Positions 1-64,000 of a stretch of DNA of 64,000 nt are shown here, one piece after another (within the stretch, counting starts at the first letter, position 1; each line of letters opens with the position of its first letter). The stretch is from an uncultured Akkermansia sp. (GTDB lineage: Bacteria > Verrucomicrobiota > Verrucomicrobiia > Verrucomicrobiales > Akkermansiaceae). Location: assembly GCA_947589295.1 (NCBI GenBank), contig CANQBZ010000002.1, positions 1-64,000 on the forward strand. The letters are read 5' to 3'. The position numbers and the translations under genes were made by a program. The notes beneath the pieces are model-generated. The model searched no databases, was not told where the DNA came from, and saw nothing but the letters and a program-made list of their open reading frames with translations.

Positions 1-440
1 CCACTTCTGATACACGCCGAAAGGTACGGAATCCAAATGGGAGGGAGTTCATGCCGGGCAACCCTGCGGCGGTGGCTGCGTGCGCCGGCGTGGGGACGTC
101 GGCCATGGGGCTTCTCTGCGAGGGGGCGTCGGGTGAGCCATTTTTGGGGAGGAGAAGTCAGGGAGGTAGGAGAAGGACAAGCGCATGAGGACGTGCGTTT
201 GCGATTTGCGAATTTCTATTGATTGACGACATGTGTGTTGCGCGGATTTGTTTTGGATGGCGGACGTACTATATGCACCAGAAACAGGAGCCCCTACCTC
301 CGGCGTAACCCATCATACCAGGACGCGCTGGGACATGTCAGCGCAGAATTGAGCAAAAATGCAACGAAGATTGCTCATTCAAATGAACGGAGTATCGAAC
401 GCAGAGGAGATTACGGTGCGTTATCTTTGCCTTGCTCGCC
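1..440. other. Leading region without a recognisable gene
   Basis: No supported gene is seen here. The two short plus-strand ORFs at the left edge (61 and 73 codons) are rich in Arg, Gly and Trp and resemble no family I know, so they look like chance ORFs. Around 190-236 an AT-richer stretch (gatttgcgaatttctattga, then gacatgtgtgttgcgcgg) resembles intergenic sequence near 17580 and 25728, suggesting a diffuse intergenic repeat family. The gene upstream lies outside the window. Confidence 0.5.
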
Positions 441-468
441 TTGACATCTGCTTCTCATCAGGTAAAAT
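441..468 (+). promoter_or_regulatory. Sigma70-type promoter of nadC-dprA
   Basis: TTGACA (441-446), a 16-nt spacer and TAAAAT (463-468). The predicted transcription start falls at about 475-476, exactly at the ATG chosen for nadC, so the mRNA would be leaderless. Confidence 0.7.
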
Positions 469-475
469 GATGTGC

Positions 476-1345
476 ATGGACTCCCCTCATGTTTCCGATA
501 ACCGCGATGAGCTCATCCGACTCGCCCTGCGAGAGGACTTTGGCAGTGGAGACGTAACCTCGATCTATTTTGTGCCCGAGCATCTGCAGGCTCAAGCACT
601 TATGCGTCCTCGGGCGCGCGGCGTACTCTCGGGCGTAGATATCGCAGCACAGGTTTTCCGCACGGTGGACCCTTCTCTCAAAATTGACACGCAGTTGCAC
701 AACGGTGATGAAGTGTCGCCGGAAGCGATCATCATGATTATTCGTGGCTCGGCGCGTTCCATTCTGGGTGCAGAACGCACAGCGCTCAACTTCATCCAGC
801 GTCTCTCCGGCATAGCAACGATGACCCACCGGTATGTGCAGGCTATTGCCCACACTCAATGCAAACTGCTTGACACCCGCAAAACGACGCCCGGTTACCG
901 CCTGCTCGAAAAAGCCGCCGTAGTTCACGGCGGCGGCTCCAACCACAGAATGGGCTTATACGACCGCGCTATGGTGAAGGACAATCACCTGATGACGAAC
1001 GGCAACACGAGCCACTTGCAAGACTGCATCCGCAAGCTCAAGACCGAGCGTCCCGGCGTGGAAGTAGAGCTTGAGGCAGATAGTCTCGATCAAGTGCAGG
1101 CTTTTCTCCAACTTGATGGTGTCGACTATATCTTGCTCGACAATATGAGCCCGCAGCAAATGCGCCTGGCAGTGGAAATGCGGGCTCCGCGCACCAAACC
1201 CTATTTTGAAGCCAGTGGGGGGCTTACTATGCAAACCGCACCTGCTGCAGCAGAAAGTGGAGTAGACTTCATGAGCTTTGGCTGTCTAACCCACTCTGTG
1301 CCGGCTCTCGATATTGGATTGGACTTTATAACCCTGCCCCGCTAA
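476..1345 (+). CDS. nadC: Nicotinate-nucleotide pyrophosphorylase (carboxylating)
   Basis: Quinolinate phosphoribosyltransferase, converting quinolinate and PRPP to nicotinate mononucleotide, CO2 and PPi in de novo NAD synthesis; cytoplasmic. The protein has the N-terminal ALREDFGSGDVTS region, the core LDTRKTTPG motif, the HGGGSNHRMGL segment and the MVKDNHL motif, and ends with the barrel glycine-rich ASGGLT and FMSFGCLTH strands, all typical of NadC. I start it at ATG 476 (289 aa, normal for the family) rather than ATG 359 of the ORF track: the extra 39 residues match nothing, and a strong promoter ends 7 nt before 476. ATG 467 and 470 lie inside the -10 box. The stop codon touches the dprA ATG, so the two are one operon. 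No nadA or nadB is visible here. Confidence 0.95.
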   Translation: MDSPHVSDNRDELIRLALREDFGSGDVTSIYFVPEHLQAQALMRPRARGVLSGVDIAAQVFRTVDPSLKIDTQLHNGDEVSPEAIIMIIRGSARSILGAERTALNFIQRLSGIATMTHRYVQAIAHTQCKLLDTRKTTPGYRLLEKAAVVHGGGSNHRMGLYDRAMVKDNHLMTNGNTSHLQDCIRKLKTERPGVEVELEADSLDQVQAFLQLDGVDYILLDNMSPQQMRLAVEMRAPRTKPYFEASGGLTMQTAPAAAESGVDFMSFGCLTHSVPALDIGLDFITLPR

Positions 1346-2455
1346 ATGGAGCTCAATGCTCGAGAGGCCCTGATCACGCTTAACCTCATTCCCGGGTTGG
1401 GTTCAGTGCGCATTCGTTCCCTGCTGGAATACTTCGGCTCCGCAGATATCGTGCTGGCTGCCCCTCAGAACCTGCTTGCGCAAGTGCCGCGTATTGGGCC
1501 CGCACTCGCGGCAGCCATCGCAGATTGGCGGCATTGCACTCATGTGCATGCGGAACTGGATTGTGCTGCCCATGCCGGCGTGCGTGTCACCACCTTACTG
1601 GATGATGATTATCCGCGCGTCCTGCGCAACATGAGTGATCCACCCGTGGTGTTATATTCTCTCGGCGCATGGCTGCAAGAAGATGACCAAAGAGCCGTGG
1701 CTGCTGTCGGTACTCGCATTGCCTCTCCCTACGGCATCAGTTGCGCGCGCAGCATCGCGCGCGATCTGGCGGACGCCGGCTGCTGCATCATTTCCGGCCT
1801 GGCGCGCGGCATCGACACGGCCGCGCATCTGGGTGCGCTCGATGCAGGAGGACGCACAATCGCGATTCTCGGTGGTGGCCTCTCCAGCATCTTCCCACCA
1901 GAAAACGCAGCTCTGGCACACCGAATAGCGGATGGGCATGGGGCGATTGTGAGTGAGTTCCCCATGAACATGTCTCCCTCGCGCAACTCCTTTCCGCAAC
2001 GCAACCGAATCGTTGCCGCATGGGGGTGTGCCACCATAGTGATCGAAGCTGCCGGCCGCAGTGGAGCTCTGCACACCGCCGGGCTTGCCGCCGACATGGG
2101 GAAGAATGTTTTCGCTGTGCCGGGCGCCGTCACAACCAGCTCATCGCTAGGTTGCCACCGCTTGATCCGTGATGGCGCCATCCTCTGTACCTGCGCAGCA
2201 GACATCATTGGCGATATGGGCTGGGAACCCGGCCACCAGCAACAATTGCCCCTCTTTTCTGCACCTCCTGCTCCCAGCCACCCCATCCTTTCTGCGATTG
2301 CGGCTGGACACACAACGCTAGACGCCCTCTGTAGCGCACTGGGAATTTCCGCTGCCGAGCTCACTCCTCAGCTCATGCGTTTGCAAATCGAGCGCCAGAT
2401 TTCCCCGGCGCCCGGTGGTGCATTTCAACTCTGGCCTTCTACCAAGGATACCTAG
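1346..2455 (+). CDS. dprA: DNA processing protein DprA (Smf family)
   Basis: DprA loads RecA onto incoming single-stranded DNA during natural transformation. The 369-aa protein has an N-terminal helix-hairpin-helix/SAM-like region (LIPGLGSVRIRSLLEYFG), the Rossmann-like DNA-binding core with VGTRIASPYG, the GLARGIDTAAHLGAL motif and FPQRNRIVAAW, and a C-terminal winged-helix part (TTLDALCSALGISAAELTPQL) after a linker. This is the full three-part architecture. It begins directly after the nadC stop with no ribosome-binding site, so it is translated by coupling or leader-independent initiation. It ends with a 4-bp overlap of the convergent recombinase gene. Natural competence is suggested by family membership but not shown; no com genes are visible in the window. 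Confidence 0.93.
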   Translation: MELNAREALITLNLIPGLGSVRIRSLLEYFGSADIVLAAPQNLLAQVPRIGPALAAAIADWRHCTHVHAELDCAAHAGVRVTTLLDDDYPRVLRNMSDPPVVLYSLGAWLQEDDQRAVAAVGTRIASPYGISCARSIARDLADAGCCIISGLARGIDTAAHLGALDAGGRTIAILGGGLSSIFPPENAALAHRIADGHGAIVSEFPMNMSPSRNSFPQRNRIVAAWGCATIVIEAAGRSGALHTAGLAADMGKNVFAVPGAVTTSSSLGCHRLIRDGAILCTCAADIIGDMGWEPGHQQQLPLFSAPPAPSHPILSAIAAGHTTLDALCSALGISAAELTPQLMRLQIERQISPAPGGAFQLWPSTKDT

Positions 2456-3453
2456 GCAAAAAAGCGCCGTGCAGTCGAGCTTGAAACATGCCGCACATTC
2501 AAGTAGCGTGTGCGCAACAGATTGCAATCCCTGTGTCCCATCTCCTCTTGCAGTTGAATGAGATTATGAAAGCGCTTCAGGTGCAGAGAGGCGAACGTGT
2601 GCCTCATCACGTCCCTTTGCCAACATTTGATACCAGCGCGTTGGCGCAGGCGTTTCCACAATCGGGTCCAATTACGCGGCGCTATGTATTCATTCGGCGG
2701 TCTTCGATATTCTAAAAGCTCCTTTGCGCCCCCTCGCAGTGGCACAGCTCTCGGTCCGCCCGTCTTGCTCGCTCTTCCCTCTATATAGACGACCTTTTCA
2801 CGCCTGTCTATATCCCTCCACCTCAGCCTCCGCACCTCCCCAGGTCTGACTCCACAGTAGAGCAGCAGCCACGTTGCCGGCAGCATGGATATAAGATCCG
2901 TCTCCCGGCATGTACGGGTAATGGCACGTATCTGTGCTCCGCTCAGAGGTACAATGCGTTCCTCGTATACTGGTGGACTCTCCACTGCTTTTACCGGATT
3001 GCTCTGGCACCACCCACGTCTTATCCCATACGAAAATACACTGTGCAGCACTGCCTTAGCTTTGCGGAATACATGCGGACTATAGCCGAAGTATCCGTGC
3101 AATAGCTTGTAACAATGGTCACTCGTCATACTACGCAGGGACACATCGCAATACTGCTGTGAACGCAATATGCGGTTTGTGTACGACCTGAGGTCTGCCA
3201 TGGTGCTTGGTCTGCGGTGACGACGAGCCCGTAAGCTCTCTTTGACGGCATACTCAAAGGATACACTTCGCTCTTGCTCAGCTGCTGTGTTGATCCCCAT
3301 GCGAATAATGCGCCGGAAGGCGTTGATAATTCCTTCCTTGTCAAATTGCGCCACCGACGCTTCCTCTGTGAACTCCACAAACAAACGCATGATGTCCATA
3401 GAACTCACGGGAAGCGTACCTACTAATTCATGATGTATACTTTTTTCCAACAT
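2452..3453 (-). CDS. Tyrosine recombinase/integrase, isolated
   Basis: Phage-type tyrosine recombinase of about 333 aa. It has an N-terminal SAM-like core-binding part and a C-terminal catalytic domain with the first catalytic Arg in CGVRPGEVRRLRW, a candidate Lys in RASKTGGPR, the second Arg in VMRHTFAS, a later His in EMGHRD and the nucleophile candidate Tyr in TRYLNV. The residue three before the second Arg is Asp rather than the usual His; whether that is tolerated in this subfamily I cannot test. The ORF track begins at TTG 3471; ATG 3453 is used here. It is convergent with dprA and divergent from pheS. No partner excisionase, att-like repeat or cargo genes were seen, and N-terminal features do not point to XerC/XerD, so it may be a remnant or a locus-specific inversion or resolution enzyme. 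Confidence 0.85.
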   Translation of the reverse strand: MLEKSIHHELVGTLPVSSMDIMRLFVEFTEEASVAQFDKEGIINAFRRIIRMGINTAAEQERSVSFEYAVKESLRARRHRRPSTMADLRSYTNRILRSQQYCDVSLRSMTSDHCYKLLHGYFGYSPHVFRKAKAVLHSVFSYGIRRGWCQSNPVKAVESPPVYEERIVPLSGAQIRAITRTCRETDLISMLPATWLLLYCGVRPGEVRRLRWRDIDRREKVVYIEGRASKTGGPRAVPLRGGAKELLEYRRPPNEYIAPRNWTRLWKRLRQRAGIKCWQRDVMRHTFASLHLKRFHNLIQLQEEMGHRDCNLLRTRYLNVRHVSSSTARRFFA

Positions 3454-3552
3454 CTCTCGAACATGCCACAAGCGCTTTCCTTTGGCAAGTGCGGGAAATG
3501 CTATATTGTGGCAGAACTACTCGTTTTGGCATGCAAGACAGGCTGTATTTAC

Positions 3553-3579
3553 TTGACAAATCGCGATGTGTGGTATAGC
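3553..3579 (+). promoter_or_regulatory. Promoter of pheS-pheT
   Basis: TTGACA (3553-3558), a 15-nt spacer and an extended -10 TGGTATAGC (TATAGC at 3574-3579). The ATG at 3595 leaves a leader of only about 8-9 nt. No T-box or leader-peptide attenuator is possible in that space. Confidence 0.6.
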
Positions 3580-3594
3580 TTCTCCGCGAGCGAT

Positions 3595-4605
3595 ATGAAA
3601 GAGCAAATAGTACGAGTCAAGGTTGCCGCATTAGCACAAATTGCTGCTGCCAGCTGCATCAAAGAGCTGGAGTGTGCCCGCATCGCCATTCTGGGGAAAA
3701 AAGGCTCTCTCACCCAAGTGCAGCAGGGTATGAAGAATGTTCCGGCCGAACAGAAACCTGCCATTGGCGCTCTTCTCAACGCTGCCCGAAGCAGTATCTG
3801 CGCTGCGATGGAGGCCCGCCTGCTGGAGCTACAAGAGCAGGCAGACGCCTCCGCTGTTGCCGATGTTGACATCACCCTCCCCGGGGGGGCCTTGCCAACA
3901 GGGGGAGTTCACCCCATTTCGCTCGTGCGCGAGGAGGCCGTGCGCATATTGCGCCGCATGGGCTTCGCGCTGGCCGATGGCCCGGAAATTGAAGATGAGT
4001 GGCATTGCTTCGATGCTCTCAATACGCCCGCAGATCATCCTGCCCGCAATGAAAAAGACACTTTCTATTTTGACAGCGGCAAACTCCTCCGCACACAAAC
4101 CAGTACTGTGCAGGCTCGTGTCATGGAAAAACAAGCTCCGCCCGTGCGCATTATCTGCCCTGGGTCCGCTTTCCGTCGCGATGCCATTGATGCCACACAC
4201 CTCTCAGCTTTCAACCAGATTGAAGGTTTGTATGTAGACCGAGAAGTGGGTGTGGGGGATCTGAAAGGGACGCTCGAATATTTCCTGAAGGCCCTTTTTG
4301 GGAATGATACGGCCGTGCGTTTTCGCCCACATTTTTTCCCGTTTACAGAACCAAGTTTTGAGATTGATGTGCTGCTGCAAGCTACCGGACAACGGCCGCG
4401 CTGGATTGAAATTGCCGGTTGCGGCATGGTGAACCCCGCCGTGTTCGAAAATATCGACCGCCAAACAGGCCACTCCCGCTACGCAAACTGCACCGGCTTT
4501 GCGTTCGGTATCGGGCTGGAGCGCCTTGCTATGATACGCTGGGGCATCCGTGATATCCGACTGCTCATCGAAAACGATGTCCGCTTCCTTGCTCAATTCC
4601 AATAA
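3595..4605 (+). CDS. pheS: Phenylalanine--tRNA ligase alpha subunit
   Basis: Alpha (catalytic) subunit of the alpha2-beta2 PheRS that charges tRNA-Phe. 336 aa from ATG 3595: an N-terminal coiled-coil tRNA-binding arm with GKKGSLTQ, then the class II catalytic domain with motif 2 (CPGSAFRRDAIDATHLSAFNQIEG) and motif 3 (GFAFGIGLERLAMIRWGI), plus FRPHFFPFTEPSFEID. The ORF track extends 55 codons further upstream (to 3430), across the recombinase start and through the promoter; that extension is not family sequence. pheT follows after 17 bp. Confidence 0.97.
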   Translation: MKEQIVRVKVAALAQIAAASCIKELECARIAILGKKGSLTQVQQGMKNVPAEQKPAIGALLNAARSSICAAMEARLLELQEQADASAVADVDITLPGGALPTGGVHPISLVREEAVRILRRMGFALADGPEIEDEWHCFDALNTPADHPARNEKDTFYFDSGKLLRTQTSTVQARVMEKQAPPVRIICPGSAFRRDAIDATHLSAFNQIEGLYVDREVGVGDLKGTLEYFLKALFGNDTAVRFRPHFFPFTEPSFEIDVLLQATGQRPRWIEIAGCGMVNPAVFENIDRQTGHSRYANCTGFAFGIGLERLAMIRWGIRDIRLLIENDVRFLAQFQ

Positions 4606-4622
4606 CCCCCCACCGCATTTTT

Positions 4623-7106
4623 ATGAATATCTCTAAAAATTGGCTCGCAACTTACATTGACCTAGCCGGGCTGGACACCTCGGAAATGGCGGATATGCTC
4701 ACCTTTGCCGGAGTCGAGGTGGAGGCAATGCATGAGCGTGGCGTGCATTCCGACCAAGTGGTGGTGGCTCAAGTGGTGCAAAAAACTCCTGTGGAAGGTA
4801 GCGACCACCTTAACGTATGTATGGTGGATGCCGGCGAGCGTTCCCTGCGCCAGATTGTATGTGGGGCCCAAAATTATAAAGTCGGCGATAAAGTGCCCTG
4901 CGCCCTGCCCGGCGCTGTGCTGCCCGGCGGCTGGCAGATCAAGGAGGGAAAGATGATGGGCCATGCCAGCTGCGGCATGCTGTGCTCGGCCTCCGAGCTG
5001 GGACTGCCCGACAAAGAACATGGTCTCTGGATTCTGTCTGAGCAGTATGAGGTAGGTACCCCCGTGCGCCAATTCACGCCCACTGACACACTCTTCGAGT
5101 TGGAGATTACCCCCAACCGCCCGGATTTGCTCAGCCATTGGGGCATGGCTCGCGAGCTGGCGGGCATCACCGGTCGCTCCCTGAAAGCCGACCCGGGGGA
5201 TACCCCCCTGCAAACAGAGCCTGCGGCAGAAAACATCCGTCTCTCCGCACCCGACATCTGTCCCCTTTACACTGCGACTCGCATTCGAGGCGTCAAAATT
5301 GCCCCCTCTCCGGAATGGCTGGCAGAGCGACTCATCGCCATTGGTCTGCGTCCGATCAACAACGTGGTGGACATCACCAACTACTGCCTCTTTGAGCTAG
5401 GCCACCCACTACATGCTTTTGATGCTGCCCATGTGCAAGGCCCTTTCAATATCCGCCGCGCCCACCATGGAGAACGCTTTACAAGCCTCATGGATGAGCA
5501 ATACGAACTGCAAGAGTGCGACCTTGTCATTTCTGACACCTCCGACAACGCCCTTGCCCTCGCCGGAATCATGGGTGGCAAAAACTCCGGTGTCACCGAA
5601 CAAACGACGGAGGTCATCTTGGAATCCGCCTGGTTTCTGCCTGCTAGTGTGCGCCACACGAGTCGCCGTCTTGGGCTGGGGTCTGATTCCTCCTACCGTT
5701 TCGAGCGTGGGGCTTCCGCGTGGAATGTCTTGCGCGCGGCAAGCCGTGCCGTGCAGCTCATCTTGCAATGCGCCGGCGGAGAAGCCGAGCCCACAGCCGT
5801 GGCCGGCCACGCCCCCTGCATCGTGCCCGAACAACAAGCCCGGCAGAGCACCGTGCTGGAGCAAGGTTCTGCGGCAAAGGTGTTCTGCGCTCTTCCTCAA
5901 GTGCAACTGGACTGGCGTGATCTGGACGTGATGACCCACGCTTCGATCCCGCACATGGAAGCCGCGCGCATTTTGAGAAATCTCGGTCTCAAAGAAATTG
6001 CCCCCGGCTGCTGGGACACCCCGCCCTGGCGGCTCGATCTGAAACGCAGTTGCGATCTGCTGGAGGAGATTGTACGTGTGTACGGCATTGGCAATATCCC
6101 ATCCACCCGCACAGCTATCTATGTCCCCGAAACTCCCCAAGACCGTGCCCACGATTTTCGCTGTCAACTTACTCGCCATCTGGCCGGCGCCGGCTTCTGG
6201 GAAGTGCAGACCTTCAAACTTATCGCAGATCAAAGCACCGACCCCATGATTGCCTGTGTGCAATACGCGCTTCCCATCAAGCCGCTGCAAGATGGCGATC
6301 TCATCCGCGTAGCGCTGCCCCTTTCAGAAGATCATGCCGTGCTTCGCCCATCTCTTTCTCCGGGCTTGCTGGCCGTTGCCGCACGAAATCTCAACCAAGG
6401 CATGGACGTATTGCGCTTTTTTGAATGCGGCCGCGTCTTCCGCAACACTGGCGGCGGTAAAGGAAAAGATATTGAAAGCGAGGTGCTGGGAATTCTCATG
6501 GCCGGCAAACTTTCCCCTGCCGGCTGGGATTCTCTCACTCCGCCTTGTGTGCAACCGCAGCATCTGACAGCCGTGCTGGCCAATCTGCTGCCAAAGCAAC
6601 GTGTCTCCATTACACCTGCCAAGCTCTCGCGCCCTGCTGCCGCTCTTTGCGCGGACATTCAGGTGAATGGGCAGACCTGCGGTTTCCTGGCTCGCGTTGC
6701 CCTGTCCGCCTGTCGCACGCTCGGCTTACCGCAAGATTGCTATTATGCTGAGCTGGATTTACGCAAGCTACAACAACTTGCTACCACTCCCTTCAAGGTG
6801 CGCGAACTCGCCCTCTACCCTGCCTCCGGACGGGACGCAACACTGGAACTTCCTATCGAAGTACAGCATGCCGATGTGATCAAAGCGGTAGAAAGCGCCA
6901 AGCAAAAGCTCCTCGAAAGTTGCAGGCTCAAAGAGATTTTCCGCGACCCCTCGGGCGAAAAACTTTCCACCGACCGCAAGGCAATGACCTACAGCTTCCT
7001 CTACCGTAACCCCTCTGCCACCCTCACGGCGGCAGAAGTTGACGCAGCGCACGGGGAGATGCTCCAAGCGCTCGCCTCCAAACTGCCGGGAGTGAAGTTC
7101 CGCTGA
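4623..7106 (+). CDS. pheT: Phenylalanine--tRNA ligase beta subunit
   Basis: Beta subunit of bacterial PheRS. 827 aa with the normal bacterial domain order: N-terminal B1 region, an OB-fold tRNA-binding domain (VVVAQVVQKTPVEGSDHLNVC, then QIVCGAQN), the B3/B4 editing region (HPLHAFDAAHVQG, MGGKNSGVTEQTTEVILESAWF), a B5 domain (MEAARILRNLGLKE), the catalytic-like core and a C-terminal anticodon-binding FDX-ACB domain (YPASGRDATLELP). Cotranscribed with pheS. No Shine-Dalgarno sequence precedes the ATG. Family length and domain content are unremarkable. Confidence 0.97.
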   Translation: MNISKNWLATYIDLAGLDTSEMADMLTFAGVEVEAMHERGVHSDQVVVAQVVQKTPVEGSDHLNVCMVDAGERSLRQIVCGAQNYKVGDKVPCALPGAVLPGGWQIKEGKMMGHASCGMLCSASELGLPDKEHGLWILSEQYEVGTPVRQFTPTDTLFELEITPNRPDLLSHWGMARELAGITGRSLKADPGDTPLQTEPAAENIRLSAPDICPLYTATRIRGVKIAPSPEWLAERLIAIGLRPINNVVDITNYCLFELGHPLHAFDAAHVQGPFNIRRAHHGERFTSLMDEQYELQECDLVISDTSDNALALAGIMGGKNSGVTEQTTEVILESAWFLPASVRHTSRRLGLGSDSSYRFERGASAWNVLRAASRAVQLILQCAGGEAEPTAVAGHAPCIVPEQQARQSTVLEQGSAAKVFCALPQVQLDWRDLDVMTHASIPHMEAARILRNLGLKEIAPGCWDTPPWRLDLKRSCDLLEEIVRVYGIGNIPSTRTAIYVPETPQDRAHDFRCQLTRHLAGAGFWEVQTFKLIADQSTDPMIACVQYALPIKPLQDGDLIRVALPLSEDHAVLRPSLSPGLLAVAARNLNQGMDVLRFFECGRVFRNTGGGKGKDIESEVLGILMAGKLSPAGWDSLTPPCVQPQHLTAVLANLLPKQRVSITPAKLSRPAAALCADIQVNGQTCGFLARVALSACRTLGLPQDCYYAELDLRKLQQLATTPFKVRELALYPASGRDATLELPIEVQHADVIKAVESAKQKLLESCRLKEIFRDPSGEKLSTDRKAMTYSFLYRNPSATLTAAEVDAAHGEMLQALASKLPGVKFR

Positions 7107-7172
7107 ACAACCGTTCATCCCGTCCTTCTGCGGCTCCCACTGTCAGAGCAAATACGGATGAAAAAATTAGGC

Positions 7173-7200
7173 TTGTCAAAAAGGGAAAGTATGGTAAGAT
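7173..7200 (+). promoter_or_regulatory. Promoter of tRNA-Gly
   Basis: TTGTCA (7173-7178), 16-nt spacer, TAAGAT (7195-7200). The tRNA 5' end lies 15 nt beyond the -10 box, leaving a short leader to be processed off. Confidence 0.65.
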
Positions 7201-7214
7201 GTCCAGCACAAAGC

Positions 7215-7285
7215 GCGGGTATAGCTTAATGGTAAAGCTCCAGCCTTCCAAGCTGATTATGCGGGTTCGATTCCCGCTACCCGCT
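7215..7285 (+). tRNA. tRNA-Gly (anticodon TCC)
   Basis: 71-nt cloverleaf: acceptor GCGGGTA pairs with TACCCGC plus discriminator T; D arm GCTT-AATGGTA-AAGC; anticodon loop CTTCCAA with anticodon TCC; T arm GCGGG-TTCGATT-CCCGC. The base pair closing the anticodon stem outermost is C.A instead of a Watson-Crick pair. No encoded CCA tail is present. Confidence 0.96.
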
Positions 7286-7305
7286 GAGCCATGCAGGAGC
7301 CAAGC

Positions 7306-7326
7306 AGCCTGAAAAGCGGGCTTTTT
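7306..7326 (+). terminator. Rho-independent terminator after tRNA-Gly
   Basis: Stem AGCCTG / GCGGGCT region (6 bp with one T.G pair, 5-nt loop AAAAG) followed directly by TTTTT. It would end the tRNA transcript, though some read-through into the glycosyltransferase gene is possible because no clear separate promoter was seen for that gene. Confidence 0.75.
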
Positions 7327-7361
7327 GCCAGCAAAGTGACCCGAGCAACCCCTGCAAAGCT

Positions 7362-8471
7362 ATGAGAGTAGAGCGAAAGGTGCTGTTGCTGAGCATAGGA
7401 TATGGACGCGGGCACGAGGCAGCAGCCAGAGCGCTTGCGCAGGAGATGCAGGCAAGAGATTGGCAAACGCTGGTAGTTGACCCTTGCGCAGAGGCGAGAC
7501 CTAGTATATTCCGCTGCACTCAGGTGATCTACCGAATGTGTGTACGCCGGTTACCGTGGGCTTGGGGAATTGCCTACGCTCAGATAGATGCAACCGATTG
7601 GTCTCGCATGCTGCACCTGCCGGGCATAGCCAGCACCATGCAGTGGCTGCGCAACGAGCTACGCCGCACGCGACCCGACCTCATCGTGTGCACCTATCCC
7701 CTGTATGCCTATATGCTGGATGCCCTGGCACAACGCGGCGAATTGCACATACCTTACGCGGTTGTTGTGACGGACGCCCTCCATGTCAACAGCGCTTGGG
7801 TTCGTACCCAAGCTCCGCTCATCTGCTTGCCTGACGCGGAGAGCTGTGCGCGTGTGCGTTCCCGCTTCGGAGTGCCCGCTTCGCGTTTATGCACCACAGG
7901 ATTTCCTGTGAGGAGTGAGTTTATGCCATGTGCTGACCGCACGGTGCCGGGACGTGATGGACAGGAACTACGGGTCGTATATGGGGCTCACGCCCAGCTC
8001 GGGCGAGTGTGCGCAGATGTGCGAGCTATCTTGGCGGCCTGGCCCGAAGTTCAGTTGACGCTGCTGGCCGAAGAGCGCGAAGCTCGCCTGCGTGCCATGT
8101 TGGGCAGTATAGGAAGCCAAGTACACTTCTTTGGAAACTCTGGGCAAAACATCGCAGAGCCACTGCGTCGAGCTCATTTTTACATTGGCAAGGCTGGAGC
8201 GGCCACCGTGTTTGAAGCCTACGCCACGCACACGCCTGTGGTAGTCAACTATGCGTTACCCGGGCAAGAGGAGGGTAACCAGCAACTGCTGCTCAACGAT
8301 GGAGCCGGGGCACGTGTTGACAGCACGGCAGAACTGATACAAACCATGACGCAGTTGCTGGCACGGGAAGCTGCCGGCTGGCAACGTATGGTGCATGCAA
8401 TGAATGTAAGTGACCGGGGACATGGGGCGGCTAGCACTGTTGATGCACTCCAAATTCGCTTTTTCCCATGA
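7362..8471 (+). CDS. MGDG-synthase-like glycosyltransferase (GT28 fold)
   Basis: 369-aa GT-B glycosyltransferase. The N-terminal part (VLLLSIGYGRGHEAAARALAQEM, then PDLIVCTYPLYAYMLDALA and VVTDALHVNSAW) matches the monogalactosyldiacylglycerol-synthase N-terminal family, and the C-terminal half (GKAGAATVFEAYATHTPVVVNYALPGQEEGNQQLL) matches the GT28 sugar-nucleotide-binding domain also seen in MurG. Such enzymes transfer a sugar from UDP-Glc or UDP-Gal to diacylglycerol or to another lipid acceptor at the cytoplasmic face of the membrane; the actual donor and acceptor cannot be told from sequence. There is no predicted membrane span, as in MurG and UgtP. Its stop overlaps the coaX start (ATGA), so the two are coupled, without an obvious pathway link. 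Confidence 0.85.
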   Translation: MRVERKVLLLSIGYGRGHEAAARALAQEMQARDWQTLVVDPCAEARPSIFRCTQVIYRMCVRRLPWAWGIAYAQIDATDWSRMLHLPGIASTMQWLRNELRRTRPDLIVCTYPLYAYMLDALAQRGELHIPYAVVVTDALHVNSAWVRTQAPLICLPDAESCARVRSRFGVPASRLCTTGFPVRSEFMPCADRTVPGRDGQELRVVYGAHAQLGRVCADVRAILAAWPEVQLTLLAEEREARLRAMLGSIGSQVHFFGNSGQNIAEPLRRAHFYIGKAGAATVFEAYATHTPVVVNYALPGQEEGNQQLLLNDGAGARVDSTAELIQTMTQLLAREAAGWQRMVHAMNVSDRGHGAASTVDALQIRFFP

Positions 8472-9238
8472 AAAACGATCAACCTATTTTACTAGTGGAT
8501 AATTCTAACACGCGCACCAAATGCGCTCTGGCAACGGCCGACGGCATGTTGTGCGAACCGATGCGATACTTGCCCACTGCGCAGATAAGCCCGGATAATG
8601 TGCATGCCACACTGACAGGGTGGGATTACGGACAGGTTGTACTCTGCTCTGTGGCGCCAACTGCAGCAGCTGTCCTGCGCTCGGTCTTTGCCAAGCACCC
8701 GATCCACAACATCAGCCATGCTGATTGTCCGCAACTGCTGCGTCTCTACGAAAACCCTGCATGCGTAGGCCCGGATCGTTTGGCTAATGCAGCCGCCCTT
8801 GCGCTGCACTACTGTTTGCCCGCCCTAGCCGTGGATATGGGAACCGCTTGCACGTTTGATACGGTGGTACTGGAGGACGGGTTGCATACATTGCTGGGAG
8901 GCGCCATTGCTCCCGGACTGCGCGCGCTTGCCGCTGCCCCTGCGCTGAGTACGCAGTTGCTCCCGCAGCTATCGCAGACCGAGCTGGCAGAACGCATCAA
9001 CTCCCCGCTGGCGCGTGACACACGCCATGCCCTGCGCGCGGGAATACTTATTGGCTACGAGGAGATGCTGCACGGTATCGCACAGCGTGTCCAAGCGCAG
9101 GTTGGAACCAGAGTATGTACCGTAGTGACCGGTGGGGATGCCTTATGGTGCGGCGTGAAGCCGGAATGGGCCGACTATGTGGATCACGAATTGACGATGA
9201 AGGGGATGCTTGCTCTCGCCCAAGGTAAAATACGCTGA
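8468..9238 (+). CDS. coaX: Type III pantothenate kinase
   Basis: Phosphorylates pantothenate, the first committed step to coenzyme A, with an ASKHA fold. 256 aa, normal for the family. Visible motifs are the N-terminal phosphate loop VDNSNTRTKCAL, the PDRLANAAAL segment, the VDMGTACTFDTV motif with the catalytic Asp, and GGAIAPGLRALAAA. CoaX enzymes are insensitive to CoA feedback. It starts inside the stop of the upstream glycosyltransferase (ATGA overlap), a typical translational-coupling arrangement. acpP, the carrier protein that needs a CoA-derived arm, lies just downstream but has its own promoter. Confidence 0.93.
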   Translation: MKNDQPILLVDNSNTRTKCALATADGMLCEPMRYLPTAQISPDNVHATLTGWDYGQVVLCSVAPTAAAVLRSVFAKHPIHNISHADCPQLLRLYENPACVGPDRLANAAALALHYCLPALAVDMGTACTFDTVVLEDGLHTLLGGAIAPGLRALAAAPALSTQLLPQLSQTELAERINSPLARDTRHALRAGILIGYEEMLHGIAQRVQAQVGTRVCTVVTGGDALWCGVKPEWADYVDHELTMKGMLALAQGKIR

Positions 9239-9265
9239 TTTTTCTGCGATATCGCAAAATAAGAG

Positions 9266-9294
9266 TTGATTCTGAGGCAAAGTTGAGATAGAAT
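9266..9294 (+). promoter_or_regulatory. Promoter of acpP
   Basis: TTGATT (9266-9271), 17-nt spacer, TAGAAT (9289-9294). ATG at 9328 leaves a leader of about 27 nt, longer than for most genes here; it has no purine-rich Shine-Dalgarno sequence. Confidence 0.6.
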
Positions 9295-9327
9295 ACACGC
9301 ACCTCAATTCAGTCATACATCATTTAT

Positions 9328-9570
9328 ATGTCCGACAATATCGAATCCCAGGTAATAGACGTCATCGTCGAGCAACTCGGCGTGGATCGTGAAAAGGTGA
9401 CCCCTGATGCCAAGTTCATTGATGATCTCGGCGCAGATTCTCTTGACACCGTTGAACTCGTCATGACTTTCGAGGAAAAGTTTTCCGTGGAAGTGCCCGA
9501 CGAGGACGCTGAGAAGCTGAAGTCTGTGAGCGATGTAGTGGCCTACATCAAAGCTCACAAACAAGACTGA
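9328..9570 (+). CDS. acpP: Acyl carrier protein
   Basis: 80-aa acidic carrier protein for fatty-acid synthesis. The phosphopantetheine attachment serine is in the motif [15 protein letters not shown], and helices II-III ([26 protein letters not shown]) are standard. It appears monocistronic: its own promoter lies upstream and a hairpin terminator follows. No fab genes are adjacent in this window, which is unusual compared with the common fabD-fabG-acpP-fabF order. Confidence 0.97.
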
Positions 9571-9595
9571 TCTTCGAAAGATTCGTCTGAAAATC

Positions 9596-9634
9596 CGGGC
9601 GGTTTCCTCCTTCGTGGTCGGGACCGCCCGTTTC
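9596..9634 (+). terminator. Hairpin terminator after acpP
   Basis: Perfect 8-bp inverted repeat CGGGCGGT ... ACCGCCCG separated by 19 nt and followed by TTTC. The loop is long and the T-tract short, so it is a moderate rather than ideal intrinsic terminator. Confidence 0.6.
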
Positions 9635-9698
9635 ATCTGCGCATGAACAATGCAGGGCTTGTCAGATCAAGTCGTGTGAGCAGGATGAGACCACCCGC

Positions 9699-10226
9699 AT
9701 GGACTCCGATTACATAGGTTACGCTATCCGTCACACTCGGATTCTTTACGCGCCGTACAGGCGTATTGAATCCTTTGGGGAGACACGCTTCAACTTTCGG
9801 CTTATTACTGAGCCGATGGATAGTGTGGGCGAGTGTCGCATACGCAGCGGCTGGGTAGAAGCCGGGAAACCTCGCATCCTCAAGCCCAAGCGCCTGAGCA
9901 ATGGTCCGGATGTGGAGGGATTCAGTGCGGAGGCAACACGCTTTTTTGAATGGATGGCGGAACATGGTATGCATATGCGAGCGCTCATTCAGTATGGGTT
10001 TCAATTTATCCGATCAGAAGTGCAGGAAGAATGCCTGCATGAGGATATTCGCGAAGTGAGTGAGCGTGTGGTACGCGAAGCAGAGAGCAGCGGCGACGCC
10101 TTGAGGGCAGTCATAGAGGGTGTAGATGACGCGTGGGAGATATCGCTGCTGCGTTTCATGATTGAGATGATTGAGCAATCGCATGAGATTAATATCTTTG
10201 ATTTTAAGCGTCACGGTCTGCTGTAG
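9699..10226 (+). CDS. Uncharacterised 175-aa protein
   Basis: I do not recognise this protein. It is soluble and charged, with an N-terminal mixed region (MDSDYIGYAIRHTRILYAPY), a beta-looking middle (TRFNFRLITEPMDSVGECRI) and a largely helical acidic C-terminal half (SEVQEECLHEDIREVSERVV). No signal peptide, membrane segment or metal motif is evident. Codon use looks like its neighbours, and the reading frame is not shadowed by a better one. It overlaps by 44 bp the start of the following exported LysM protein, so the two are probably coexpressed. It could be a lineage-specific accessory to envelope genes; this is only a positional guess. Confidence 0.65.
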   Translation: MDSDYIGYAIRHTRILYAPYRRIESFGETRFNFRLITEPMDSVGECRIRSGWVEAGKPRILKPKRLSNGPDVEGFSAEATRFFEWMAEHGMHMRALIQYGFQFIRSEVQEECLHEDIREVSERVVREAESSGDALRAVIEGVDDAWEISLLRFMIEMIEQSHEINIFDFKRHGLL

Positions 10227-11025
10227 CGTCACGCTCGCGGAAACTCAAGAGAATTACTCGCTCTGGCCGCAAAGGCCAGCCGAGCTGGAGCAAGCGCGAC
10301 GTCTCTATGCTCAGCGGCGGGATACTCAAATGCTCACTCTACTCCAGCCTTTCATCTACAAACGAGGTTTGGCTGGACGTGAGGCCCGCCGTTTAGTGGG
10401 GCATGTACGCGTGCGACAATACCTAACGACCTCGAATCCCAATATACGCCGCCATGTTGTGCATCGGGGAGACAATTTGGATCGAATAGCTACAGCTTAC
10501 AATAGCTCGCCGGAGTTGATCATGCTCATCAATATGATGACCAAGCCATCGGACCTCAAGGTGGGACAGAGCCTCTACATAGCGCCCGCAACTATGCGAG
10601 TGGAACTGCATGTGGCGGACCGAGAAATAACGCTTTGGGACGGCCGCACTTTAGTGGCAGCGTACGGAATATCCACTTCTCCCGATCTTGCAGGCTCAGG
10701 ACAAAATGAGGAAACCACCCTCAGGGATCGTGAGGGAGAAATCAACGGCAGCCATATACCGCGTGCTTCTGCACTATTTGCCTCGTCCGATCGCATGCTT
10801 ACCTTCTCGAACGGGCTGACCATCATCAATAACAGACAACGGCCGCCACGCACAGCAAAGGCGTATGTGCAGATGCAGAGGCGCGACCTTAATGAACTTT
10901 CCTTGCTGATACGAGGTGGAGCGCGCTTATCTGTAGTGCGTGATGAGGAAAAGTACGATCCTTATGCTGTACAACCGACTGGACACAGCAAGTCGACGCG
11001 AGGTGAGGACGCGGGGAAACGGTAG
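10183..11025 (+). CDS. Exported LysM protein with L,D-transpeptidase-like domain lacking Cys
   Basis: About 280 aa from ATG 10183 (ATG 10171 is possible). A signal peptide (MRLISLILSVTVCCSVTLA) precedes a helical segment, one LysM domain (HVVHRGDNLDRIATAYNSSP through LKVGQSLYIAP) and a C-terminal region beginning VELHVADREITLWDGRTL that resembles the opening strands of YkuD L,D-transpeptidases. However, the mature protein contains no cysteine at all and no HG..SxGC-type motif, so transpeptidase activity is unlikely. LysM suggests peptidoglycan binding in the periplasm. It overlaps the preceding unknown gene. It may be a wall-binding scaffold derived from an L,D-transpeptidase; the domain assignment of the C-terminal part is tentative. 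Confidence 0.75.
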   Translation: MRLISLILSVTVCCSVTLAETQENYSLWPQRPAELEQARRLYAQRRDTQMLTLLQPFIYKRGLAGREARRLVGHVRVRQYLTTSNPNIRRHVVHRGDNLDRIATAYNSSPELIMLINMMTKPSDLKVGQSLYIAPATMRVELHVADREITLWDGRTLVAAYGISTSPDLAGSGQNEETTLRDREGEINGSHIPRASALFASSDRMLTFSNGLTIINNRQRPPRTAKAYVQMQRRDLNELSLLIRGGARLSVVRDEEKYDPYAVQPTGHSKSTRGEDAGKR

Positions 11026-11081
11026 CGGGGCAGGAAAAATACAACTCGGGCAGTGTGCCAGCGTCTGGCGTGTACCGGTTA

Positions 11082-11888
11082 TCAGTGTTTTTTTCGCGGG
11101 CGTATGCCAATGTAGTCGCGTACAGATTTGAACCCCTGGCGGTAGATACCCGCAGTGGCATCCCAAAATGAGCAAGAACTCCCGCCGTCCATGTTCAATG
11201 CCATATAAACGCGAAAGGAACCCAAGCAGTTTGGGGTGCACAGGATATCAGCCAATTCACTCAAAGTAAGCGGAGAAGTGATGGCCAGACACCATCCACC
11301 AGCTCCATCCGTAGCAATAAATGTTCGCATGGCCTTATGCGTGCGCTCCAATCCCGGGACAGCCCGATAATGCTCTACTAAAAATGGCCCGCCCTGAATG
11401 GCTTCGCGCATGCGCTGCGCAGGAAAGCGAAGCGTGCGGCTACGTTCCATAAAAATTTTTTCTCCCGTGTCATAGAGGATGCCGACAACAGTAAAACCGC
11501 CGGTGGCTAACGGAGCAACGGTGCGGGAGGCGTGACGGAGTAAGCCAATGGGTGCTCGCGCAGGACCAGCGGCAAAGTAGCCTCCGTTCACCCCGGCCAC
11601 GCAAGAATTGCGACGCATGGCGATTTCCAAGTTGCCATACATCGGCTTGCCGTCTCCCTCATCCACGATGCATAGCTCATAGTTAGAAGCACGGAAAAAG
11701 TGTGCCTCAATGCGGTAGCCCTTCAGCTCGCCATGGAGCAGCCCCAGCCAACTGTCGTTCGAGGAATACTCCCGACTGCAAAATTCAGCGTATTGTCCGG
11801 CGCAACTTCCGCCACACAGAAACAAGCCCCCCACAAATAAACCTACAAGCACTCGACCCACATACTCACATGACAAGCAGCAGAACAT
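11082..11888 (-). CDS. Exported phosphodiester glycosidase (NAGPA-like) domain protein
   Basis: About 268 aa. After a hydrophobic N-terminal signal or anchor (VLVGLFVGGLFLCGG) the chain matches the phosphodiester-glycosidase domain of the NAGPA family: GVNGGYFAAG, GFTVVGILYD, IQGGPFLVEH, TFIATDGAGGWCLAI and NMDGGSSCSFW. In mammals this domain removes GlcNAc from GlcNAc-1-phospho-mannose; bacterial members are poorly characterised and often act on or near cell-wall glycans. I start it at ATG 11888, 19 bp after the stop of the upstream gene; the 49 residues upstream in the ORF track are a frame-shifted copy of the neighbour's 3' end. It is the last gene of an exported three-gene operon. Confidence 0.8.
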   Translation of the reverse strand: MFCCLSCEYVGRVLVGLFVGGLFLCGGSCAGQYAEFCSREYSSNDSWLGLLHGELKGYRIEAHFFRASNYELCIVDEGDGKPMYGNLEIAMRRNSCVAGVNGGYFAAGPARAPIGLLRHASRTVAPLATGGFTVVGILYDTGEKIFMERSRTLRFPAQRMREAIQGGPFLVEHYRAVPGLERTHKAMRTFIATDGAGGWCLAITSPLTLSELADILCTPNCLGSFRVYMALNMDGGSSCSFWDATAGIYRQGFKSVRDYIGIRPRKKH

Positions 11889-11907
11889 GCGCGCAGCAGT
11901 AAGAGGA

Positions 11908-13059
11908 CTATTTGACCGTGGTATTGCGCTCCGTTTTCTTGACTTCGCGTTCACGTTGACGTCGTTTTTTCTCATCATCCTTTTCTTTAGCTCTGCGGGC
12001 ACGACGTTCATCAGATGTTTCATTGGCGCGCTCATTGCCCCAAAGCACGGCTAATTGAGACATTGCTCGGCCATAAAAACTCTTGGGGTCTATTTTCATG
12101 CATGCGGCAATCATGGCCTTCATGCGCTTGCTGCCACCTTCCTCCCGACGCGCTTGTCCAATGAGCAAGCAGTACGCCGCTTGCCGATCTTCTGGGCGCA
12201 GCGCCGTATCATTGACAATCTTCATGGTTTCCTGCATGAGGTCATGCAGGGTGGTATGAAAATCGGCTTTCAGGAAGCCATCCTTGGTATCCATCTGCTG
12301 GTAGAGGAATTGCAGGGCGCTGTGCTCATTGCGACGTACCAAACCTGTACTGTCACTAGGATCGGCCTCTTTAATCATATCCAACAAATCAGCAGGTTTC
12401 TGAATGGGAAGTTCCGCGACTTCCCCGAGCACTTTTGCTTTTTCTACGCCTTGGAGAGTACCGGCTCGCTGCAGCAATTCGAGCATTTTTCGATGCATCT
12501 GAAGTTTTTGAGTGATGTTGTTCAAAGCAGCCGCCCCGTCTTCATCGCCCAGAAAATCCATACCGGGTAAATTGGCATACATGTTGCCGTCTTTATCGAC
12601 CAGCATGATCGTGGGGCATACACTGAATGGGATGGAAGGCATGCCAGCAGTGATACGTCGCTGCTCGTCTGCTTGTGCTTGGTTGGGCGATTCATAGATA
12701 GGCACAGCAAGCAGTTGAGCCTGACCAGTTATTTTTTCCAGATTCTCTTTCATCCAGAATGATTGGAGCATACGCAAGCTTCGCTGATTCCAATCCGGTC
12801 CATAGCAAAAGATGATGATGCCATCATCCCCTGCTGCGCTCAGCGCCTCCTGGTAGGTTTCAGGGCGGCGTGGATTTTTAGATTCAGTTTTTTTCCCATC
12901 CGGTTGCTGTTCATTGTTACTTTCCGCCGGGGGTTCCTGCGCCGACTCCGCAGGATCAGATGTCTGCTGAGCAAGGCAACGACCGGGAGTAATAACAGCC
13001 GCAAACGCTACACCCAACGCTACGGATTGAAGAAGCTTACTTGCCTTTCTTATTGTCAT
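11908..13059 (-). CDS. Exported thioredoxin-fold protein without CXXC
   Basis: 383 aa with a signal peptide (SVALGVAFAAVITPGRCLA) and a Gln/Glu/Pro-rich linker. Residues about 78-165 look like a thioredoxin fold: IIIFCYGPDWNQRS at the place where thioredoxins have WCxxC, and a cis-Pro loop VCPTIMLVDKDG. The redox CXXC is replaced by WNQR, so a dithiol oxidoreductase role is unlikely, although C85 and C148 remain. The C-terminal half is alpha-helical and ends in a highly basic tail (RRAKEKDDEKKRRQREREVK). Its start lies 23 bp inside the end of the upstream transglutaminase-like gene, which implies coupled expression. A binding or chaperone role in the periplasm is possible; function unknown. 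Confidence 0.7.
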   Translation of the reverse strand: MTIRKASKLLQSVALGVAFAAVITPGRCLAQQTSDPAESAQEPPAESNNEQQPDGKKTESKNPRRPETYQEALSAAGDDGIIIFCYGPDWNQRSLRMLQSFWMKENLEKITGQAQLLAVPIYESPNQAQADEQRRITAGMPSIPFSVCPTIMLVDKDGNMYANLPGMDFLGDEDGAAALNNITQKLQMHRKMLELLQRAGTLQGVEKAKVLGEVAELPIQKPADLLDMIKEADPSDSTGLVRRNEHSALQFLYQQMDTKDGFLKADFHTTLHDLMQETMKIVNDTALRPEDRQAAYCLLIGQARREEGGSKRMKAMIAACMKIDPKSFYGRAMSQLAVLWGNERANETSDERRARRAKEKDDEKKRRQREREVKKTERNTTVK

Positions 13060-15673
13060 AGACTAAAATCGCTTTGAAGTTGATGCCTTGCAGCTGCTCT
13101 GCGCCAGAATCAATGCGTATATAACGCGCCTGTGGACAGTCGTGCTCGACAGTCAGCACAATGCAGGGGTTTTCAGAGGACTCAGGAAGGTTAGCAAGCA
13201 GTTTCCAACTTTTCCCATCTACGGAGGTTTCAACATACCACTCGCGGTAGGCGGTGCAATCGCGCCCAGAAGGAACAATCACGATACCGCCTATGTATGT
13301 GCGTTTGGGCAATTCCACAGTAACTTTTCGATGCTTCCCTTTTTCAGAAATAATAGCCCCGCCCTGTGGAGTGAGAGCCGCAGAGTGGGTCACAATGCTA
13401 TCCTGCTTGGGAGCGTACATATCCAGCATGACCAGCCCACCCGGAGAGACTAGCTTGCCAGGAGGCGGCGTGAAGTCCGGCATGTTGTTTTCTCCAGGCT
13501 TGAGAAATTCCTTGCTGTATTTATTGGCCAAATCCAAATAGTATTCTTTGTCTCGTCCATTACTGCGTGGCCCTTCTAAAGAGAGGGCTGTCATCTCCTC
13601 TGCAGCGCGTATAACCGACGCTTTCAGCAGTAGCTGAGTACTCTCGTAATTCGGATCATCCTTTGGCAGTTGTGTGAGCAACTCATCCACCATACCACGC
13701 ACGCGGTCGCCAACGCTACGCTTCTCTACGTACGCGCGACGCACAGCCCAGCTCAACGCCGCGCCGAACGCGGGTCGACGTCTCACGCTATCGGCTACAA
13801 GCTTGAAAAAATTGAGTTTGATAGGCAAAGCTTTGCCAAGCGAGTCAAATTGCATGTTGAGCATCTTCTCCATGTCCCACTCTGCCTTTTCATTCTCGTT
13901 GAGATTCTCAAAATAGCTCTTAAAAGCAACCATCTTCTGCTTGCCTGTCTTGAGCGTAGTAAGCAGGGAGGGATAGATCGTCTCTGTGAGGTAGCGTGCG
14001 CACATTTCGGGGTGCTTGGGAGCAACAGACGAGCAGATAAAATCATTTACTCCGAGATATTTTGAGGGGCGTTTGCTGAGATGTTTTGCAGCAGTGTCCA
14101 AATACATCGTCCAGACAGGGTTGTAGAGAGGCTGCATCGTAACGGCCATTTCATACAAACTGAGAGCCTTGATTGGATTTTTATTTTGCGACAAAAGAGC
14201 GGCGAGAGAGCAGATCATCTGCGCATCACGAGTACGCTGCCCATCTTTATACATGTCGGTCATCATTTGCATGGCGCTCCACCTGTGCAATCCCCATGTG
14301 GCATAGTGAGGTTCGCGTTTTTCAGAGATTGAGTTGGCGGCGTGCCATTCTCCATCGACAAATACGGCGTATGCGCAATGGCCAGGTTCGCCCATGGTGA
14401 AAGCTGGCACACCGTTTGCGCACGCCGCAGACGCCCCATAATGAGATAAGCCACCGCATACAGCTCCTACATCGCGCGTCTCCTTGGCAAACAGTCCGGG
14501 GTAAATCACATCAAAGGGTTGATAGTAATATTTGGAAAAAATCACATCCCCATACTTGTTGAGGGGGAGGTAGGGTACCTGACTGCACATGCCAACGTAA
14601 GCCCGAGCTGGAGCAGAGCAGTTATCACGCTGCCAGCGTAGGCTACTGGCAAGTCCCATGGGGTGGTCGCCTTTCCAACCGCAGGGAAAGTGCATGAGCC
14701 AGTCGGGCATATTGCCGAAGGAAGAGTTGAGCAGCCCCTTGTCCCAGCTTTCAGCAAAGTAGAGGTAACGCTCGCGTGCCAAGCGAAAATTGTCCTTTGC
14801 CGGAGCCCGCCTTTTGCCTGAATCAGCAGCAATGTCGGGCAAAGGCATGCCGATTTCTTTGTAATACTTAATTTGCTCCTTGGAGAGCGGAGCACCCGCA
14901 CCATACCACCCATTGCGAGTAAACTCAACCGCCACCGCCGCAGCAATGCGTCGCTTGACGCCGGGCTTAATTTTCGTGGCGTCTGTGAGGATATCTCGGT
15001 CCATATTTTTATCCACCTGGCGAAACTGGTTAATCATGGCGAGGGCGATTTCAGGTTTTTCCATCTCTCCATCGTAAACAAAAGAGCTGATCCAAGGAAG
15101 GTTGTTGAGCAGCTCTGCCAATGAATCTGCCGTCCCCTTATCCTTCATTAGCTCAGTGAGGGCATCGAGATCAGCACGGTGCAGTAGTTCCCATTGGGCA
15201 ATTTGAAGTCGATTTTCCGGTTCACGGATGAAGGCGAGTATATGTTCGCGCCCTGGATTGCCGACACGCGAGCGGATACGGTTGGTGAGCTTACGTTCGA
15301 GCGCTTTCGGTTTGCGCCATTCGTTGGGACGAATAACACTTTTGACATTTTGCTCCTGCACGGGGCGACGTCCGTTATCCTCACCCAGAGGATGGTTAAT
15401 TTTTGTAATTTCTGCATTTTCGGGGTCTTCTTCTTCCTCCTCCTCCGGGCTATCTTCGATAACAGGTTCGGGTTCGGGTTCGGGCTCAGGCTCAGTGGTC
15501 GTTTGAGTATCAGGAACCGGCGTATCTTGATGAATAACTATTTCGGCGGTGTGTGTTTTTTGCCGAGTCTGCTGCACAATTCTCTCGCCGCCGGGAAACA
15601 TGATGGGATCTACCACGTACCCTACCGCCAACGCCACTAGGATGAGAACGATGTAGGATAGTCTCCACTTCAT
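13037..15673 (-). CDS. Exported transglutaminase-like protein with C-terminal discoidin-like domain
   Basis: 878 aa from ATG 15673. A single N-terminal hydrophobic segment (YIVLILVALAVGYVV) and an acidic Pro-Glu linker (repeated PEPEP, then EEEEEE) suggest a periplasmic protein tethered to the inner membrane. Residues 400-450 contain VCGGLSHYGASA (C406) and GEPGHCAYAVFVDGEW (H432), the Cys/His arrangement of bacterial transglutaminase-like peptidases. The last 140 residues (AALTPQGGAIISEKGKHRKV to RYIRIDSGAEQLQGINF) look like an F5/8 type C (discoidin) domain, often carbohydrate-binding. The ORF track start at 15727 adds 18 residues that run over the promoter. First gene of the exported three-gene operon; substrate unknown. 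Confidence 0.75.
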   Translation of the reverse strand: MKWRLSYIVLILVALAVGYVVDPIMFPGGERIVQQTRQKTHTAEIVIHQDTPVPDTQTTTEPEPEPEPEPVIEDSPEEEEEEDPENAEITKINHPLGEDNGRRPVQEQNVKSVIRPNEWRKPKALERKLTNRIRSRVGNPGREHILAFIREPENRLQIAQWELLHRADLDALTELMKDKGTADSLAELLNNLPWISSFVYDGEMEKPEIALAMINQFRQVDKNMDRDILTDATKIKPGVKRRIAAAVAVEFTRNGWYGAGAPLSKEQIKYYKEIGMPLPDIAADSGKRRAPAKDNFRLARERYLYFAESWDKGLLNSSFGNMPDWLMHFPCGWKGDHPMGLASSLRWQRDNCSAPARAYVGMCSQVPYLPLNKYGDVIFSKYYYQPFDVIYPGLFAKETRDVGAVCGGLSHYGASAACANGVPAFTMGEPGHCAYAVFVDGEWHAANSISEKREPHYATWGLHRWSAMQMMTDMYKDGQRTRDAQMICSLAALLSQNKNPIKALSLYEMAVTMQPLYNPVWTMYLDTAAKHLSKRPSKYLGVNDFICSSVAPKHPEMCARYLTETIYPSLLTTLKTGKQKMVAFKSYFENLNENEKAEWDMEKMLNMQFDSLGKALPIKLNFFKLVADSVRRRPAFGAALSWAVRRAYVEKRSVGDRVRGMVDELLTQLPKDDPNYESTQLLLKASVIRAAEEMTALSLEGPRSNGRDKEYYLDLANKYSKEFLKPGENNMPDFTPPPGKLVSPGGLVMLDMYAPKQDSIVTHSAALTPQGGAIISEKGKHRKVTVELPKRTYIGGIVIVPSGRDCTAYREWYVETSVDGKSWKLLANLPESSENPCIVLTVEHDCPQARYIRIDSGAEQLQGINFKAILVYDNKKGK

Positions 15674-15679
15674 ACTGCC

Positions 15680-15708
15680 TTGATAGCAGATTTTAGCTAC
15701 CTTGTCAA
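15680..15708 (-). promoter_or_regulatory. Promoter of the transglutaminase-like operon
   Basis: Read on the minus strand: TTGACA, exactly 17 nt, TATCAA, then 6 nt to ATG 15673. Transcription would start at the A of the start codon (leaderless). Confidence 0.7.
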
Positions 15709-15751
15709 GAGAACATCCACGCTGCACCCTCCCAGATCAAGATCGCGCGAA

Positions 15752-16117
15752 TCAGCTGTCACCCCCCTTAATAAAGTGGCTCAGTATCCACAATACGAGG
15801 ACGACGAGAAGCAAGGGCCCCGCCACAGATACCAAACCAATGAACAGAGCGAGCAGCACAACCATGACGGCTACAAAGAGCAGGATCCCACGCCAGCTCG
15901 TATAACGCGTAAGCAGCTGCCAGAGCGTAGGATTTGCCTCTTCCTGCTCCTCCTTGCGTAAATCCAGCTCAGCAAAACGGCGCCATGTGGCAGAGTTTGC
16001 GCAGCGCACCCACGTATCGTCCTTAACACGACCCTCGGCTCGCAAACGCAGCAGGTCATACCCTGTAACAGGTCCTATTTTCTTTTCCCCGGTATCGTAG
16101 TAGAACTTTCTCGCCAT
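15752..16117 (-). CDS. GYF_2-domain membrane protein
   Basis: 121 aa. The N-terminal 50 residues (KFYYDTGEKKIGPVTGYDLLRLRAEGRVKDDTWVRCANSATWRRF) fit the GYF_2 (DUF4339) pattern of a short Gly-Pro and Trp-containing peptide-binding module. Two closely spaced hydrophobic segments follow (GILLFVAVMVVLLALFIGLV and GPLLLVVLVLWILSHFI). It begins 8 bp after the lpdA stop and so is probably cotranscribed with it; no functional connection is evident. GYF_2 proteins are common in Verrucomicrobiota and Planctomycetota and usually have unknown roles at the membrane. Confidence 0.8.
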   Translation of the reverse strand: MARKFYYDTGEKKIGPVTGYDLLRLRAEGRVKDDTWVRCANSATWRRFAELDLRKEEQEEANPTLWQLLTRYTSWRGILLFVAVMVVLLALFIGLVSVAGPLLLVVLVLWILSHFIKGGDS

Positions 16118-16125
16118 GGGGGGTA

Positions 16126-17511
16126 TTAAGCATGGATGGGCACACCATCCGCTGCCAGTGTTGCCTCGTGGATAGCCTCGCCGAGCGTTGGGTGCGCAAA
16201 AATCATGGCATGGAGGTCAGCATCAGTCAACTCCGATGAAATTCCAAGTTGGGGAGTGGCAATGAGCTCTGTGGCGCCCTCGCCCACGATATGGGCTCCC
16301 AAAAGCTCGCCATGCTCAGCGCCGAAGAGCAACTTGACAAAGCCGTCCGTTGAACCGGCGGCAACAGCGCGGCCAATGGCCTGGAAGGGGAACTTGCCGA
16401 CCTTGTAGGCGATGCCGGACTGGCGGAGTTCGCGTTCACGCAGACCAACGCTGGCAACCTGCGGGTGGCAATACATGCAACCGGGGACGAGAGCAGGCTT
16501 CTTGGGGACGGCACCGGACAGGAACATGCCCTCCACAGCCTGAACGGCCTCGTAGCTGGCAGCGTGGGCCAGCATTACGCCACCGATGCAATCCCCGGCG
16601 GCATACACGCCCGCCAGATTAGTCTCGTAGCGCTCGTTCACCTGGACAAAACCGCGTTCGGTAAGCTGCAGCCCCGTCGCCTCGGGCACGACAGGCACTA
16701 CGCCGACGGCAACCAGGCACACCTCGGCCTGCACGTGAGTATCCGGCTTGCCCGGGCGAGTGATATGCGCTTCCACCCCACCCTCCGTTGTGACAACGCT
16801 TTCAACTTTCGCCCCCACCAAGCAAGTCATGCCGCTTTTCTTGAACGCGCGCTCCATGGCCTTGCTGACATCGTCATCTTCGTTAGGCAGCAAGTTGGAC
16901 AGGGCCTCCACCAGCGTCACTTTGCAACCCAAGCAGCTGTACAGATAGGAAAATTCGGAACCAATGGCGCCCGATCCAATCACCAACATGCTGGCAGGCA
17001 CGCTCGGCAAAGTCAAAGCCTGCTTGCTGCCGATGATCCTCTTGCCATCCATGGGGAATGCGGGTATTTCCCGTGTGCGTGCGCCGGTAGCTATCAATAT
17101 TTTGGGCGCCCGGAGCTCTGAGACCGTCCCATCCGGGGCAGTGAGTTCCACCACGCCGGGGGCAAGGATACGGGCGGTGCCCTGCAGACGCTCTATGCCA
17201 TGCTTTTTGAAAAGAAACTCAATACCACCGCACAGACGATCGCTGACGGTCCGAGATCGCGCAACCATAGCTTCCCAATTTGCGGTCACTCCCTGTGCTT
17301 CCACGCCGTACGTCCCCGCTGCCTTCGCCATTTTACGGTACAACTCAGCGCTCTCAAGCAACGCCTTGGTGGGAATGCAGCCCCAATTCAGGCACGTGCC
17401 GCCCACGCGCTCCTTCTCTATGCAGATCACCTGCTTTCCGAGCTGCGCCGCGCGAATGGCAGCCACGTAACCGGCCGAGCCTCCGCCGATGATGATTAAG
17501 TCTGTTGCCAT
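16126..17511 (-). CDS. lpdA: Dihydrolipoyl dehydrogenase
   Basis: E3 flavoprotein that reoxidises dihydrolipoamide in 2-oxoacid dehydrogenase or glycine-cleavage complexes, passing electrons to NAD. 461 aa: FAD-binding GGGSAGYVAAIRAAQLG, redox-active disulfide GGTCLNWGCIPTKAL, NAD-binding GSGAIGSEFSYLYSCLG, second FAD motif VYAAGDCIGG and the C-terminal catalytic HPTLGEAIHEA. Length and motifs are normal. No E1, E2 or gcv genes lie in the window, so the complex it serves cannot be told. It has a near-perfect promoter ending 6 nt before the ATG and is followed by the GYF-domain gene. Confidence 0.95.
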   Translation of the reverse strand: MATDLIIIGGGSAGYVAAIRAAQLGKQVICIEKERVGGTCLNWGCIPTKALLESAELYRKMAKAAGTYGVEAQGVTANWEAMVARSRTVSDRLCGGIEFLFKKHGIERLQGTARILAPGVVELTAPDGTVSELRAPKILIATGARTREIPAFPMDGKRIIGSKQALTLPSVPASMLVIGSGAIGSEFSYLYSCLGCKVTLVEALSNLLPNEDDDVSKAMERAFKKSGMTCLVGAKVESVVTTEGGVEAHITRPGKPDTHVQAEVCLVAVGVVPVVPEATGLQLTERGFVQVNERYETNLAGVYAAGDCIGGVMLAHAASYEAVQAVEGMFLSGAVPKKPALVPGCMYCHPQVASVGLRERELRQSGIAYKVGKFPFQAIGRAVAAGSTDGFVKLLFGAEHGELLGAHIVGEGATELIATPQLGISSELTDADLHAMIFAHPTLGEAIHEATLAADGVPIHA

Positions 17512-17517
17512 GGGTCA

Positions 17518-17546
17518 AGCATAGCCTGCTGGCAGGGGCTTGTCAA
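17518..17546 (-). promoter_or_regulatory. Promoter of lpdA
   Basis: Minus strand: TTGACA, 17 nt, TATGCT, then 6 nt (tgaccc) to ATG 17511. A leaderless transcript is predicted. Confidence 0.75.
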
Positions 17547-17555
17547 GTACGCTGA

Positions 17556-17620
17556 CATTTACGATTGATGATTGATGATTTGCAATTTATTGATCATGTG
17601 CGTATTAAGCATGTTTTTGA
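17556..17620. repeat. AT-rich intergenic repeat-like segment
   Basis: Contains TTTACGATTGATGATTGATGA followed by TTGCAATTTATTGATCATGTGCG. The TTTACGATTGA core also occurs at about 50199, 52610 and 55729, and CATGTGCG-type ends recur near 25735. It looks like a decayed member of a dispersed intergenic family. It also contains three short tandem GATTGATGATT-type units. Confidence 0.5.
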
Positions 17621-17657
17621 ATAGAGGGCGTATTACGCAGGGCTGATCGATGTATCA

Positions 17658-19013
17658 TCAGACTGCGCCGTACAGAGTGAACCCTGTGCATTCGCGAATC
17701 GTGACGGGCAGCAGTTCGCCAACCTTGGCAATGCCTTGTTCGATAATGACGGGCTTATTCTGCGATGTGCGCCCCTGCAAACGGTTGGGGTTCGTTTTGC
17801 TGGGGCCGTCCACAAGGATCACTTGCTGTGTGCCCACAAGCGCCCTGTTACGCGCAATGGCAATGCGGTTCACAGTGTCGAGCAGGTCATGATTGCGCGC
17901 TTCCTTCTCGCGCAAGCAAACTTGATCCGGCATATCTGCCGCCGGCGTGCCGCGCCGGGGCGAGTATTGGAAAATAAAAGCATTGTCAAACTTAATTTGC
18001 TCCACTGCCGCCTTGGTGAGTAGATAGTCCTCCTGTGTTTCCCCGGGGAAACCCACGATAATGTCCGTGGTGATGGCGAGGTCCGGGCGGGCGACGCGCA
18101 TGGCCTCGCAAAGCTCGACATACTTCTGCTGCTTGTAAGGGCGGCGCATGAGCTGCAGAATGCGGTCGCTGCCGCTCTGCATGGGGAAGTGGATATGACT
18201 GCAAAGCTTGGGCAGGTAAGAGAAAGCACGCACCAAATCCTCGCGAAAACCAATGGGGTGCGGGGAGGTGAAGCGAAGGCGCTCCAGACCGTCTACCTCA
18301 TGCACCATCTCCAGCAGACGCACAAAACCACTGCGACCGTCTATCACGGGTTCCTCACGACCATAACGATTCACAATTTGCCCGAGCAAGGTAATCTCTT
18401 TCACTCCGCTGTCAACCAGGCGTCGCACTTCATCCAAAATATCCGCCGCCGGACGACTGCGCTCCGCTCCGCGCGTGTAGGGAACAATGCAGTACGAGCA
18501 GCGCATCTCGCACCCCTGCATAATGGACACAAAGGCGGAGCAAGACGTGCGCGCAGGCAGATGATCACGAATACGGTTGTGAGCATCCGGCAGGTCCTCC
18601 ACCTCGCAAAGTTGAGCCCCCTTTCTCAACGGCGAATGAACAGCGGAAGCCAGGCGCTGCTTGAGGAGGGAGTCGCAGAGCGGGAAAACGCGATGGTAGC
18701 AATGAGTACCGGTCACCACGTCCAAACGCGGTACGGTCTCAAATAGTTCACGTGCCTTGCTCTGCACCATGCAGCCCATAAAACCGAACACCACCCAGGG
18801 ACGATCCACCGACTGCGAACAAAGCATGCCCATCTTTCCCAAGGCTTTCAGTTCCGCTTTTTCGCGGACTGAGCAGGTGTTGATCAGCACCACATCCGCC
18901 TCCAATTCGGAATTGGCGAAGCTGTACCCGCCCGCCAGAAACATAGCGGCCACCTGCTCCGAGTCACGCTCGTTCATCTGGCAACCGTAAGTCTTGATGT
19001 AAACGGAGGACAT
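17658..19013 (-). CDS. miaB: tRNA-2-methylthio-N6-dimethylallyladenosine synthase
   Basis: Radical-SAM methylthiotransferase that adds the methylthio group to i6A37 in tRNAs reading UNN codons. From ATG 19013 the protein is 451 aa. It has the N-terminal MTTase domain with three cluster cysteines (TYGCQMNERDSE, INTCSVREKA, GFMGCMVQ), the radical-SAM CxxxCxxC (GCEMRCSYCIVPYTRG), the LGQIVNRYG segment and a C-terminal TRAM domain (VGTQQVILVDGPSKTN to GFTLYG). The longer ORF-track start would run 53 codons through the end of queC. It follows queC by 7 bp and is the last gene of the cysS-queF-queC-miaB operon. Confidence 0.95.
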   Translation of the reverse strand: MSSVYIKTYGCQMNERDSEQVAAMFLAGGYSFANSELEADVVLINTCSVREKAELKALGKMGMLCSQSVDRPWVVFGFMGCMVQSKARELFETVPRLDVVTGTHCYHRVFPLCDSLLKQRLASAVHSPLRKGAQLCEVEDLPDAHNRIRDHLPARTSCSAFVSIMQGCEMRCSYCIVPYTRGAERSRPAADILDEVRRLVDSGVKEITLLGQIVNRYGREEPVIDGRSGFVRLLEMVHEVDGLERLRFTSPHPIGFREDLVRAFSYLPKLCSHIHFPMQSGSDRILQLMRRPYKQQKYVELCEAMRVARPDLAITTDIIVGFPGETQEDYLLTKAAVEQIKFDNAFIFQYSPRRGTPAADMPDQVCLREKEARNHDLLDTVNRIAIARNRALVGTQQVILVDGPSKTNPNRLQGRTSQNKPVIIEQGIAKVGELLPVTIRECTGFTLYGAV

Positions 19014-19020
19014 GGGCTGG

Positions 19021-19680
19021 TTATTCTTTTTCGTAGGCGGTAGGGTCTGCCACGTCGGCGGCGGCGAAAGCCGCTCGACGTTCCCGGCATGTACCACAGC
19101 GACCACAGTGTTTCTCACCCCCGCAATAGCAGGAATAGGTCTGTGAAAAGTCAACTCCCAGTTCCGCCCCAAGCTTCACAATCTGCACCTTGCTCATGCC
19201 AATGAAGGGACGTAGCAACTGAATCTTCGCATAGCTCCCCTGCTCCATGGCCTGCTCCATGGCCTGCATGAAGGGCTCCCGGCAATCGGGGTAAAGGGCG
19301 TGGTCCCCCGCATGGGCAGCTATCACCACGCCCTGCGCCCCACAGCTCTCCGCCACACCGGCCGCAATGGAAAGGAATATACCATTGCGAAATGGCACCA
19401 CCGTGGCCCGCATATTTTCCTCCTCGTAATCACCACTAGGTATTGCCGCAGCGCCGCTCAGCAGCGCGCTGGACAAATGAGCCGCGAGAGACGAAAGATC
19501 GATCACACGGTGAGGTATCCCCAACACACGCGCTTGGTATTCCGCACAGGCTAACTCACATTCTTCGTGGTTACTGCCGTAGCGAAAGGAAAGCGCAGCC
19601 AACGGCTCGTGCTCACGGCAGGCCCAATGCAAAGCCGTGACTGAATCCACACCACCGGAGAGGAGAACGAGGCATTTCAT
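19021..19680 (-). CDS. queC: 7-cyano-7-deazaguanine synthase
   Basis: ATP-dependent conversion of 7-carboxy-7-deazaguanine to preQ0 in the queuosine pathway. 219 aa from ATG 19680. The N-terminal PP-loop motif LLSGGVDSVTALHWA and the C-terminal zinc-binding cysteines (SCYCGGEKHCGRCGTC) are intact, as are VPFRNGIFLSIA and IGMSKVQIVKLG. The ORF track's 45 extra N-terminal residues overlap queF and are dismissed. queF lies 16 bp upstream, giving two consecutive steps of the pathway. A tandem repeat of AMEQ (QAMEQAMEQGS) near residue 145 is a small oddity. queD and queE are not in the window. Confidence 0.96.
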   Translation of the reverse strand: MKCLVLLSGGVDSVTALHWACREHEPLAALSFRYGSNHEECELACAEYQARVLGIPHRVIDLSSLAAHLSSALLSGAAAIPSGDYEEENMRATVVPFRNGIFLSIAAGVAESCGAQGVVIAAHAGDHALYPDCREPFMQAMEQAMEQGSYAKIQLLRPFIGMSKVQIVKLGAELGVDFSQTYSCYCGGEKHCGRCGTCRERRAAFAAADVADPTAYEKE

Positions 19681-19696
19681 AGGGCGGTCCAGAATG

Positions 19697-20113
19697 TCAT
19701 GCAGGTCGATTTTCCGGGCAATGTTCGGCCGTGGTAGTAAGACGAATACCGCCGCGCGGCGAAAAGCGCCCCACCACGCGCATCCAACGCGGCTGCACTG
19801 CCGCCACCAAATCATCCAGGATGCGGTTCACCACTTGTTCATTGAAAGCGGGATAGTTTCGGAAAGAAACGAGGTAGTATTTCAGACTTTTCGTCTCCAC
19901 CACACGCTCTGCCGGTACGTAGGAGATGCTCAGCGCGCAACTGTCCGGCTGGCCTGTCACCGGGCACAGGGAAGAAAACTCTTCCGTTTCCAGGGTCACC
20001 ACGTACGCCCGTTGAGGGCTGCGGTTCGGGAAGGTCTCAAGCCTTGCCTCATCCGGCGAGTGAAAAAACTCGCTGTGCTTGCCCAGCAGGGAGAGTTTTT
20101 GTTCTTGGCTCAT
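19697..20113 (-). CDS. queF: NADPH-dependent 7-cyano-7-deazaguanine reductase
   Basis: Reduces preQ0 to preQ1, the base inserted by Tgt into tRNA wobble position 34. 138 aa, the short single-domain (type I, tunnelling-fold) form. The catalytic Cys is in SSLCPVTGQPD, and the QueF motif is ETKSLKYYLVSFRN, followed by NEQVVNRILDDL and the ending VVGRFSPRGGI. Lies between cysS and queC in the same orientation with 6- and 16-bp gaps. A preQ1 riboswitch is not present, since there is no leader. Confidence 0.96.
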   Translation of the reverse strand: MSQEQKLSLLGKHSEFFHSPDEARLETFPNRSPQRAYVVTLETEEFSSLCPVTGQPDSCALSISYVPAERVVETKSLKYYLVSFRNYPAFNEQVVNRILDDLVAAVQPRWMRVVGRFSPRGGIRLTTTAEHCPENRPA

Positions 20114-20119
20114 AACGGT

Positions 20120-21541
20120 TCAGAGTTTGATGAGTTGGTATGAATCACGGCCATCCTTCATGCCCCAACCGAGCTCCGCCAGACGTGCCCTCAAGGCATC
20201 CGAGTGCGCCCAATCCTTGGCCAAACGCGCCTGCCAACGCTCTTGGGCGATCGCTTGCACCTCTGTCGGCGCCTCAGGCTGCCCCTCCTCTGCCGGCGGC
20301 AAAATCAACCCCAATGCCTCCATGATAAAGCGAAGGGCCAGACGAGCCTCATGAGCCTCTGCCCGGCTCAACTCAGAAGCGTTCAGGGCATGCAAGGCAC
20401 TGAAGGTATGTCCCAGCGCTTCCGGCGTATTCAGATCGTCCAAAAGACTTTGCCACGCAGGGGCAAAAGCGCCCAAACCCGGCGGATTTTTCACCAGCTC
20501 GCGGTAGGTGGGAGCCGTCTTATCCCCAGCTTTCTCCGCCAAGGCAGCATCAGCACGACTCAACTTGCGCAGCGCGGAAGCCGCATCTTTCATGCCCGAC
20601 AAGGTGAAGTTGAGCGGGCGGCGGTAATATGCGCCGGCCAACACGTAGCGCAGAGCTGATGGCTGGTGCCCCAGTCTCGCCAAATCATCCAGCGTGTACA
20701 TGTTGCCTAGGCTTTTGCTCATCTTGGCGCCATCCACCAACAAATGAGTCACGTGGAACCAATGCCGAGCAAAGTCGCCGCCGCACGCACAACGGCTCTG
20801 AGCTATCTCATTTTCATGATGCGGGAAAACGAGGTCCACACCGCCCGAATGCAGGTCAAAGGTATCGCCCAGGTACTTATGGCTCATGGCCGAGCACTCC
20901 AAATGCCAACCGGGACGGCCTTCTCCCCAAGGTGAAGGCCAATAATTCTCGCCATCCTCCGGGCGACGCGCCTTCCAAAGGACAAAGTCAGCCACACTGT
21001 CCTTCGTGTACTCATCCGTATCTGCACGAGTTTGCGCCGTCTTGCCCAAATCCAGCGATTGAGCATCCAAATGCGCCAATTTACCGTATTCGGGGTACGA
21101 GGAAATCCGAAAATAGACCGATCCATCCTCACTGCAATAGGCGTGACCAGAGTCGATAAGCCTCTGCACAATCTCTATCTGTTCCGCTACGTGCCCCACG
21201 GCGCTCGGCTCCACATGCGGCGGCAGACAATTAAGCTCCTCGCAATCATCGTGGAACTTCTGCGTCCACTTTGCAGTGTACTCCGCCAGCGGCACGCCCT
21301 GCGCCTGTGAATTGCGTATTGTCTTGTCATCCACGTCCGTAATGTTGCGCACGTGTTTGGTGCGCAAACCGGAAAGCTCCGCCACGCGTCGGAAGACATC
21401 CTGCGCAACAAAGGTGCGGAAATTGCCGATGTGCGCCGCAGCATACACCGTGGGACCGCAACAGTAGAAACGCAGTGTTTTGCCATCCTGAGCCTGTACC
21501 TCGCGAAGCTTCCTCGTGTATGTGTCAAATAACCGAAACAT
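20120..21541 (-). CDS. cysS: Cysteine--tRNA ligase
   Basis: Class I aminoacyl-tRNA synthetase charging tRNA-Cys. 473 aa from ATG 21541, with the HIGH-type motif [10 protein letters not shown] at residues 35-44, zinc-ligand candidates C28 (FYCCGPTVY), [10 protein letters not shown] and [11 protein letters not shown], and KMSKS in [11 protein letters not shown]. The C-terminal helical DALR-like domain is standard. ATG 21550 (MRAMFRL) is an alternative but sits against the -10 box. First gene of the operon cysS-queF-queC-miaB, which groups tRNA charging with tRNA anticodon-loop modification. Its promoter lies back-to-back with that of thi4. Confidence 0.97.
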
Positions 21542-21551
21542 GGCGCGCATT

Positions 21552-21611
21552 ATTATGAGCGATGCGCCTTGCCCTGTCAAGCTTGACATTCTCTGTGGGA
21601 AAAGCTACCAT
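21552..21611. promoter_or_regulatory. Divergent cysS/thi4 promoters with palindromic -35 pair
   Basis: Two -35 boxes form one perfect 14-bp palindrome, TGTCAAGCTTGACA (21575-21588). Leftward: -35 21575-21580, 17 nt, CATAAT (21552-21557 read on minus), 10 nt before cysS ATG. Rightward: -35 21583-21588, 17 nt, TACCAT (21606-21611), 6 nt before thi4 ATG. Both RNA polymerases could hardly bind at once, so the promoters probably compete. Confidence 0.7.
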
Positions 21612-21617
21612 GAGGAC

Positions 21618-22397
21618 ATGGAAACACTCATCACCCGCGGCATTGTCAACTCGTACTTTGAAAAAATTAACCGCAGCTTGCAGCTGGACGCCGCCATCGT
21701 GGGTGGTGGTCCGTCCGGCATCGTGGCAGCTTATTACTTGGCCAGAGCCGGTCACAAAGTGGCGTTGCTGGATCGCAAATTGGCCCCAGGAGGCGGTATG
21801 TGGGGCGGAGCAATGATGTTTAACGAGATTGTGGTACAGAAAGAGGCCCTGCCCATTTTACAAGACCTGCAGCTGCAATACTGCGAACACGAGCAAGGCA
21901 CGTACTTGCTGGACTCCGTTCACGCTACGTCCGGCTTGCTCTACCGCGCCACTGAAGCCGGGGCGCTCATCTTCAACTGCTACTCCGTAGAGGATGTGGT
22001 GTACAAGCAAGACCGCGTGGCTGGGGTGGTGGTGAACTGGACTCCCGTGCTGCTGCAGCACATGCATGTGGATCCCCTCACCTTTGCTGCTAAAACAGTG
22101 CTGGACGCCACCGGGCACGATTGCGAAATTGCCCGCACCGTCGCGCGTAAAAATGGCGTTTCGCTGTGCACGCAAACAGGCGGCGTCATCGGCGAGATGA
22201 GCATGGATGCCATCGAAGGGGAGCGCTCCACGATCGAAAATACCAAGCAAATTTATCCTGGTCTCTTTGTGTCCGGTATGGCAGCTAACGGCGTAAGCGG
22301 CAGTTTCCGTATGGGACCGATTTTTGGAGGCATGTTGATGAGTGGCAAGAAAGCAGCTGAGCTCATGGATGCCTCTATCCGCGCCCAGCAGGGCTGA
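21618..22397 (+). CDS. thi4: Thiazole synthase, THI4 family (sulfide-dependent type)
   Basis: Makes the thiamin thiazole precursor from NAD, glycine and sulfur. 259 aa from ATG 21618, chosen because a strong promoter ends 6 nt upstream and the protein then starts at the family's usual helix (ITRGIVNSYFEKI). Visible: NAD/FAD-type dinucleotide fold AAIVGGGPSGIVAAYYLA, GGGMWGGAMMFNEIVVQ, ATGHDCEIA, and C-terminal GMAANGVSGSFRMGPIFGGM. At the site where yeast THI4 has the suicide sulfur-donor Cys (SCMDP) this protein has His150 (MHVDPL), the variant of archaeal and anaerobic bacterial THI4s that use free sulfide catalytically. That fits an anaerobic, sulfide-rich niche. Monocistronic; no TPP riboswitch fits in the 6-nt gap. 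Confidence 0.93.
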   Translation: METLITRGIVNSYFEKINRSLQLDAAIVGGGPSGIVAAYYLARAGHKVALLDRKLAPGGGMWGGAMMFNEIVVQKEALPILQDLQLQYCEHEQGTYLLDSVHATSGLLYRATEAGALIFNCYSVEDVVYKQDRVAGVVVNWTPVLLQHMHVDPLTFAAKTVLDATGHDCEIARTVARKNGVSLCTQTGGVIGEMSMDAIEGERSTIENTKQIYPGLFVSGMAANGVSGSFRMGPIFGGMLMSGKKAAELMDASIRAQQG

Positions 22398-22409
22398 CAG
22401 ATATACTGG

Positions 22410-23375
22410 TCACAAATTTCGGAAATCGGCTATCCACTCGCCTGCATTCTGGTAGCGCTCCTCAATGAGGGGACGCGTAGCCTTGTCAATACTCTTCAGC
22501 AGTCGCTCATCGTAGATAGAGCGTAGGCGTTCATTGGAGACAAGCGGATCAGCCATATCGTACAGCTCACGCTGGCGGCCATCCGGTAGGCACGTGGCCG
22601 TCAAGATGTAATACAAGGTTGCACCGAATGCGTACAGGTCCGTCCAAGCTCCCATGTTGCCTCCTTCTTTCCCCTGCTCAGGTGGGCTAAAGCCCAAGGA
22701 CTCAACCACACCCGGATCAGAGTCGCCATACTCCTCTCGGGCAGCTCCAAAGTCGATGAGCGTGGGCAGACCCCTCTTATTGATGAGTATATTGTCCGGT
22801 TTTATATCACGGTGCAACACTTCCCGCTTGTGCAGGTAATCCAAAGCATCCAGCACTCGCACCATGGTGCCCACCAAGGCATCTTGCGGTATATCGCGAT
22901 TGTGGTTACGGTAATCATTGGCCACATCCGCCAACGATTTCCCCTCAATAAACTCTGTCACGTAGTATGCTGTTCGGTGCGCATTGAAGAAAGAATATAC
23001 CTTAGCGATATTAGGATGGTGCAGCGAAGCAAGCAAGCGCGCCTCGCGCAAAAAATTGTTGTGCGCCCAGTCAAACGTCTCCTGACCCTCCGGGGCTATG
23101 AGTACCACGTCTAACGTACCGGATTGCCGATGACACAGCGTGTCCGGAAAATTCTCCTTGAGCACCACTCGCCGACCAAGCGCTTTCTCCTCTGCCAGGT
23201 ATGTTACCCCAAACCCACCAGCACCCAACGTGCGCAAAACGCGGTACCCATGCAGAACATGCCCATCCGGTAATTCCTTCGGTGCCACATCGCACTCCGC
23301 GTCTGCCCCCTCAGCAGAGGGGGTGTAGTGCACATCGTCAAGGATACTGCTCAGAAAGTTATCTGTAGGAGTCAT
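22410..23375 (-). CDS. Serine/threonine protein kinase, soluble
   Basis: 321-aa Hanks-type kinase. After a 40-residue acidic N-terminus the kinase domain has glycine loop LGAGGFGVTYLAE (about 49-61), the ATP lysine in VVLKENFP (K73), catalytic loop HRDIKPDNILIN (H188-D190), DFGAARE (D208) and the SPPEQ activation-segment end. All catalytic residues are present, so it should be active. Unlike many bacterial kinases it has no membrane segment or sensor domain and ends soon after subdomain XI (YQNAGEWIADF). No phosphatase or FHA gene lies nearby, so partners are unknown. It is convergent with thi4, 12 bp apart. Confidence 0.92.
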   Translation of the reverse strand: MTPTDNFLSSILDDVHYTPSAEGADAECDVAPKELPDGHVLHGYRVLRTLGAGGFGVTYLAEEKALGRRVVLKENFPDTLCHRQSGTLDVVLIAPEGQETFDWAHNNFLREARLLASLHHPNIAKVYSFFNAHRTAYYVTEFIEGKSLADVANDYRNHNRDIPQDALVGTMVRVLDALDYLHKREVLHRDIKPDNILINKRGLPTLIDFGAAREEYGDSDPGVVESLGFSPPEQGKEGGNMGAWTDLYAFGATLYYILTATCLPDGRQRELYDMADPLVSNERLRSIYDERLLKSIDKATRPLIEERYQNAGEWIADFRNL

Positions 23376-23428
23376 GGAATATGTCTATAACTGGGAGTTT
23401 ATGTTTGAGAGGAAATTGAAGGGAGGAG

Positions 23429-25624
23429 TCAGGTGTTTCGCCTGTAGCCTGGCGCAGAGAGAGCCAACCGACGGCAGAATGCGTAATCCACTCCTCCACC
23501 GGGAAGGGTTGGAATGGCGCGCAATGCTACAATACGCTGCGGCGCATATTGAGAGGCTATACGTTCATTCACGATGGCATAGCGGAGAGTAATCACATCG
23601 TGCGGTCCTACAACCTTGTGCAGAGTGGAAAGAAGCACCACCTGCTCCCCGCGTCCATCGGAGGTTGGGGTACCAACCACAGCGATACGGGGTTCAGCGC
23701 TTATTCGCGGGATGGAGAGAATGTCGGCGAGTATCTCCTCCACCCGAGCATGGGAAATAAGTTCCCCCTCGATATAGGAAAAGCGCTCGCGCGAGCCCCC
23801 CACAACGAGCAGGCCATCTGCCCGAATGCAGCCGATATCCCCCGTGCAAACCCAACGGTTAGTGGACGTGTCCGGAGCGGGCATTCCATCTTGCACAAAA
23901 CCGGAAAAAAGCGGCTCCCCCTTCACCCAAAGCAGGCCCAACTCACCTGTACCGAGCGGGACATCCGGTCGTAAATGATTTGTCACACGCACGGCGAGAC
24001 CCGGCATCACCAGGCCCGCCGTACCCGGGGCACCGGCAGGAACCACATGCGGGCTGGATACCCCGTGCACAGGTGGCGGCATGCTACATGCCACTGGCAT
24101 CGCGCACTCTGGAGGCATGTAACACTCGCAGAGCACAATTTTGTGATCGTGATACGCTTGCTGAGCCACTGCCATGGGCACACGCCCAGCCACCAACACG
24201 TGCCCACCTTCTACAAAATCTCCCGGTTGAGCTACCTCCAAGATACCAGGAATCTGCCGTGGCTCCAGCGTCATGATGGTCGGACTGTACTTGTGCGCAA
24301 GGCCACAAATACGCTTGGCAGCGTCCGATTCCGGATAGGTGATGATGTCCTGCCCATTGAGCAAGGGATACACCAGTCCGAGCATGAACCCGGTTCTGTA
24401 GTAGAACGGCAGAGAACTGAGTACGCGCTTACCGGCCTGCGATCTCAACCGCGAAGCAGCGAGTCGATAGCCCATCATCACCGCATGGTGACTCAGCAAC
24501 ACTCCGCGCACCCCTGCCCCCTCCTCCGGCAAAGAATAAGCCATGAGCGCTTCATCCTGAACAGTAGTGACAGGCACATCCATCCACGATGCCAAGCGCC
24601 GCCATCCCAGACGTCCCACCAAGTACTCTTTGACGAGCTGAAAGGAGAGGCCCGAAGACGTCAACATCTCCTCAACAAAGAGAATATCCCGGGAAGGCGG
24701 CCACGGAAAGTCCGGCTGCTTCTGCATGAAATTGCTCCCCGTGATAAAGTGCGTGAGCTCCGCCTGTTCCGCGATACTGCGGAATATGGCTTTTGAGGAG
24801 TTGTAATTGATATTGACCGGAGAAATACCCGCCAGCATGCACGCCACATTGGCAATAATACTCAGCCGCCCCGGCGGCAAGATGATCCCCATGCGACGCG
24901 TGAGGGTGTTCTTGCGCAATCGACGCGCCAAGGGCGCCGCCAGTGTCAATAACCGGCGGTAGCTCATGCTCTGCTCGTTAACTCCATCTATAATGACGGC
25001 GCGCGGGTGCGCCGTGAGACTGCACAGCAGGGCGCTGCCCAATGTTTCTTCCTGCACGTGAGTCACATTGGCTACGCAGCGACACGCCTCCAGCGCCCAC
25101 GCAGCATGCAACCGCTCTGCGGAGTCTCCACTGGGAATAAAGGCTGAGAGAAAACTCACCACAGCCTGCTCGTAGGGCTGCTCACTCGTGAGCAAGGCCG
25201 CCTCACCCGGCTTCCCGTACATACCCGCATAAACGGGCAGCACAAGCTTGTCGTACTCCTTCAGAAGGTACTGCAAGATGCACATAGGCACGTCTGCGAT
25301 GTACGCGCCGGGCTGCTCCTGATGCCCCGGTAAAAGAACCACGTGCCGACCGCTCTCCAACTTTGCATTCACCTGCTCCGCGAGGGTCTCATGATTTCCT
25401 CGCGCAGCTGAGAAAAGAATACCCTGCGATCCCTCGCGGCTCACTTGCGTCATGAGCTCTGGGCTCGGCCTTAGCGTGTCCTCTACTAGCCAAGCTATTT
25501 TTTCCATCCCCCCCAACGACTCCACCAACACGCGCAATACGGTGCCATCCACTCGATTCGGAATAACCAGAACGGGTTTTTCGGGCAGTTGGGCAGCTCC
25601 GTTAATGGTGACGGGAGGGGGCAT
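23429..25624 (-). CDS. Aas-like acyltransferase/AMP-ligase fusion with degenerate motifs
   Basis: 731 aa. Residues 1-200 resemble a PlsC-type acyltransferase and 210-731 an acyl-CoA synthetase-like AMP-binding domain, the architecture of Aas (2-acylglycerophosphoethanolamine acyltransferase/acyl-ACP synthetase). Key motifs are eroded. The HX4D motif is replaced by IPNRVDGTVL (residues 21-30) and FPEGT by LLPGHQEQPG. The ligase P-loop (normally TSGSTGxPKG) reads AYSLPEEGAGVRGVLLSH (residues 362-379). Near the C-terminus TGDIG is kept but the lysine-containing GRxKxxIKxxG region reads VGGSRERFSYIEGE. It might be inactive, use another chemistry, or be a lipid-binding scaffold. Own promoter upstream; not fused to an MFS transporter. 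Confidence 0.75.
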   Translation of the reverse strand: MPPPVTINGAAQLPEKPVLVIPNRVDGTVLRVLVESLGGMEKIAWLVEDTLRPSPELMTQVSREGSQGILFSAARGNHETLAEQVNAKLESGRHVVLLPGHQEQPGAYIADVPMCILQYLLKEYDKLVLPVYAGMYGKPGEAALLTSEQPYEQAVVSFLSAFIPSGDSAERLHAAWALEACRCVANVTHVQEETLGSALLCSLTAHPRAVIIDGVNEQSMSYRRLLTLAAPLARRLRKNTLTRRMGIILPPGRLSIIANVACMLAGISPVNINYNSSKAIFRSIAEQAELTHFITGSNFMQKQPDFPWPPSRDILFVEEMLTSSGLSFQLVKEYLVGRLGWRRLASWMDVPVTTVQDEALMAYSLPEEGAGVRGVLLSHHAVMMGYRLAASRLRSQAGKRVLSSLPFYYRTGFMLGLVYPLLNGQDIITYPESDAAKRICGLAHKYSPTIMTLEPRQIPGILEVAQPGDFVEGGHVLVAGRVPMAVAQQAYHDHKIVLCECYMPPECAMPVACSMPPPVHGVSSPHVVPAGAPGTAGLVMPGLAVRVTNHLRPDVPLGTGELGLLWVKGEPLFSGFVQDGMPAPDTSTNRWVCTGDIGCIRADGLLVVGGSRERFSYIEGELISHARVEEILADILSIPRISAEPRIAVVGTPTSDGRGEQVVLLSTLHKVVGPHDVITLRYAIVNERIASQYAPQRIVALRAIPTLPGGGVDYAFCRRLALSAPGYRRNT

Positions 25625-25638
25625 TTCTTAACGCCCGT

Positions 25639-25667
25639 AGTGTACCACAAAGCTCCCCCGCTTGCAA
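25639..25667 (-). promoter_or_regulatory. Promoter of the Aas-like gene
   Basis: Minus strand: TTGCAA, 17 nt, TACACT, then 14 nt to ATG 25624, giving a leader of about 7-8 nt. It separates this gene from the upstream dcw-linked metallo-hydrolase gene, whose stop is at 25799. Confidence 0.55.
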
Positions 25668-25798
25668 CTATCTATTGATGACGATGCAAACGTATTTGGT
25701 AACGCGTTTGCCGCTCACGACATGCGAATTGTCAATCATGTGCGCCTTGCGCGGATTGGCATGCATCGAGCTATCCTGTCGGGGAGTGCTCACTTCGC

Positions 25799-27178
25799 TC
25801 AGCTCGACAGTTTGTGCCTGCGACCCGGCAGCGGTCTGGAAATGGTCACCCCCTTGGACATGTAGCGGGTCAGTTCCTGATGCATCTGCCGCTGCGCAGC
25901 TTCATCGCCGTGGACCAGCAGGATTTCCCTAGGGTTGAGAGCGCGCGCATAATTCAGCAGGGCAGTGCGAGGTGCATGACCGGAAAAATCGAAACTTTCA
26001 ATGCGGCAGTTCACCCTGTAGGCCTGCCCTGCAGTCGGGTCTTCACCCAATCGCACATTACCGCCGGGGGTGGCGGTCTTGATACGCGCCGCCGGACTAT
26101 CCGGATCGCTGTACCCAACAAACAGAATGGCATCATTCGGATGGGGCAGAATTTGAGCCGCCAGTTTATTGGACAGGGTATGTGGGCTCATCATGCCGCT
26201 GGAAACCAGATAGATGTTGCCCGGACTCACGCGCAACGGTCCGTCCGTCTCCCTAGGCAAGGGCACAGTCTCCACGGCTGCACGTACAAGCAAGCCGGGA
26301 TGCAAGCGCGGGGTATCGTAGGTCGTACGGTCGTACACGCCGGTTACCTTGGCACCCAAACCACCGCTGTAAATCGGCGCATCGGGGATACGTCCGCTAT
26401 CGCGCATTTTACCAATCTCGTAGAGCAACTCCTGGGTTTTGCCGAGGGCAAAAACTGGGATGAGCACGGCACCACCACCCGACAATGTTTCGCGTATAGC
26501 CCTGGCAAAACGATTCATCTCACGCTCGCGCGTGTAGTTGACCGATCGTTCGGTATTGCCATGCGTGCACTCCATGATGAGCACATCCACCCCATCCTCC
26601 GGAAAGGCCGCACCAGGTATCAGGCTCTGATCCTCAAATTGCACATCACCCGTGTAGAAAATACGCATCCCCGCCCGAGTTTCGAGCATCACCCCACAAG
26701 AGCCAAGAATGTGTCCGGCATCGTAGAGCGTGGCGAGCATATCCCCACTACGTCCCACACGAAAACTCTCCTCGTATGGTCGGGTCACCCACTTATTGGC
26801 GGCGTGATCCAACTCGCCATGGCTAAAGAAAGGATATTCTACAACGCCATCGTACAGTCTTTTCGCCGTCATCACATTCACGGAATTGTGCAACATCACA
26901 CGCCCTATCTCCGCCGTTGCTCGCGTCATCACGACTTCCGCTTGTGGGAACTTCTCCTGCAACACCGGCAGCGCGCCAATGTGGTCCAAATGCGCGTGCG
27001 ACACGATGATGGCCTGAAGGTCTACATCCTCCAGCAGCTCAAAACGAGGTTTGGACTCCTCACCAATCTTTTTGGGGTGTACTCCAGCATCCAGAACCAC
27101 ACTGGTCGTGCCGTCCTGGATGAGATAGCAATTCGCGCCTATCTCCATGGCGCCTGTCAGGTTAGTGAAACTCGTCAT
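25799..27178 (-). CDS. Metallo-beta-lactamase/beta-CASP RNA hydrolase
   Basis: 459 aa. Metallo-beta-lactamase fold with zinc motif SHAHLDHIGALPVL, further ligands in YDAGHILGSCG and FYTGDVQFED, a beta-CASP insert (VLIPVFALGKTQELLYEI, then VSSGMMSP) and the C-terminal SFDFSGHAPRTALLNY and LVHGDEAAQRQM signatures. This is the CPSF73/YSH1-like (not RNase J) group, expected to cut RNA endonucleolytically or exonucleolytically in the cytoplasm. Its ATG overlaps the murG stop (ATGA), so it is the last translationally coupled member of the dcw operon, an unusual place for an RNA-processing enzyme. The true substrate is unknown. Confidence 0.9.
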   Translation of the reverse strand: MTSFTNLTGAMEIGANCYLIQDGTTSVVLDAGVHPKKIGEESKPRFELLEDVDLQAIIVSHAHLDHIGALPVLQEKFPQAEVVMTRATAEIGRVMLHNSVNVMTAKRLYDGVVEYPFFSHGELDHAANKWVTRPYEESFRVGRSGDMLATLYDAGHILGSCGVMLETRAGMRIFYTGDVQFEDQSLIPGAAFPEDGVDVLIMECTHGNTERSVNYTREREMNRFARAIRETLSGGGAVLIPVFALGKTQELLYEIGKMRDSGRIPDAPIYSGGLGAKVTGVYDRTTYDTPRLHPGLLVRAAVETVPLPRETDGPLRVSPGNIYLVSSGMMSPHTLSNKLAAQILPHPNDAILFVGYSDPDSPAARIKTATPGGNVRLGEDPTAGQAYRVNCRIESFDFSGHAPRTALLNYARALNPREILLVHGDEAAQRQMHQELTRYMSKGVTISRPLPGRRHKLSS

Positions 27179-28269
27179 AGCGGTTGAACAAGGATACGAG
27201 CTATGTCCTGTGCTGCATTTGGCCGCGCGCAGGAGAGCATGGCTCGTTGCATCGCTTCACGTACCGATGGGTTGAGTACGTGCTGCCGGACAAACTCAAC
27301 AATTTTCAACCGCGTGAGGCCCGCCTGCTCGCAAAGGCAGGCGGCGCCGACTTCTGCAAAGACTTTCGCGTTGTAGAACTGATGATTGTCCGCTGCGAAA
27401 GGATAGGGCACCAGCAAGCAGGCTTTACCGACTACGGAAAGTTCCGTGAGCGTGGACGCGCCACTACGCGCCACCACAGCATCTGCAGCTGCATAGGCCG
27501 CAGGCATATCCGAGCAAAAGCCCAGCACGCGCACATTAGCACACCCCTCCGCAAGATTGGCTACGCGGGACTGATCCGCTTTGCCAGCAATAATCAGGAA
27601 TTGCACATCAGGCAGTTCTTTGGCAGCCTCTACGATCAGCGAGTTTAATTTCTGCGCTCCCTGTGATCCCCCCGTCACCAACAGCAGAGGTCGATCGACC
27701 GGGACTCCTAATGTCTTGCGCGCGGCCGCCGACTGGGGTGCATGCAGCATCTCCTCACGCACCGGAGTGCCAACAACCCGACAATCGCTTCCGGGGAGAT
27801 GCTCAGCTGTTTCCCTCAGTCCAAGCAATACTGCCGTACAAAAACGAGCTGTGAGCCGGTTTGCCCGGCCTGGAATGACGTTTGACTCATGCATATAGGT
27901 GCGCAGCCCCAGCATACGCCCTGCCACGACCGGCGCCAACGATGTGAACCCCCCCATTCCGAGCACAGCTGTCGCTCGCTCGCGTCTGATCAACAGGTAG
28001 CTTCTCCACAGGGTGCATGCAAAGCGGGCCAGGAAGGAGATCATGCGCAGGGAAAAGGTTCTAGGTTTGGCAATGGCTGGCACAGTGCGGAACTCGAGAT
28101 GGGGGTATTTGCGCGACCCCTCTGCATCAACTCCTTTATGGGAAATCAACAGTAAGGGTCGATGTCCGAGCGCCAGCAACTGCTCCGCCACGGCAATGCC
28201 CGGAAACATGTGACCACCTGTGCCGCCGCAGGCAATCACGATGCGTTGGGATTCGGGTGCTTTTTTCAT
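27175..28269 (-). CDS. murG: UDP-GlcNAc--undecaprenyl-PP-MurNAc-pentapeptide GlcNAc transferase
   Basis: Makes lipid II from lipid I at the inner face of the membrane. 364 aa from ATG 28269: N-terminal glycine loop IACGGTGGHMFPGIAVAEQL, second loop GMGGFTSLAPVVAGRML, HESNVIPGRANR, and C-terminal GT28 segments VTGGSQGAQKLN and VVARSGASTLTELSVVGKACLLVPYPFAADNHQ. ATG overlaps the ftsW TGA (ATGA). In many species murC and murB follow; here the next gene is a beta-CASP hydrolase. Confidence 0.97.
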   Translation of the reverse strand: MKKAPESQRIVIACGGTGGHMFPGIAVAEQLLALGHRPLLLISHKGVDAEGSRKYPHLEFRTVPAIAKPRTFSLRMISFLARFACTLWRSYLLIRRERATAVLGMGGFTSLAPVVAGRMLGLRTYMHESNVIPGRANRLTARFCTAVLLGLRETAEHLPGSDCRVVGTPVREEMLHAPQSAAARKTLGVPVDRPLLLVTGGSQGAQKLNSLIVEAAKELPDVQFLIIAGKADQSRVANLAEGCANVRVLGFCSDMPAAYAAADAVVARSGASTLTELSVVGKACLLVPYPFAADNHQFYNAKVFAEVGAACLCEQAGLTRLKIVEFVRQHVLNPSVREAMQRAMLSCARPNAAQDIARILVQPL

Positions 28270-29405
28270 GAGTCCTTGATGAGATGTCTGGGCCAAATGT
28301 CCTGCGGTGTCGCTGGGGTGTAGCGCTGGATGCTGGTGAGTATCCCCACCGACAAAATCGTGAAGATAAGATTAGTGCCGCCGTAGCTGATAAAGGGGAG
28401 GGGTAAGCCGGAATTCGGCAACAGGGATGTGACAACCGCCATGTTGAGTACCGCTGGCCAAAAAATTGTACACACCAGTCCCGTAGCCAACAATCGTCCG
28501 AAGGTATCCTGAGTTTGCAAGGCCAGCATGATGCCAAAAATTGTAAGCAACGTGAAGAGTAAAAGCACTCCCAGTGTGCCCACCAGCCCCCATTCCTCCC
28601 CAATTTCTGCAAAAATAAAATCGGTGTGCGCAAATGGGAGATTGCCAAATTTTTCAATGCCGTCTCCCAGGCCGACTCCAGTTATCCCACCGCGTGCCAA
28701 AGCAAGGATGGAAATCCATTGCTGACGCCCCACACCCTGGCTGAATGCCTGCGGATCAAACCACGCATAGATACGCTCCAGACGGTTATCATTTCCGGTG
28801 GCCATATCAAACATGAGCACCATACCCACCAACATGGCCGTAAATAATAGCCAGTTGCGCACCCCCGCCACGTACATCACACAACCGCCGGATACTGCCA
28901 GAGCTGCTGCTGTACCCATATCTTTTTCAAACAATATCAATGCAAGCGGCAATCCAAAAAGCACCCCACCGGGCCACACAAAACCGCGCCAAAAGGTACC
29001 TGGCATTTCTCGGTGCGTGGTGTACCAATCTGCCAGCGTGAGCATTAGGCAAATCTTAGCTACCTCACTGGGCTGAAATGAGAAAATTCCCAGATTAATC
29101 CAACGTCTCTCCCCGTTAATCTCCATGCCGACATGCGGCACGTAACAGAGGACAAGCGCACCCACGCACCCCCACCACGCCCAATACACCCATGGCCGCA
29201 TGGATTGGTAACGCACCGTGCTCATTGCGAGAGCCGCAAGCAACCCTACCAACCCAAAGATGCACTGCTTAGTGAGAAACTGCGATGGATCTCCCCCATT
29301 GGGCACATAGGCACATAAACCTGTGCTTGCCACCATCATGATGCCGAGTACCAGCAGGATGGTGAAACACACCCAGATGCCTATAATGCTTAACCGCGAT
29401 GTCAT
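28266..29405 (-). CDS. ftsW: SEDS peptidoglycan glycosyltransferase FtsW
   Basis: Division-specific peptidoglycan polymerase acting with its cognate PBP2b/FtsI. 379 aa with about ten hydrophobic segments. The SEDS signature appears as RRWINLGIFSFQPSEVAKI, the long extracellular loop carries FDPQAFSQGVGRQQWISILALARGGITGVGLGDG and FAHTDFIFAEIGEEWGLVG, and the C-terminus has LPLPFISYGGTNLIF. The position between a LysM protein and murG in the dcw cluster favours FtsW over RodA. It begins 25 bp after the LysM gene stop. Confidence 0.96.
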   Translation of the reverse strand: MTSRLSIIGIWVCFTILLVLGIMMVASTGLCAYVPNGGDPSQFLTKQCIFGLVGLLAALAMSTVRYQSMRPWVYWAWWGCVGALVLCYVPHVGMEINGERRWINLGIFSFQPSEVAKICLMLTLADWYTTHREMPGTFWRGFVWPGGVLFGLPLALILFEKDMGTAAALAVSGGCVMYVAGVRNWLLFTAMLVGMVLMFDMATGNDNRLERIYAWFDPQAFSQGVGRQQWISILALARGGITGVGLGDGIEKFGNLPFAHTDFIFAEIGEEWGLVGTLGVLLLFTLLTIFGIMLALQTQDTFGRLLATGLVCTIFWPAVLNMAVVTSLLPNSGLPLPFISYGGTNLIFTILSVGILTSIQRYTPATPQDIWPRHLIKDS

Positions 29406-29430
29406 GGAGGAGCTTTGGTGTGCGCGTTAC

Positions 29431-30288
29431 TCAACGACTCAAGCGTAATCGCATGCCGGGGCTGATGCGATTTGCGTCCTTGATGCCATTGATGAGCATA
29501 AGCTCTTTCATGGGCACTTTGACCTTGCGCGAAATGCGCGAGAGGGTCTCACCACGCTGTACGACATGCACCTTCCCCGGAGCAGTTGCAGGGCCAGGGG
29601 TCGCATGTGCGACTGGCTGGATTGGTTGCGCAACTGAGGCGTCTCGAGGTGTACGGTGCACAACTGCGCTTCCCGTAGGCACGACCAGATTGTCACCCAC
29701 ACGCGGCTCTGCATCTGCAATTCCGGGATTCGCCGCCCGCAATGCGGCAAGACTGACCGCGTATTGCGCTGCGATGTTCTGCCATGTGTCACCTGTAGCT
29801 ACCATGTGGTAAATAGGTGCGGATGTTGCAGCTGAGGTAACCTCTACAACCTCCTCCGCCACTTCTTCTGCCTCCTCCTCATCTGCCGAGACCGCCTGCG
29901 TGATATGGTTGGAAGCCGCAGAAGAGCCTTGCGTCGCCTGCTGGACAGGGGCTGCTGTGGGAGCCAACACAGGTGGCGGGGTTAGCACAGGTTCTGCCGG
30001 AGTTGGCGGGGCTGCAGGCACCTTATTCGGCGGGGCCGCTGCCAATGGCACCGCGGCCGCACCCCCTTCCCTCACCATGTGCCCGCGGAGCAGTACGCCT
30101 CCGATGATGATGAGATGCAGCATGAGTAAACCTACGATGATGCGCACAATTGTGACGCTGCTGGTGCGATCTTCCACCAATCCGGTATCACTGCGATGCC
30201 GATATCGTTGGATAAGAGAATGGAACAAATGACGTTTGGGCTTTACTCTGCCCAATGTGGGTGTACTGTAGGGGTCTTTCTGTTTCAT
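29431..30288 (-). CDS. Membrane-anchored protein with two LysM domains
   Basis: 285 aa: cytoplasmic basic N-terminus, one membrane span (IVRIIVGLLMLHLIIIGGVLL), a long Ala-Pro linker (AAAPPNKVPAAPPTPAEPVL) and acidic stretch, then two LysM domains (HMVATGDTWQNIAAQYAVSLAALRAANPGI and VHVVQRGETLSRISRKVKVPM). A type II membrane topology would place the LysM repeats in the periplasm on peptidoglycan. It sits between murD and ftsW with 25-29-bp gaps, well inside the wall-synthesis operon, so a role at the division site is a reasonable inference. No catalytic domain is visible. Confidence 0.9.
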   Translation of the reverse strand: MKQKDPYSTPTLGRVKPKRHLFHSLIQRYRHRSDTGLVEDRTSSVTIVRIIVGLLMLHLIIIGGVLLRGHMVREGGAAAVPLAAAPPNKVPAAPPTPAEPVLTPPPVLAPTAAPVQQATQGSSAASNHITQAVSADEEEAEEVAEEVVEVTSAATSAPIYHMVATGDTWQNIAAQYAVSLAALRAANPGIADAEPRVGDNLVVPTGSAVVHRTPRDASVAQPIQPVAHATPGPATAPGKVHVVQRGETLSRISRKVKVPMKELMLINGIKDANRISPGMRLRLSR

Positions 30289-30317
30289 GGTGTTTGTATA
30301 GAGTTGTTGAAATGTGT

Positions 30318-31628
30318 TTACGAGTGAACTTTTTCCTGAACTGAATGGCGAAAATCATCACCACGTTGCGCATAGCTCTTGTATTGGTCAAAGGACGATG
30401 TAGCAGGAGAAAATAGCACCACATCGCCGGCAACAGCATGCTTTGCCGCAGTGTCTACGGCCTCACGTACGGTCCGTACGCGCACAGTCCGGTGCTGGTT
30501 GCCTAGCGTGCGCTCAAGCTGCTCGGCTATTTGCCCGAACACCACACACAGCTTTACCTTACCTTGCATCGTCGGCAACAACGGGGTGTAGTCCAGCCCT
30601 TTATCCTTGCCGCCGATAAGCAGAACGATGGGACGCGACTGCGAACGGATGGCAGCCTCCGTAGAGTGCAGATTGGTGCTTTTTGAATCATTTAACCAAA
30701 GTACACCATGCTGCTCCGCCACAAACTCACAGCGATGATGTGGTGGCTCAAAGTTCGTCAGGGCCGGCACAATCTCGTCATCCTTGAGGCCGACAGCGCG
30801 GCACGCAAGGATGGCTGCCATACAGTTTTCTGCATTGTGCGCCTGCTGCAGGGCTGTGCCTGTTAAGTCCGCCACAGTGGTGTCAATTTGCTTAATGCAG
30901 CAATCTTCATAGCGCAAGAGACCGCTTCCGGCGTAAGCAGAGAACTCTACAATTTTCGGTTTGATAGGCGGTATCTTTTCGCCCACTCGAATGATAGCTA
31001 TCTGTTGCTCATCCATGTTCTCAAAAATGCGTAGTTTAGCCTCGTAATAATCGCTCAGCTTCGTGTAGCGATCCATGTGGTCGGGCGCAAAGTTTAGCCA
31101 TACCGCCACCTCTGGCCGGAAGCTCTGCACAGTCTCTAGTTGGAAGGATGAAATTTCGAGTACAGCAAACTCCGGCTGCGGTTTTTGCAGCGCCACCTCG
31201 CAAAAGGGGTAGCCGTAATTCCCGCAAGCTTTTGCACTGCGTCCCGCCTGGAGCAGGATATGCTCGATGAGCGCGGTCGTCGTAGTCTTACCATTCGTAC
31301 CGGTAATGGCAATGATACGTCCACGGAAGTAGCGGGACGCCAACTCCACCTCGCCGATGATAGGCGCTCCCGCGCAAGTGAAAGCCAGCGCCCACGGCTT
31401 GTCAGCCTCAATCCCCGGAGAAATGACCACCAAGTCCGCTGAATAGCCGCGCGCTTCTTCCTTACTCGCACCCGGCACGAATTCAACTGCCGCATCAGAG
31501 CATACCGCCTCGGGGTCCGAATCAAAGATACACACCCTCGCTGCGCCATGCGCCGCCGCCAAGTGCGCCGCCGCCACCCCGCTTCGACCACAACCCAGCA
31601 CCGCTACTCTCTTGCCTGTTAAATTCAT
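30318..31628 (-). CDS. murD: UDP-N-acetylmuramoylalanine--D-glutamate ligase
   Basis: Adds D-Glu to UDP-MurNAc-L-Ala in the cytoplasm. 436 aa from ATG 31628; the ORF track's extra 22 residues overlap mraY. N-terminal UDP-binding fold VAVLGCGRSGVAAAHLAA, Mur-ligase ATP loop AITGTNGKTTTTALI, LNFAPDHMDRY, and the C-terminal WLNDSKSTNLHSTEAAI with VLLIGGKDKGLDY. ATG overlaps the mraY TGA (ATGA), so it is translationally coupled. Confidence 0.97.
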   Translation of the reverse strand: MNLTGKRVAVLGCGRSGVAAAHLAAAHGAARVCIFDSDPEAVCSDAAVEFVPGASKEEARGYSADLVVISPGIEADKPWALAFTCAGAPIIGEVELASRYFRGRIIAITGTNGKTTTTALIEHILLQAGRSAKACGNYGYPFCEVALQKPQPEFAVLEISSFQLETVQSFRPEVAVWLNFAPDHMDRYTKLSDYYEAKLRIFENMDEQQIAIIRVGEKIPPIKPKIVEFSAYAGSGLLRYEDCCIKQIDTTVADLTGTALQQAHNAENCMAAILACRAVGLKDDEIVPALTNFEPPHHRCEFVAEQHGVLWLNDSKSTNLHSTEAAIRSQSRPIVLLIGGKDKGLDYTPLLPTMQGKVKLCVVFGQIAEQLERTLGNQHRTVRVRTVREAVDTAAKHAVAGDVVLFSPATSSFDQYKSYAQRGDDFRHSVQEKVHS

Positions 31629-32653
31629 ATGAAATAGGATATTGTTTTCATGATCGTTAAAGTCACGACGAGCAGCCCAGCCGCTATAATCCAAGCGCGC
31701 ACACAGACCTGCGTCTCACTCATCCCACACTTTTCAAAATGGTGGTGCAACGGAGCCATCTTGAAGAAACGTCTTCCTTCCCCGTACATGCGTTTTGTAA
31801 TTTTGAACCATATCACCTGGATCACCACTGAAGCAGCTTCCGCCACAAATACACCGGCAAGAACAATGAGCATGAGCTCCATCCCGGTGCAAACGGCCAA
31901 CGTTCCCAATGCGCCGCCGAGCGCCAGCGATCCGGTGTCGCCCATAAACACCTTTGCCGGATGGCAGTTGTACCACAAGAATCCCGTGCATGCCGCCAGC
32001 ACAGCGATCGAAAATGCCGACAATCCGGCATGGCCACTTCCGTCGTACATCAGAAAGAACATTACTGCCGGTATCATACAACCGCTAGCCAAGCCATCCA
32101 AACCATCCGTCAGGTTCACTGCATTGGAGGTGGCAATGATGGTGAGGATTGCCAGCGGGACGAAGAGCCATCCGATGTGAACCCACCCGTAAAAGGGAAT
32201 GGCGATACTGCAGACGCTCTCATCCGTGCAATAGAGATAAACTGCGCAAAACGCTGCGACAAACGTTTGCAGCATAATTTTAAACCACCCATTTACACCA
32301 TCACTGGTGTGTCTTTTTATCTTGGCGTAGTCATCCAAAAAGCCGAGAAAAGCCGTGACAAGAACAACGAGCAGCACACACTGCACTCGCACGTCTGCCA
32401 ATGGGAGGAAGAGCAAGGCGTAGACAAGCACCGCGCCGATAAGCAGCAAACCCCCCATCGTCGGCGTACCGGCCTTTCCCGCATGATCCGGCGCGTGCAC
32501 GTTGCCATGTGCCGCGCGCACCGGTTGTCCTGCTTTCAGTTCCTGCAGCTTCCGGATGCTCCACGGACACAATGCCAGCACCAGAACCAGCGGCACCACA
32601 AGCGCCGCTATTCTCACTAGCGCCTCATTCATGGTAAATAGATCGTTCAGCAT
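31625..32653 (-). CDS. mraY: Phospho-N-acetylmuramoyl-pentapeptide-transferase
   Basis: Transfers phospho-MurNAc-pentapeptide to undecaprenyl phosphate, making lipid I. 342 aa with about ten membrane spans. Signature stretches: GTPTMGGLLLIGAVLVYAL near the N-terminus, GFLDDYAKIKRHTSDGVNGW with the Asp pair, NAVNLTDGLDGLASGC, and GDTGSLALGGALG; the C-terminal MAPLHHHFEKCGMSE is the HHH cytoplasmic loop. Its start overlaps the murF stop by 7 bp. Confidence 0.97.
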   Translation of the reverse strand: MLNDLFTMNEALVRIAALVVPLVLVLALCPWSIRKLQELKAGQPVRAAHGNVHAPDHAGKAGTPTMGGLLLIGAVLVYALLFLPLADVRVQCVLLVVLVTAFLGFLDDYAKIKRHTSDGVNGWFKIMLQTFVAAFCAVYLYCTDESVCSIAIPFYGWVHIGWLFVPLAILTIIATSNAVNLTDGLDGLASGCMIPAVMFFLMYDGSGHAGLSAFSIAVLAACTGFLWYNCHPAKVFMGDTGSLALGGALGTLAVCTGMELMLIVLAGVFVAEAASVVIQVIWFKITKRMYGEGRRFFKMAPLHHHFEKCGMSETQVCVRAWIIAAGLLVVTLTIMKTISYFI

Positions 32654-34038
32654 TGCTCGTCAGTCTTGCTTAAAAAAATATTCATTACCCGCTCAATACC
32701 CGCTGCGCGGGAACCCTTGAAAAGGATCGCATCTCCGGGATGCACCACGGCACGCAAAGCAACTGCCGCCGCTTGAGGACCTTCGACTCGCTGCACCGGC
32801 ACGCCACCCGCACGCAAAGCCTCCACCAACGCATGCAGCTCCGCGCTGCCTTCGCCAAGCACCACAATTCCTGCATAGCCGCACTCCGCCGCGCATTTGC
32901 CTACCTCCGCATGTGCAGCCACGCCGGCTTTGCCCAGCTCTCCCATTTTGCCGAGTACAGCATAGCGCTTACCAAGCACCTCCATAGCTGCCACGGTACG
33001 CAGAGCGGCTACCATGCTTTCCGGGTTGGCATTGTACGTATCGTCCACCAGCAACATTCCCATCTCCTCGCGGCAAGTAAGGCGTCCCTGAGTAAGGGCG
33101 ATATTACCCAGCCCGTCGGCAATTTCATTCAAACTGCAACCCAGCTGCCACCCCGCTGCAGCCGCCAGCAGACTGTTGCTCACCATGTGCGCTCCCGGTA
33201 CGGGCAGGTGGACTAGGACCTCGCCTACACCGTCTATTACAAGCGTGTAGTCACTCCCTTGCGCACCGCTCCTCACGTTGAGTGCGCGAACAGCGCTCTG
33301 TTTTCCTCCCACGGGGAGGACTCGTGCTCGCGTCTGCGAGGCAATAAAGTCTGCATAATCATCCTCTGCGGGGTAAATCATGCAACCACTCGAAGGCAGA
33401 GAACGCGCCACCGTGCACTTCTCCTGGGCAATAGCGTCTCGCGAGCCTAGTAGTCCTATGTGTGCAGAGCCGATATGCGTAATGATGCCTATGCTTGGCT
33501 GAGCCATAGCACAGAGTGGCGCCAATTCGCCAGCATGGTTCATTCCCATTTCCCACACGGCAGCCTGGGTATCAGCCGGAGCAGACAAGATGCTCAACGG
33601 CACTCCCACATGGTTATTGAAATTGCCCTGTGTTGCCACCACGCACGAATAATGTTTTGCCAGCACGGCACGTGTCATATCCTTGGTACTGGTCTTACCA
33701 CTGGATCCCGTGATGCCTACCACCTGCACGGCCATTTGCCGGCGCCACCAAGCCGCTAAATCCTGCAGCGCTTTCAGCGTGTCGGGCACCAACAGCACAC
33801 TACACTCTGCATCGTACCCGTCCATCACTCTGCTCACCACCACGGAAGCAGCTTTTTGCGATGCCATAGAAGCGAAGCTGTTGCCATCAAACTTATCCCC
33901 ACTGAGTGCAAAGAACACGCAATCCTCATTCACGCTGCGACTATCCGTACATACACCTGCGGTGATACAACGCGAGCCACGCGCCAGCAGTTTGCCACCG
34001 GTTACGTTGACGAGTTGCTCGAGTTGAATTTCTTTCAT
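32647..34038 (-). CDS. murF: UDP-N-acetylmuramoyl-tripeptide--D-alanyl-D-alanine ligase
   Basis: Adds D-Ala-D-Ala to complete the UDP-MurNAc-pentapeptide. 463 aa: N-terminal substrate domain (TDSRSVNEDCVFFALSGDKFDG), ATP loop VVGITGSSGKTSTKDM, GNFNNHVGVPLSIL, MGMNHAGELAPL, and C-terminal DDTYNANPESMVAALR. ATG overlaps the murE TGA (ATGA). No ddl gene for D-Ala-D-Ala supply is present in this window. Confidence 0.97.
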   Translation of the reverse strand: MKEIQLEQLVNVTGGKLLARGSRCITAGVCTDSRSVNEDCVFFALSGDKFDGNSFASMASQKAASVVVSRVMDGYDAECSVLLVPDTLKALQDLAAWWRRQMAVQVVGITGSSGKTSTKDMTRAVLAKHYSCVVATQGNFNNHVGVPLSILSAPADTQAAVWEMGMNHAGELAPLCAMAQPSIGIITHIGSAHIGLLGSRDAIAQEKCTVARSLPSSGCMIYPAEDDYADFIASQTRARVLPVGGKQSAVRALNVRSGAQGSDYTLVIDGVGEVLVHLPVPGAHMVSNSLLAAAAGWQLGCSLNEIADGLGNIALTQGRLTCREEMGMLLVDDTYNANPESMVAALRTVAAMEVLGKRYAVLGKMGELGKAGVAAHAEVGKCAAECGYAGIVVLGEGSAELHALVEALRAGGVPVQRVEGPQAAAVALRAVVHPGDAILFKGSRAAGIERVMNIFLSKTDEQC

Positions 34039-35558
34039 GCCCTTTTTTCTGCGATTTTGGCGGCTACAATTTCAGCTTCTTTACGCTCGACAAAACGGCG
34101 CACTGCCTCTGCATCCGAAAAGCGTATCGTCTTTTCCCCGACAATCTGGTAGTCCTCGTGTCCCTTGCCAGCGATGAGAACTACATCGCCTGGCCGTGCC
34201 ATGGTGAGTGCTGTTTCAATAGCCTCCCCTCGATTGGTGATGCGATGCTGCTTTTCTTCTGGAATACCGGGCATAATTTCGTCAATAATGCTCTCGGGAT
34301 CTTCATGACGTGGGTTGTCACTCGTGACCAGACAAATATCTGCATACTTCGCTGCAGCAGTTCCCATAAGCGGCCGTTTTGTGCGGTCACGATCCCCACC
34401 GCAGCCAAACACGACAATAAGGCGTCCCTGACGAGTAAGGGCACGCATGGTGCAACACACGTTTTCCAGCGCATCCGGCGTGTGCGCATAATCCACAAAA
34501 CACTGCACGTGGTGTGCGCCGCTTACTAGTTCCAAGCGACCCGGCACCTGCGGAGCCGTAGCTAGGCAGCTAATGGCGTCTCGGAAGTTGACACCTGCCG
34601 CAGCCGCGCCCACCAAAGCTGCCAAACTATTGGAGATATTGAAACGACCGATAAGGGGAATACGCACCAAGAAGCTGCGTCCCTTCCACGTAAGCTCGTA
34701 TTGACTTCCTCTGAGAGTAGTGAGTCTCGGAGTCATGCGATATTCTGCATCCGCGGCTTCACCAAAGGTGCGAACCTTCATGAGGGGCTGCATCTCCTCC
34801 GCCAAACGACGCCCGTATGGATCATCAATATTGACAACTGCCACCGCCTTGCGATCCATCCTCAGAGCCATACCGGTAAACAGCTTCTTTTTCGCCTGGT
34901 AGTAACTTTCCATGTCGCCATGGTAATCCAAGTGATCCTGAGTGAGGTTGGTGAAAATACCCACACGGAAATCAGTGCCGACCGTGCGCTGCTGATCGAG
35001 TGCGTGGGAGGAAACCTCCATAGCCACCGCGCGGCAACCGTTGCGCACCATGTCGGCCATCATGCGCTGCAGCTCGGCACTGCCCGGCGTGGTATTATGC
35101 GAGTTCATGCGCCGCGCTCCGTCATCGTAAAGCACCGTGCCGATGAGCCCGGCTTTCTGCCACGTGCTGCGCAGGATATGGTGCAACAAGTAAGTGATGG
35201 TCGTCTTGCCATTCGTCCCTGTCACCCCCAGCGTGACAAGCTGCTGGCTTGGAAAACCGCGCCATGCGCTCATCAGCAGGCCGCAAGCTTGGCGCGTATC
35301 ACCCACCTGAATCCAGCACACTCCCTTCTCCTCAACACCGGCCGGGCACAGCTGCTCGGCCACGATGACTACCGCGCCGTTGCTGATTGCTTTGGGAATA
35401 GCGCTGTGTCCATCAAACTTGCTACCGCGTACAGCAATAAAAGCGCTGCCGGGAGTCACTTTGCGACTGTCATCAGTGAGTTGGCCAATGGTGCGACGAA
35501 GCGTACCGGTGATCACCGCATCGGGAAGCAGCGAAAAGAGTTGTTTGTGATTCATCAT
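34035..35558 (-). CDS. murE: UDP-N-acetylmuramoyl-L-alanyl-D-glutamate--diamino acid ligase
   Basis: 507 aa from ATG 35558 (the ORF track's 53-residue extension reads through the end of ftsI). N-terminal LTDDSRKVTPGSAFIAVRGSKFDG, ATP loop LGVTGTNGKTTITYLLHHI, HNTTPGSAELQRMMADM, LTQDHLDYHGDMESY. The C-terminal amino-acid-specificity segment reads SDNPRHEDPESIIDE, matching the DNPR motif of enzymes that add meso-diaminopimelate, so an A1gamma peptidoglycan is predicted. Coupled to ftsI by an ATGA overlap. Confidence 0.97.
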   Translation of the reverse strand: MMNHKQLFSLLPDAVITGTLRRTIGQLTDDSRKVTPGSAFIAVRGSKFDGHSAIPKAISNGAVVIVAEQLCPAGVEEKGVCWIQVGDTRQACGLLMSAWRGFPSQQLVTLGVTGTNGKTTITYLLHHILRSTWQKAGLIGTVLYDDGARRMNSHNTTPGSAELQRMMADMVRNGCRAVAMEVSSHALDQQRTVGTDFRVGIFTNLTQDHLDYHGDMESYYQAKKKLFTGMALRMDRKAVAVVNIDDPYGRRLAEEMQPLMKVRTFGEAADAEYRMTPRLTTLRGSQYELTWKGRSFLVRIPLIGRFNISNSLAALVGAAAAGVNFRDAISCLATAPQVPGRLELVSGAHHVQCFVDYAHTPDALENVCCTMRALTRQGRLIVVFGCGGDRDRTKRPLMGTAAAKYADICLVTSDNPRHEDPESIIDEIMPGIPEEKQHRITNRGEAIETALTMARPGDVVLIAGKGHEDYQIVGEKTIRFSDAEAVRRFVERKEAEIVAAKIAEKRA

Positions 35559-37753
35559 GGGTTGGAAGGGTAGGGATATTGGGCTGTGCGGTCTTTGCTG
35601 TTGCGGTAACGCTCGTACGCCACGGGATCGTTGGGTTGTATATTCAGGACATTGATAAATCGTTCCGCCGCTTGACGGAAAATAGGCGCAGCCACTGTGC
35701 CACCGCCGGGGTTGCAATCCGTGGGGTGTGGCTCATCGATGACAGTCATTACAACGAGCTGCGGGTTATCAATGGGCAAGACCCCTGCGAAAGATACAGT
35801 GTAGAGTCCTTCGTAATAACCGCCCTTTTCTTTCACCTTCTTGGCAGTGCCGGTCTTGCCTCCAATGAGAAACCCAGGAATAGCCGCTGCAGTAGCCGTA
35901 CCACGACCGCCCTGACCACTGCTTTCAGTCACGCTGCGCAAGGCTTGGCGTAAATCACGAGCTGTCTCGCTCGTCATCACACGGCATACCTCCTGTGGTT
36001 TGCACTCATCATACACTGTACCATCGGCCGCAATAATTTTGTCGATCAAGCGCGGTTTCATACGTACCCCATCATTCGCCACAGTAGCATACACCATTGC
36101 CATGTGCAGCGGGGAGACCGAAACTGAGTAACCGTAGGCGATACGAGAAAAATTGACGATATTATTGCCGTCTGCCAGCAAGCAAGCACCGCCACTCGGC
36201 AAATCGACGCCTACAGGTTGATCCAGTCCATAGCGACGAATGTACTCTCTGTAATTGGGCCATTTGCACGCCAGCGCAATGCGCGCCGCTCCCGGATTGC
36301 TCGACTTTTTGAGTACACCATACAATGGCTGCGTGCCGTAGTTGAAGCGGCCGTCATTGATTGGCTTGCTGCCGAAGCCCACGCTGAAAGGCGAGCAATT
36401 CACCGGCGTGTCGATACGCATGATATGCTTGTCCACCGCAGTTGTGGCAGCTATCACTTTGAAAGTAGAACCGGGCTCGTAGCGAGTCTGGCACGCAAAG
36501 TTGAAATCCCCTGTCACAGGCACGCCCTTGGCATCCTTTACGCTACCACGTTTGAACGTCCCCTCGGGGGTGATGAGCTCCTTCGTATTCAAGTTAAAGG
36601 ATGGGCGACTCACCATAGCGAGAATGTCTCCGGTACGCGGTTCCACTACAATCATACAGCCGCGTTTAGCGCGGTAGTGACTCATTCCACGATCCAATTC
36701 TTGCTCGCAAATTGCCTGCAGGCGCATATCAATCGTCAGTCGCAGATTTAAACCGTGCTTGGGAGCTAAGTAGCGGTCATCCTCGTTTGGCAAAATCTGC
36801 CCGCGCGCATTGTGACGGTATTCGCGCATGCCATCCACTCCCGCCAGATAACCCTGAAAATACTCCTCCACACCGCTCATTCCACGATTTTCATGGTCCA
36901 CATATCCCAATACATGACAAAGCATCTCGGGCATCACGTAGGAACGCTTTGGGTTAGCTTGTACCATGATACCCCGTACGTGCGCCTTGACAAGCGTCTC
37001 TTTGATGCGTTCTGCCGTATCCAGATTGAGTCCCTTAGCCAAAATAATCTGATTGCGCAAGGGGCGAACGGGCTCTCCTTTTTTTTGTGCTTGGCGGTTG
37101 TACTGCTCAGTAGCAGTCTGGGCAATTCGCTCAATGATATCCTCACGTGTCGTATACCGTCTGCTACGGGAAGCATCTGTATCATCCGCGTTCTCTATGC
37201 GGCAGAGGTAGGGGAAAAGTAATTCAGCCACCAGTCGGTCATGCAGTTGGTAGTAGTAGGCGCACACTTGCGGGTCGTACTCAAGCATGCGATTCGTCTT
37301 GGCATCTGATGAGCCCAGCTGGCGGCGCAACGCCGCCTTTTGTTCAGGCGTTATACGACGGCGGGCGTAATCCAAAAGTTCAGCACGCTTTCTTGCAAGC
37401 ATTTTACGACGTGCCGCCTCATCTTTTGTTTGCGCCCACTCCATGGTATGGCTGACCTGGTTGTAGGCCAAGCCATCCACCACTGCTGTAAGTTCACGCA
37501 AGTGGTATCGATTTGCCACCAACTCAGCATTCTGGATGTTGTTCGTGAGTATCTCCTCATTACGGTCCATGATCACCCCGCGTTGCGCCGGGATGCGCTC
37601 CTTCTCAATCAATTCATCGGCAGCGATTCGGCCGTGGTTCCCAGAATCCACCACCTGCAATTCCACCAGACGGTTGGCGATCACGCACGATACCCCCAAC
37701 ACCAGCACACACAGCCAAGCGCATCGATTTGCAAAGGGTATCTTGGTTTTCAT
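35555..37753 (-). CDS. ftsI: Class B penicillin-binding protein (FtsI/PBP3 type)
   Basis: Septal D,D-transpeptidase. 732 aa: one N-terminal membrane anchor (WLCVLVLGVSCVIANRLV), a pedestal domain with RIPAQRGVIMDRN, and the transpeptidase domain with SxxK (S429 in EPGSTFK), SxN (S484 in KKSSNPG) and KTG (K633 in GGKTGTAKK). It is longer than E. coli FtsI (588 aa) mainly through an extra charged, helical insert of about 130 residues in the pedestal (WAQTKDEAARRKMLARKR through RYTTREDIIERIAQTA). No PASTA domains. It follows the ftsL-like gene by 23 bp. Confidence 0.95.
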   Translation of the reverse strand: MKTKIPFANRCAWLCVLVLGVSCVIANRLVELQVVDSGNHGRIAADELIEKERIPAQRGVIMDRNEEILTNNIQNAELVANRYHLRELTAVVDGLAYNQVSHTMEWAQTKDEAARRKMLARKRAELLDYARRRITPEQKAALRRQLGSSDAKTNRMLEYDPQVCAYYYQLHDRLVAELLFPYLCRIENADDTDASRSRRYTTREDIIERIAQTATEQYNRQAQKKGEPVRPLRNQIILAKGLNLDTAERIKETLVKAHVRGIMVQANPKRSYVMPEMLCHVLGYVDHENRGMSGVEEYFQGYLAGVDGMREYRHNARGQILPNEDDRYLAPKHGLNLRLTIDMRLQAICEQELDRGMSHYRAKRGCMIVVEPRTGDILAMVSRPSFNLNTKELITPEGTFKRGSVKDAKGVPVTGDFNFACQTRYEPGSTFKVIAATTAVDKHIMRIDTPVNCSPFSVGFGSKPINDGRFNYGTQPLYGVLKKSSNPGAARIALACKWPNYREYIRRYGLDQPVGVDLPSGGACLLADGNNIVNFSRIAYGYSVSVSPLHMAMVYATVANDGVRMKPRLIDKIIAADGTVYDECKPQEVCRVMTSETARDLRQALRSVTESSGQGGRGTATAAAIPGFLIGGKTGTAKKVKEKGGYYEGLYTVSFAGVLPIDNPQLVVMTVIDEPHPTDCNPGGGTVAAPIFRQAAERFINVLNIQPNDPVAYERYRNSKDRTAQYPYPSNP

Positions 37754-37776
37754 TGTCTTGGTACGCAGGAGGAGCT

Positions 37777-38130
37777 TTACCGAGCAGCGGTGGAACTTAC
37801 GGCGGAATCTTGGCGTGTGCTGCGGGCGATTTCAATTTGACTATGGCGAATATCGTGCAGGGTAGAGCCATCGCGCATCAGTCGTTCGCGCATGGCCCAA
37901 CGATTGGTGAGTGCATCCGTCTTGGCACGGCATTGATTGGTATTCATCCGGCAGATAGCAATCTCACGATTCAGTTTGTTGATTTCGGTGCGCTCGGCCA
38001 CCTGCTCATTCTTGAGCACGGCATAGGCCACTCCCATAGCGGCAGCGATCACCGCAAAAGTCACCATCCACACTAAGAAGCCAAAGCTCACTCGTTGTGA
38101 ATACCGAGACTTGTAGACTTGTTGTATCAT
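37777..38130 (-). CDS. ftsL: FtsL-like division protein
   Basis: 117 aa: short basic cytoplasmic tail, one membrane span (FLVWMVTFAVIAAAMGVAYAV) and a periplasmic coiled-coil (NEQVAERTEINKLNREIAICR). Sequence identity cannot establish FtsL, which diverges quickly; the call rests on topology, size and the classic position between rsmH and ftsI. The C-terminal 35 residues (HDIRHSQIEIARSTRQ) look unstructured. Starts 6 bp after the rsmH stop. Confidence 0.75.
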   Translation of the reverse strand: MIQQVYKSRYSQRVSFGFLVWMVTFAVIAAAMGVAYAVLKNEQVAERTEINKLNREIAICRMNTNQCRAKTDALTNRWAMRERLMRDGSTLHDIRHSQIEIARSTRQDSAVSSTAAR

Positions 38131-38136
38131 GATTGC

Positions 38137-39591
38137 TTAAAGTTTCTCGATGACGCGCAGTTTTGCGCTGCGAGAGCGCGGATTGGCAGTCACTTCTGCC
38201 GCCCCAGGAATCGTGGGCTTACGTGTGATGCTGCGGGCAGAGTACTCCGGATTCGGACGCGGCTGAGGCCACTCTGGCCGGTCGATCTCCGGTCTTGTCA
38301 CACGCTCGAAAAATTGCTTCACCTTGCGATCCTCCAAACTATGAAAAGTGATGATGGCCATGCGACCTCCGCTACGCAACAGGGAAAGACCGCTGCTCAA
38401 CAGATCATCCAGTGCGCCCAACTCATCATTCACAGCGATACGCAGAGCCTGGAAACTGCGCGTGGCCGGGTGCTGCCTGCCCCTGCGGGGCAACACAGAA
38501 CTGATGATACTCGCCAGTTGAGTGGTGGTAGCAATGCGTCCGTGCCCGCGCTGCTGTACAATGCGGCGGGCAATGGCGCGCGAAGCCCGTTCCTCTCCGT
38601 ACTGCCACAGGATATCGGCCAGCTCCGTCTCGCTCGCCTCATTCACAATATCCGCCGCACTGCGTGGCAGCATCGGGTCCATCCGCATATCCAGAGGTCC
38701 CTCCGTCATGAAAGAAAAGCCACGCTCTGCTGTATCAACTTGGGGGGAAGATATCCCCAAATCCGCCAACACACCATCCACCGCATCTACTCCGTTGCTG
38801 TGCAACAACGTCTTGATATGCCGAAAATTGCCCGCCAGCACGTGCATTTGCTCTCCATAGCCGACCAGCCGCCTGCGTGCTGCGGCACGCGCCGCCGGGT
38901 CCTGATCAATTCCCCACACGCTTGCCCCTGCCTGCAATAGTCGCTCGCTATGTCCCCCTCCACCCAGAGTGGCATCCACCATCACTTTGCCCTTGGCGGC
39001 CCGGAGAGCCGCTGTGGTCTCCTCCAGCAGCACTGTTGTATGAGAGAACTCGGCAGCATCCTCCGCCGTTTCCTCTGCGCACTCTGCACCGGCTGCATGC
39101 GCTTCCTGCTGCATGTCCGCCACATCCTGGGAAGAGACTTGCTCCACGATGCTTTCTGCACACCACGAAACATCGGGGAGAGCATGCTGCCAACGCGCTA
39201 TATGCTCACCCACTCCCTCCTCATCCACGAGCTCCAACCACACCTCTGCGGCAGTGCCACCCAACCTGTAGCCCAGCACTCCGGCATCAGAGCGCAAAGC
39301 CGCGCGCAACTCGCCCACGCGCACTCCCTGCGCGCGCGTAGAAAAGGCAAACGCGGCCCGGCAAATGCTCCGGTTGAGGGTTTGCAGCTCACGCTGCGCC
39401 TCGGACAGCACTCCCCGGGCACCGCGCCCGCCGGCCTGCTGCATACGCTTCACAATCTCAGCGCGCGTGCGCCTGCAAGCGTCCAACATCTGCCTATCCA
39501 CAGACTCAGCCAGCCACATGACCACGCGATAACATGTGCGCCCGCCGGGCGGATGAGACGATGCCCAACACTCTGTCTCCTGCTTACTCAT
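38137..39591 (-). CDS. rsmH: 16S rRNA m4C1402 methyltransferase with N-terminal extension
   Basis: Residues 183-484 are a normal RsmH/MraW: FSHTTVLLEE, SAM-binding VDATLGGGGHSERLL, VDGVLADLGISSPQVD, GFSFMTEGPLDMRMDP, RSFQALRIAVNDELGALDDLL and FHSLEDRKVKQFF. It N4-methylates C1402 in the ribosomal P site. Ahead of this lies an unusual 182-residue in-frame extension, Ala/Arg/Glu-rich and mostly helical (DACRRTRAEIVKRMQQAGGRG), ending in an acidic linker (CAEETAEDAAEF). The start ATG 39591 overlaps the mraZ stop (ATGA), which argues that the extension is truly translated. An internal start near residue 183 is not excluded: no ATG lies just before FSHTT, the nearest being M160. I do not recognise the extra domain. 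Confidence 0.93.
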   Translation of the reverse strand: MSKQETECWASSHPPGGRTCYRVVMWLAESVDRQMLDACRRTRAEIVKRMQQAGGRGARGVLSEAQRELQTLNRSICRAAFAFSTRAQGVRVGELRAALRSDAGVLGYRLGGTAAEVWLELVDEEGVGEHIARWQHALPDVSWCAESIVEQVSSQDVADMQQEAHAAGAECAEETAEDAAEFSHTTVLLEETTAALRAAKGKVMVDATLGGGGHSERLLQAGASVWGIDQDPAARAAARRRLVGYGEQMHVLAGNFRHIKTLLHSNGVDAVDGVLADLGISSPQVDTAERGFSFMTEGPLDMRMDPMLPRSAADIVNEASETELADILWQYGEERASRAIARRIVQQRGHGRIATTTQLASIISSVLPRRGRQHPATRSFQALRIAVNDELGALDDLLSSGLSLLRSGGRMAIITFHSLEDRKVKQFFERVTRPEIDRPEWPQPRPNPEYSARSITRKPTIPGAAEVTANPRSRSAKLRVIEKL

Positions 39592-40058
39592 GAAAGAATG
39601 TGAAAGAGCTGATCGAGCTTCAGCTTGCTGAGCGCATCTGCCGTATGCGTGCTCTCGTAATCGACCGGGTTCCAGATTTCAAAAAATGTGCCACGACCCA
39701 CAATTGTGGCCGTTTCCTCCAACTTCAAGCGCTCTCTCTGTGGCTTAGGTATCAGCAATTTCCCTTGTGTGCTCACTTCGGCCTCAAAACTGCACCCCGT
39801 GATTTTTCCCACGTATTGATCAACCTCGCCGGGTGGTATTTGCTGCTCCCGCGCGTGCTCCCGTATTGCTCCTATCTTCTCGGCAAAACTGTCTTGTGTG
39901 TAGCACTTCAGCACTCGGCAACTCTCACTGTGCGCTTCAATGAGGACCAATACCTCCCCCTGCGCCGCCCGCCAGCTCGCCGGTATGGCAACCCGACTCT
40001 TCGGGTCGAGCTTATGCGTCACATTCCCAGTAAAAAGCACTGTTTGGTCCTTCGACAT
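39588..40058 (-). CDS. mraZ: Transcriptional regulator MraZ
   Basis: 156 aa from ATG 40058, built of two tandem SpoVT/AbrB-like MraZ domains: FTGNVTHKLDPKSRVAIPASWR and GCSFEAEVSTQGKLLIPKPQRERLKL. MraZ binds direct repeats in its own promoter and tunes the dcw operon. The second domain's usual DxxGR reads STQGK. The ORF track extends 84 codons upstream across the promoter into a Lys-rich nonsense stretch; that is dismissed. AGGA lies one base before the ATG, too close for a normal Shine-Dalgarno sequence. Confidence 0.92.
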   Translation of the reverse strand: MSKDQTVLFTGNVTHKLDPKSRVAIPASWRAAQGEVLVLIEAHSESCRVLKCYTQDSFAEKIGAIREHAREQQIPPGEVDQYVGKITGCSFEAEVSTQGKLLIPKPQRERLKLEETATIVGRGTFFEIWNPVDYESTHTADALSKLKLDQLFHILS

Positions 40059-40084
40059 ATCCTTTCGTACACTTGCCGCTACAC

Positions 40085-40115
40085 ATAGTACACTCCAATA
40101 CACCTCAGTTGTCAA
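40085..40115 (-). promoter_or_regulatory. Promoter of the mraZ/dcw operon
   Basis: Minus strand: TTGACA (40110-40115) with TGTACT (17-nt spacer) or TACTAT (19-nt spacer) as the -10. The leader to ATG 40058 is about 20-26 nt, longer than for most genes here. I did not find clear tandem GTGGG-type MraZ boxes of the E. coli kind. Confidence 0.6.
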
Positions 40116-40218
40116 CTTTTTTTTCTTTACTGCCCCATTTTTGTGGTTTAGCGCTCGGGGACGGGCAAGATGAGCCGAATGAACACCCCAGTTGTTATCC
40201 TTTTGGCGTGAAAACGAC

Positions 40219-40247
40219 TTGTCCAACACGGAGGAGCTGCGTATAAT
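40219..40247 (+). promoter_or_regulatory. Promoter of the SprT-like gene
   Basis: TTGTCC (40219-40224), 17-nt spacer, consensus TATAAT (40242-40247), then 7 nt to ATG 40255. A leaderless transcript is predicted and fixes the start codon. Confidence 0.75.
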
Positions 40248-40254
40248 GGAGCGT

Positions 40255-40836
40255 ATGAGGGGCAGATTACCGCAGGAAGAGCCACGGATGCTGCTCATAC
40301 CGCAGCCCAAGCAGTGGCAGAGCTTGCAAGATGTGGAAGACTACGCACGCGCGTGCATCGAGATGTGTTGTCCACCGGGATGGAGCGTTGTGTGGGATCG
40401 GGCGGTGAAGCGACTTGGCTGCTGCAAGTTTGACAAGCGAGTGCTGAGTTTCTCTCGCTTTTTTGTAGAATCCTACTTGCAAAAAGACCCTGAACTGATC
40501 CGCCGTACAGTGCTCCACGAACTTGCGCACGCGATGGCGTGGGAAAAATACCGCGAGCGCGGGCATGGACCAGCTTGGCGCCGTGCCTGCTGTGCGCTTG
40601 GAATTGCCGATGAGCGTTCTGTCTGCAAGTGTGATGATTTTGCGCCGCCGGAGCGCAAGAGGCAAGCTCTCTACGCCCTGTGCCATGCCGACACCGGCGA
40701 GGTCTACCGCTACTACTACCGCAAACCGAACTATTCCGTTCGTCGACTACGCCTCAGCTACATCCCCGGGCAGCGCGACCACACGCTTGGCAAGCTGCGC
40801 CTCGTTGATTTACGCGAGCCAAACGCCGAGCAATGA
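40255..40836 (+). CDS. SprT-like zinc metalloprotease-fold protein
   Basis: 193 aa from ATG 40255. Contains the SprT zinc-peptidase motif VLHELAHAMAWEKYRERGHGPAWRRAC, with HELAH and a third His in GHGPAW. Upstream is LGCCKFDKRVLSFSRFFVES, typical of SprT-like proteins that recognise mature-fold substrates. In eukaryotes the related Spartan cleaves DNA-protein crosslinks; the bacterial role is poorly known. C-terminal basic tail (YYYRKPNYSVRRLRLSYIPG). The ORF-track start 40192 is not used because its first 21 codons are the promoter. Stops one base before the convergent fhs stop. Confidence 0.85.
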   Translation: MRGRLPQEEPRMLLIPQPKQWQSLQDVEDYARACIEMCCPPGWSVVWDRAVKRLGCCKFDKRVLSFSRFFVESYLQKDPELIRRTVLHELAHAMAWEKYRERGHGPAWRRACCALGIADERSVCKCDDFAPPERKRQALYALCHADTGEVYRYYYRKPNYSVRRLRLSYIPGQRDHTLGKLRLVDLREPNAEQ

Positions 40837-42480
40837 TTACCCCTTCATGCCGGAGATATGTCCGTGTACATCCACACGGATAGCCGTAGCCGCAGGTACC
40901 TTTGGCAGAGCGGGCATGCGCATGATATCCCCACAAAGCGCCACCAAAAAACCAGCGCCATTGGCAATTTCAAAGTCGCGCACAGTAATGGTAAAACCCG
41001 TTGGACGCCCGAGCTCTTTAGGATCATCCGTCAGGGAATTCTGAGTTTTGGCCATGCACACCGGCAAATGGGTGAGCTCATTCTTTTCCATGAGGGCGAG
41101 TTTTTTCACGGCCGCGGATGTGAGCTTCACCCCATCTGCGCCGTATATGCCGCATGCAATGGCGCGCATGCGTTCCTCCACCGGCATATCCAAGCTGTAA
41201 AGCGGACGGAAAGAAGGCTGTTGCCCGGCGTCTGCAAGACTCTGCAGCACCGTGTTGGCCAGCTCGATGGCGCCTTCACCGCCGCGGCCAAACACATCCG
41301 CCACGGCGCAGCGCACACCCATCTGCGCACAACATTCTTTCACGGCGATTATCTCCTCCTCCGTATCACTGGAGGCAAAAAGATTGATGGCCACAGTCAC
41401 CGGTCGTTGATATTTTTGAGCGCTCTCAATGTGCGCCTGCAGATTCGGCAATCCACGGCGCACGGCCTGCACGTCCGGCGTCTTCAAGTCCTTTTTGTCT
41501 GCACCGCCGTGCATCTTAAGCGCGCGAATCGTTGCCACCAGCACGATGGCCTCCGGCGCCAATCCGCTCTGTCGACATTTGATGTCCAAGAACTTCTCCG
41601 CTCCCAGATCAAAAGCAAAGCCAGCCTCCGTGACCACATAATCCGCGCAACGAAGCGCCATTTTTGTCGCTACAACAGAATTACACCCATGCGCAATATT
41701 CGCAAAAGGACCGCCATGCACAAAGGCCGGCACCCCTTCCAAACTCTGCACCAGGTTCGGGTTCATTGCCTCACGCAAGATGGCGAGCAACGCATCCGTC
41801 ACCCCGAACTCGCGCGCGTACACCGCCTCATCTGCCGCTGTGAAACCCACCACAATGTTGTCGATTCTCCTCCGCAAATCTTCCAAGTCCTCCGCCAAGC
41901 ACAAGCACGCCATGATTTCGGATGCCGGGGTGATGTTGAAGCCCTCCTCGCGAGGCACACCGTTTTTGTGAAGACCCACCACAATGTTACGCAAGGCACG
42001 GTCATTCATATCCATCACGCGTTTCCACGTGACCTTGTTTTGATCCAGACGCGTGGTATGGTAGAAGAGGGCATTATCAATGACTGCCGCCAGTAAATTA
42101 TTTGCCGCCGTGATAGCCGGAAAATCCCCGTTAAAACACAGGTTGATGCTCTCACCCGGCACAATGCTGGACGCCCCGCCACCCGTAGCGCCGCCTTTAC
42201 GTCCGAAAACGGGCCCCATGGACGGCTCACGCAACGCCAAACACACCTTTTTCCCGACCTTCTGCAGCCCTTGCGCCAAACCGATGCTCACCGTCGTCTT
42301 GCCCTCCCCGGCAGGGGTAGGCGTGAGCGCGCTCACAAGAATCAGCTTACCATGCGCCTCTCGCTCTTTGAGCGCCTCAATGCTCACTTTCGCCTTGTCC
42401 CGTCCGTAAGGAACGACCCACTTTTCATCCAGGCCCAATTTTTCGGCCATGCCTGCTGTAAACGTGTGCGCCGCGCTCAT
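40837..42480 (-). CDS. fhs: Formate--tetrahydrofolate ligase
   Basis: ATP-dependent formation of 10-formyl-THF from formate, feeding purine synthesis and one-carbon metabolism, and used by acetogens and many anaerobes. 547 aa from ATG 42480, with ATP loop TPTPAGEGKTTVSIGLAQGL, EPSMGPVFGRKGGATGGG, HTTRLDQNKVTWKRVMDMNDRALRN, HGGPFANIAHGCNS, and the C-terminal GFTITVRDFEIANGAGFLVALCGDIMRMPALP. Normal length for the family. The start is fixed by a promoter ending 6 nt upstream. It is immediately downstream of the ATP synthase operon but has its own promoter. Confidence 0.97.
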   Translation of the reverse strand: MSAAHTFTAGMAEKLGLDEKWVVPYGRDKAKVSIEALKEREAHGKLILVSALTPTPAGEGKTTVSIGLAQGLQKVGKKVCLALREPSMGPVFGRKGGATGGGASSIVPGESINLCFNGDFPAITAANNLLAAVIDNALFYHTTRLDQNKVTWKRVMDMNDRALRNIVVGLHKNGVPREEGFNITPASEIMACLCLAEDLEDLRRRIDNIVVGFTAADEAVYAREFGVTDALLAILREAMNPNLVQSLEGVPAFVHGGPFANIAHGCNSVVATKMALRCADYVVTEAGFAFDLGAEKFLDIKCRQSGLAPEAIVLVATIRALKMHGGADKKDLKTPDVQAVRRGLPNLQAHIESAQKYQRPVTVAINLFASSDTEEEIIAVKECCAQMGVRCAVADVFGRGGEGAIELANTVLQSLADAGQQPSFRPLYSLDMPVEERMRAIACGIYGADGVKLTSAAVKKLALMEKNELTHLPVCMAKTQNSLTDDPKELGRPTGFTITVRDFEIANGAGFLVALCGDIMRMPALPKVPAATAIRVDVHGHISGMKG

Positions 42481-42486
42481 GCGGGA

Positions 42487-42515
42487 AGTGTACCACACAT
42501 TCGCATTTTTGACAA
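42487..42515 (-). promoter_or_regulatory. Promoter of fhs
   Basis: Minus strand: TTGTCA, 17 nt, TACACT, then 6 nt (tcccgc) to ATG 42480. A leaderless transcript is predicted. A small hairpin GAGTC-GCGA-GACTC sits at about 42531-42544, between this promoter and the atpC stop. Confidence 0.7.
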
Positions 42516-42561
42516 GACCCCTGTGACCCAACGAGTCGCGAGACTCCGGGATGGTTAAAGC

Positions 42562-42978
42562 CTAGCGCACGTGCTTGCGACGCTTGTATTCGAGCATGGC
42601 GAGCTGCTGGGCGATGCCCGCCTCCAAACGCGTTTGCTCCTCGCGGGAGAGCACGGAGCTTTCGTTGCGCAAACGAGTACGGGCCTGCTCAATGGCAGCA
42701 TTAATGGAAGACGGATCCATCTCGTCGGCAGCCAATGCAGTATCGGTGACAATAAGCGCCATGTCATTTTCCACCTGCAGGAAGCCTCCCCCGATAAAGA
42801 GTGAAACGGACGAAGTCGCAGTGCGGTAGCTGAGTTCCCCGTTGGAGACGGAAGTGATGAGGGCCGTGTGTCCCGGCAACACCTCCAACTGACCCTCGGT
42901 GGCGGGCACGAGGATGCTGAGGGCATCTGCTTCTGCGACAGTGCGCAGGGGAGTGATGATCTTGAGGTGCAGGGGCAT
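42562..42978 (-). CDS. atpC: ATP synthase F1 subunit epsilon
   Basis: 138 aa: N-terminal beta-sandwich (HLKIITPLRTVAEADALSILVPATEGQLEVLPGHTALIT, SLFIGGGFLQVENDMALIVTDTAL) and a C-terminal helical hairpin. Part of the central stalk; the C-terminal helices can inhibit ATP hydrolysis. Last gene of the atpBEFHAGDC operon, 6 bp after atpD. Confidence 0.95.
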   Translation of the reverse strand: MPLHLKIITPLRTVAEADALSILVPATEGQLEVLPGHTALITSVSNGELSYRTATSSVSLFIGGGFLQVENDMALIVTDTALAADEMDPSSINAAIEQARTRLRNESSVLSREEQTRLEAGIAQQLAMLEYKRRKHVR

Positions 42979-42984
42979 GACTAA

Positions 42985-44430
<1,446 letters not shown>

Positions 44431-45297
44431 TTACTCCATGGCGCGGGTGGCCGTGGTGATTTCGAGAAGTTCATTCGTGATTTGAGTTTGGCGGGCCTTG
44501 TTGTAGTCCAAGGTGAGCTCGGCGATGAGATTCTTGGCGTTCTCCGTGGCTGACTTCATGGCAACCATGCGTGCTGACTGCTCGGAAGCCTTGCCTTCAA
44601 GCACCAGTTGCACCAACATGTTGCTCACGTACAACGGGAGGATGGAAGCCAACAGAGCCGCCGGCGTGGGCTCGAGTAGGAAGTTTCCCATCTGCGTGTC
44701 CTCAATGTCATCCATGGAGGCGATTTCCATGAGTTCCGAGGCGGTAACCGGCAGCAGCTCGTGCATATCGGGTCGCTGCACCATCACATTGACAAACCTT
44801 TGGTAAGCCACAAGCACGCGGTTGTAAGTGCCATCTTCAAAGCCACGGCGCAGCGCTTCAAAAATAGGCTTGAGCTCCACATCCGTCATGTTGTCGCTTA
44901 CGCTGAAAGTGAATCGCACACTGCGCCCCAAGCGCTGCAGGACGGGCGAAAGCTTCGTGCCAATGCACATGTAATCCGCATCCTGTGGAGTCTTGGCGAG
45001 GACCTCGCGCAGCAGGTTGGCGTTCAGTGCGCCACAGAGCCCCTTATCGGTATTGACCACAATGACGAGGGTTTTACCGTGCTCGCGTTGCTGCATGAGC
45101 GAGGCGCCGGCCAACTCAATGGTGGCGGAGAGATGCTGAAGGACATTGGCCAAAGCGCTGATGTAAGCGCGCCCGCGCAGGGCAAGTTCCTGAGCACGGC
45201 GCATTTTAGCGGACGCCACCATTTGCATCGCCTTGGTGATCTGCGATGTGTTGCGCACCGATTTGATACGCCGCTTGATGTCACGCAGGTTAGCCAT
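44431..45297 (-). CDS. atpG: ATP synthase F1 subunit gamma
   Basis: Central rotor shaft, 288 aa: N-terminal coiled-coil helix (LRDIKRRIKSVRNTSQITKAMQMVASAKMRRAQE), Rossmann-like middle (VNTDKGLCGALNANLLREV) and C-terminal helix (ESARMVAMKSATENAKNLIAELTLDYNKARQTQITNELLEI). The cyanobacterial/chloroplast redox insert is absent. 12 bp after atpA. Confidence 0.97.
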   Translation of the reverse strand: MANLRDIKRRIKSVRNTSQITKAMQMVASAKMRRAQELALRGRAYISALANVLQHLSATIELAGASLMQQREHGKTLVIVVNTDKGLCGALNANLLREVLAKTPQDADYMCIGTKLSPVLQRLGRSVRFTFSVSDNMTDVELKPIFEALRRGFEDGTYNRVLVAYQRFVNVMVQRPDMHELLPVTASELMEIASMDDIEDTQMGNFLLEPTPAALLASILPLYVSNMLVQLVLEGKASEQSARMVAMKSATENAKNLIAELTLDYNKARQTQITNELLEITTATRAME

Positions 45298-45309
45298 GGG
45301 TCAGTCGAG

Positions 45310-46845
45310 TTACAGGCGAGAGATAAAATTTTTCATAAATTTCTGCAAACGCGCATCCAATTCCGGGGTGAGCTCGCGGACGCGTTCAATCTCTTCCAAC
45401 AAATCCGGTGCGGTGGAGGTCACCTCTTCTTCCATGCGAGCGCGCACACTGCGGATGTCGTCCACCGCCACACCATCCAGGAAGCCCTTTTGGATGGCGT
45501 AGAGGTTGATAACCTCGATACCGAGCGGTTTAGGTTCATATTGTCCCTGCTTAAAGAGCTCCACGATGCGGCGGCCGCGCTCCAACTTGGCTTTGGTAGC
45601 GGCATCCAGGTCAGATCCGAACTGAGCGAAAGCTTGCAGCTCCTCGAACTGCGCGAGGTCAAGCTTCACGGAACCGGCGAGTTTTTTGATGATTTTTGTC
45701 TGAGCGCTGGAACCCACGCGACTCACGGAAATGCCTACGTTGATGGCCGGGCGCACACCTTGGTAAAACAAGTCAGTGTCCAAGAAAATTTGACCATCAG
45801 TGATGGAAATGACGTTCGTAGGAATGTAGGCGGACACATCGCCGGCCTGCGTTTCGATGATGGGCAACGCGGTGAGCGAACCGCCTTTGCGACCACCTTC
45901 AGAATTGATGCGCGCGGCACGCTCCAGCAAACGGCTGTGCAAGTAGAACACATCCCCCGGGTATGCCTCACGGCCGGACGGACGGCGCAAGATGAGCGAC
46001 ACCTGACGGTAGGCCACGGCGTGCTTGGAGAGGTCATCGTACACAATGAGGGCGTCCTGCCCCTGATCCATGAAGTACTCGCCCATGGCGCATCCGGCAT
46101 AAGGCGCCAAGTATTGCATGGCCGCCGAATCACTGGACGATGCCACCACCACAATGGTGTAAGGCAAGGCCCCGCTTTCCTCCAACTTGGCCACCAGGCG
46201 CGATACGTTGGCGCGCTTTTGCCCCACGGCAACGTATATGCTCAGCAGCGGACGGTGTCCGGGCAACTTACCTTCCTCGGCCTGCTTGTTTTGATGAGCC
46301 TGAGAGATGATGGCATCAATAGCAATGGCCGTCTTCCCTGTAGAGCGGTCGCCAATGATAAGCTCGCGTTGCCCGCGGCCGATGGGAATCATAGCATCAA
46401 TGGGCAGAATGCCCGTCTGCACCGGCTGATTCACCCCCTGGCGCGAAATGATGCCCGACGCAATTTTCTCCACCGGGTAATGCGCGGCAGCGGTGATTGG
46501 CCCTTTGCCATCCAGCGGATTGCCCAGAGTATCCACCACACGCCCCAAGAGCTCCGGACCCACGGGCACTTCCAGAAGACGTCCGGTGGTCTTGCACGTG
46601 TCGCCCTCCTTGAGGGCGGAACCCTTGCCGAGCAGCACCACGCCCACCTCGTTTTCTTCCAGGTTCATGGCCAGTCCCATGGTGCCGTCGGGAAATTCAA
46701 TCATCTCGTTGAGCATGGCGTTGCTCAGCCCTTCAATGTGGGCCACACCATCGCCGACGGACTTAATGGAGCCAACATTTTCGCTGACGGCTGCTGTGGA
46801 GATATTGCGGATTTGTTCTTCGAGTTCTTGGATGATGTTACTCAT
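45310..46845 (-). CDS. atpA: ATP synthase F1 subunit alpha
   Basis: 511 aa non-catalytic nucleotide-binding subunit: [11 protein letters not shown], Walker [18 protein letters not shown], the signature [29 protein letters not shown] and [18 protein letters not shown]. The stalk-binding N-terminus is present ([13 protein letters not shown]). 26 bp after atpH. Confidence 0.98.
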
Positions 46846-46871
46846 GAGAGGATAGGTGGAGAGGTTACAGA

Positions 46872-47267
46872 TTAGAGAGAAAGGCGTTCCAGGCGGTTGA
46901 TACGGGAGAGCAAAGAGGCGTCTGTCACCTGATCGCCCACGCGCACGGTGATGCCGCCGAGCAACTCAGGACGCACCTGCCAATCGTAATGCAAGTCGGG
47001 CGTGCGGGCATCCAGTTTAGCGCGAATGGCGACCTGTTCCTGATCAGTGAGAGGGACCGCACTGGCAACAATAGCCGTGCGCTTCGCCACCTCCAGACGA
47101 ACCAAATCGGTGAATGCCGAGAGCAGTTCAGCGTAATTGCGCGGCTTTTTCCGCACCAATTCACTCGCTACTTGACGCACGCGCTCCTCCTGCAATCGCC
47201 CTCCCTCAACCAGGCAGAGACGCAGCAACCGGCGCGCTTGAGCTTGCACTTCTTTGGTAATTTTCAT
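46872..47267 (-). CDS. atpH: ATP synthase F1 subunit delta, short form
   Basis: 131 aa, versus roughly 175-180 in E. coli. The N-terminal six-helix domain that caps alpha is abbreviated ([40 protein letters not shown]), but the C-terminal b-binding part is clear ([47 protein letters not shown]). Called from this C-terminal similarity and the position between atpF and atpA. No upstream extension in the same frame is offered by the track, so the shortness appears real. Confidence 0.85.
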
Positions 47268-47288
47268 GGGCGGCAGCGAGATTCTTCG

Positions 47289-47813
47289 TCAGGGGAGATG
47301 ATTGATGGCCTCGGCGTTGATGGCTCGGTGGTCCTCTTCGGTCAGCACCTTGCCCGTGACTTTTTGGGTGGCTTGTGCCAGCAGGTGAGCAAACTCCTTG
47401 CGCAGGACCTCCTCCTGGCGCCGGGTGTCAATTTCCGCCTGCTGACGCGCATTCTGGAGGATGGCTTGCGCATCGTTCTCAGCCTTGGCCGCGCGTTCGG
47501 CACGCAATTTTTCGGAGAGTTGGCGAGCGTGCTCCAGTTCATCTTTTGCCTGGTCGCGCGCCTCGTTCACAATTCCGGCGCTGCGCTCCCGCACTTCCGC
47601 AAGTTCCTTCTCACTGCGAGCGTGCATAGCCTCGCCCTCTTCGATGCGTCGCCGACGTTCCTCCAGCTGGCGCATCACCGGCTTGATGCCAAAATACACC
47701 ACCACCGCAGCCAAGATGGCAAAGGCAATGAAATGCGCAATGAAAGCCTCGGTGTGCAGCCCGAATTGATCGACCATCTCACTGAGGGAGGTTGCAATAA
47801 TCAGCGTTTTCAT
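47289..47813 (-). CDS. atpF: ATP synthase F0 subunit b
   Basis: Peripheral stalk, 174 aa: one membrane helix (FIAHFIAFAILAAVVVYFGIKPVM) then a long charged coiled-coil (QLEERRRRIEEGEAMHARSEKELAEVRERSAGIVNEARDQAKDELEHA). Upstream, atpE ends 89 bp away. A single b gene is present, with no b' duplicate. Confidence 0.95.
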   Translation of the reverse strand: MKTLIIATSLSEMVDQFGLHTEAFIAHFIAFAILAAVVVYFGIKPVMRQLEERRRRIEEGEAMHARSEKELAEVRERSAGIVNEARDQAKDELEHARQLSEKLRAERAAKAENDAQAILQNARQQAEIDTRRQEEVLRKEFAHLLAQATQKVTGKVLTEEDHRAINAEAINHLP

Positions 47814-47902
47814 AAATGAAGAGAGCGATGTGTCGTTTTCGAAAGGAGGCGTGCAGGGCGACGGGGAAACAGCCCCGCCGCTCTGCGCTGCACCGCGCTT
47901 GC

Positions 47903-48106
47903 TCAGCCCATGAAGATGGCCACAAACGCCACGCCTTCTACAAGGGCCGCCAACAGGATGGAGATGGTGAGCACCTTGCCGAAAGAGGCGGGATTACGCC
48001 CCGTGGACTCTGCAGCCTTCATGCCGATAAGTCCGATGCCAAGGCCGGCGCCGATGACGACGAGTCCGGCTTTCGCGATAGCAGCTTCTGCGATGATGGG
48101 TAACAT
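47903..48106 (-). CDS. atpE: ATP synthase F0 subunit c
   Basis: 67-aa two-helix hairpin forming the rotor ring. Helix 1 has GAGLGIGLIGMKAAES, the polar loop is TGRNPAS, and helix 2 carries the ion-binding Glu57 (LLAALVEGVAFVAIF). It lacks the helix-1 Gln and the Ser/Thr after the Glu that mark Na+-binding rings, so proton coupling is predicted. The start is taken at ATG 48106. Confidence 0.96.
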   Translation of the reverse strand: MLPIIAEAAIAKAGLVVIGAGLGIGLIGMKAAESTGRNPASFGKVLTISILLAALVEGVAFVAIFMG

Positions 48107-48186
48107 AGTTGTTGTATGTTGGGTTTGTTGTGGATTCCCCGCCCCCTCACGTTTTGCTTCGTGATCCGGGACAGAGGAAGGGTCTC

Positions 48187-49047
48187 TCAGGTTTCAGCAT
48201 GCGCCTCTTCCTCATCTCCGCCCACCTGCGTCTTCAGGAAAATCGCCGTGAGCATCAGGAAGACCAACGCTTGCACAAAACCTACGATGAGCTCGAGCGC
48301 CATAAAGGGCAACATGGCGGCAAAACTAATGCCGCCCATCTGCTCCAGTATGGCCTCGCCTGCGAAGATGTTGCCGAAAAGTCGGGCTGCCAACGCCACC
48401 GGTCGGATGCATATTGAAAGCACCTCGATCAGTCCGACAAAGAAAAAGATCGGCAGCAGAGCGTACTTCAGGAATCCGGTGAGGCCACCCTTCGGTCCAA
48501 AGGTGTGAGCAATGAAATGAGCAAGCCCTTGCTCACGCAGCACCCATATGAACCACAGCAGGGCGTAGAAAAAGCCCAGAAAAATCGTCACGTTCAAATC
48601 CGCATTGGCGCCGCGCAGCAAAGGCTGCCCTCGGTAGGTGATCTCACCCACTCCCGGAAGCAACCCCATGTAGTTGCTCACCAAAATGAGCAAGAACACC
48701 GTCGCAAAGTACCAAAAGTACTTTTTAGCCAAACTCTTGCCGGTCAACCCCTCCACAAAGTTGTAAAGCATCTCGAAAACCCACTCCACGAAATTCTGCA
48801 GACCGTGCGGTATTCGCTCCATCTTGCGCGTGGCGATTTGTAACATAAGCGTGATGACCAACACGGCCACGGCCAGCATGACGAGTGAGTTGCTAATTGG
48901 CAGCGTGTGACCTTCCCAAAAAGGTATGGGGATTTCCCACAAAATGGGGGCGCTCGTGCTCAGACCCTCATGCGCCTCTTCCGCCCCGCACGTGACTCCG
49001 CCCATCGCCAAGGCTGCCAAACACATCTTTTGCACGAGTCCCCGCAT
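48187..49047 (-). CDS. atpB: ATP synthase F0 subunit a
   Basis: Stator channel subunit, 286 aa. Begins with a signal-like stretch (MCLAALAMGGVTCGAEEAHEG), then membrane helices including LVMLAVAVLVITLMLQIA and the essential-Arg helix EVLSICIRPVALAARLFGNIFAGEAI. N-terminal signal sequences on subunit a are found in some lineages. First gene of the operon; no atpI is seen upstream, where an unrelated minus-strand gene ends at 49233. Confidence 0.95.
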   Translation of the reverse strand: MRGLVQKMCLAALAMGGVTCGAEEAHEGLSTSAPILWEIPIPFWEGHTLPISNSLVMLAVAVLVITLMLQIATRKMERIPHGLQNFVEWVFEMLYNFVEGLTGKSLAKKYFWYFATVFLLILVSNYMGLLPGVGEITYRGQPLLRGANADLNVTIFLGFFYALLWFIWVLREQGLAHFIAHTFGPKGGLTGFLKYALLPIFFFVGLIEVLSICIRPVALAARLFGNIFAGEAILEQMGGISFAAMLPFMALELIVGFVQALVFLMLTAIFLKTQVGGDEEEAHAET

Positions 49048-49059
49048 AGTACACTCCGT

Positions 49060-49088
49060 ACGCTACCATTTACTCCGCTCGGTGTCAA
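49060..49088 (-). promoter_or_regulatory. Promoter of the ATP synthase operon
   Basis: Minus strand: TTGACA, 17 nt, TAGCGT, then 12 nt to ATG 49047 (leader of about 5-6 nt). A GGAG lies 6 nt before the ATG but would be at the very 5' end of the transcript. Confidence 0.6.
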
Positions 49089-49232
49089 GCAGCTTTTTCT
49101 TTTTTCGTTCTCGCACTACCCCAAAAAACGAGGAATTCCATCGTATGCATATCGCCCGGGGGAGGAAAGGACAGGATCGCCCCAACCACCGGACGGACAA
49201 CGCATGTTCGCCCGCCCTTGGCCACACATGGT

Positions 49233-50057
49233 TCAGATGTGGAATTTGCGCCGCAGACCTTTTCTCCACCTCCGAACAGGTATGCACTCGAAGCATATTT
49301 TAAGAAGAAGCCTTTTGACGCGGAACCAAGTCGATACGTGGAGGAGGCGGTATTCTCTCATGAGAGGCATGAGCCGTTTAGCATCCACTGCGTACGAGCT
49401 TTCCGGCCTTTTTTCGTCCTTGTAGTCAAAGTAAATTCTGCGTATATGCGGCGATACCTCTTCGTCTGATGTCTTTCTTACGCTATGGCAGATGTAGAGG
49501 ATATCAATGTCGATTCCAGGGAAAGCCTCCTTAAGCAAATCGTAGCCTTCAATGAGATGGGCATCGGCAGCGTGCGTTTCGTTGTCCGGTGTCTCCAGAT
49601 ACACAATTAAAACCGATGAAGAGGATTCTATGCCGGAGAGAAGTCGATGGATGCGCCGATTGTATTTCTCCCGCACGGCTGGATAGCTTTTCTCAATAGG
49701 GACATCTTTCAAGAAATCGTGGTTAAAGGTAATCCCATTGAAATCGTTGTGGTAAGCGGTGCAGGAAATACTCCTTTCCATGTAGGAGTACGAAAGGTCT
49801 TGCAACTCGATAAAACGATCGAAGCGGTTAGCAAGAATACGGCACCTGTCCACAAAAGTTCCCCCGTAAAGCCAATCAAAGGGGTAGGACGCGAATTGGA
49901 GTTGGGCCGTGCGTAGCAGGGCTGTGCAAGAACACGCCGCTCCTGTACCGAAAATAAAGTCGTAGCTCCTCGTTTCACCCCTCTGCGTACGCCACACGCG
50001 ACGCCGTCTTCCCGGAGAAGGGCGTCCTGCTGCGCTTTCTTTTGCCTTTATGGTCAT
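49233..50057 (-). CDS. DUF1796-type papain-like cysteine peptidase family protein
   Basis: About 274 aa from ATG 50057. Contains the family's opening signature in the form GTGAACSCTALLRTAQLQFASYPFDWLYGG (Cys near the start, PFDW afterwards), a central FNHDF...KYNRRIHRLLSGIESSSSVLIVYLETP region and a basic C-terminus (RVKRLLLKICFECIPVRRWRKGLRRKF). DUF1796 proteins are predicted papain-like enzymes, often found near surface-polysaccharide genes; no biochemical role is established to my knowledge. Codon use is visibly more AT-rich than the neighbouring ATP synthase and NfeD genes, and no glycan genes surround it, which suggests acquisition by transfer. It has its own promoter. Confidence 0.75.
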   Translation of the reverse strand: MTIKAKESAAGRPSPGRRRRVWRTQRGETRSYDFIFGTGAACSCTALLRTAQLQFASYPFDWLYGGTFVDRCRILANRFDRFIELQDLSYSYMERSISCTAYHNDFNGITFNHDFLKDVPIEKSYPAVREKYNRRIHRLLSGIESSSSVLIVYLETPDNETHAADAHLIEGYDLLKEAFPGIDIDILYICHSVRKTSDEEVSPHIRRIYFDYKDEKRPESSYAVDAKRLMPLMREYRLLHVSTWFRVKRLLLKICFECIPVRRWRKGLRRKFHI

Positions 50058-50070
50058 TGCTACCGCACAG

Positions 50071-50099
50071 ATTATTTGGCGATTGTGCGGGAATGTCAA
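50071..50099 (-). promoter_or_regulatory. Promoter of the DUF1796-type gene
   Basis: Minus strand: TTGACA (50094-50099), 17 nt, AATAAT (50071-50076), then 13 nt to ATG 50057. Confidence 0.55.
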
Positions 50100-50124
50100 G
50101 CATTATTGTTTGTGCTGAGAAAGG

Positions 50125-50273
50125 CACCACATCCGTCCCAAGAAAAAGCAGCGCCAATGGTAGTCAACGGCACATCGTTCAACGCAAATCGTTGATTATT
50201 TACGATTGACGATTTGGAAAGCGAGCGTGCTACGCGCGGGATTATCGAGCCGGTACGTAGCGGAATTGTCGAA
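50125..50273. repeat. Dispersed intergenic repeat, copy 1
   Basis: About 149 bp closely matching 55652-55800. Shared blocks include CACATCCGTCCCA, CGGCACATCGTTCAACGCAAA and GTTGATTATTTACGATTGACG, ending in a shared CGGAAT-T-TCGAA. It contains the inverted repeat TCAACG-caaat-CGTTGA. Lies alone in the intergenic gap between the DUF1796-type gene and nfeD, with no ORF of its own. It looks like a non-coding REP/MITE-like element. The rest of the 50100-50408 gap holds nothing else I recognise. Confidence 0.85.
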
Positions 50274-50408
50274 TCGTCCATGGTTTGACATCTTTGTCGG
50301 GCTTACTTCTTTTGTCTGTTGGAAACGCATGAGAAATGGGTTGAATGAGCCCAGAGAAGATTTTATTGGGACACGTGTGGCGCGCACGGCGTTCGTGTGA
50401 AAAATTCA

Positions 50409-50438
50409 TTGACGTTCACCGAGCTTGGGTGGTAGAGT
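50409..50438 (+). promoter_or_regulatory. Promoter of nfeD-flotillin
   Basis: TTGACG (50409-50414), 18-nt spacer, TAGAGT (50433-50438). ATG 50455 is 16 nt further on. Confidence 0.5.
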
Positions 50439-50454
50439 AGAGTCGGTATCAGCC

Positions 50455-51078
50455 ATGGACACCTTCCTCAACATCATCGGGCAACTCATGAACTTTCTGC
50501 GCGCGGCGGACCTGCTGCCGGATTTCGTCTCGGCGCGCGGCATCTTTTGCTTTATCGCGTGGCTGGCGACCTTCCTGGCCCTCATCTCGCTTTTCGTTTC
50601 GCTTTTTGCCGACTTCGACAACGGGGGAGACGCCGATGTACCCGGGGACAGCCCGGACGGCGACACGGGGGCGTTTTCCCTGCGGGCCATCGTTGGATTT
50701 TTGCTCGGGCTGGGGTGGGGCGGCTACATTGCCATGCAAAACGGGTTCTCGGTGCTGGTATCCACCTTTGCAGGGCTGCTGCTGGGGGCTGTCCTTTTTA
50801 TCATCATCGTAGCGATGATGCGCTTCATATACAGCCTGAAATCGGATGGCACCCTGCGCTACGAAGAACTGGTTGGTCTGCGCGGCACCGTGTACGTCAC
50901 CATACCGCCCCATGGGGAACCGGGCGGGCAAGTGCAGGTGGCGCACCCCTCCCAACTCGTCACGATGCCCGCCGTCCAGACGGGATCGACCCCGCTTCCC
51001 GCTCAATCCTCTATCGTGGTCACGCACGCCACATCTTCTCTTCTCACGGTGCAAGCCACCGATCCCACCAAAGACTAA
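50455..51078 (+). CDS. NfeD-like membrane protein, flotillin partner
   Basis: 207 aa from ATG 50455. N-terminal helices (FCFIAWLATFLALISLFVSLFA), an acidic Gly/Asp loop (GGDADVPGDSPDGDTG), a second hydrophobic region with many Gly (AIVGFLLGLGWGGYIAM, LVSTFAGLLLGAVLFIIIVAMM), and a C-terminal region beginning YEELVGLRGTVYVTIPP that fits the OB-fold of NfeD proteins. NfeD genes are characteristically next to flotillin/stomatin genes, as here (19-bp gap). The pair likely organises membrane microdomains. This is the short NfeD form without the ClpP-like protease domain. Confidence 0.85.
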   Translation: MDTFLNIIGQLMNFLRAADLLPDFVSARGIFCFIAWLATFLALISLFVSLFADFDNGGDADVPGDSPDGDTGAFSLRAIVGFLLGLGWGGYIAMQNGFSVLVSTFAGLLLGAVLFIIIVAMMRFIYSLKSDGTLRYEELVGLRGTVYVTIPPHGEPGGQVQVAHPSQLVTMPAVQTGSTPLPAQSSIVVTHATSSLLTVQATDPTKD

Positions 51079-51097
51079 CCTCACCCCACGCAACGCC

Positions 51098-52585
51098 ATG
51101 TATCTCCTCGCTCAAGAAACTGCCAGCTCGGCGCCCGTCATCGCCATCGCCGTCATCATCCTTGTCCTCTTCGGCACGATAGCGCTCATCCTGAGCCGCT
51201 ACAAGATGTGCCCATCCGATAAAATTCTCATTGTGTACGGCAATGTAGGCACGGGGCGATCAGCCAAATGCATCCACGGCGGCGCCACCTTTGTCATCCC
51301 CGTTTTTCAGAGCTACGCCTTCATGGATCTGAACCCCATCAACATCGATGTCCCGCTCAAGGGCGCGCTCTCCAGCCAGAACATCCGTGTGGACGTGCCC
51401 TCCTCATTCATCGTGGGCATCAGCACTCAGCCGGAGATCATGCAAAATGCCGCCAGCCGCCTGCTCGGTCGCTCGCGCGAGGACATTCGTGACCTCGCCT
51501 CCGAGATCATCATGGGGCAGATGCGCGTGGTCATCGCCTCGCTCACGATTGAAGAAATTAACGCCGACCGCGAGAAGCTCATCAAGGGCATCACCGGCGG
51601 CGTGGATGTGGAGCTGCACAAGGTGGGCCTCTATCTCATCAATGCCAACATCACCGACATTCGCGACGCCTCCGGCTACATCGCCGCCTTGGGGCAGGAA
51701 GCTGCCGCCCGCGCCATCAACGACGCCATGATCAAAGTGGCCGAAGAAACCCGCCGCGGTGAAATCGGCAAGGCGGAAGCCCTGCGTGACCAGACGGTGC
51801 AAGTCGCACTGGCCAATGCCGCCGCCGTGGAGGGCAACAACGAGGCCCAGATGAAAGTGGCGGACTCCAATGCCAAACTCAAGGTGCGCCAGGCCGAGGC
51901 CCAACGTATCGCCCTGGTGGCTGAGCGCGAGCAGGCCGCCAAAGCCGAAGAGGCCGGCTACATCGCCAACCGCGAGGCTGAAATGAAGCGCGCCGAACTG
52001 GAGCGCGCCACGCAAACCGCCAATGAAATTGTGGCCGCCGAAATCCAAAAGCGCAAGCAGGAGATCGCCGCAGAGGCCGCCGCCGCCGTGCGTGTGAAAG
52101 AGGAGCAAGGTCGGGCGGACGCCCTTGTCATCGCCAAGGAGGCGGAGGGCAACGCCGCCATCAAACTGGCCAAGGGTGAGGCCGATGCTCTGCTGCTCAA
52201 GAAGAAGGCGGAGGGAGAGGGGTTGCAGATGGTTGGCCAGGGTCAGGCCGCTGCCATTCAAGCCGCACTTGAGGCCAAGGCGAGCGGGTTCCGCCGCATC
52301 GTGGAGGCCGCTGGCGATGCACGCGCAGCTTCCGGTCTGCTCGTCACCGAGCAACTTCCCAAAATTGTGGAAACTCAGGCTTCGGCTGTGCGCAATTTGA
52401 GCTTCGACAAAGTGATTGTCATGGGAGGCGCCGGCGGCAATGACTCCCAATCCGCCTCGGTGGGCAGTTTTGTGCAGAATCTCGTCACCGGCACCCTGCC
52501 CTTGCATGAGCTCGCCTCGTCGGTGGGAGTGGAACTGCCCGGCTACCTCGGCAAAAAAGAAAGCCCCGGCAAAGAGAAAAAGTAA
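51098..52585 (+). CDS. Flotillin-family protein
   Basis: 495 aa from ATG 51098. N-terminal membrane segment (SAPVIAIAVIILVLFGTIALIL), an SPFH domain (DKILIVYGNVGTGRSAKCIHGGATFVIPVFQSYAFMDL through NITDIRDASGYIAALGQ) and a long Ala-Glu-rich coiled-coil flotillin domain (EAEMKRAELERATQTANEIVAAEIQKRKQEIAAEAAA). Assembles into membrane-associated oligomeric cages or scaffolds. Cotranscribed with nfeD. The ORF-track start 50846 lies inside nfeD and is wrong. Ends in a Lys-rich tail. Confidence 0.93.
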   Translation: MYLLAQETASSAPVIAIAVIILVLFGTIALILSRYKMCPSDKILIVYGNVGTGRSAKCIHGGATFVIPVFQSYAFMDLNPINIDVPLKGALSSQNIRVDVPSSFIVGISTQPEIMQNAASRLLGRSREDIRDLASEIIMGQMRVVIASLTIEEINADREKLIKGITGGVDVELHKVGLYLINANITDIRDASGYIAALGQEAAARAINDAMIKVAEETRRGEIGKAEALRDQTVQVALANAAAVEGNNEAQMKVADSNAKLKVRQAEAQRIALVAEREQAAKAEEAGYIANREAEMKRAELERATQTANEIVAAEIQKRKQEIAAEAAAAVRVKEEQGRADALVIAKEAEGNAAIKLAKGEADALLLKKKAEGEGLQMVGQGQAAAIQAALEAKASGFRRIVEAAGDARAASGLLVTEQLPKIVETQASAVRNLSFDKVIVMGGAGGNDSQSASVGSFVQNLVTGTLPLHELASSVGVELPGYLGKKESPGKEKK

Positions 52586-52601
52586 GAGAGGCCCGAGAGC
52601 T

Positions 52602-52660
52602 TTTGCAATTTACGATTGACGATTCATTAACAATGTGCGCATGACGCAGATTGTTGTCGG
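52602..52660. repeat. Short intergenic repeat-like segment
   Basis: TTGCAATTTACGATTGACGATTCATTAACAATGTGCGCATGACG shares the TTTACGATTGACGATT core with the two long repeat copies and the TTGCAATTT and ATGTGCG blocks with 17580-17610. It seems to be a truncated or related family member. Confidence 0.6.
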
Positions 52661-52691
52661 TTCGTGAACGTATGCAGAGGAAGTCTTTAGA

Positions 52692-52711
52692 GCGGTCATT
52701 ATGATGACCGC
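52692..52711. other. Perfect hairpin between flotillin and ppdK genes
   Basis: GCGGTCAT-TATG-ATGACCGC, an 8-bp perfect stem with a 4-nt loop, in the convergent gap between two 3' ends (52586-52877). It could serve as a transcription block for either side, but there is no adjacent T-tract. Nothing else is recognised in this 292-bp gap besides the repeat segment. Confidence 0.6.
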
Positions 52712-52877
52712 CGCCTGTCACGGTTTTCGATACGTAAAACAATGACATCAGTCAACAAGAGCATTTTCCCTGTTGCTTCACTTCTCTCAAACGCGTTTGC
52801 CCTGTTACGAGACCGAACAGGCGGCGCCGGGACGGGATGCCAGGCGCGTTGCAGGCAGGCGCAGCGGACGGACTTAC

Positions 52878-55577
52878 TCAGAGCACTGCTTGGGCGGCGG
52901 CAATGCGAGCCGTGGGGACGCGGTAAGGGGAGCAGGAGACGTAGTCCAGACCGATGGAATGGCAGAAGCGCACGGAGGCGGGGTCACCGCCATGTTCGCC
53001 GCAGATGCCCATCTTCATGCCGGGGCGGGCGGCACGCCCGAGGGAGACGGCCATTTGCATGAGCTTGCCGACGCCGCCCTGATCGATGCTGGCAAAGACG
53101 TTGCCCTGGACAATCTCGAGGTTGCGGTACACGCCCATGAAGGAGCCGGAGTCATCGCGGCTCATGCCGAGGCCGGTTTGGGTGAGATCGTTGGTGCCGA
53201 AGGAGAAGAACTCCGCCGTTTGAGCGATTTCATCCGCCGTGAGGCAGGCGCGCGGGATTTCCATCATGGTGCCGACCTTGTAGGAAACGCGTCGGCCTTT
53301 TTCGGCAAAGACCTGCTCGGCGGTGCGGTCGATGACCTCCTTTTGGAGATCGAGCTCGCGCTTGAAGGCCACGAGCGGAACCATGATTTCCGGGTGAGTT
53401 TCGATGCCCTCCTCTTCTTCCACCTCAATAGCCGCCTCCAGAATGGCGCGGGTCTGCATTTCGGTGATTTCCGGGTAGGCAATGCCGAGGCGGCAGCCGC
53501 GGTGGCCGAGCATGGGGTTGAACTCGTGCAGCTCCATGACGCGGCGCATCACCAGCTCCACGGGCAGGTTGAACTTGTGGGCGATGTCGAGCTGCTGCTC
53601 CTTGGTTTGGGGCAGGAACTCATGCAACGGCGGGTCAAGCAAGCGTATTGTGGCAGGACGCCCCGCGAGGGCCTTGAAAATGCCCTTGAAGTCACTCTTC
53701 TGGAAGGGGAGCAGCTTGGCGACAGCCTGCTTGCGGTCATCGAGGCGCTCGGAAAGGATCATGCGGCGCATGAAGTCGATGCGATTGCCGGAGAAGAACA
53801 TGTGCTCAGTGCGGCAGAGACCGATGCCGGAGGCGCCAAAAGCGATAGCGGTGGCGGCCTGATCCGGCGAGTCGGCATTGGTGCGCACTTGCAGCCTGGT
53901 GAGCTTGCTGCACCACTCCATCACCTTCGCAAAGTCGCGGTAGCAGCCGCTCTGCTCGGGCTTCATCGTCTTTTTGAGCAGAACCTGGATGATTTCCGAA
54001 GGGGCGGTGGGCAGCTCCCCGGCGTAAACGAGACCGGCTGTGCCATCCAGCGAGAGGAAGTCGCCCTCCTTGTAGGTGACGCCCGCGATGGTAGCCGTGC
54101 GCGCCGCGTAGTCAATCTCCATCTCATTCACACCGCAAACGCAGACCTTGCCCATCTGGCGCGCGACGAGAGCCGCATGGCTGGAAAGTCCGCCGCGCGC
54201 AGTGAGGATGCCCTCCGCCGCGATCATGCCGCGCAAGTCCTCCGGCGAAGTCTCCAGGCGCACAAGAAGCACCCGCTCGCCGCGCTTGGTCGCCTCGATG
54301 CAGCGGTTGGCATTCAGGTAGAACCGCCCGGAAGCGGCGCCCGGACCGGCGTTGAGCCCCTTGGCAATGGGGGTGACGCGGCGGATGGCGGCGTCGTCAA
54401 AGATAGGCGCGAGCAGCTGATCCACCTGGTCCGCCGGAATGCGCGCGACGGCAGTTTTCCAATCGATGAGGCCCTCGCGTTCCATCTCGCAAGCGATGCG
54501 GAAAGCGGCGATGCCGGTGCGCTTGCCGTTGCGGGTTTGGAGCATGTAGACCTTGCCATCCTGGATGGTGAACTCAAAGTCCTGCATATCGCGGAAGTGA
54601 TTTTCGAGGACTTGGCGGATGCGACAAAGCTCCTCGTAGGCCTGGGGCATGAGCTGCGCCAACTGCGCGACAGGGGCGGGCGTGCGCACGCCGGCCACCA
54701 CATCCTCCCCCTGGGCATTCATGAGGAATTCCCCGTAAAATTCGTTGGCCCCAATGGCCGGGTTGCGCGTGAAAGCAACTCCGGAACCCGACTGGTCGGA
54801 CGTATTGCCGAACACCATGCTCTGCACATTCACCGCGGTGCCCCAATCGCCGGGGATGTTGTATTTCTGGCGGTATGTGATGGCGCGCTCGTTGTTCCAC
54901 GAACCGAACACGGCGCCGATAGCCCCCCAGAGCTGCTTCCACACATCCGTCGGGAACACCTTGCCCGTGCGCTTCTGCACGAGGGCTTTGAAGCGGCTCA
55001 CCAACTCCCGATTATCGGCGGCGCTCAGCTCGGCATCGCTTATATTTTTGCCGTAGCGCTCCTGCTTGAGCTCGTGGATGACCATCTCGAAGGGCTCCAG
55101 GTCCTCCCCCTCATCTTTCTGCACCCCCATGACCACATCCCCGTACATCTGCACAAAGCGGCGGTAGCAGTCCCACGCAAACCGGTCGTTGCCCGTCGCT
55201 TTCACCAAGGCCTCCACCGTGGCGTCGTTCAGCCCCAGGTTGAGGATCGTGTCCATCATGCCGGGCATGCTCTCTCTCGCGCCGGAACGCACGGACACCA
55301 GCAAGGGCAATTCATCCGCCGCCCCAAAGTGGTGCCCCACGCTCTCCTCCATGCGCGCAATCCCCTCCTTCACCAGCTTCTCAAGCTCGGCCGGGTATGT
55401 CTGCCCGTGCTCATAGTAATACGTGCACACCTCCGTCGTGATGGTGAATCCCGGAGGCACCGGCAGCCCGATGCGCGCCATTTCCGCCAGGTTGGCCCCT
55501 TTGCCGCCCAGCAGTTCCTTCATCTTTCCTTCGCCGTCCGCCTTGCCGTTGCCAAAATGATATACAAGCTTCATCAT
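52878..55577 (-). CDS. ppdK: Pyruvate, phosphate dikinase
   Basis: Interconverts pyruvate, ATP and Pi with PEP, AMP and PPi; in many anaerobes it links PPi to glycolysis. 899 aa: N-terminal ATP-grasp with [21 protein letters not shown] and [22 protein letters not shown], a central phosphohistidine domain [15 protein letters not shown], and the C-terminal PEP/pyruvate TIM barrel with [38 protein letters not shown] and catalytic Cys in [12 protein letters not shown]. The phosphohistidine loop reads GGLSSHAA where GGMTSHAA is more usual. No PPDK regulatory protein gene is nearby. A 943-codon antisense ORF over this gene is a shadow. Confidence 0.97.
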
Positions 55578-55597
55578 GTTCGTTTTGAAAGGTCGGC

Positions 55598-55626
55598 ATT
55601 GTAGTCAATAACTCGACCAATGTCAA
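55598..55626 (-). promoter_or_regulatory. Promoter of ppdK
   Basis: Minus strand: TTGACA (55621-55626), 17 nt, TACAAT (55598-55603), then 20 nt to ATG 55577. Confidence 0.7.
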
Positions 55627-55651
55627 GAATAAACAGGATAACCGCACGGCA

Positions 55652-55800
55652 ACCCCACATCCGTCCCACGAAAAAGCAGACCCAATAGATGGCGAACGGC
55701 ACATCGTTCAACGCAAAGCGTTGATTATTTACGATTGACGATTTGGATGCAAGCGCGCTGCGCGCGTTCCTGCGAAACAAAAGCAAGCGGAATTTTCGAA
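55652..55800. repeat. Dispersed intergenic repeat, copy 2
   Basis: Second copy of the element at 50125-50273, same orientation, with scattered substitutions. The most conserved block is CACATCGTTCAACGCAAA followed by GTTGATTATTTACGATTGACGATTTGGA. The element starts just upstream of the ppdK -35 box. The short ORFs across it in the track (both containing KSSIVNNQRFALNDVP) exist only because the repeat is duplicated. Confidence 0.85.
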
Positions 55801-55873
55801 GACGATGGTGTGTTGATAGAAGGAAAGTCTCCTGTGCGAGACCATGGCGAGTTGACTCAGCGCCACCCCTTGG

Positions 55874-55952
55874 CTGACTGGGGGGGCTGACTGGGGGGGC
55901 TGACTGGGGGGGATGACTGGGGGGGATGACTGGGGGGGATGACTGGGGGGGG
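55874..55952. repeat. 13-bp G-rich tandem repeat, block 1 (six units)
   Basis: Six head-to-tail units of CTGACTGGGGGGG changing to ATGACTGGGGGGG, each with a run of seven G (eight in the last). The unit length of 13 is not a multiple of three. Runs of seven G are prone to slippage and can form G-quadruplexes. Confidence 0.9.
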
Positions 55953-55982
55953 ATGAAAAAATTGGCATTGACCAAGAAAAGA

Positions 55983-57476
55983 TTAGAGCATCGACTGGGG
56001 GGGATGACTGGGGGGGATGACTGGGGGGGAATCCGCCGCCTTCTTTGTCCTATATTTCTGCTGTCTGTTATTTGGTCTTTCGGGAATTGTCAGTTCCAAA
56101 TCACCTGAATGGAGGAGGGGGAGGAGATAGTGCTGACGCAGCCACTTTTTATCCCTCATCTGAAGCATTTCCAAAATCTCTGTCACGCTGCGCGGCGTTT
56201 TGCAAAAATCAAGGATGTTCTTTTTAACACGCTGAACGTTTTTACTCTCTTCCCTCGCCACCGGCCTGGAGGAGCTTCGCAGATAGCCCAGGTTAGCCAG
56301 AAAACGGATCGTCAGACTGACCGAGGAGGCCAAAGTTTCATAATGAGGAGGAGGCAACCCCTTCTCGCGGCATTCCTCCATAATCAGGCCAATGCCGCGA
56401 CCCCAGCTCTCGATGATGCCGCGGCTATAAAAAACATCTGCTATGGTGGGGTTCGGCGGACGGGAATTAAGACGATTGTCTGCAAAATCCTGCCAGCGTG
56501 TACCATTCGGGAAAGCTCCCGGATTTTGAAAGACGATGCGATCCTCGTAAATAGCTACAGTCGGGGTCATATTCCGGGCATCCCACGAGCGATGACAGAT
56601 CATATTCACGGCAGCCTCGCGGATTACATTGAGCGGAACCGTGAGCGTATCCTTGCGGAAAGCGCCGTCAACGTGCCCGCTGAGGTTGAGATGTTTCAGG
56701 CAAAAATCTACGACGGCGTTGTATTGCTCGAAGAGATTTTTTGCGCAGATCGTCTGGTCCCGAATAGCAACCTTATCCGTACCCTCAAAGCGGGCAAGAC
56801 GCACCTTGCACTGCGGATACCTCATAGCAGGATCTTTGCCGAAAAGGACGAGCGCCGCATTGTAGAGCGTACCATCATCTCCGGCAACTCCCAGTTTTCG
56901 CAGAATTTTGACGGAGTCCTGCACGACCATTGTCAATGCCGGAATGCGGTGACTCGCGATGCCATCGTACAAAGTTTGATGAACAAGCTCCATGTCCAGA
57001 TCATCCGGTCCAATTCCATTCGCGGGCGTATTCTCCCAGCTAAATCGTTGGGGATTACTCCGACGCAACTTTTCCTCATACAGGATGCGCGGCATAGGCG
57101 CAGTCGTGCTTTCCACTTTGTAAAAGGGACGTCCATCGTAACAATAAGGGCTATTTGTGCATTGGGTCGTGTCAAAATGGAGAGCTATGACGTAGTGATC
57201 CGGCCTGCCCGGGATTCCTATATACTCTGCCTCTACTTCAACTGCCGGGTCCATTTTGCGCAGGTGATAAGCGACCTCTTGGCGTGTTTTATCCGTCACT
57301 TTTTGACCGATGATCTTCATGCCGGGAGTTACCCCGAAGAGCAGCCACCCTCCCTCGGAATTGAGGAAAGCGCACGCCGTCTCCATCCCTTTGCGGAGCT
57401 CACCGGTTGTTTGCTTCAACTCCAGCGTTGCGCTTTCGCCTCCCGCTACAAGCTGCTCTATTTCCTCAATGTCCAT
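55983..57476 (-). CDS. AlbA_2 (Schlafen-like) domain putative transcriptional regulator
   Basis: About 497 aa from ATG 57476, chosen because the promoter ends 7 nt upstream. N-terminal AlbA_2 domain (EQLVAGGESATLELKQT, CAFLNSEGGWLLFGVTPGMKIIGQKV) and a C-terminal GHKL-type ATPase-like region (IREAAVNMICHRSWD, IYEDRIVFQNPGAFP, SRGIIESWGRGIGLIMEEC), then a winged-helix-like end. This is the layout of the widespread divergent-AAA_4/HATPase_c_4 regulators, whose targets are mostly unknown. The last about 14 residues (SPPVIPPSHPPQSML) are encoded by the G-rich tandem repeat, so repeat-copy changes would alter the C-terminus and stop codon. Possibly mobile or accessory. Confidence 0.85.
   Translation of the reverse strand: MDIEEIEQLVAGGESATLELKQTTGELRKGMETACAFLNSEGGWLLFGVTPGMKIIGQKVTDKTRQEVAYHLRKMDPAVEVEAEYIGIPGRPDHYVIALHFDTTQCTNSPYCYDGRPFYKVESTTAPMPRILYEEKLRRSNPQRFSWENTPANGIGPDDLDMELVHQTLYDGIASHRIPALTMVVQDSVKILRKLGVAGDDGTLYNAALVLFGKDPAMRYPQCKVRLARFEGTDKVAIRDQTICAKNLFEQYNAVVDFCLKHLNLSGHVDGAFRKDTLTVPLNVIREAAVNMICHRSWDARNMTPTVAIYEDRIVFQNPGAFPNGTRWQDFADNRLNSRPPNPTIADVFYSRGIIESWGRGIGLIMEECREKGLPPPHYETLASSVSLTIRFLANLGYLRSSSRPVAREESKNVQRVKKNILDFCKTPRSVTEILEMLQMRDKKWLRQHYLLPLLHSGDLELTIPERPNNRQQKYRTKKAADSPPVIPPSHPPQSML
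55993..56029. repeat. 13-bp G-rich tandem repeat, block 2 (three units)
   Basis: Three further ATGACTGGGGGGG-type units, 40 bp after block 1. They lie inside the 3' end of the AlbA_2-type gene and encode its Pro/Ser tail (SPPVIPPSHPPQS). Confidence 0.88.
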
Positions 57477-57483
57477 CTCTCTC

Positions 57484-57512
57484 ATTATGCCCCACCTTTT
57501 TTTCATAGTCAA
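57484..57512 (-). promoter_or_regulatory. Promoter of the AlbA_2-type gene
   Basis: Minus strand: TTGACT (57507-57512), 17 nt, CATAAT (57484-57489), then 7 nt to ATG 57476. Leaderless or nearly so. Confidence 0.65.
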
Positions 57513-57665
57513 TGACGATCTCGTGAATGGGCAAAACTGTTCGAAACAAATTGACGACCGGATTCACGAGGCTGCACCACCAAGCGCCGTATGGGGGCAT
57601 CCACTCCGGCGTCCATCGGTGCGTTGTCAACGCGCCTCGTGAGCATCATCCGGCAAACCGTCCTT

Positions 57666-58913
57666 TTACTTGCAACTCAGTTGACTGAGGACGCCGTGCA
57701 AGATGCTCAGGCCTTCATCCAACACATCCTCCGGGATATTGAGGGCGGGGATAAGGCGCAGCGTATCCGCACCGGCCGGGCAGGTCAACAGACCGGCCTC
57801 GCGGCAAAGGTCATTCACGTAGGCTGCAGGGGTTTTGCCTTGCGGAAGAGTGAAGCAATCCGGTCGGAGGGCCACGCCGCGCAGCAAGCCCAGGCCGCGC
57901 ACTTTTTCCACGCAGGGGAGCTGCCAGCCCTCTACCACCTGCTTCACACGTTCGCCAAGCTTTTTGGCACGCGCGGCGAGGTTGAGGCGCAGCATTTCGC
58001 TCACCACGGCTTTGGAGACGGCACACGCCAGCGGAGTGCCGCCGAAGGTGGAGCCATGCGACCCCGGACCCATGATGGAGGAAAGGGGCGTGCCCTCTGG
58101 ATTGATAGCGCGGTTGCTCACCCAAAAACAGCCCATGGGGAAGCCTCCGCCAATGCCTTTGGCGCAGGAGATGAGATCGGGGCGCACATCCGGGCACACC
58201 GCCTGCCACCCCATCATTGCCCCGCAGCGCGCGAACCCGCACTGCACCTCATCGAGCATGAGCAGCAGGTCGTGCTCGCGGCACAATGCGGCCACCTCGC
58301 GCAGAAAGTCGGCATCCACGGGGTTCACACCGCCCTCCCCCTGCACGGCCTCCAGCAAGATGCCGCAGGTCTCCTTGCGTAGCGCCGCTCGCAGGGCATC
58401 CTTGTCATTAAAGTCCACGTAGCGGAACCCAACGAGCAGCGGGTCGAACTCCACTTGAATTTTTTTCTGTCCGGTGGCGGCCATGGAGCCGAGCGTACGC
58501 CCATGAAAACTTTTCAGAAAGGTGAGCACCTCGTAGCGCGGGGAACCATCCGCCGCCGGCCGCCGATGACCGAACCGGCGCGCCACCTTGATGATGCCGT
58601 CATTCGCCTCGGCCCCGGAGTTGCAGAAGAACACCCGGCCATCTATCCCCACCACCTTGCGCACAATCAACTCGGCGAGTTCCTCCTGTCCGGGTACGCC
58701 GTACAAGTTGGAGCAATGAATGAGCCGACGCGCCTGCTTCTCCAGCGCTTCCACCACCACCGGGTGGCAATGCCCCAGGCAGCATGTGGCTATCCCCGCG
58801 CAAAAGTCTACATACCGCTTGCCCGTCGTATCGTACAAATACGACCCCTCGCCGCGGTCCATCTGAATCGGCGCCCGCCCATAGGTTCCCAGCACATATT
58901 CGCTCTTTTCCAT
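57666..58913 (-). CDS. argD: Acetylornithine aminotransferase (class III)
   Basis: PLP enzyme of arginine synthesis (N-acetylglutamate semialdehyde to N-acetylornithine), also able to act in lysine synthesis in some bacteria. 415 aa: YVDFCAGIATCCLGHCHP, HCSNLYGVPGQEELAELIV, FFCNSGAEANDGIIKVAR, FHGRTLGSMAATGQ, LDEVQCGFARCGAMMGWQ and the PLP Lys in SCAKGIGGGFPMG, plus GSHGSTFGGTPLACAV. The NLYGVPGQEELA segment favours ArgD over GABA or ornithine aminotransferases, but substrate choice is not certain. No other arg gene is adjacent; it has its own promoter 9 nt upstream. Confidence 0.9.
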   Translation of the reverse strand: MEKSEYVLGTYGRAPIQMDRGEGSYLYDTTGKRYVDFCAGIATCCLGHCHPVVVEALEKQARRLIHCSNLYGVPGQEELAELIVRKVVGIDGRVFFCNSGAEANDGIIKVARRFGHRRPAADGSPRYEVLTFLKSFHGRTLGSMAATGQKKIQVEFDPLLVGFRYVDFNDKDALRAALRKETCGILLEAVQGEGGVNPVDADFLREVAALCREHDLLLMLDEVQCGFARCGAMMGWQAVCPDVRPDLISCAKGIGGGFPMGCFWVSNRAINPEGTPLSSIMGPGSHGSTFGGTPLACAVSKAVVSEMLRLNLAARAKKLGERVKQVVEGWQLPCVEKVRGLGLLRGVALRPDCFTLPQGKTPAAYVNDLCREAGLLTCPAGADTLRLIPALNIPEDVLDEGLSILHGVLSQLSCK

Positions 58914-58922
58914 TGCGCCGAA

Positions 58923-58951
58923 AATCTACTCCTGTCCACGCGACTTGTCAA
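58923..58951 (-). promoter_or_regulatory. Promoter of argD
   Basis: Minus strand: TTGACA (58946-58951), 17 nt, TAGATT (58923-58928), then 9 nt to ATG 58913 (leader of about 2-3 nt). No arginine-operator-like palindrome was noticed. Confidence 0.65.
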
Positions 58952-59053
58952 CCCCATTTTGTTGAGAGGCGCCGCGCGATTGCGGAGGCTGAGGCACGTT
59001 TGCGCGGGAGGCTCACCTCGCGGGGGCTTGTCTCTCGCTCCCTCCCGTTTCTC

Positions 59054-62000
59054 CTAGAAGTCGTATCGAGCGCCCACGCCGAGGTTCCACGCCGTCATCG
59101 CATCGCGGATATCTGCGCCCGCATTGAAGTAGATGAGCGTCTGATCCGAGATGGGAACGCGCAGCGACGCCCCTAGCTGGAGCGCAGTCTTGCCCACCTC
59201 AGCCCCCTTCACCGAGCGCGTCAGCGATGGAAGCGCTTGCAGCGACGTGCTCACCTCTCCCTGCGAATCCCCGAAGTCCTGCGCGATATTCGCACGCAGC
59301 TCCAGTTGCGCCGTCCGGTTGAACGCCTCCTCGCCCACGCTGGTGATATACCTCGCGCCTATGGCCAAGGTGGTCGTCGTCCAATCTTGCTCGCCGACAT
59401 TCAGGCCCACCCCCTGGCCCTCCAGCCCGCTCTCCTCGTAGCCTCTCATGTTCGTCTTCATGACGGACGCTGCAAACAGCGGCTGCACAATCCTGGTCTG
59501 CTCCATGTCCAAGGGAATGTCATAGGTCGCCTCGTAGAGCAAACCGGCCACCCAGCCGCTCGTGCTCCCATGAGCCCGGTAGAAACCGTCTCCGTAGTTC
59601 ACCGTGCGGGTGAGTTTGGCCTGGTTGAGCCCGAGCACGCCCACCAGGGTGTGGCCCCAGCGCCGCCGGGTGAATCGGCCCATGAGGCTCAAGTAATAGC
59701 TGTCTAGGTTGCCGTCGGCCGTGTCGGCGCAGCCTCCATCCAAATTGCCGTACAGGGCGGTGATGCCGGCGGCCACACTCGCATTCTCGGTCACATCCAT
59801 CTCCAGCCCAAGGGTTCCTCCCCAGGCGTTGTACGTGTAGCCGGGCTCGTAATCATCCCCATCTTGCACATTGATGAAGTCCCCCGTGGCCTCCACCCAG
59901 AAATGCGTGTAAGGCAGGGATTCGTAGGCGTAGCTCTCATCCAGCCCCATCATGCCGGCCCGGTCGCGCATGCGCAGCATTTGCGAGCGCAGAGCATCCC
60001 GCTGGGCTGTGCCCAGAATGGGCGCAGCGCTGCCCGCAACCCCGGCGAGCGTCTGGGCCACCTTTTCCGGGTTGGATTGCAGGTTGTTGGCGGCCCACAC
60101 CATCATCTTGAGCATCTCCGTCTGAGAGGTCATGGGGGCAGTTTGTCTGGCGGCCCAGAGCATATCCGCCCCGGCCAGAGAATTCTGCTTGTTCGCGGCG
60201 GCGCCGGAGAAGATGTTGTCGAAGTTGGCCTCCGCACTGAGCACAACCCCTCCCCGGTCTGACAGGTAGGTTGCTTTCACATTCTTCCAGTAAATGAGGA
60301 AGGACCCTCCCAACTCCAATTCCAACTCCTGGCCGTCCTCTAAACCTTCAATGTCCCAACCTTCACCCCGATCTTTAATTATCACGCTGTCCAGGTTTTT
60401 CTGGTTACTCACTCCGTACGGATCAAACCCCATGGTTCCCACAAAAAGTTTGGCGCCCTCCCCCCATGCGAATTTGTCCGTAACGATGGCGGGGCCTACA
60501 TTCGTGAAATCACCACCCACTGCTGCCAAGTTGTAGAGCACCTCCAGGGTACCGCTTTTGCTCACGCTGACGCTGTCCGCGTTCAACTGGGTGACAGTCG
60601 CATAATCCGCGCCGTAGCCGTTCGCCTGCACCGCCAATGTGCTGCCCTCTCTCACGGAGACCGTCCCGTACCGGGCCTCTTGCACATGATCTGTCTTCTC
60701 GGCTCCTCTACCGGCAAGCGCGAGATAGCCTCCATTTTGCACAGTTAGACCGATTCCGTCACCCCCCTCACTGCGCAACATTTGGCAGGTGACGGAACCC
60801 GTCACGACGATACCGCCGCCAGCGCTGGTCTCATCAAACGTGCCGTAGAAATCCGCCATACGAACATTTGAACCAGTGCTGTCGATTGTGAGGGTGGCTT
60901 TCAATTTCACCATGCCATCGTTCACCTCTCCTGACGCAAGAGTTTGATCCGCGCTGTAATCGCCGCTGAACAGCCCGCTGATTTTATCGCTCTTGCCCAG
61001 GACAATTGTTCCGTAGCCCTCCTCATTTTTATCCAGCCACACGGCCACGCCATCCAGCCTGTTGTCATGCATCTCCAACTTGTTCTTCACAATCAAGATG
61101 CCGGAGCCGGATATGGTTCCGTTCCCTCCGGGGGTAGATGCATCCGTTATAGTTAGCGCCCCATTGATAACCAGTTCCGCCTCACTCTCCCCGTTGCCGA
61201 AATCACCGAGCTTGGCAATGGAACTTTCCCAGCCGTTCACGACGATCTTTCCCTCGGACACCTCGACTTCACCCACATCTTTTATGTTCCCCTGGATGTC
61301 CAGCTCGCCCGCAGTCACTGTCACCTCCTTCGCGTCTTTCAAATCTCCTCCGACGTACAGCTTGCCTTCAGCCACCTCCACCTTACCCTTGCTTGTGAAG
61401 TCACCCCAGATGAGCAGGTCCTGATCCCCTTCCTTGATCACGGTGATGGTATCGTCCTCCACCGTCAGCCCCCTCAAGCCGGATGCAACGTTTCCTCTCT
61501 TTTCTTGGTCGATTCTCACAACGAGGTCGTAGGACAGAGGTTCTCCTTCTTCTGGCGCAGCCCGGTCATCCCTGATGGTGAGAACACCGCCTTCACCCGC
61601 TGCATCGATGCCCGCGCTCAGATCGACCAGTGTCACCTCTTTAACAGAATCAGGAGGTGATAACTGATCGTCGGTGAAGGACAACGCCATATCCTTGTCC
61701 ACAATCACCCGCGCCCATTTCTTCGCGCCAGTGTCGAGAGTCTCTTCCAACTGGTATCTCTTAATGTCCCCCAACGAGCTGGCCATCCAAATGCCGTCCG
61801 CACTGAGAACGAGTCGCAAAATACCACTATCACCGGAAAGGATGTCGTAAAAATCTTTTTGATTCTTTGTTCCCCCCATCTGGATGCCCTCCGAAAAAGA
61901 GAAATGACTCTCGAACCATTCTTGAAGTTCGAGGGCGCTCATTCCTTCCAAGTCCGAGAAGCTGCCGTTGCTGAACCAGAGATCGACATAGCTGCTGTCT

Positions 62001-63979
62001 CTTTTGTCTTGCAGTTGCTTGATGACATCATTCGTCAGGTAGAGTTCGACTTTAGCGCCCTCTTCAAAATCCAGCTTGCCATCCGCACCATTAAACCGCA
62101 GCAAGTAGGCGCCACCGGAAGGGGCAGACCCCTGGCTGGCGGTCGTGATGTTCCCGGTCCCCACCACAAATTTGAAAGCATTTGTGCCATCCTCCTGAGT
62201 TGTGAACTGAACTGTCGTCTCATTCGCAAGTCCGGTCACGCTGCGTGACACCCACGTCTCGTCCTTATTGTTAGGATTCTGCGGAGAGGGATCATATTTG
62301 CCCGCATATGTCATGTCCACCCCCCCGAGATAATCTCCCCTCAACCCACCTAGGTCGGAACTCCCCGATTTTCCGCTCATGAACACCTGTACGGATGCCG
62401 TCAGCTCCCCGGCGTTGGCTAGATTACTGCCGTCGTACAAGAAGACTGTTCGTCCTTCTCCTCCTTCTTCTGAGGGCTCCTGGAGGTTCTTGCCGCCTAG
62501 GTCAAACGTGGTGCCGCCCGAGGAACTGGGGCCGGGTGAAAAGGGGTTGCTCCAATCCATCCCCGCATACACATAAATATCCCCACTGGAGCCAAAGATG
62601 GTCTCGTCTGTAATCCGTACCGTACCGCCACCGGACAAGTCCGCTCCCGAAACATTCTCACCTTTACCCTTCAGCACAAGGGTCTTACCGGCGGCTACAT
62701 AGAGTTTGACGGAATTGCCTTCCTTTCCCCAATCGATGACGCCGACGGGGTCATCGGCGCCATCGCCCTTAGCTTGCAGAGTAAAGGTGCTGGATCCGCC
62801 GCTATTCATGCGGATGGCATCATCGGCATCTTCCAAACCGCCAAAGAAAAAATTGGGGGCGATAAGCGTGTAGTTCCCCGTATTTTTGCTCACCACGATT
62901 CCGCCGAGGTACATGTTGAAATCGGCCGTCACGTCCCCGGCCTGGCCTACCGCGGCGTTTCCCACCCGAACCTCCTCAGGATCCGGCTCCAGACCATCAG
63001 GATCGCCATCGGGCTTGAATTGATCCGGATTACCCAAGCTCTCCTGAAAGCGCCTCTGCGTGCCCTCAGCCATAAAACACAGTTTATTCCAGTCCTCCCC
63101 ATGCTGCTCTCCGTACAACTGTCCCACGGTGGCTCCGTAATCGTCCCCCACGCCGTACTGGTCGGCTACACATAACTCCGTCCCATCGTAGTCATCCGAA
63201 TCGGACCTGTAAAGTTCATACAGTCCCGGTCCTCCCTCTTCCAAGCCATTTGTGTCTGCCAGCAGCTCCCCCTTGCCACCCACCACATACTCGTTTTCGT
63301 GGATGACCTCATAAGAGTATGACACCGTGACCTGCAGCCAACTTGTATCTTCCGTATCCTGTGTAGATGCGTAGAGGTCTGTCAGCCCCTGCCATGTCTC
63401 ATCCGGGCCAAGGGAATCTGTGGCAGTACGATAGAACATTGTCCCAGAATCGCCCGAGGCATTCGCCGTGCCGCTCCAGAAAAAACCGACCTTATCACGA
63501 ATGTCCCCGTACCTTTCGCTGTTGAGGTAACCATCGGGATTCCACACCAAATCATAACCCTTCGAGGGATACAGCGTATAGTTGAACCATTTCCAACCAG
63601 AACCTTCACCCCAACCGTAACCGTTCACATCGAGTCTTCTCCCCCCCGAGTCGCGCGGGTTGATGCGGACGGAGAAATTAGTCCGATCATCAACACCGGC
63701 CCAGTCGTCAGTCCGCTTGTCTGAGCCGAATCTAAGAGCATCTTCGTGATTCTTGATGACGAAATTAACAACCCACGTCATTTCTGCCGACAACCCGTTA
63801 GGCAACCCCGGCAACTGCCTCAGGTCAAGGTGCAGCCAACCGTCATCAACTTCATCTTTTTCCCATAAACCCGTGATATTGACATTTTCTCTGGTGAACG
63901 TCTTAGTTTTCGCCCCTTGGGCAATCGGCATGGCAGCCATGAGAGCCATAAGAAGACCTAACGGAAGGTGTAGTTTCAT
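59054..63979 (-). CDS. Large autotransporter (type Va) with C-terminal beta-barrel
   Basis: 1641 aa. Signal peptide MKLHLPLGLLMALMAAMPIAQG, then a long Gly/Ser/Asp-rich passenger of short beta-strand repeats (for example KGKVEVAEGKLYVGGDLKDA, KEVTVTAGELDIQGNIKDV, GEVEVSEGKIVVNG), consistent with a right-handed beta-helix of the PATR type. The last about 280 residues are an autotransporter barrel (YTHFWVEATGDFINVQDGDD, NAWGGTLGLEMDVTENASVAAG to LGVGARYDF) ending in the C-terminal aromatic Phe recognised by the BAM complex. Residues 30-200 (WLHLDLRQLPG, KWFNYTLYPSKGYDLVWNP) look like a distinct globular N-terminal domain. Likely displayed at the cell surface; ligand unknown. Only 21 bp upstream are in the window, so its promoter cannot be judged. 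Confidence 0.9.
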   Translation of the reverse strand: MKLHLPLGLLMALMAAMPIAQGAKTKTFTRENVNITGLWEKDEVDDGWLHLDLRQLPGLPNGLSAEMTWVVNFVIKNHEDALRFGSDKRTDDWAGVDDRTNFSVRINPRDSGGRRLDVNGYGWGEGSGWKWFNYTLYPSKGYDLVWNPDGYLNSERYGDIRDKVGFFWSGTANASGDSGTMFYRTATDSLGPDETWQGLTDLYASTQDTEDTSWLQVTVSYSYEVIHENEYVVGGKGELLADTNGLEEGGPGLYELYRSDSDDYDGTELCVADQYGVGDDYGATVGQLYGEQHGEDWNKLCFMAEGTQRRFQESLGNPDQFKPDGDPDGLEPDPEEVRVGNAAVGQAGDVTADFNMYLGGIVVSKNTGNYTLIAPNFFFGGLEDADDAIRMNSGGSSTFTLQAKGDGADDPVGVIDWGKEGNSVKLYVAAGKTLVLKGKGENVSGADLSGGGTVRITDETIFGSSGDIYVYAGMDWSNPFSPGPSSSGGTTFDLGGKNLQEPSEEGGEGRTVFLYDGSNLANAGELTASVQVFMSGKSGSSDLGGLRGDYLGGVDMTYAGKYDPSPQNPNNKDETWVSRSVTGLANETTVQFTTQEDGTNAFKFVVGTGNITTASQGSAPSGGAYLLRFNGADGKLDFEEGAKVELYLTNDVIKQLQDKRDSSYVDLWFSNGSFSDLEGMSALELQEWFESHFSFSEGIQMGGTKNQKDFYDILSGDSGILRLVLSADGIWMASSLGDIKRYQLEETLDTGAKKWARVIVDKDMALSFTDDQLSPPDSVKEVTLVDLSAGIDAAGEGGVLTIRDDRAAPEEGEPLSYDLVVRIDQEKRGNVASGLRGLTVEDDTITVIKEGDQDLLIWGDFTSKGKVEVAEGKLYVGGDLKDAKEVTVTAGELDIQGNIKDVGEVEVSEGKIVVNGWESSIAKLGDFGNGESEAELVINGALTITDASTPGGNGTISGSGILIVKNKLEMHDNRLDGVAVWLDKNEEGYGTIVLGKSDKISGLFSGDYSADQTLASGEVNDGMVKLKATLTIDSTGSNVRMADFYGTFDETSAGGGIVVTGSVTCQMLRSEGGDGIGLTVQNGGYLALAGRGAEKTDHVQEARYGTVSVREGSTLAVQANGYGADYATVTQLNADSVSVSKSGTLEVLYNLAAVGGDFTNVGPAIVTDKFAWGEGAKLFVGTMGFDPYGVSNQKNLDSVIIKDRGEGWDIEGLEDGQELELELGGSFLIYWKNVKATYLSDRGGVVLSAEANFDNIFSGAAANKQNSLAGADMLWAARQTAPMTSQTEMLKMMVWAANNLQSNPEKVAQTLAGVAGSAAPILGTAQRDALRSQMLRMRDRAGMMGLDESYAYESLPYTHFWVEATGDFINVQDGDDYEPGYTYNAWGGTLGLEMDVTENASVAAGITALYGNLDGGCADTADGNLDSYYLSLMGRFTRRRWGHTLVGVLGLNQAKLTRTVNYGDGFYRAHGSTSGWVAGLLYEATYDIPLDMEQTRIVQPLFAASVMKTNMRGYEESGLEGQGVGLNVGEQDWTTTTLAIGARYITSVGEEAFNRTAQLELRANIAQDFGDSQGEVSTSLQALPSLTRSVKGAEVGKTALQLGASLRVPISDQTLIYFNAGADIRDAMTAWNLGVGARYDF

Positions 63980-64000
63980 AACAGAGAATGGGTCGGTGAC

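Follow-up and report, generated by a model that had tools for sequence, protein, structure and literature searches.

Related systems

The transglutaminase (TG)-core superfamily (PF01841) comprises transglutaminases, TG-fold peptidases and PNGases, and the bacterial TG-fold proteins are mostly thought to be peptidases or to be of unknown activity. Among proteins of the thioredoxin fold, AGR2, AGR3 and ERp44 are monothiol PDI-like proteins. Both folds occur together in PNG-1 of C. elegans, a peptide:N-glycanase with an N-terminal thioredoxin domain, a TG core and a C-terminal carbohydrate-binding domain (PMC8997433), whose thioredoxin domain carries the redox-active motif WCGPC (PMC4018987). Transmembrane Hanks-type kinases that act on ECF sigma factors are also known, as in the PknS-EcfK pair (PMC13147305).

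The window analysed here is a stretch of 64,000 nucleotides from an Akkermansia genome, in which three consecutive genes, A, B and C, are encoded on the reverse strand. A and B form the conserved, and probably the functional, unit, and C is an incidental neighbour. The individual folds are known; the near-obligate pair, its fusions and its kinase-linked forms are the new part. No described system with this gene set had been known at the outset, and none was found in the open-licence papers and family libraries searched, which likewise contained no description of the A-B pair, the fusion, the kinase-linked forms or the universality in sampled Akkermansia. In the open-licence literature, the terms TG-like, thioredoxin, tetratricopeptide and Verrucomicrobi together gave nothing, presumed Amuc locus tags around the pair of the A. 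muciniphila type gave nothing either, and Akkermansia combined with transglutaminase returned mainly coeliac-disease and diet papers. Pfam contains no family for the core of A or for B.

Organization of the locus

Gene A (13037..15673, reverse strand) encodes a membrane-anchored protein of 878 residues with TG-like, TPR-like and CBM32-like parts, gene B (11908..13059, reverse strand) a predicted exported thioredoxin-fold protein of 383 residues without a CXXC motif, and gene C (11082..11888, reverse strand) a 268-residue member of the NAGPA family, which is a cotranscribed neighbour judged to lie outside the A-B unit. The N-terminus of A is a putative membrane helix, and those of B and C are hydrophobic, from which their export is predicted. 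The three reading frames, the 23-bp overlap of A and B (13037..13059, reverse strand) and the 19-bp gap between B and C agree with the preliminary description, and its view that the genes are cotranscribed was judged to be right. The overlap, with its start codon, is retained in 24 of 28 window-type loci, in which no flanking gene beyond A and B is conserved.

A leaderless promoter had also been proposed and is borne out by conservation. The arrangement of a -35 hexamer TTGACA (15703..15708, reverse strand), a 17-bp spacer, a -10 hexamer TATCAA (15680..15685, reverse strand) and 6 nt to the ATG of A is kept in 7/7 clade members, all of which share TTGACA and the TATCA of the -10 element without change. 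Identity among the window and its six close relatives is 98.6% in the hexamers, compared with 34% in the region from -100 to -36. Because the -10 hexamer ends 6 nt before the ATG, the transcript is expected to begin at the start codon of A or immediately beside it. The site was missing from the output of a generic promoter scan because that scan requires a -10 hexamer ending in T.

Comparison with six close relatives indicates purifying selection on A, B and C, with pN/pS of about 0.13, 0.24 and 0.24, respectively; the synonymous sites are near saturation. The closest named matches of A, at 81-83% identity, come from the rabbit-gut "Lapin" Akkermansia MAGs.

Pairing of A and B

A was detected in 76 of 76 sampled Akkermansia genomes, with 1-6 matches each, and in 58 of 289 sampled genomes across the phylum. 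The A-B pair is also found in other Akkermansiaceae genera (4-7 Mb genomes) and in other Verrucomicrobiota families, and the genome of the window contains three such pairs. In the first 119 loci, B lies downstream on the same strand wherever A is not truncated at the end of a contig. After the addition of 40 further, mostly more distant loci, a total of 155 A-family ORFs was counted, 130 with B directly downstream, 13 fused with B and 12 without B, these counts being slightly inflated by a few loci entered twice. The 12 ORFs without B consist of three contig ends or cut loci, seven short A-like paralogs from Akkermansia genomes of 2.7-3.3 Mb, and two real exceptions (L154 and L163), the only full-length, non-truncated A proteins without B among the 155. 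The spacing is tight, with a median gap of -4 bp (a 4-bp overlap), and 128 of the 130 adjacent pairs overlap or are separated by at most 50 bp.

The 13 fusions, of about 1010-1190 residues, come from other Verrucomicrobiota families and have B first, then A. This order is the reverse of the gene order and therefore favours function over read-through. In a mirror-tree comparison of 94 non-redundant pairs, the distance matrices of A and B are correlated with r=0.93, the best of 2000 permutations reaching 0.09. The two genes are near-obligate partners that co-evolve and, in other families, are fused; the pairing and the fusions suggest physical contact between the proteins as well. The multiple A-B copies, the B-A fusions and the joining to kinase or FHA domains described below lie beyond what the single window of the preliminary description could show.

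The fused proteins resemble PNG-1 in their order of thioredoxin domain, TG-like core and sugar-binding-type beta-sandwich. However, PNG-1 is a redox-active, cytosolic animal enzyme, whereas A-B is predicted to be exported and redox-dead, and possesses TPR-like repeats and a CBM32 instead of a PAW domain. The Cys-His-Asp triad of PNG-1/NGLY1 is also incomplete in A, which has no Asp at the expected column. The likeness is an architectural parallel, neither proof of activity nor a sign of common inheritance.

Domain structure of protein A

The structure model of A (pLDDT 84, pTM 0.79) begins with an N-terminal membrane helix (residues 2-25, 15599..15670), recognized as a model helix and a hydrophobic segment, and a disordered Pro/Glu-rich linker (residues 26-110, 15344..15598) with pLDDT <50 over most of its length. 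These are followed by a helical domain (residues 116-275, 14849..15328) seen in the model, and by an alpha/beta, TG-like core (residues 297-465, 14279..14785) delimited from the model and profile comparison. Behind the core lie a TPR-like helical region (residues 466-725, 13499..14278), based on the model and on profile and family evidence, and a beta-sandwich of the CBM32/F5-8-type-C kind (residues 735-873, 13055..13471), based on Pfam, profile and fold matches; all these features are on the reverse strand. The last domain had previously been called discoidin, and this call is confirmed by PF00754 at the C-terminus of 45/45 members and by a Foldseek TMt of about 0.7; in the A of the window the PF00754 match is below the Pfam cut-off and in relatives above it, some of the 45 also being below. 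Foldseek matches of the whole model are dominated by the helical and CBM32 regions, none of them resolving the TG core. Used as single queries, A and C yielded no useful match among PDB sequences, and profiles were needed.

The core had been described as transglutaminase-like, and it is through remote profile comparison only that it appears so. Compared with a profile of 27 PF01841 transglutaminase-core domains taken from relatives, the A core reached an hhalign score of 31.6 (P=8e-5, probability 61%). The controls gave at most 15.8 for 40 column shuffles and 9.0 for the reversed profile, and in the first comparison the scores for other parts of A and B stayed at about 8 or below. NlpC/P60 identity of the core was rejected, as its score of 10.0 is no better than that of the column shuffles. 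The relation to TG is remote at best, because comparisons among known TG subgroups give scores of 45-94 and probabilities of 93-99%. No Pfam TG model matched any of 45 A proteins, and PF01841 was absent from the Pfam families listed for these and for nine further A or A-like proteins.

The alignment puts C406 (codon 14456..14458, reverse strand) and H432 (codon 14378..14380, reverse strand) on the TG Cys and His. These residues, already singled out as a possible catalytic site, are the candidate nucleophile and candidate catalytic His: together with G407, C433 (adjacent to H432) and W443, they are invariant in 83 diverse A cores, and the C-to-H spacing is 26 residues in 132/132 A sequences. 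In the model, the Cys is located at a helix start and the His at a strand start, with a secondary structure that fits TG. The position of the TG Asp (column 448) is S, N, T or G in the A family; since the Asp is not kept, the full Cys-His-Asp triad cannot be claimed. Compared with the TG-core superfamily, A is thus alike in the placement of Cys and His, a GIPA-like motif, a W after the His strand and the remote profile match, and differs by the absence of a Pfam match, the replaced Asp, the extra invariant Cys433, and the parts around the core, namely a helical domain on the N-terminal side, the TPR-like region and the CBM32-like tail.

Thioredoxin-fold protein B

The thioredoxin fold previously assigned to B is supported by a match to the profile of chlamydial DsbH (E=2.5e-8), with which the structure model agrees; the domain covers residues 69-170 (12550..12855, reverse strand). 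DsbH, grouped here with the DsbD C-terminal domain, is the closest match of B in both sequence and fold. The cis-Pro (P149) is present in 93/93 B proteins. At the site of the redox motif, the sequence and the alignment of the B family place WNQR (residues 90-93, 12781..12792, reverse strand), as had been stated, and the other Akkermansia motifs are mostly WNxRS, WDxxS and YDxxS. None of the A-partnered B proteins possesses CXXC, on which ground an intact disulphide isomerase was rejected. A single Cys (WCxxG/S) occurs in 17 B proteins, most of which belong to other genera and families; these one-Cys forms resemble AGR2, AGR3 and ERp44. The motif WCxxC is found in two B-like proteins only (L175:10468-11433 and L178:361-1962), neither of them a direct partner of A. 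The Akkermansia B proteins differ from DsbH and the PDI-like proteins in having no active-site Cys, a long, helical C-terminal half and a fixed partner, A. B probably derives from a redox enzyme and would now serve as a subunit for binding or as a scaffold.

Proposed function and alternatives

The explanation that we consider best, and hold to be about evenly balanced between right and wrong, is that A works in the periplasm as a membrane-anchored Cys-His enzyme on glycosylated polymers of the envelope, B being its redox-dead, substrate-holding subunit. The single N-terminal helix and the Pro/Glu-rich spacer would fix A in the inner membrane, leaving in the periplasm an ectodomain that comprises the TG-like Cys-His site, the helical surface of the TPR-like region and the CBM32-like end. 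C406 together with H432 would catalyse hydrolysis or transfer at an amide bond of a glycosylated polymer in the envelope (a glycoprotein or a peptidoglycan-like polymer), the CBM32-like end would dock on the glycan, and the thioredoxin cleft of B, the fixed partner of A, would hold an extended polypeptide without redox chemistry. The relation to the TG superfamily suggests the amide chemistry, and the CBM32-like domain suggests the glycosylated target; the pairing of A and B and the loss of CXXC suggest that B holds the substrate.

Variants of A carry cytoplasmic signalling domains. In a single-contig genome (G355), a Ser/Thr kinase domain with intact HRD and DFG precedes the membrane helix of A, and in G100 the same place is taken by a pseudokinase with degraded HRD and DFG; in both genomes an ECF sigma gene lies upstream of the kinase-A gene and B lies downstream. 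The place of the kinase is taken by an FHA domain in L067, from an Akkermansia of the horse gut. These forms support an outside location of the A ectodomain and show that it can be coupled to signalling in the cytoplasm. Compared with PknS-EcfK (PMC13147305), the two Akkermansia genomes are alike in a kinase-TM-ectodomain gene adjoining an ECF sigma gene, and differ in that the ectodomain is the A module with its partner B, and in that the copy in the window has no kinase. The A-B module may also report on the envelope in kinase- or FHA-linked species, and the A of the window, as it has no such domain, would be an effector.

The same forms favour the main rival to a Cys-His enzyme, a pure sensor ectodomain, in which the TG-like core and the thioredoxin fold, both dead as enzymes, would bind envelope glycopolymers and signal through the membrane helix of A; the missing Asp at the third TG position and the redox-dead state of B are in keeping with it. 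However, even the fused and the short relatives keep C406 and H432 unchanged (132/132), which is unusual for a dead site, and the A of the window, like most others, has only a few cytoplasmic residues. This non-catalytic reading is regarded as somewhat unlikely.

The remote TG profile match, and a thioredoxin-fold partner suited to holding polypeptides, would also agree with a true transglutaminase-type crosslinker of envelope proteins, for which B would carry the substrate. The absence of the TG Asp in A and the prevalence of peptidases and proteins of unknown activity among bacterial TG folds make such crosslinking very unlikely. A nutritional role, in digesting mucin or other glycoproteins of the host, is highly improbable: the universality of A in sampled Akkermansia, in 1-6 copies, and its CBM32-like end would suit it, but A would be anchored at the inner membrane, and A-B is not tied to the mucin-feeding genus, because other Akkermansiaceae genera with genomes of 4-7 Mb and other families carry it. 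Anti-phage defence was rejected, with no PADLOC match.

The NAGPA gene as an incidental neighbour

The assignment of C to NAGPA was correct: PF09992 matches at 57.2 bits (cut-off 25) and over 2-167 of the 169 model positions. C is an ordinary member of the NAGPA/DUF2233 phosphodiester glycosidase family, and its link to A-B is limited to one clade. NAGPA occurs in 38 of the 76 Akkermansia genomes, in one copy each. It lies directly downstream of A-B, on the same strand, in seven genomes of the clade of the window (G000, G084, G403, G460, G461, G462 and G463) and is divergent beside A in G449 only (as in L062); elsewhere it is located on other contigs or far off. Of the 38 genomes, about 30 show no linkage between NAGPA and A-B. 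A three-gene system was rejected on this distribution, the linkage being confined to the clade of the window (seven on the same strand and one divergent, among 38 with NAGPA).

A LysM gene (10171-11025) lies convergent with C in the window, and its homologue adjoins NAGPA in many genomes; G002 and G107 are among them, although their A-B genes lie in another place. The LysM gene is the old neighbour of C, because this adjacency holds also apart from A-B, and C would have joined the A-B operon within the clade of the window. The preliminary description proposed that A, B and C jointly process an envelope glycopeptide or glycolipid, a reading that is largely refuted already and scarcely probable, as the common operon of the window and six close relatives is opposed by the separation of NAGPA from A-B, by its absence from half of the genomes with A and by its constant LysM neighbour. 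The three-enzyme pathway has no support as a unit because C is not part of the A-B set. Co-conservation in relatives is strong for A and B, adjacent in 130 and fused in 13 of the 155 ORFs, and fails for C. The gene calls, the coordinates, the domain calls, the candidate catalytic pair and the cotranscription of that description stand, and the three-gene set falls.

Significance

Akkermansia is a genus of strong health interest, and A is kept in every sampled genome of it. With their pairing, fusions and kinase links, two "hypothetical" genes become a testable machine, which may be an enzyme, a sensor or both. A bolder reading, which we consider quite unlikely, takes A-B for a new glyco-amidase of the bacterial envelope: A, as a TG-like Cys-His enzyme, would remove or rearrange amides linked to glycans on envelope polypeptides, the redox-dead B would hold the substrate, and in some species a kinase and an ECF sigma factor would connect the pair to gene expression. 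If true, bacteria would have a counterpart of the nematode thioredoxin-PNGase.

Neighbouring genes and related loci

In the window, the gene of the membrane-anchored, transglutaminase-like protein A is preceded, 78 bp upstream and on the same strand, by a gene for a small GYF_2-like membrane protein (15752-16117, -). The NAGPA-family gene C is convergent with a LysM protein gene (10171-11025, +), homologues of which adjoin NAGPA in many Akkermansia genomes; judged by eye, the C-terminal part of the window LysM protein resembles a degenerate L,D-transpeptidase.

Short A-like proteins (about 550-640 residues; loci L181-L187), possessing the Cys/His core and no adjacent B, the thioredoxin-fold partner of A, are encoded by Akkermansia genomes of 2.7-3.3 Mb. 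B-like proteins retaining WCxxC, neither a direct partner of A, occur at L175:10468-11433 and L178:361-1962, and are possibly redox-active relatives of the ancestor of B.

In a horse-gut Akkermansia, an FHA domain and the A ectodomain are fused in one protein, with a membrane helix between them (L067:5191-8187). A close relative has a gene for a small FHA-domain protein (L044:523-1149) at a distance of about 5 kb upstream of its A-B-C operon. Two further Akkermansia genomes carry, successively, an ECF sigma gene, a fusion of a kinase-type domain, a transmembrane segment and A, and B: the kinase is intact-looking in G355 (L176:2766-8247) and a pseudokinase in G100 (L180:2498-8046). This arrangement may represent an envelope-sensing circuit.
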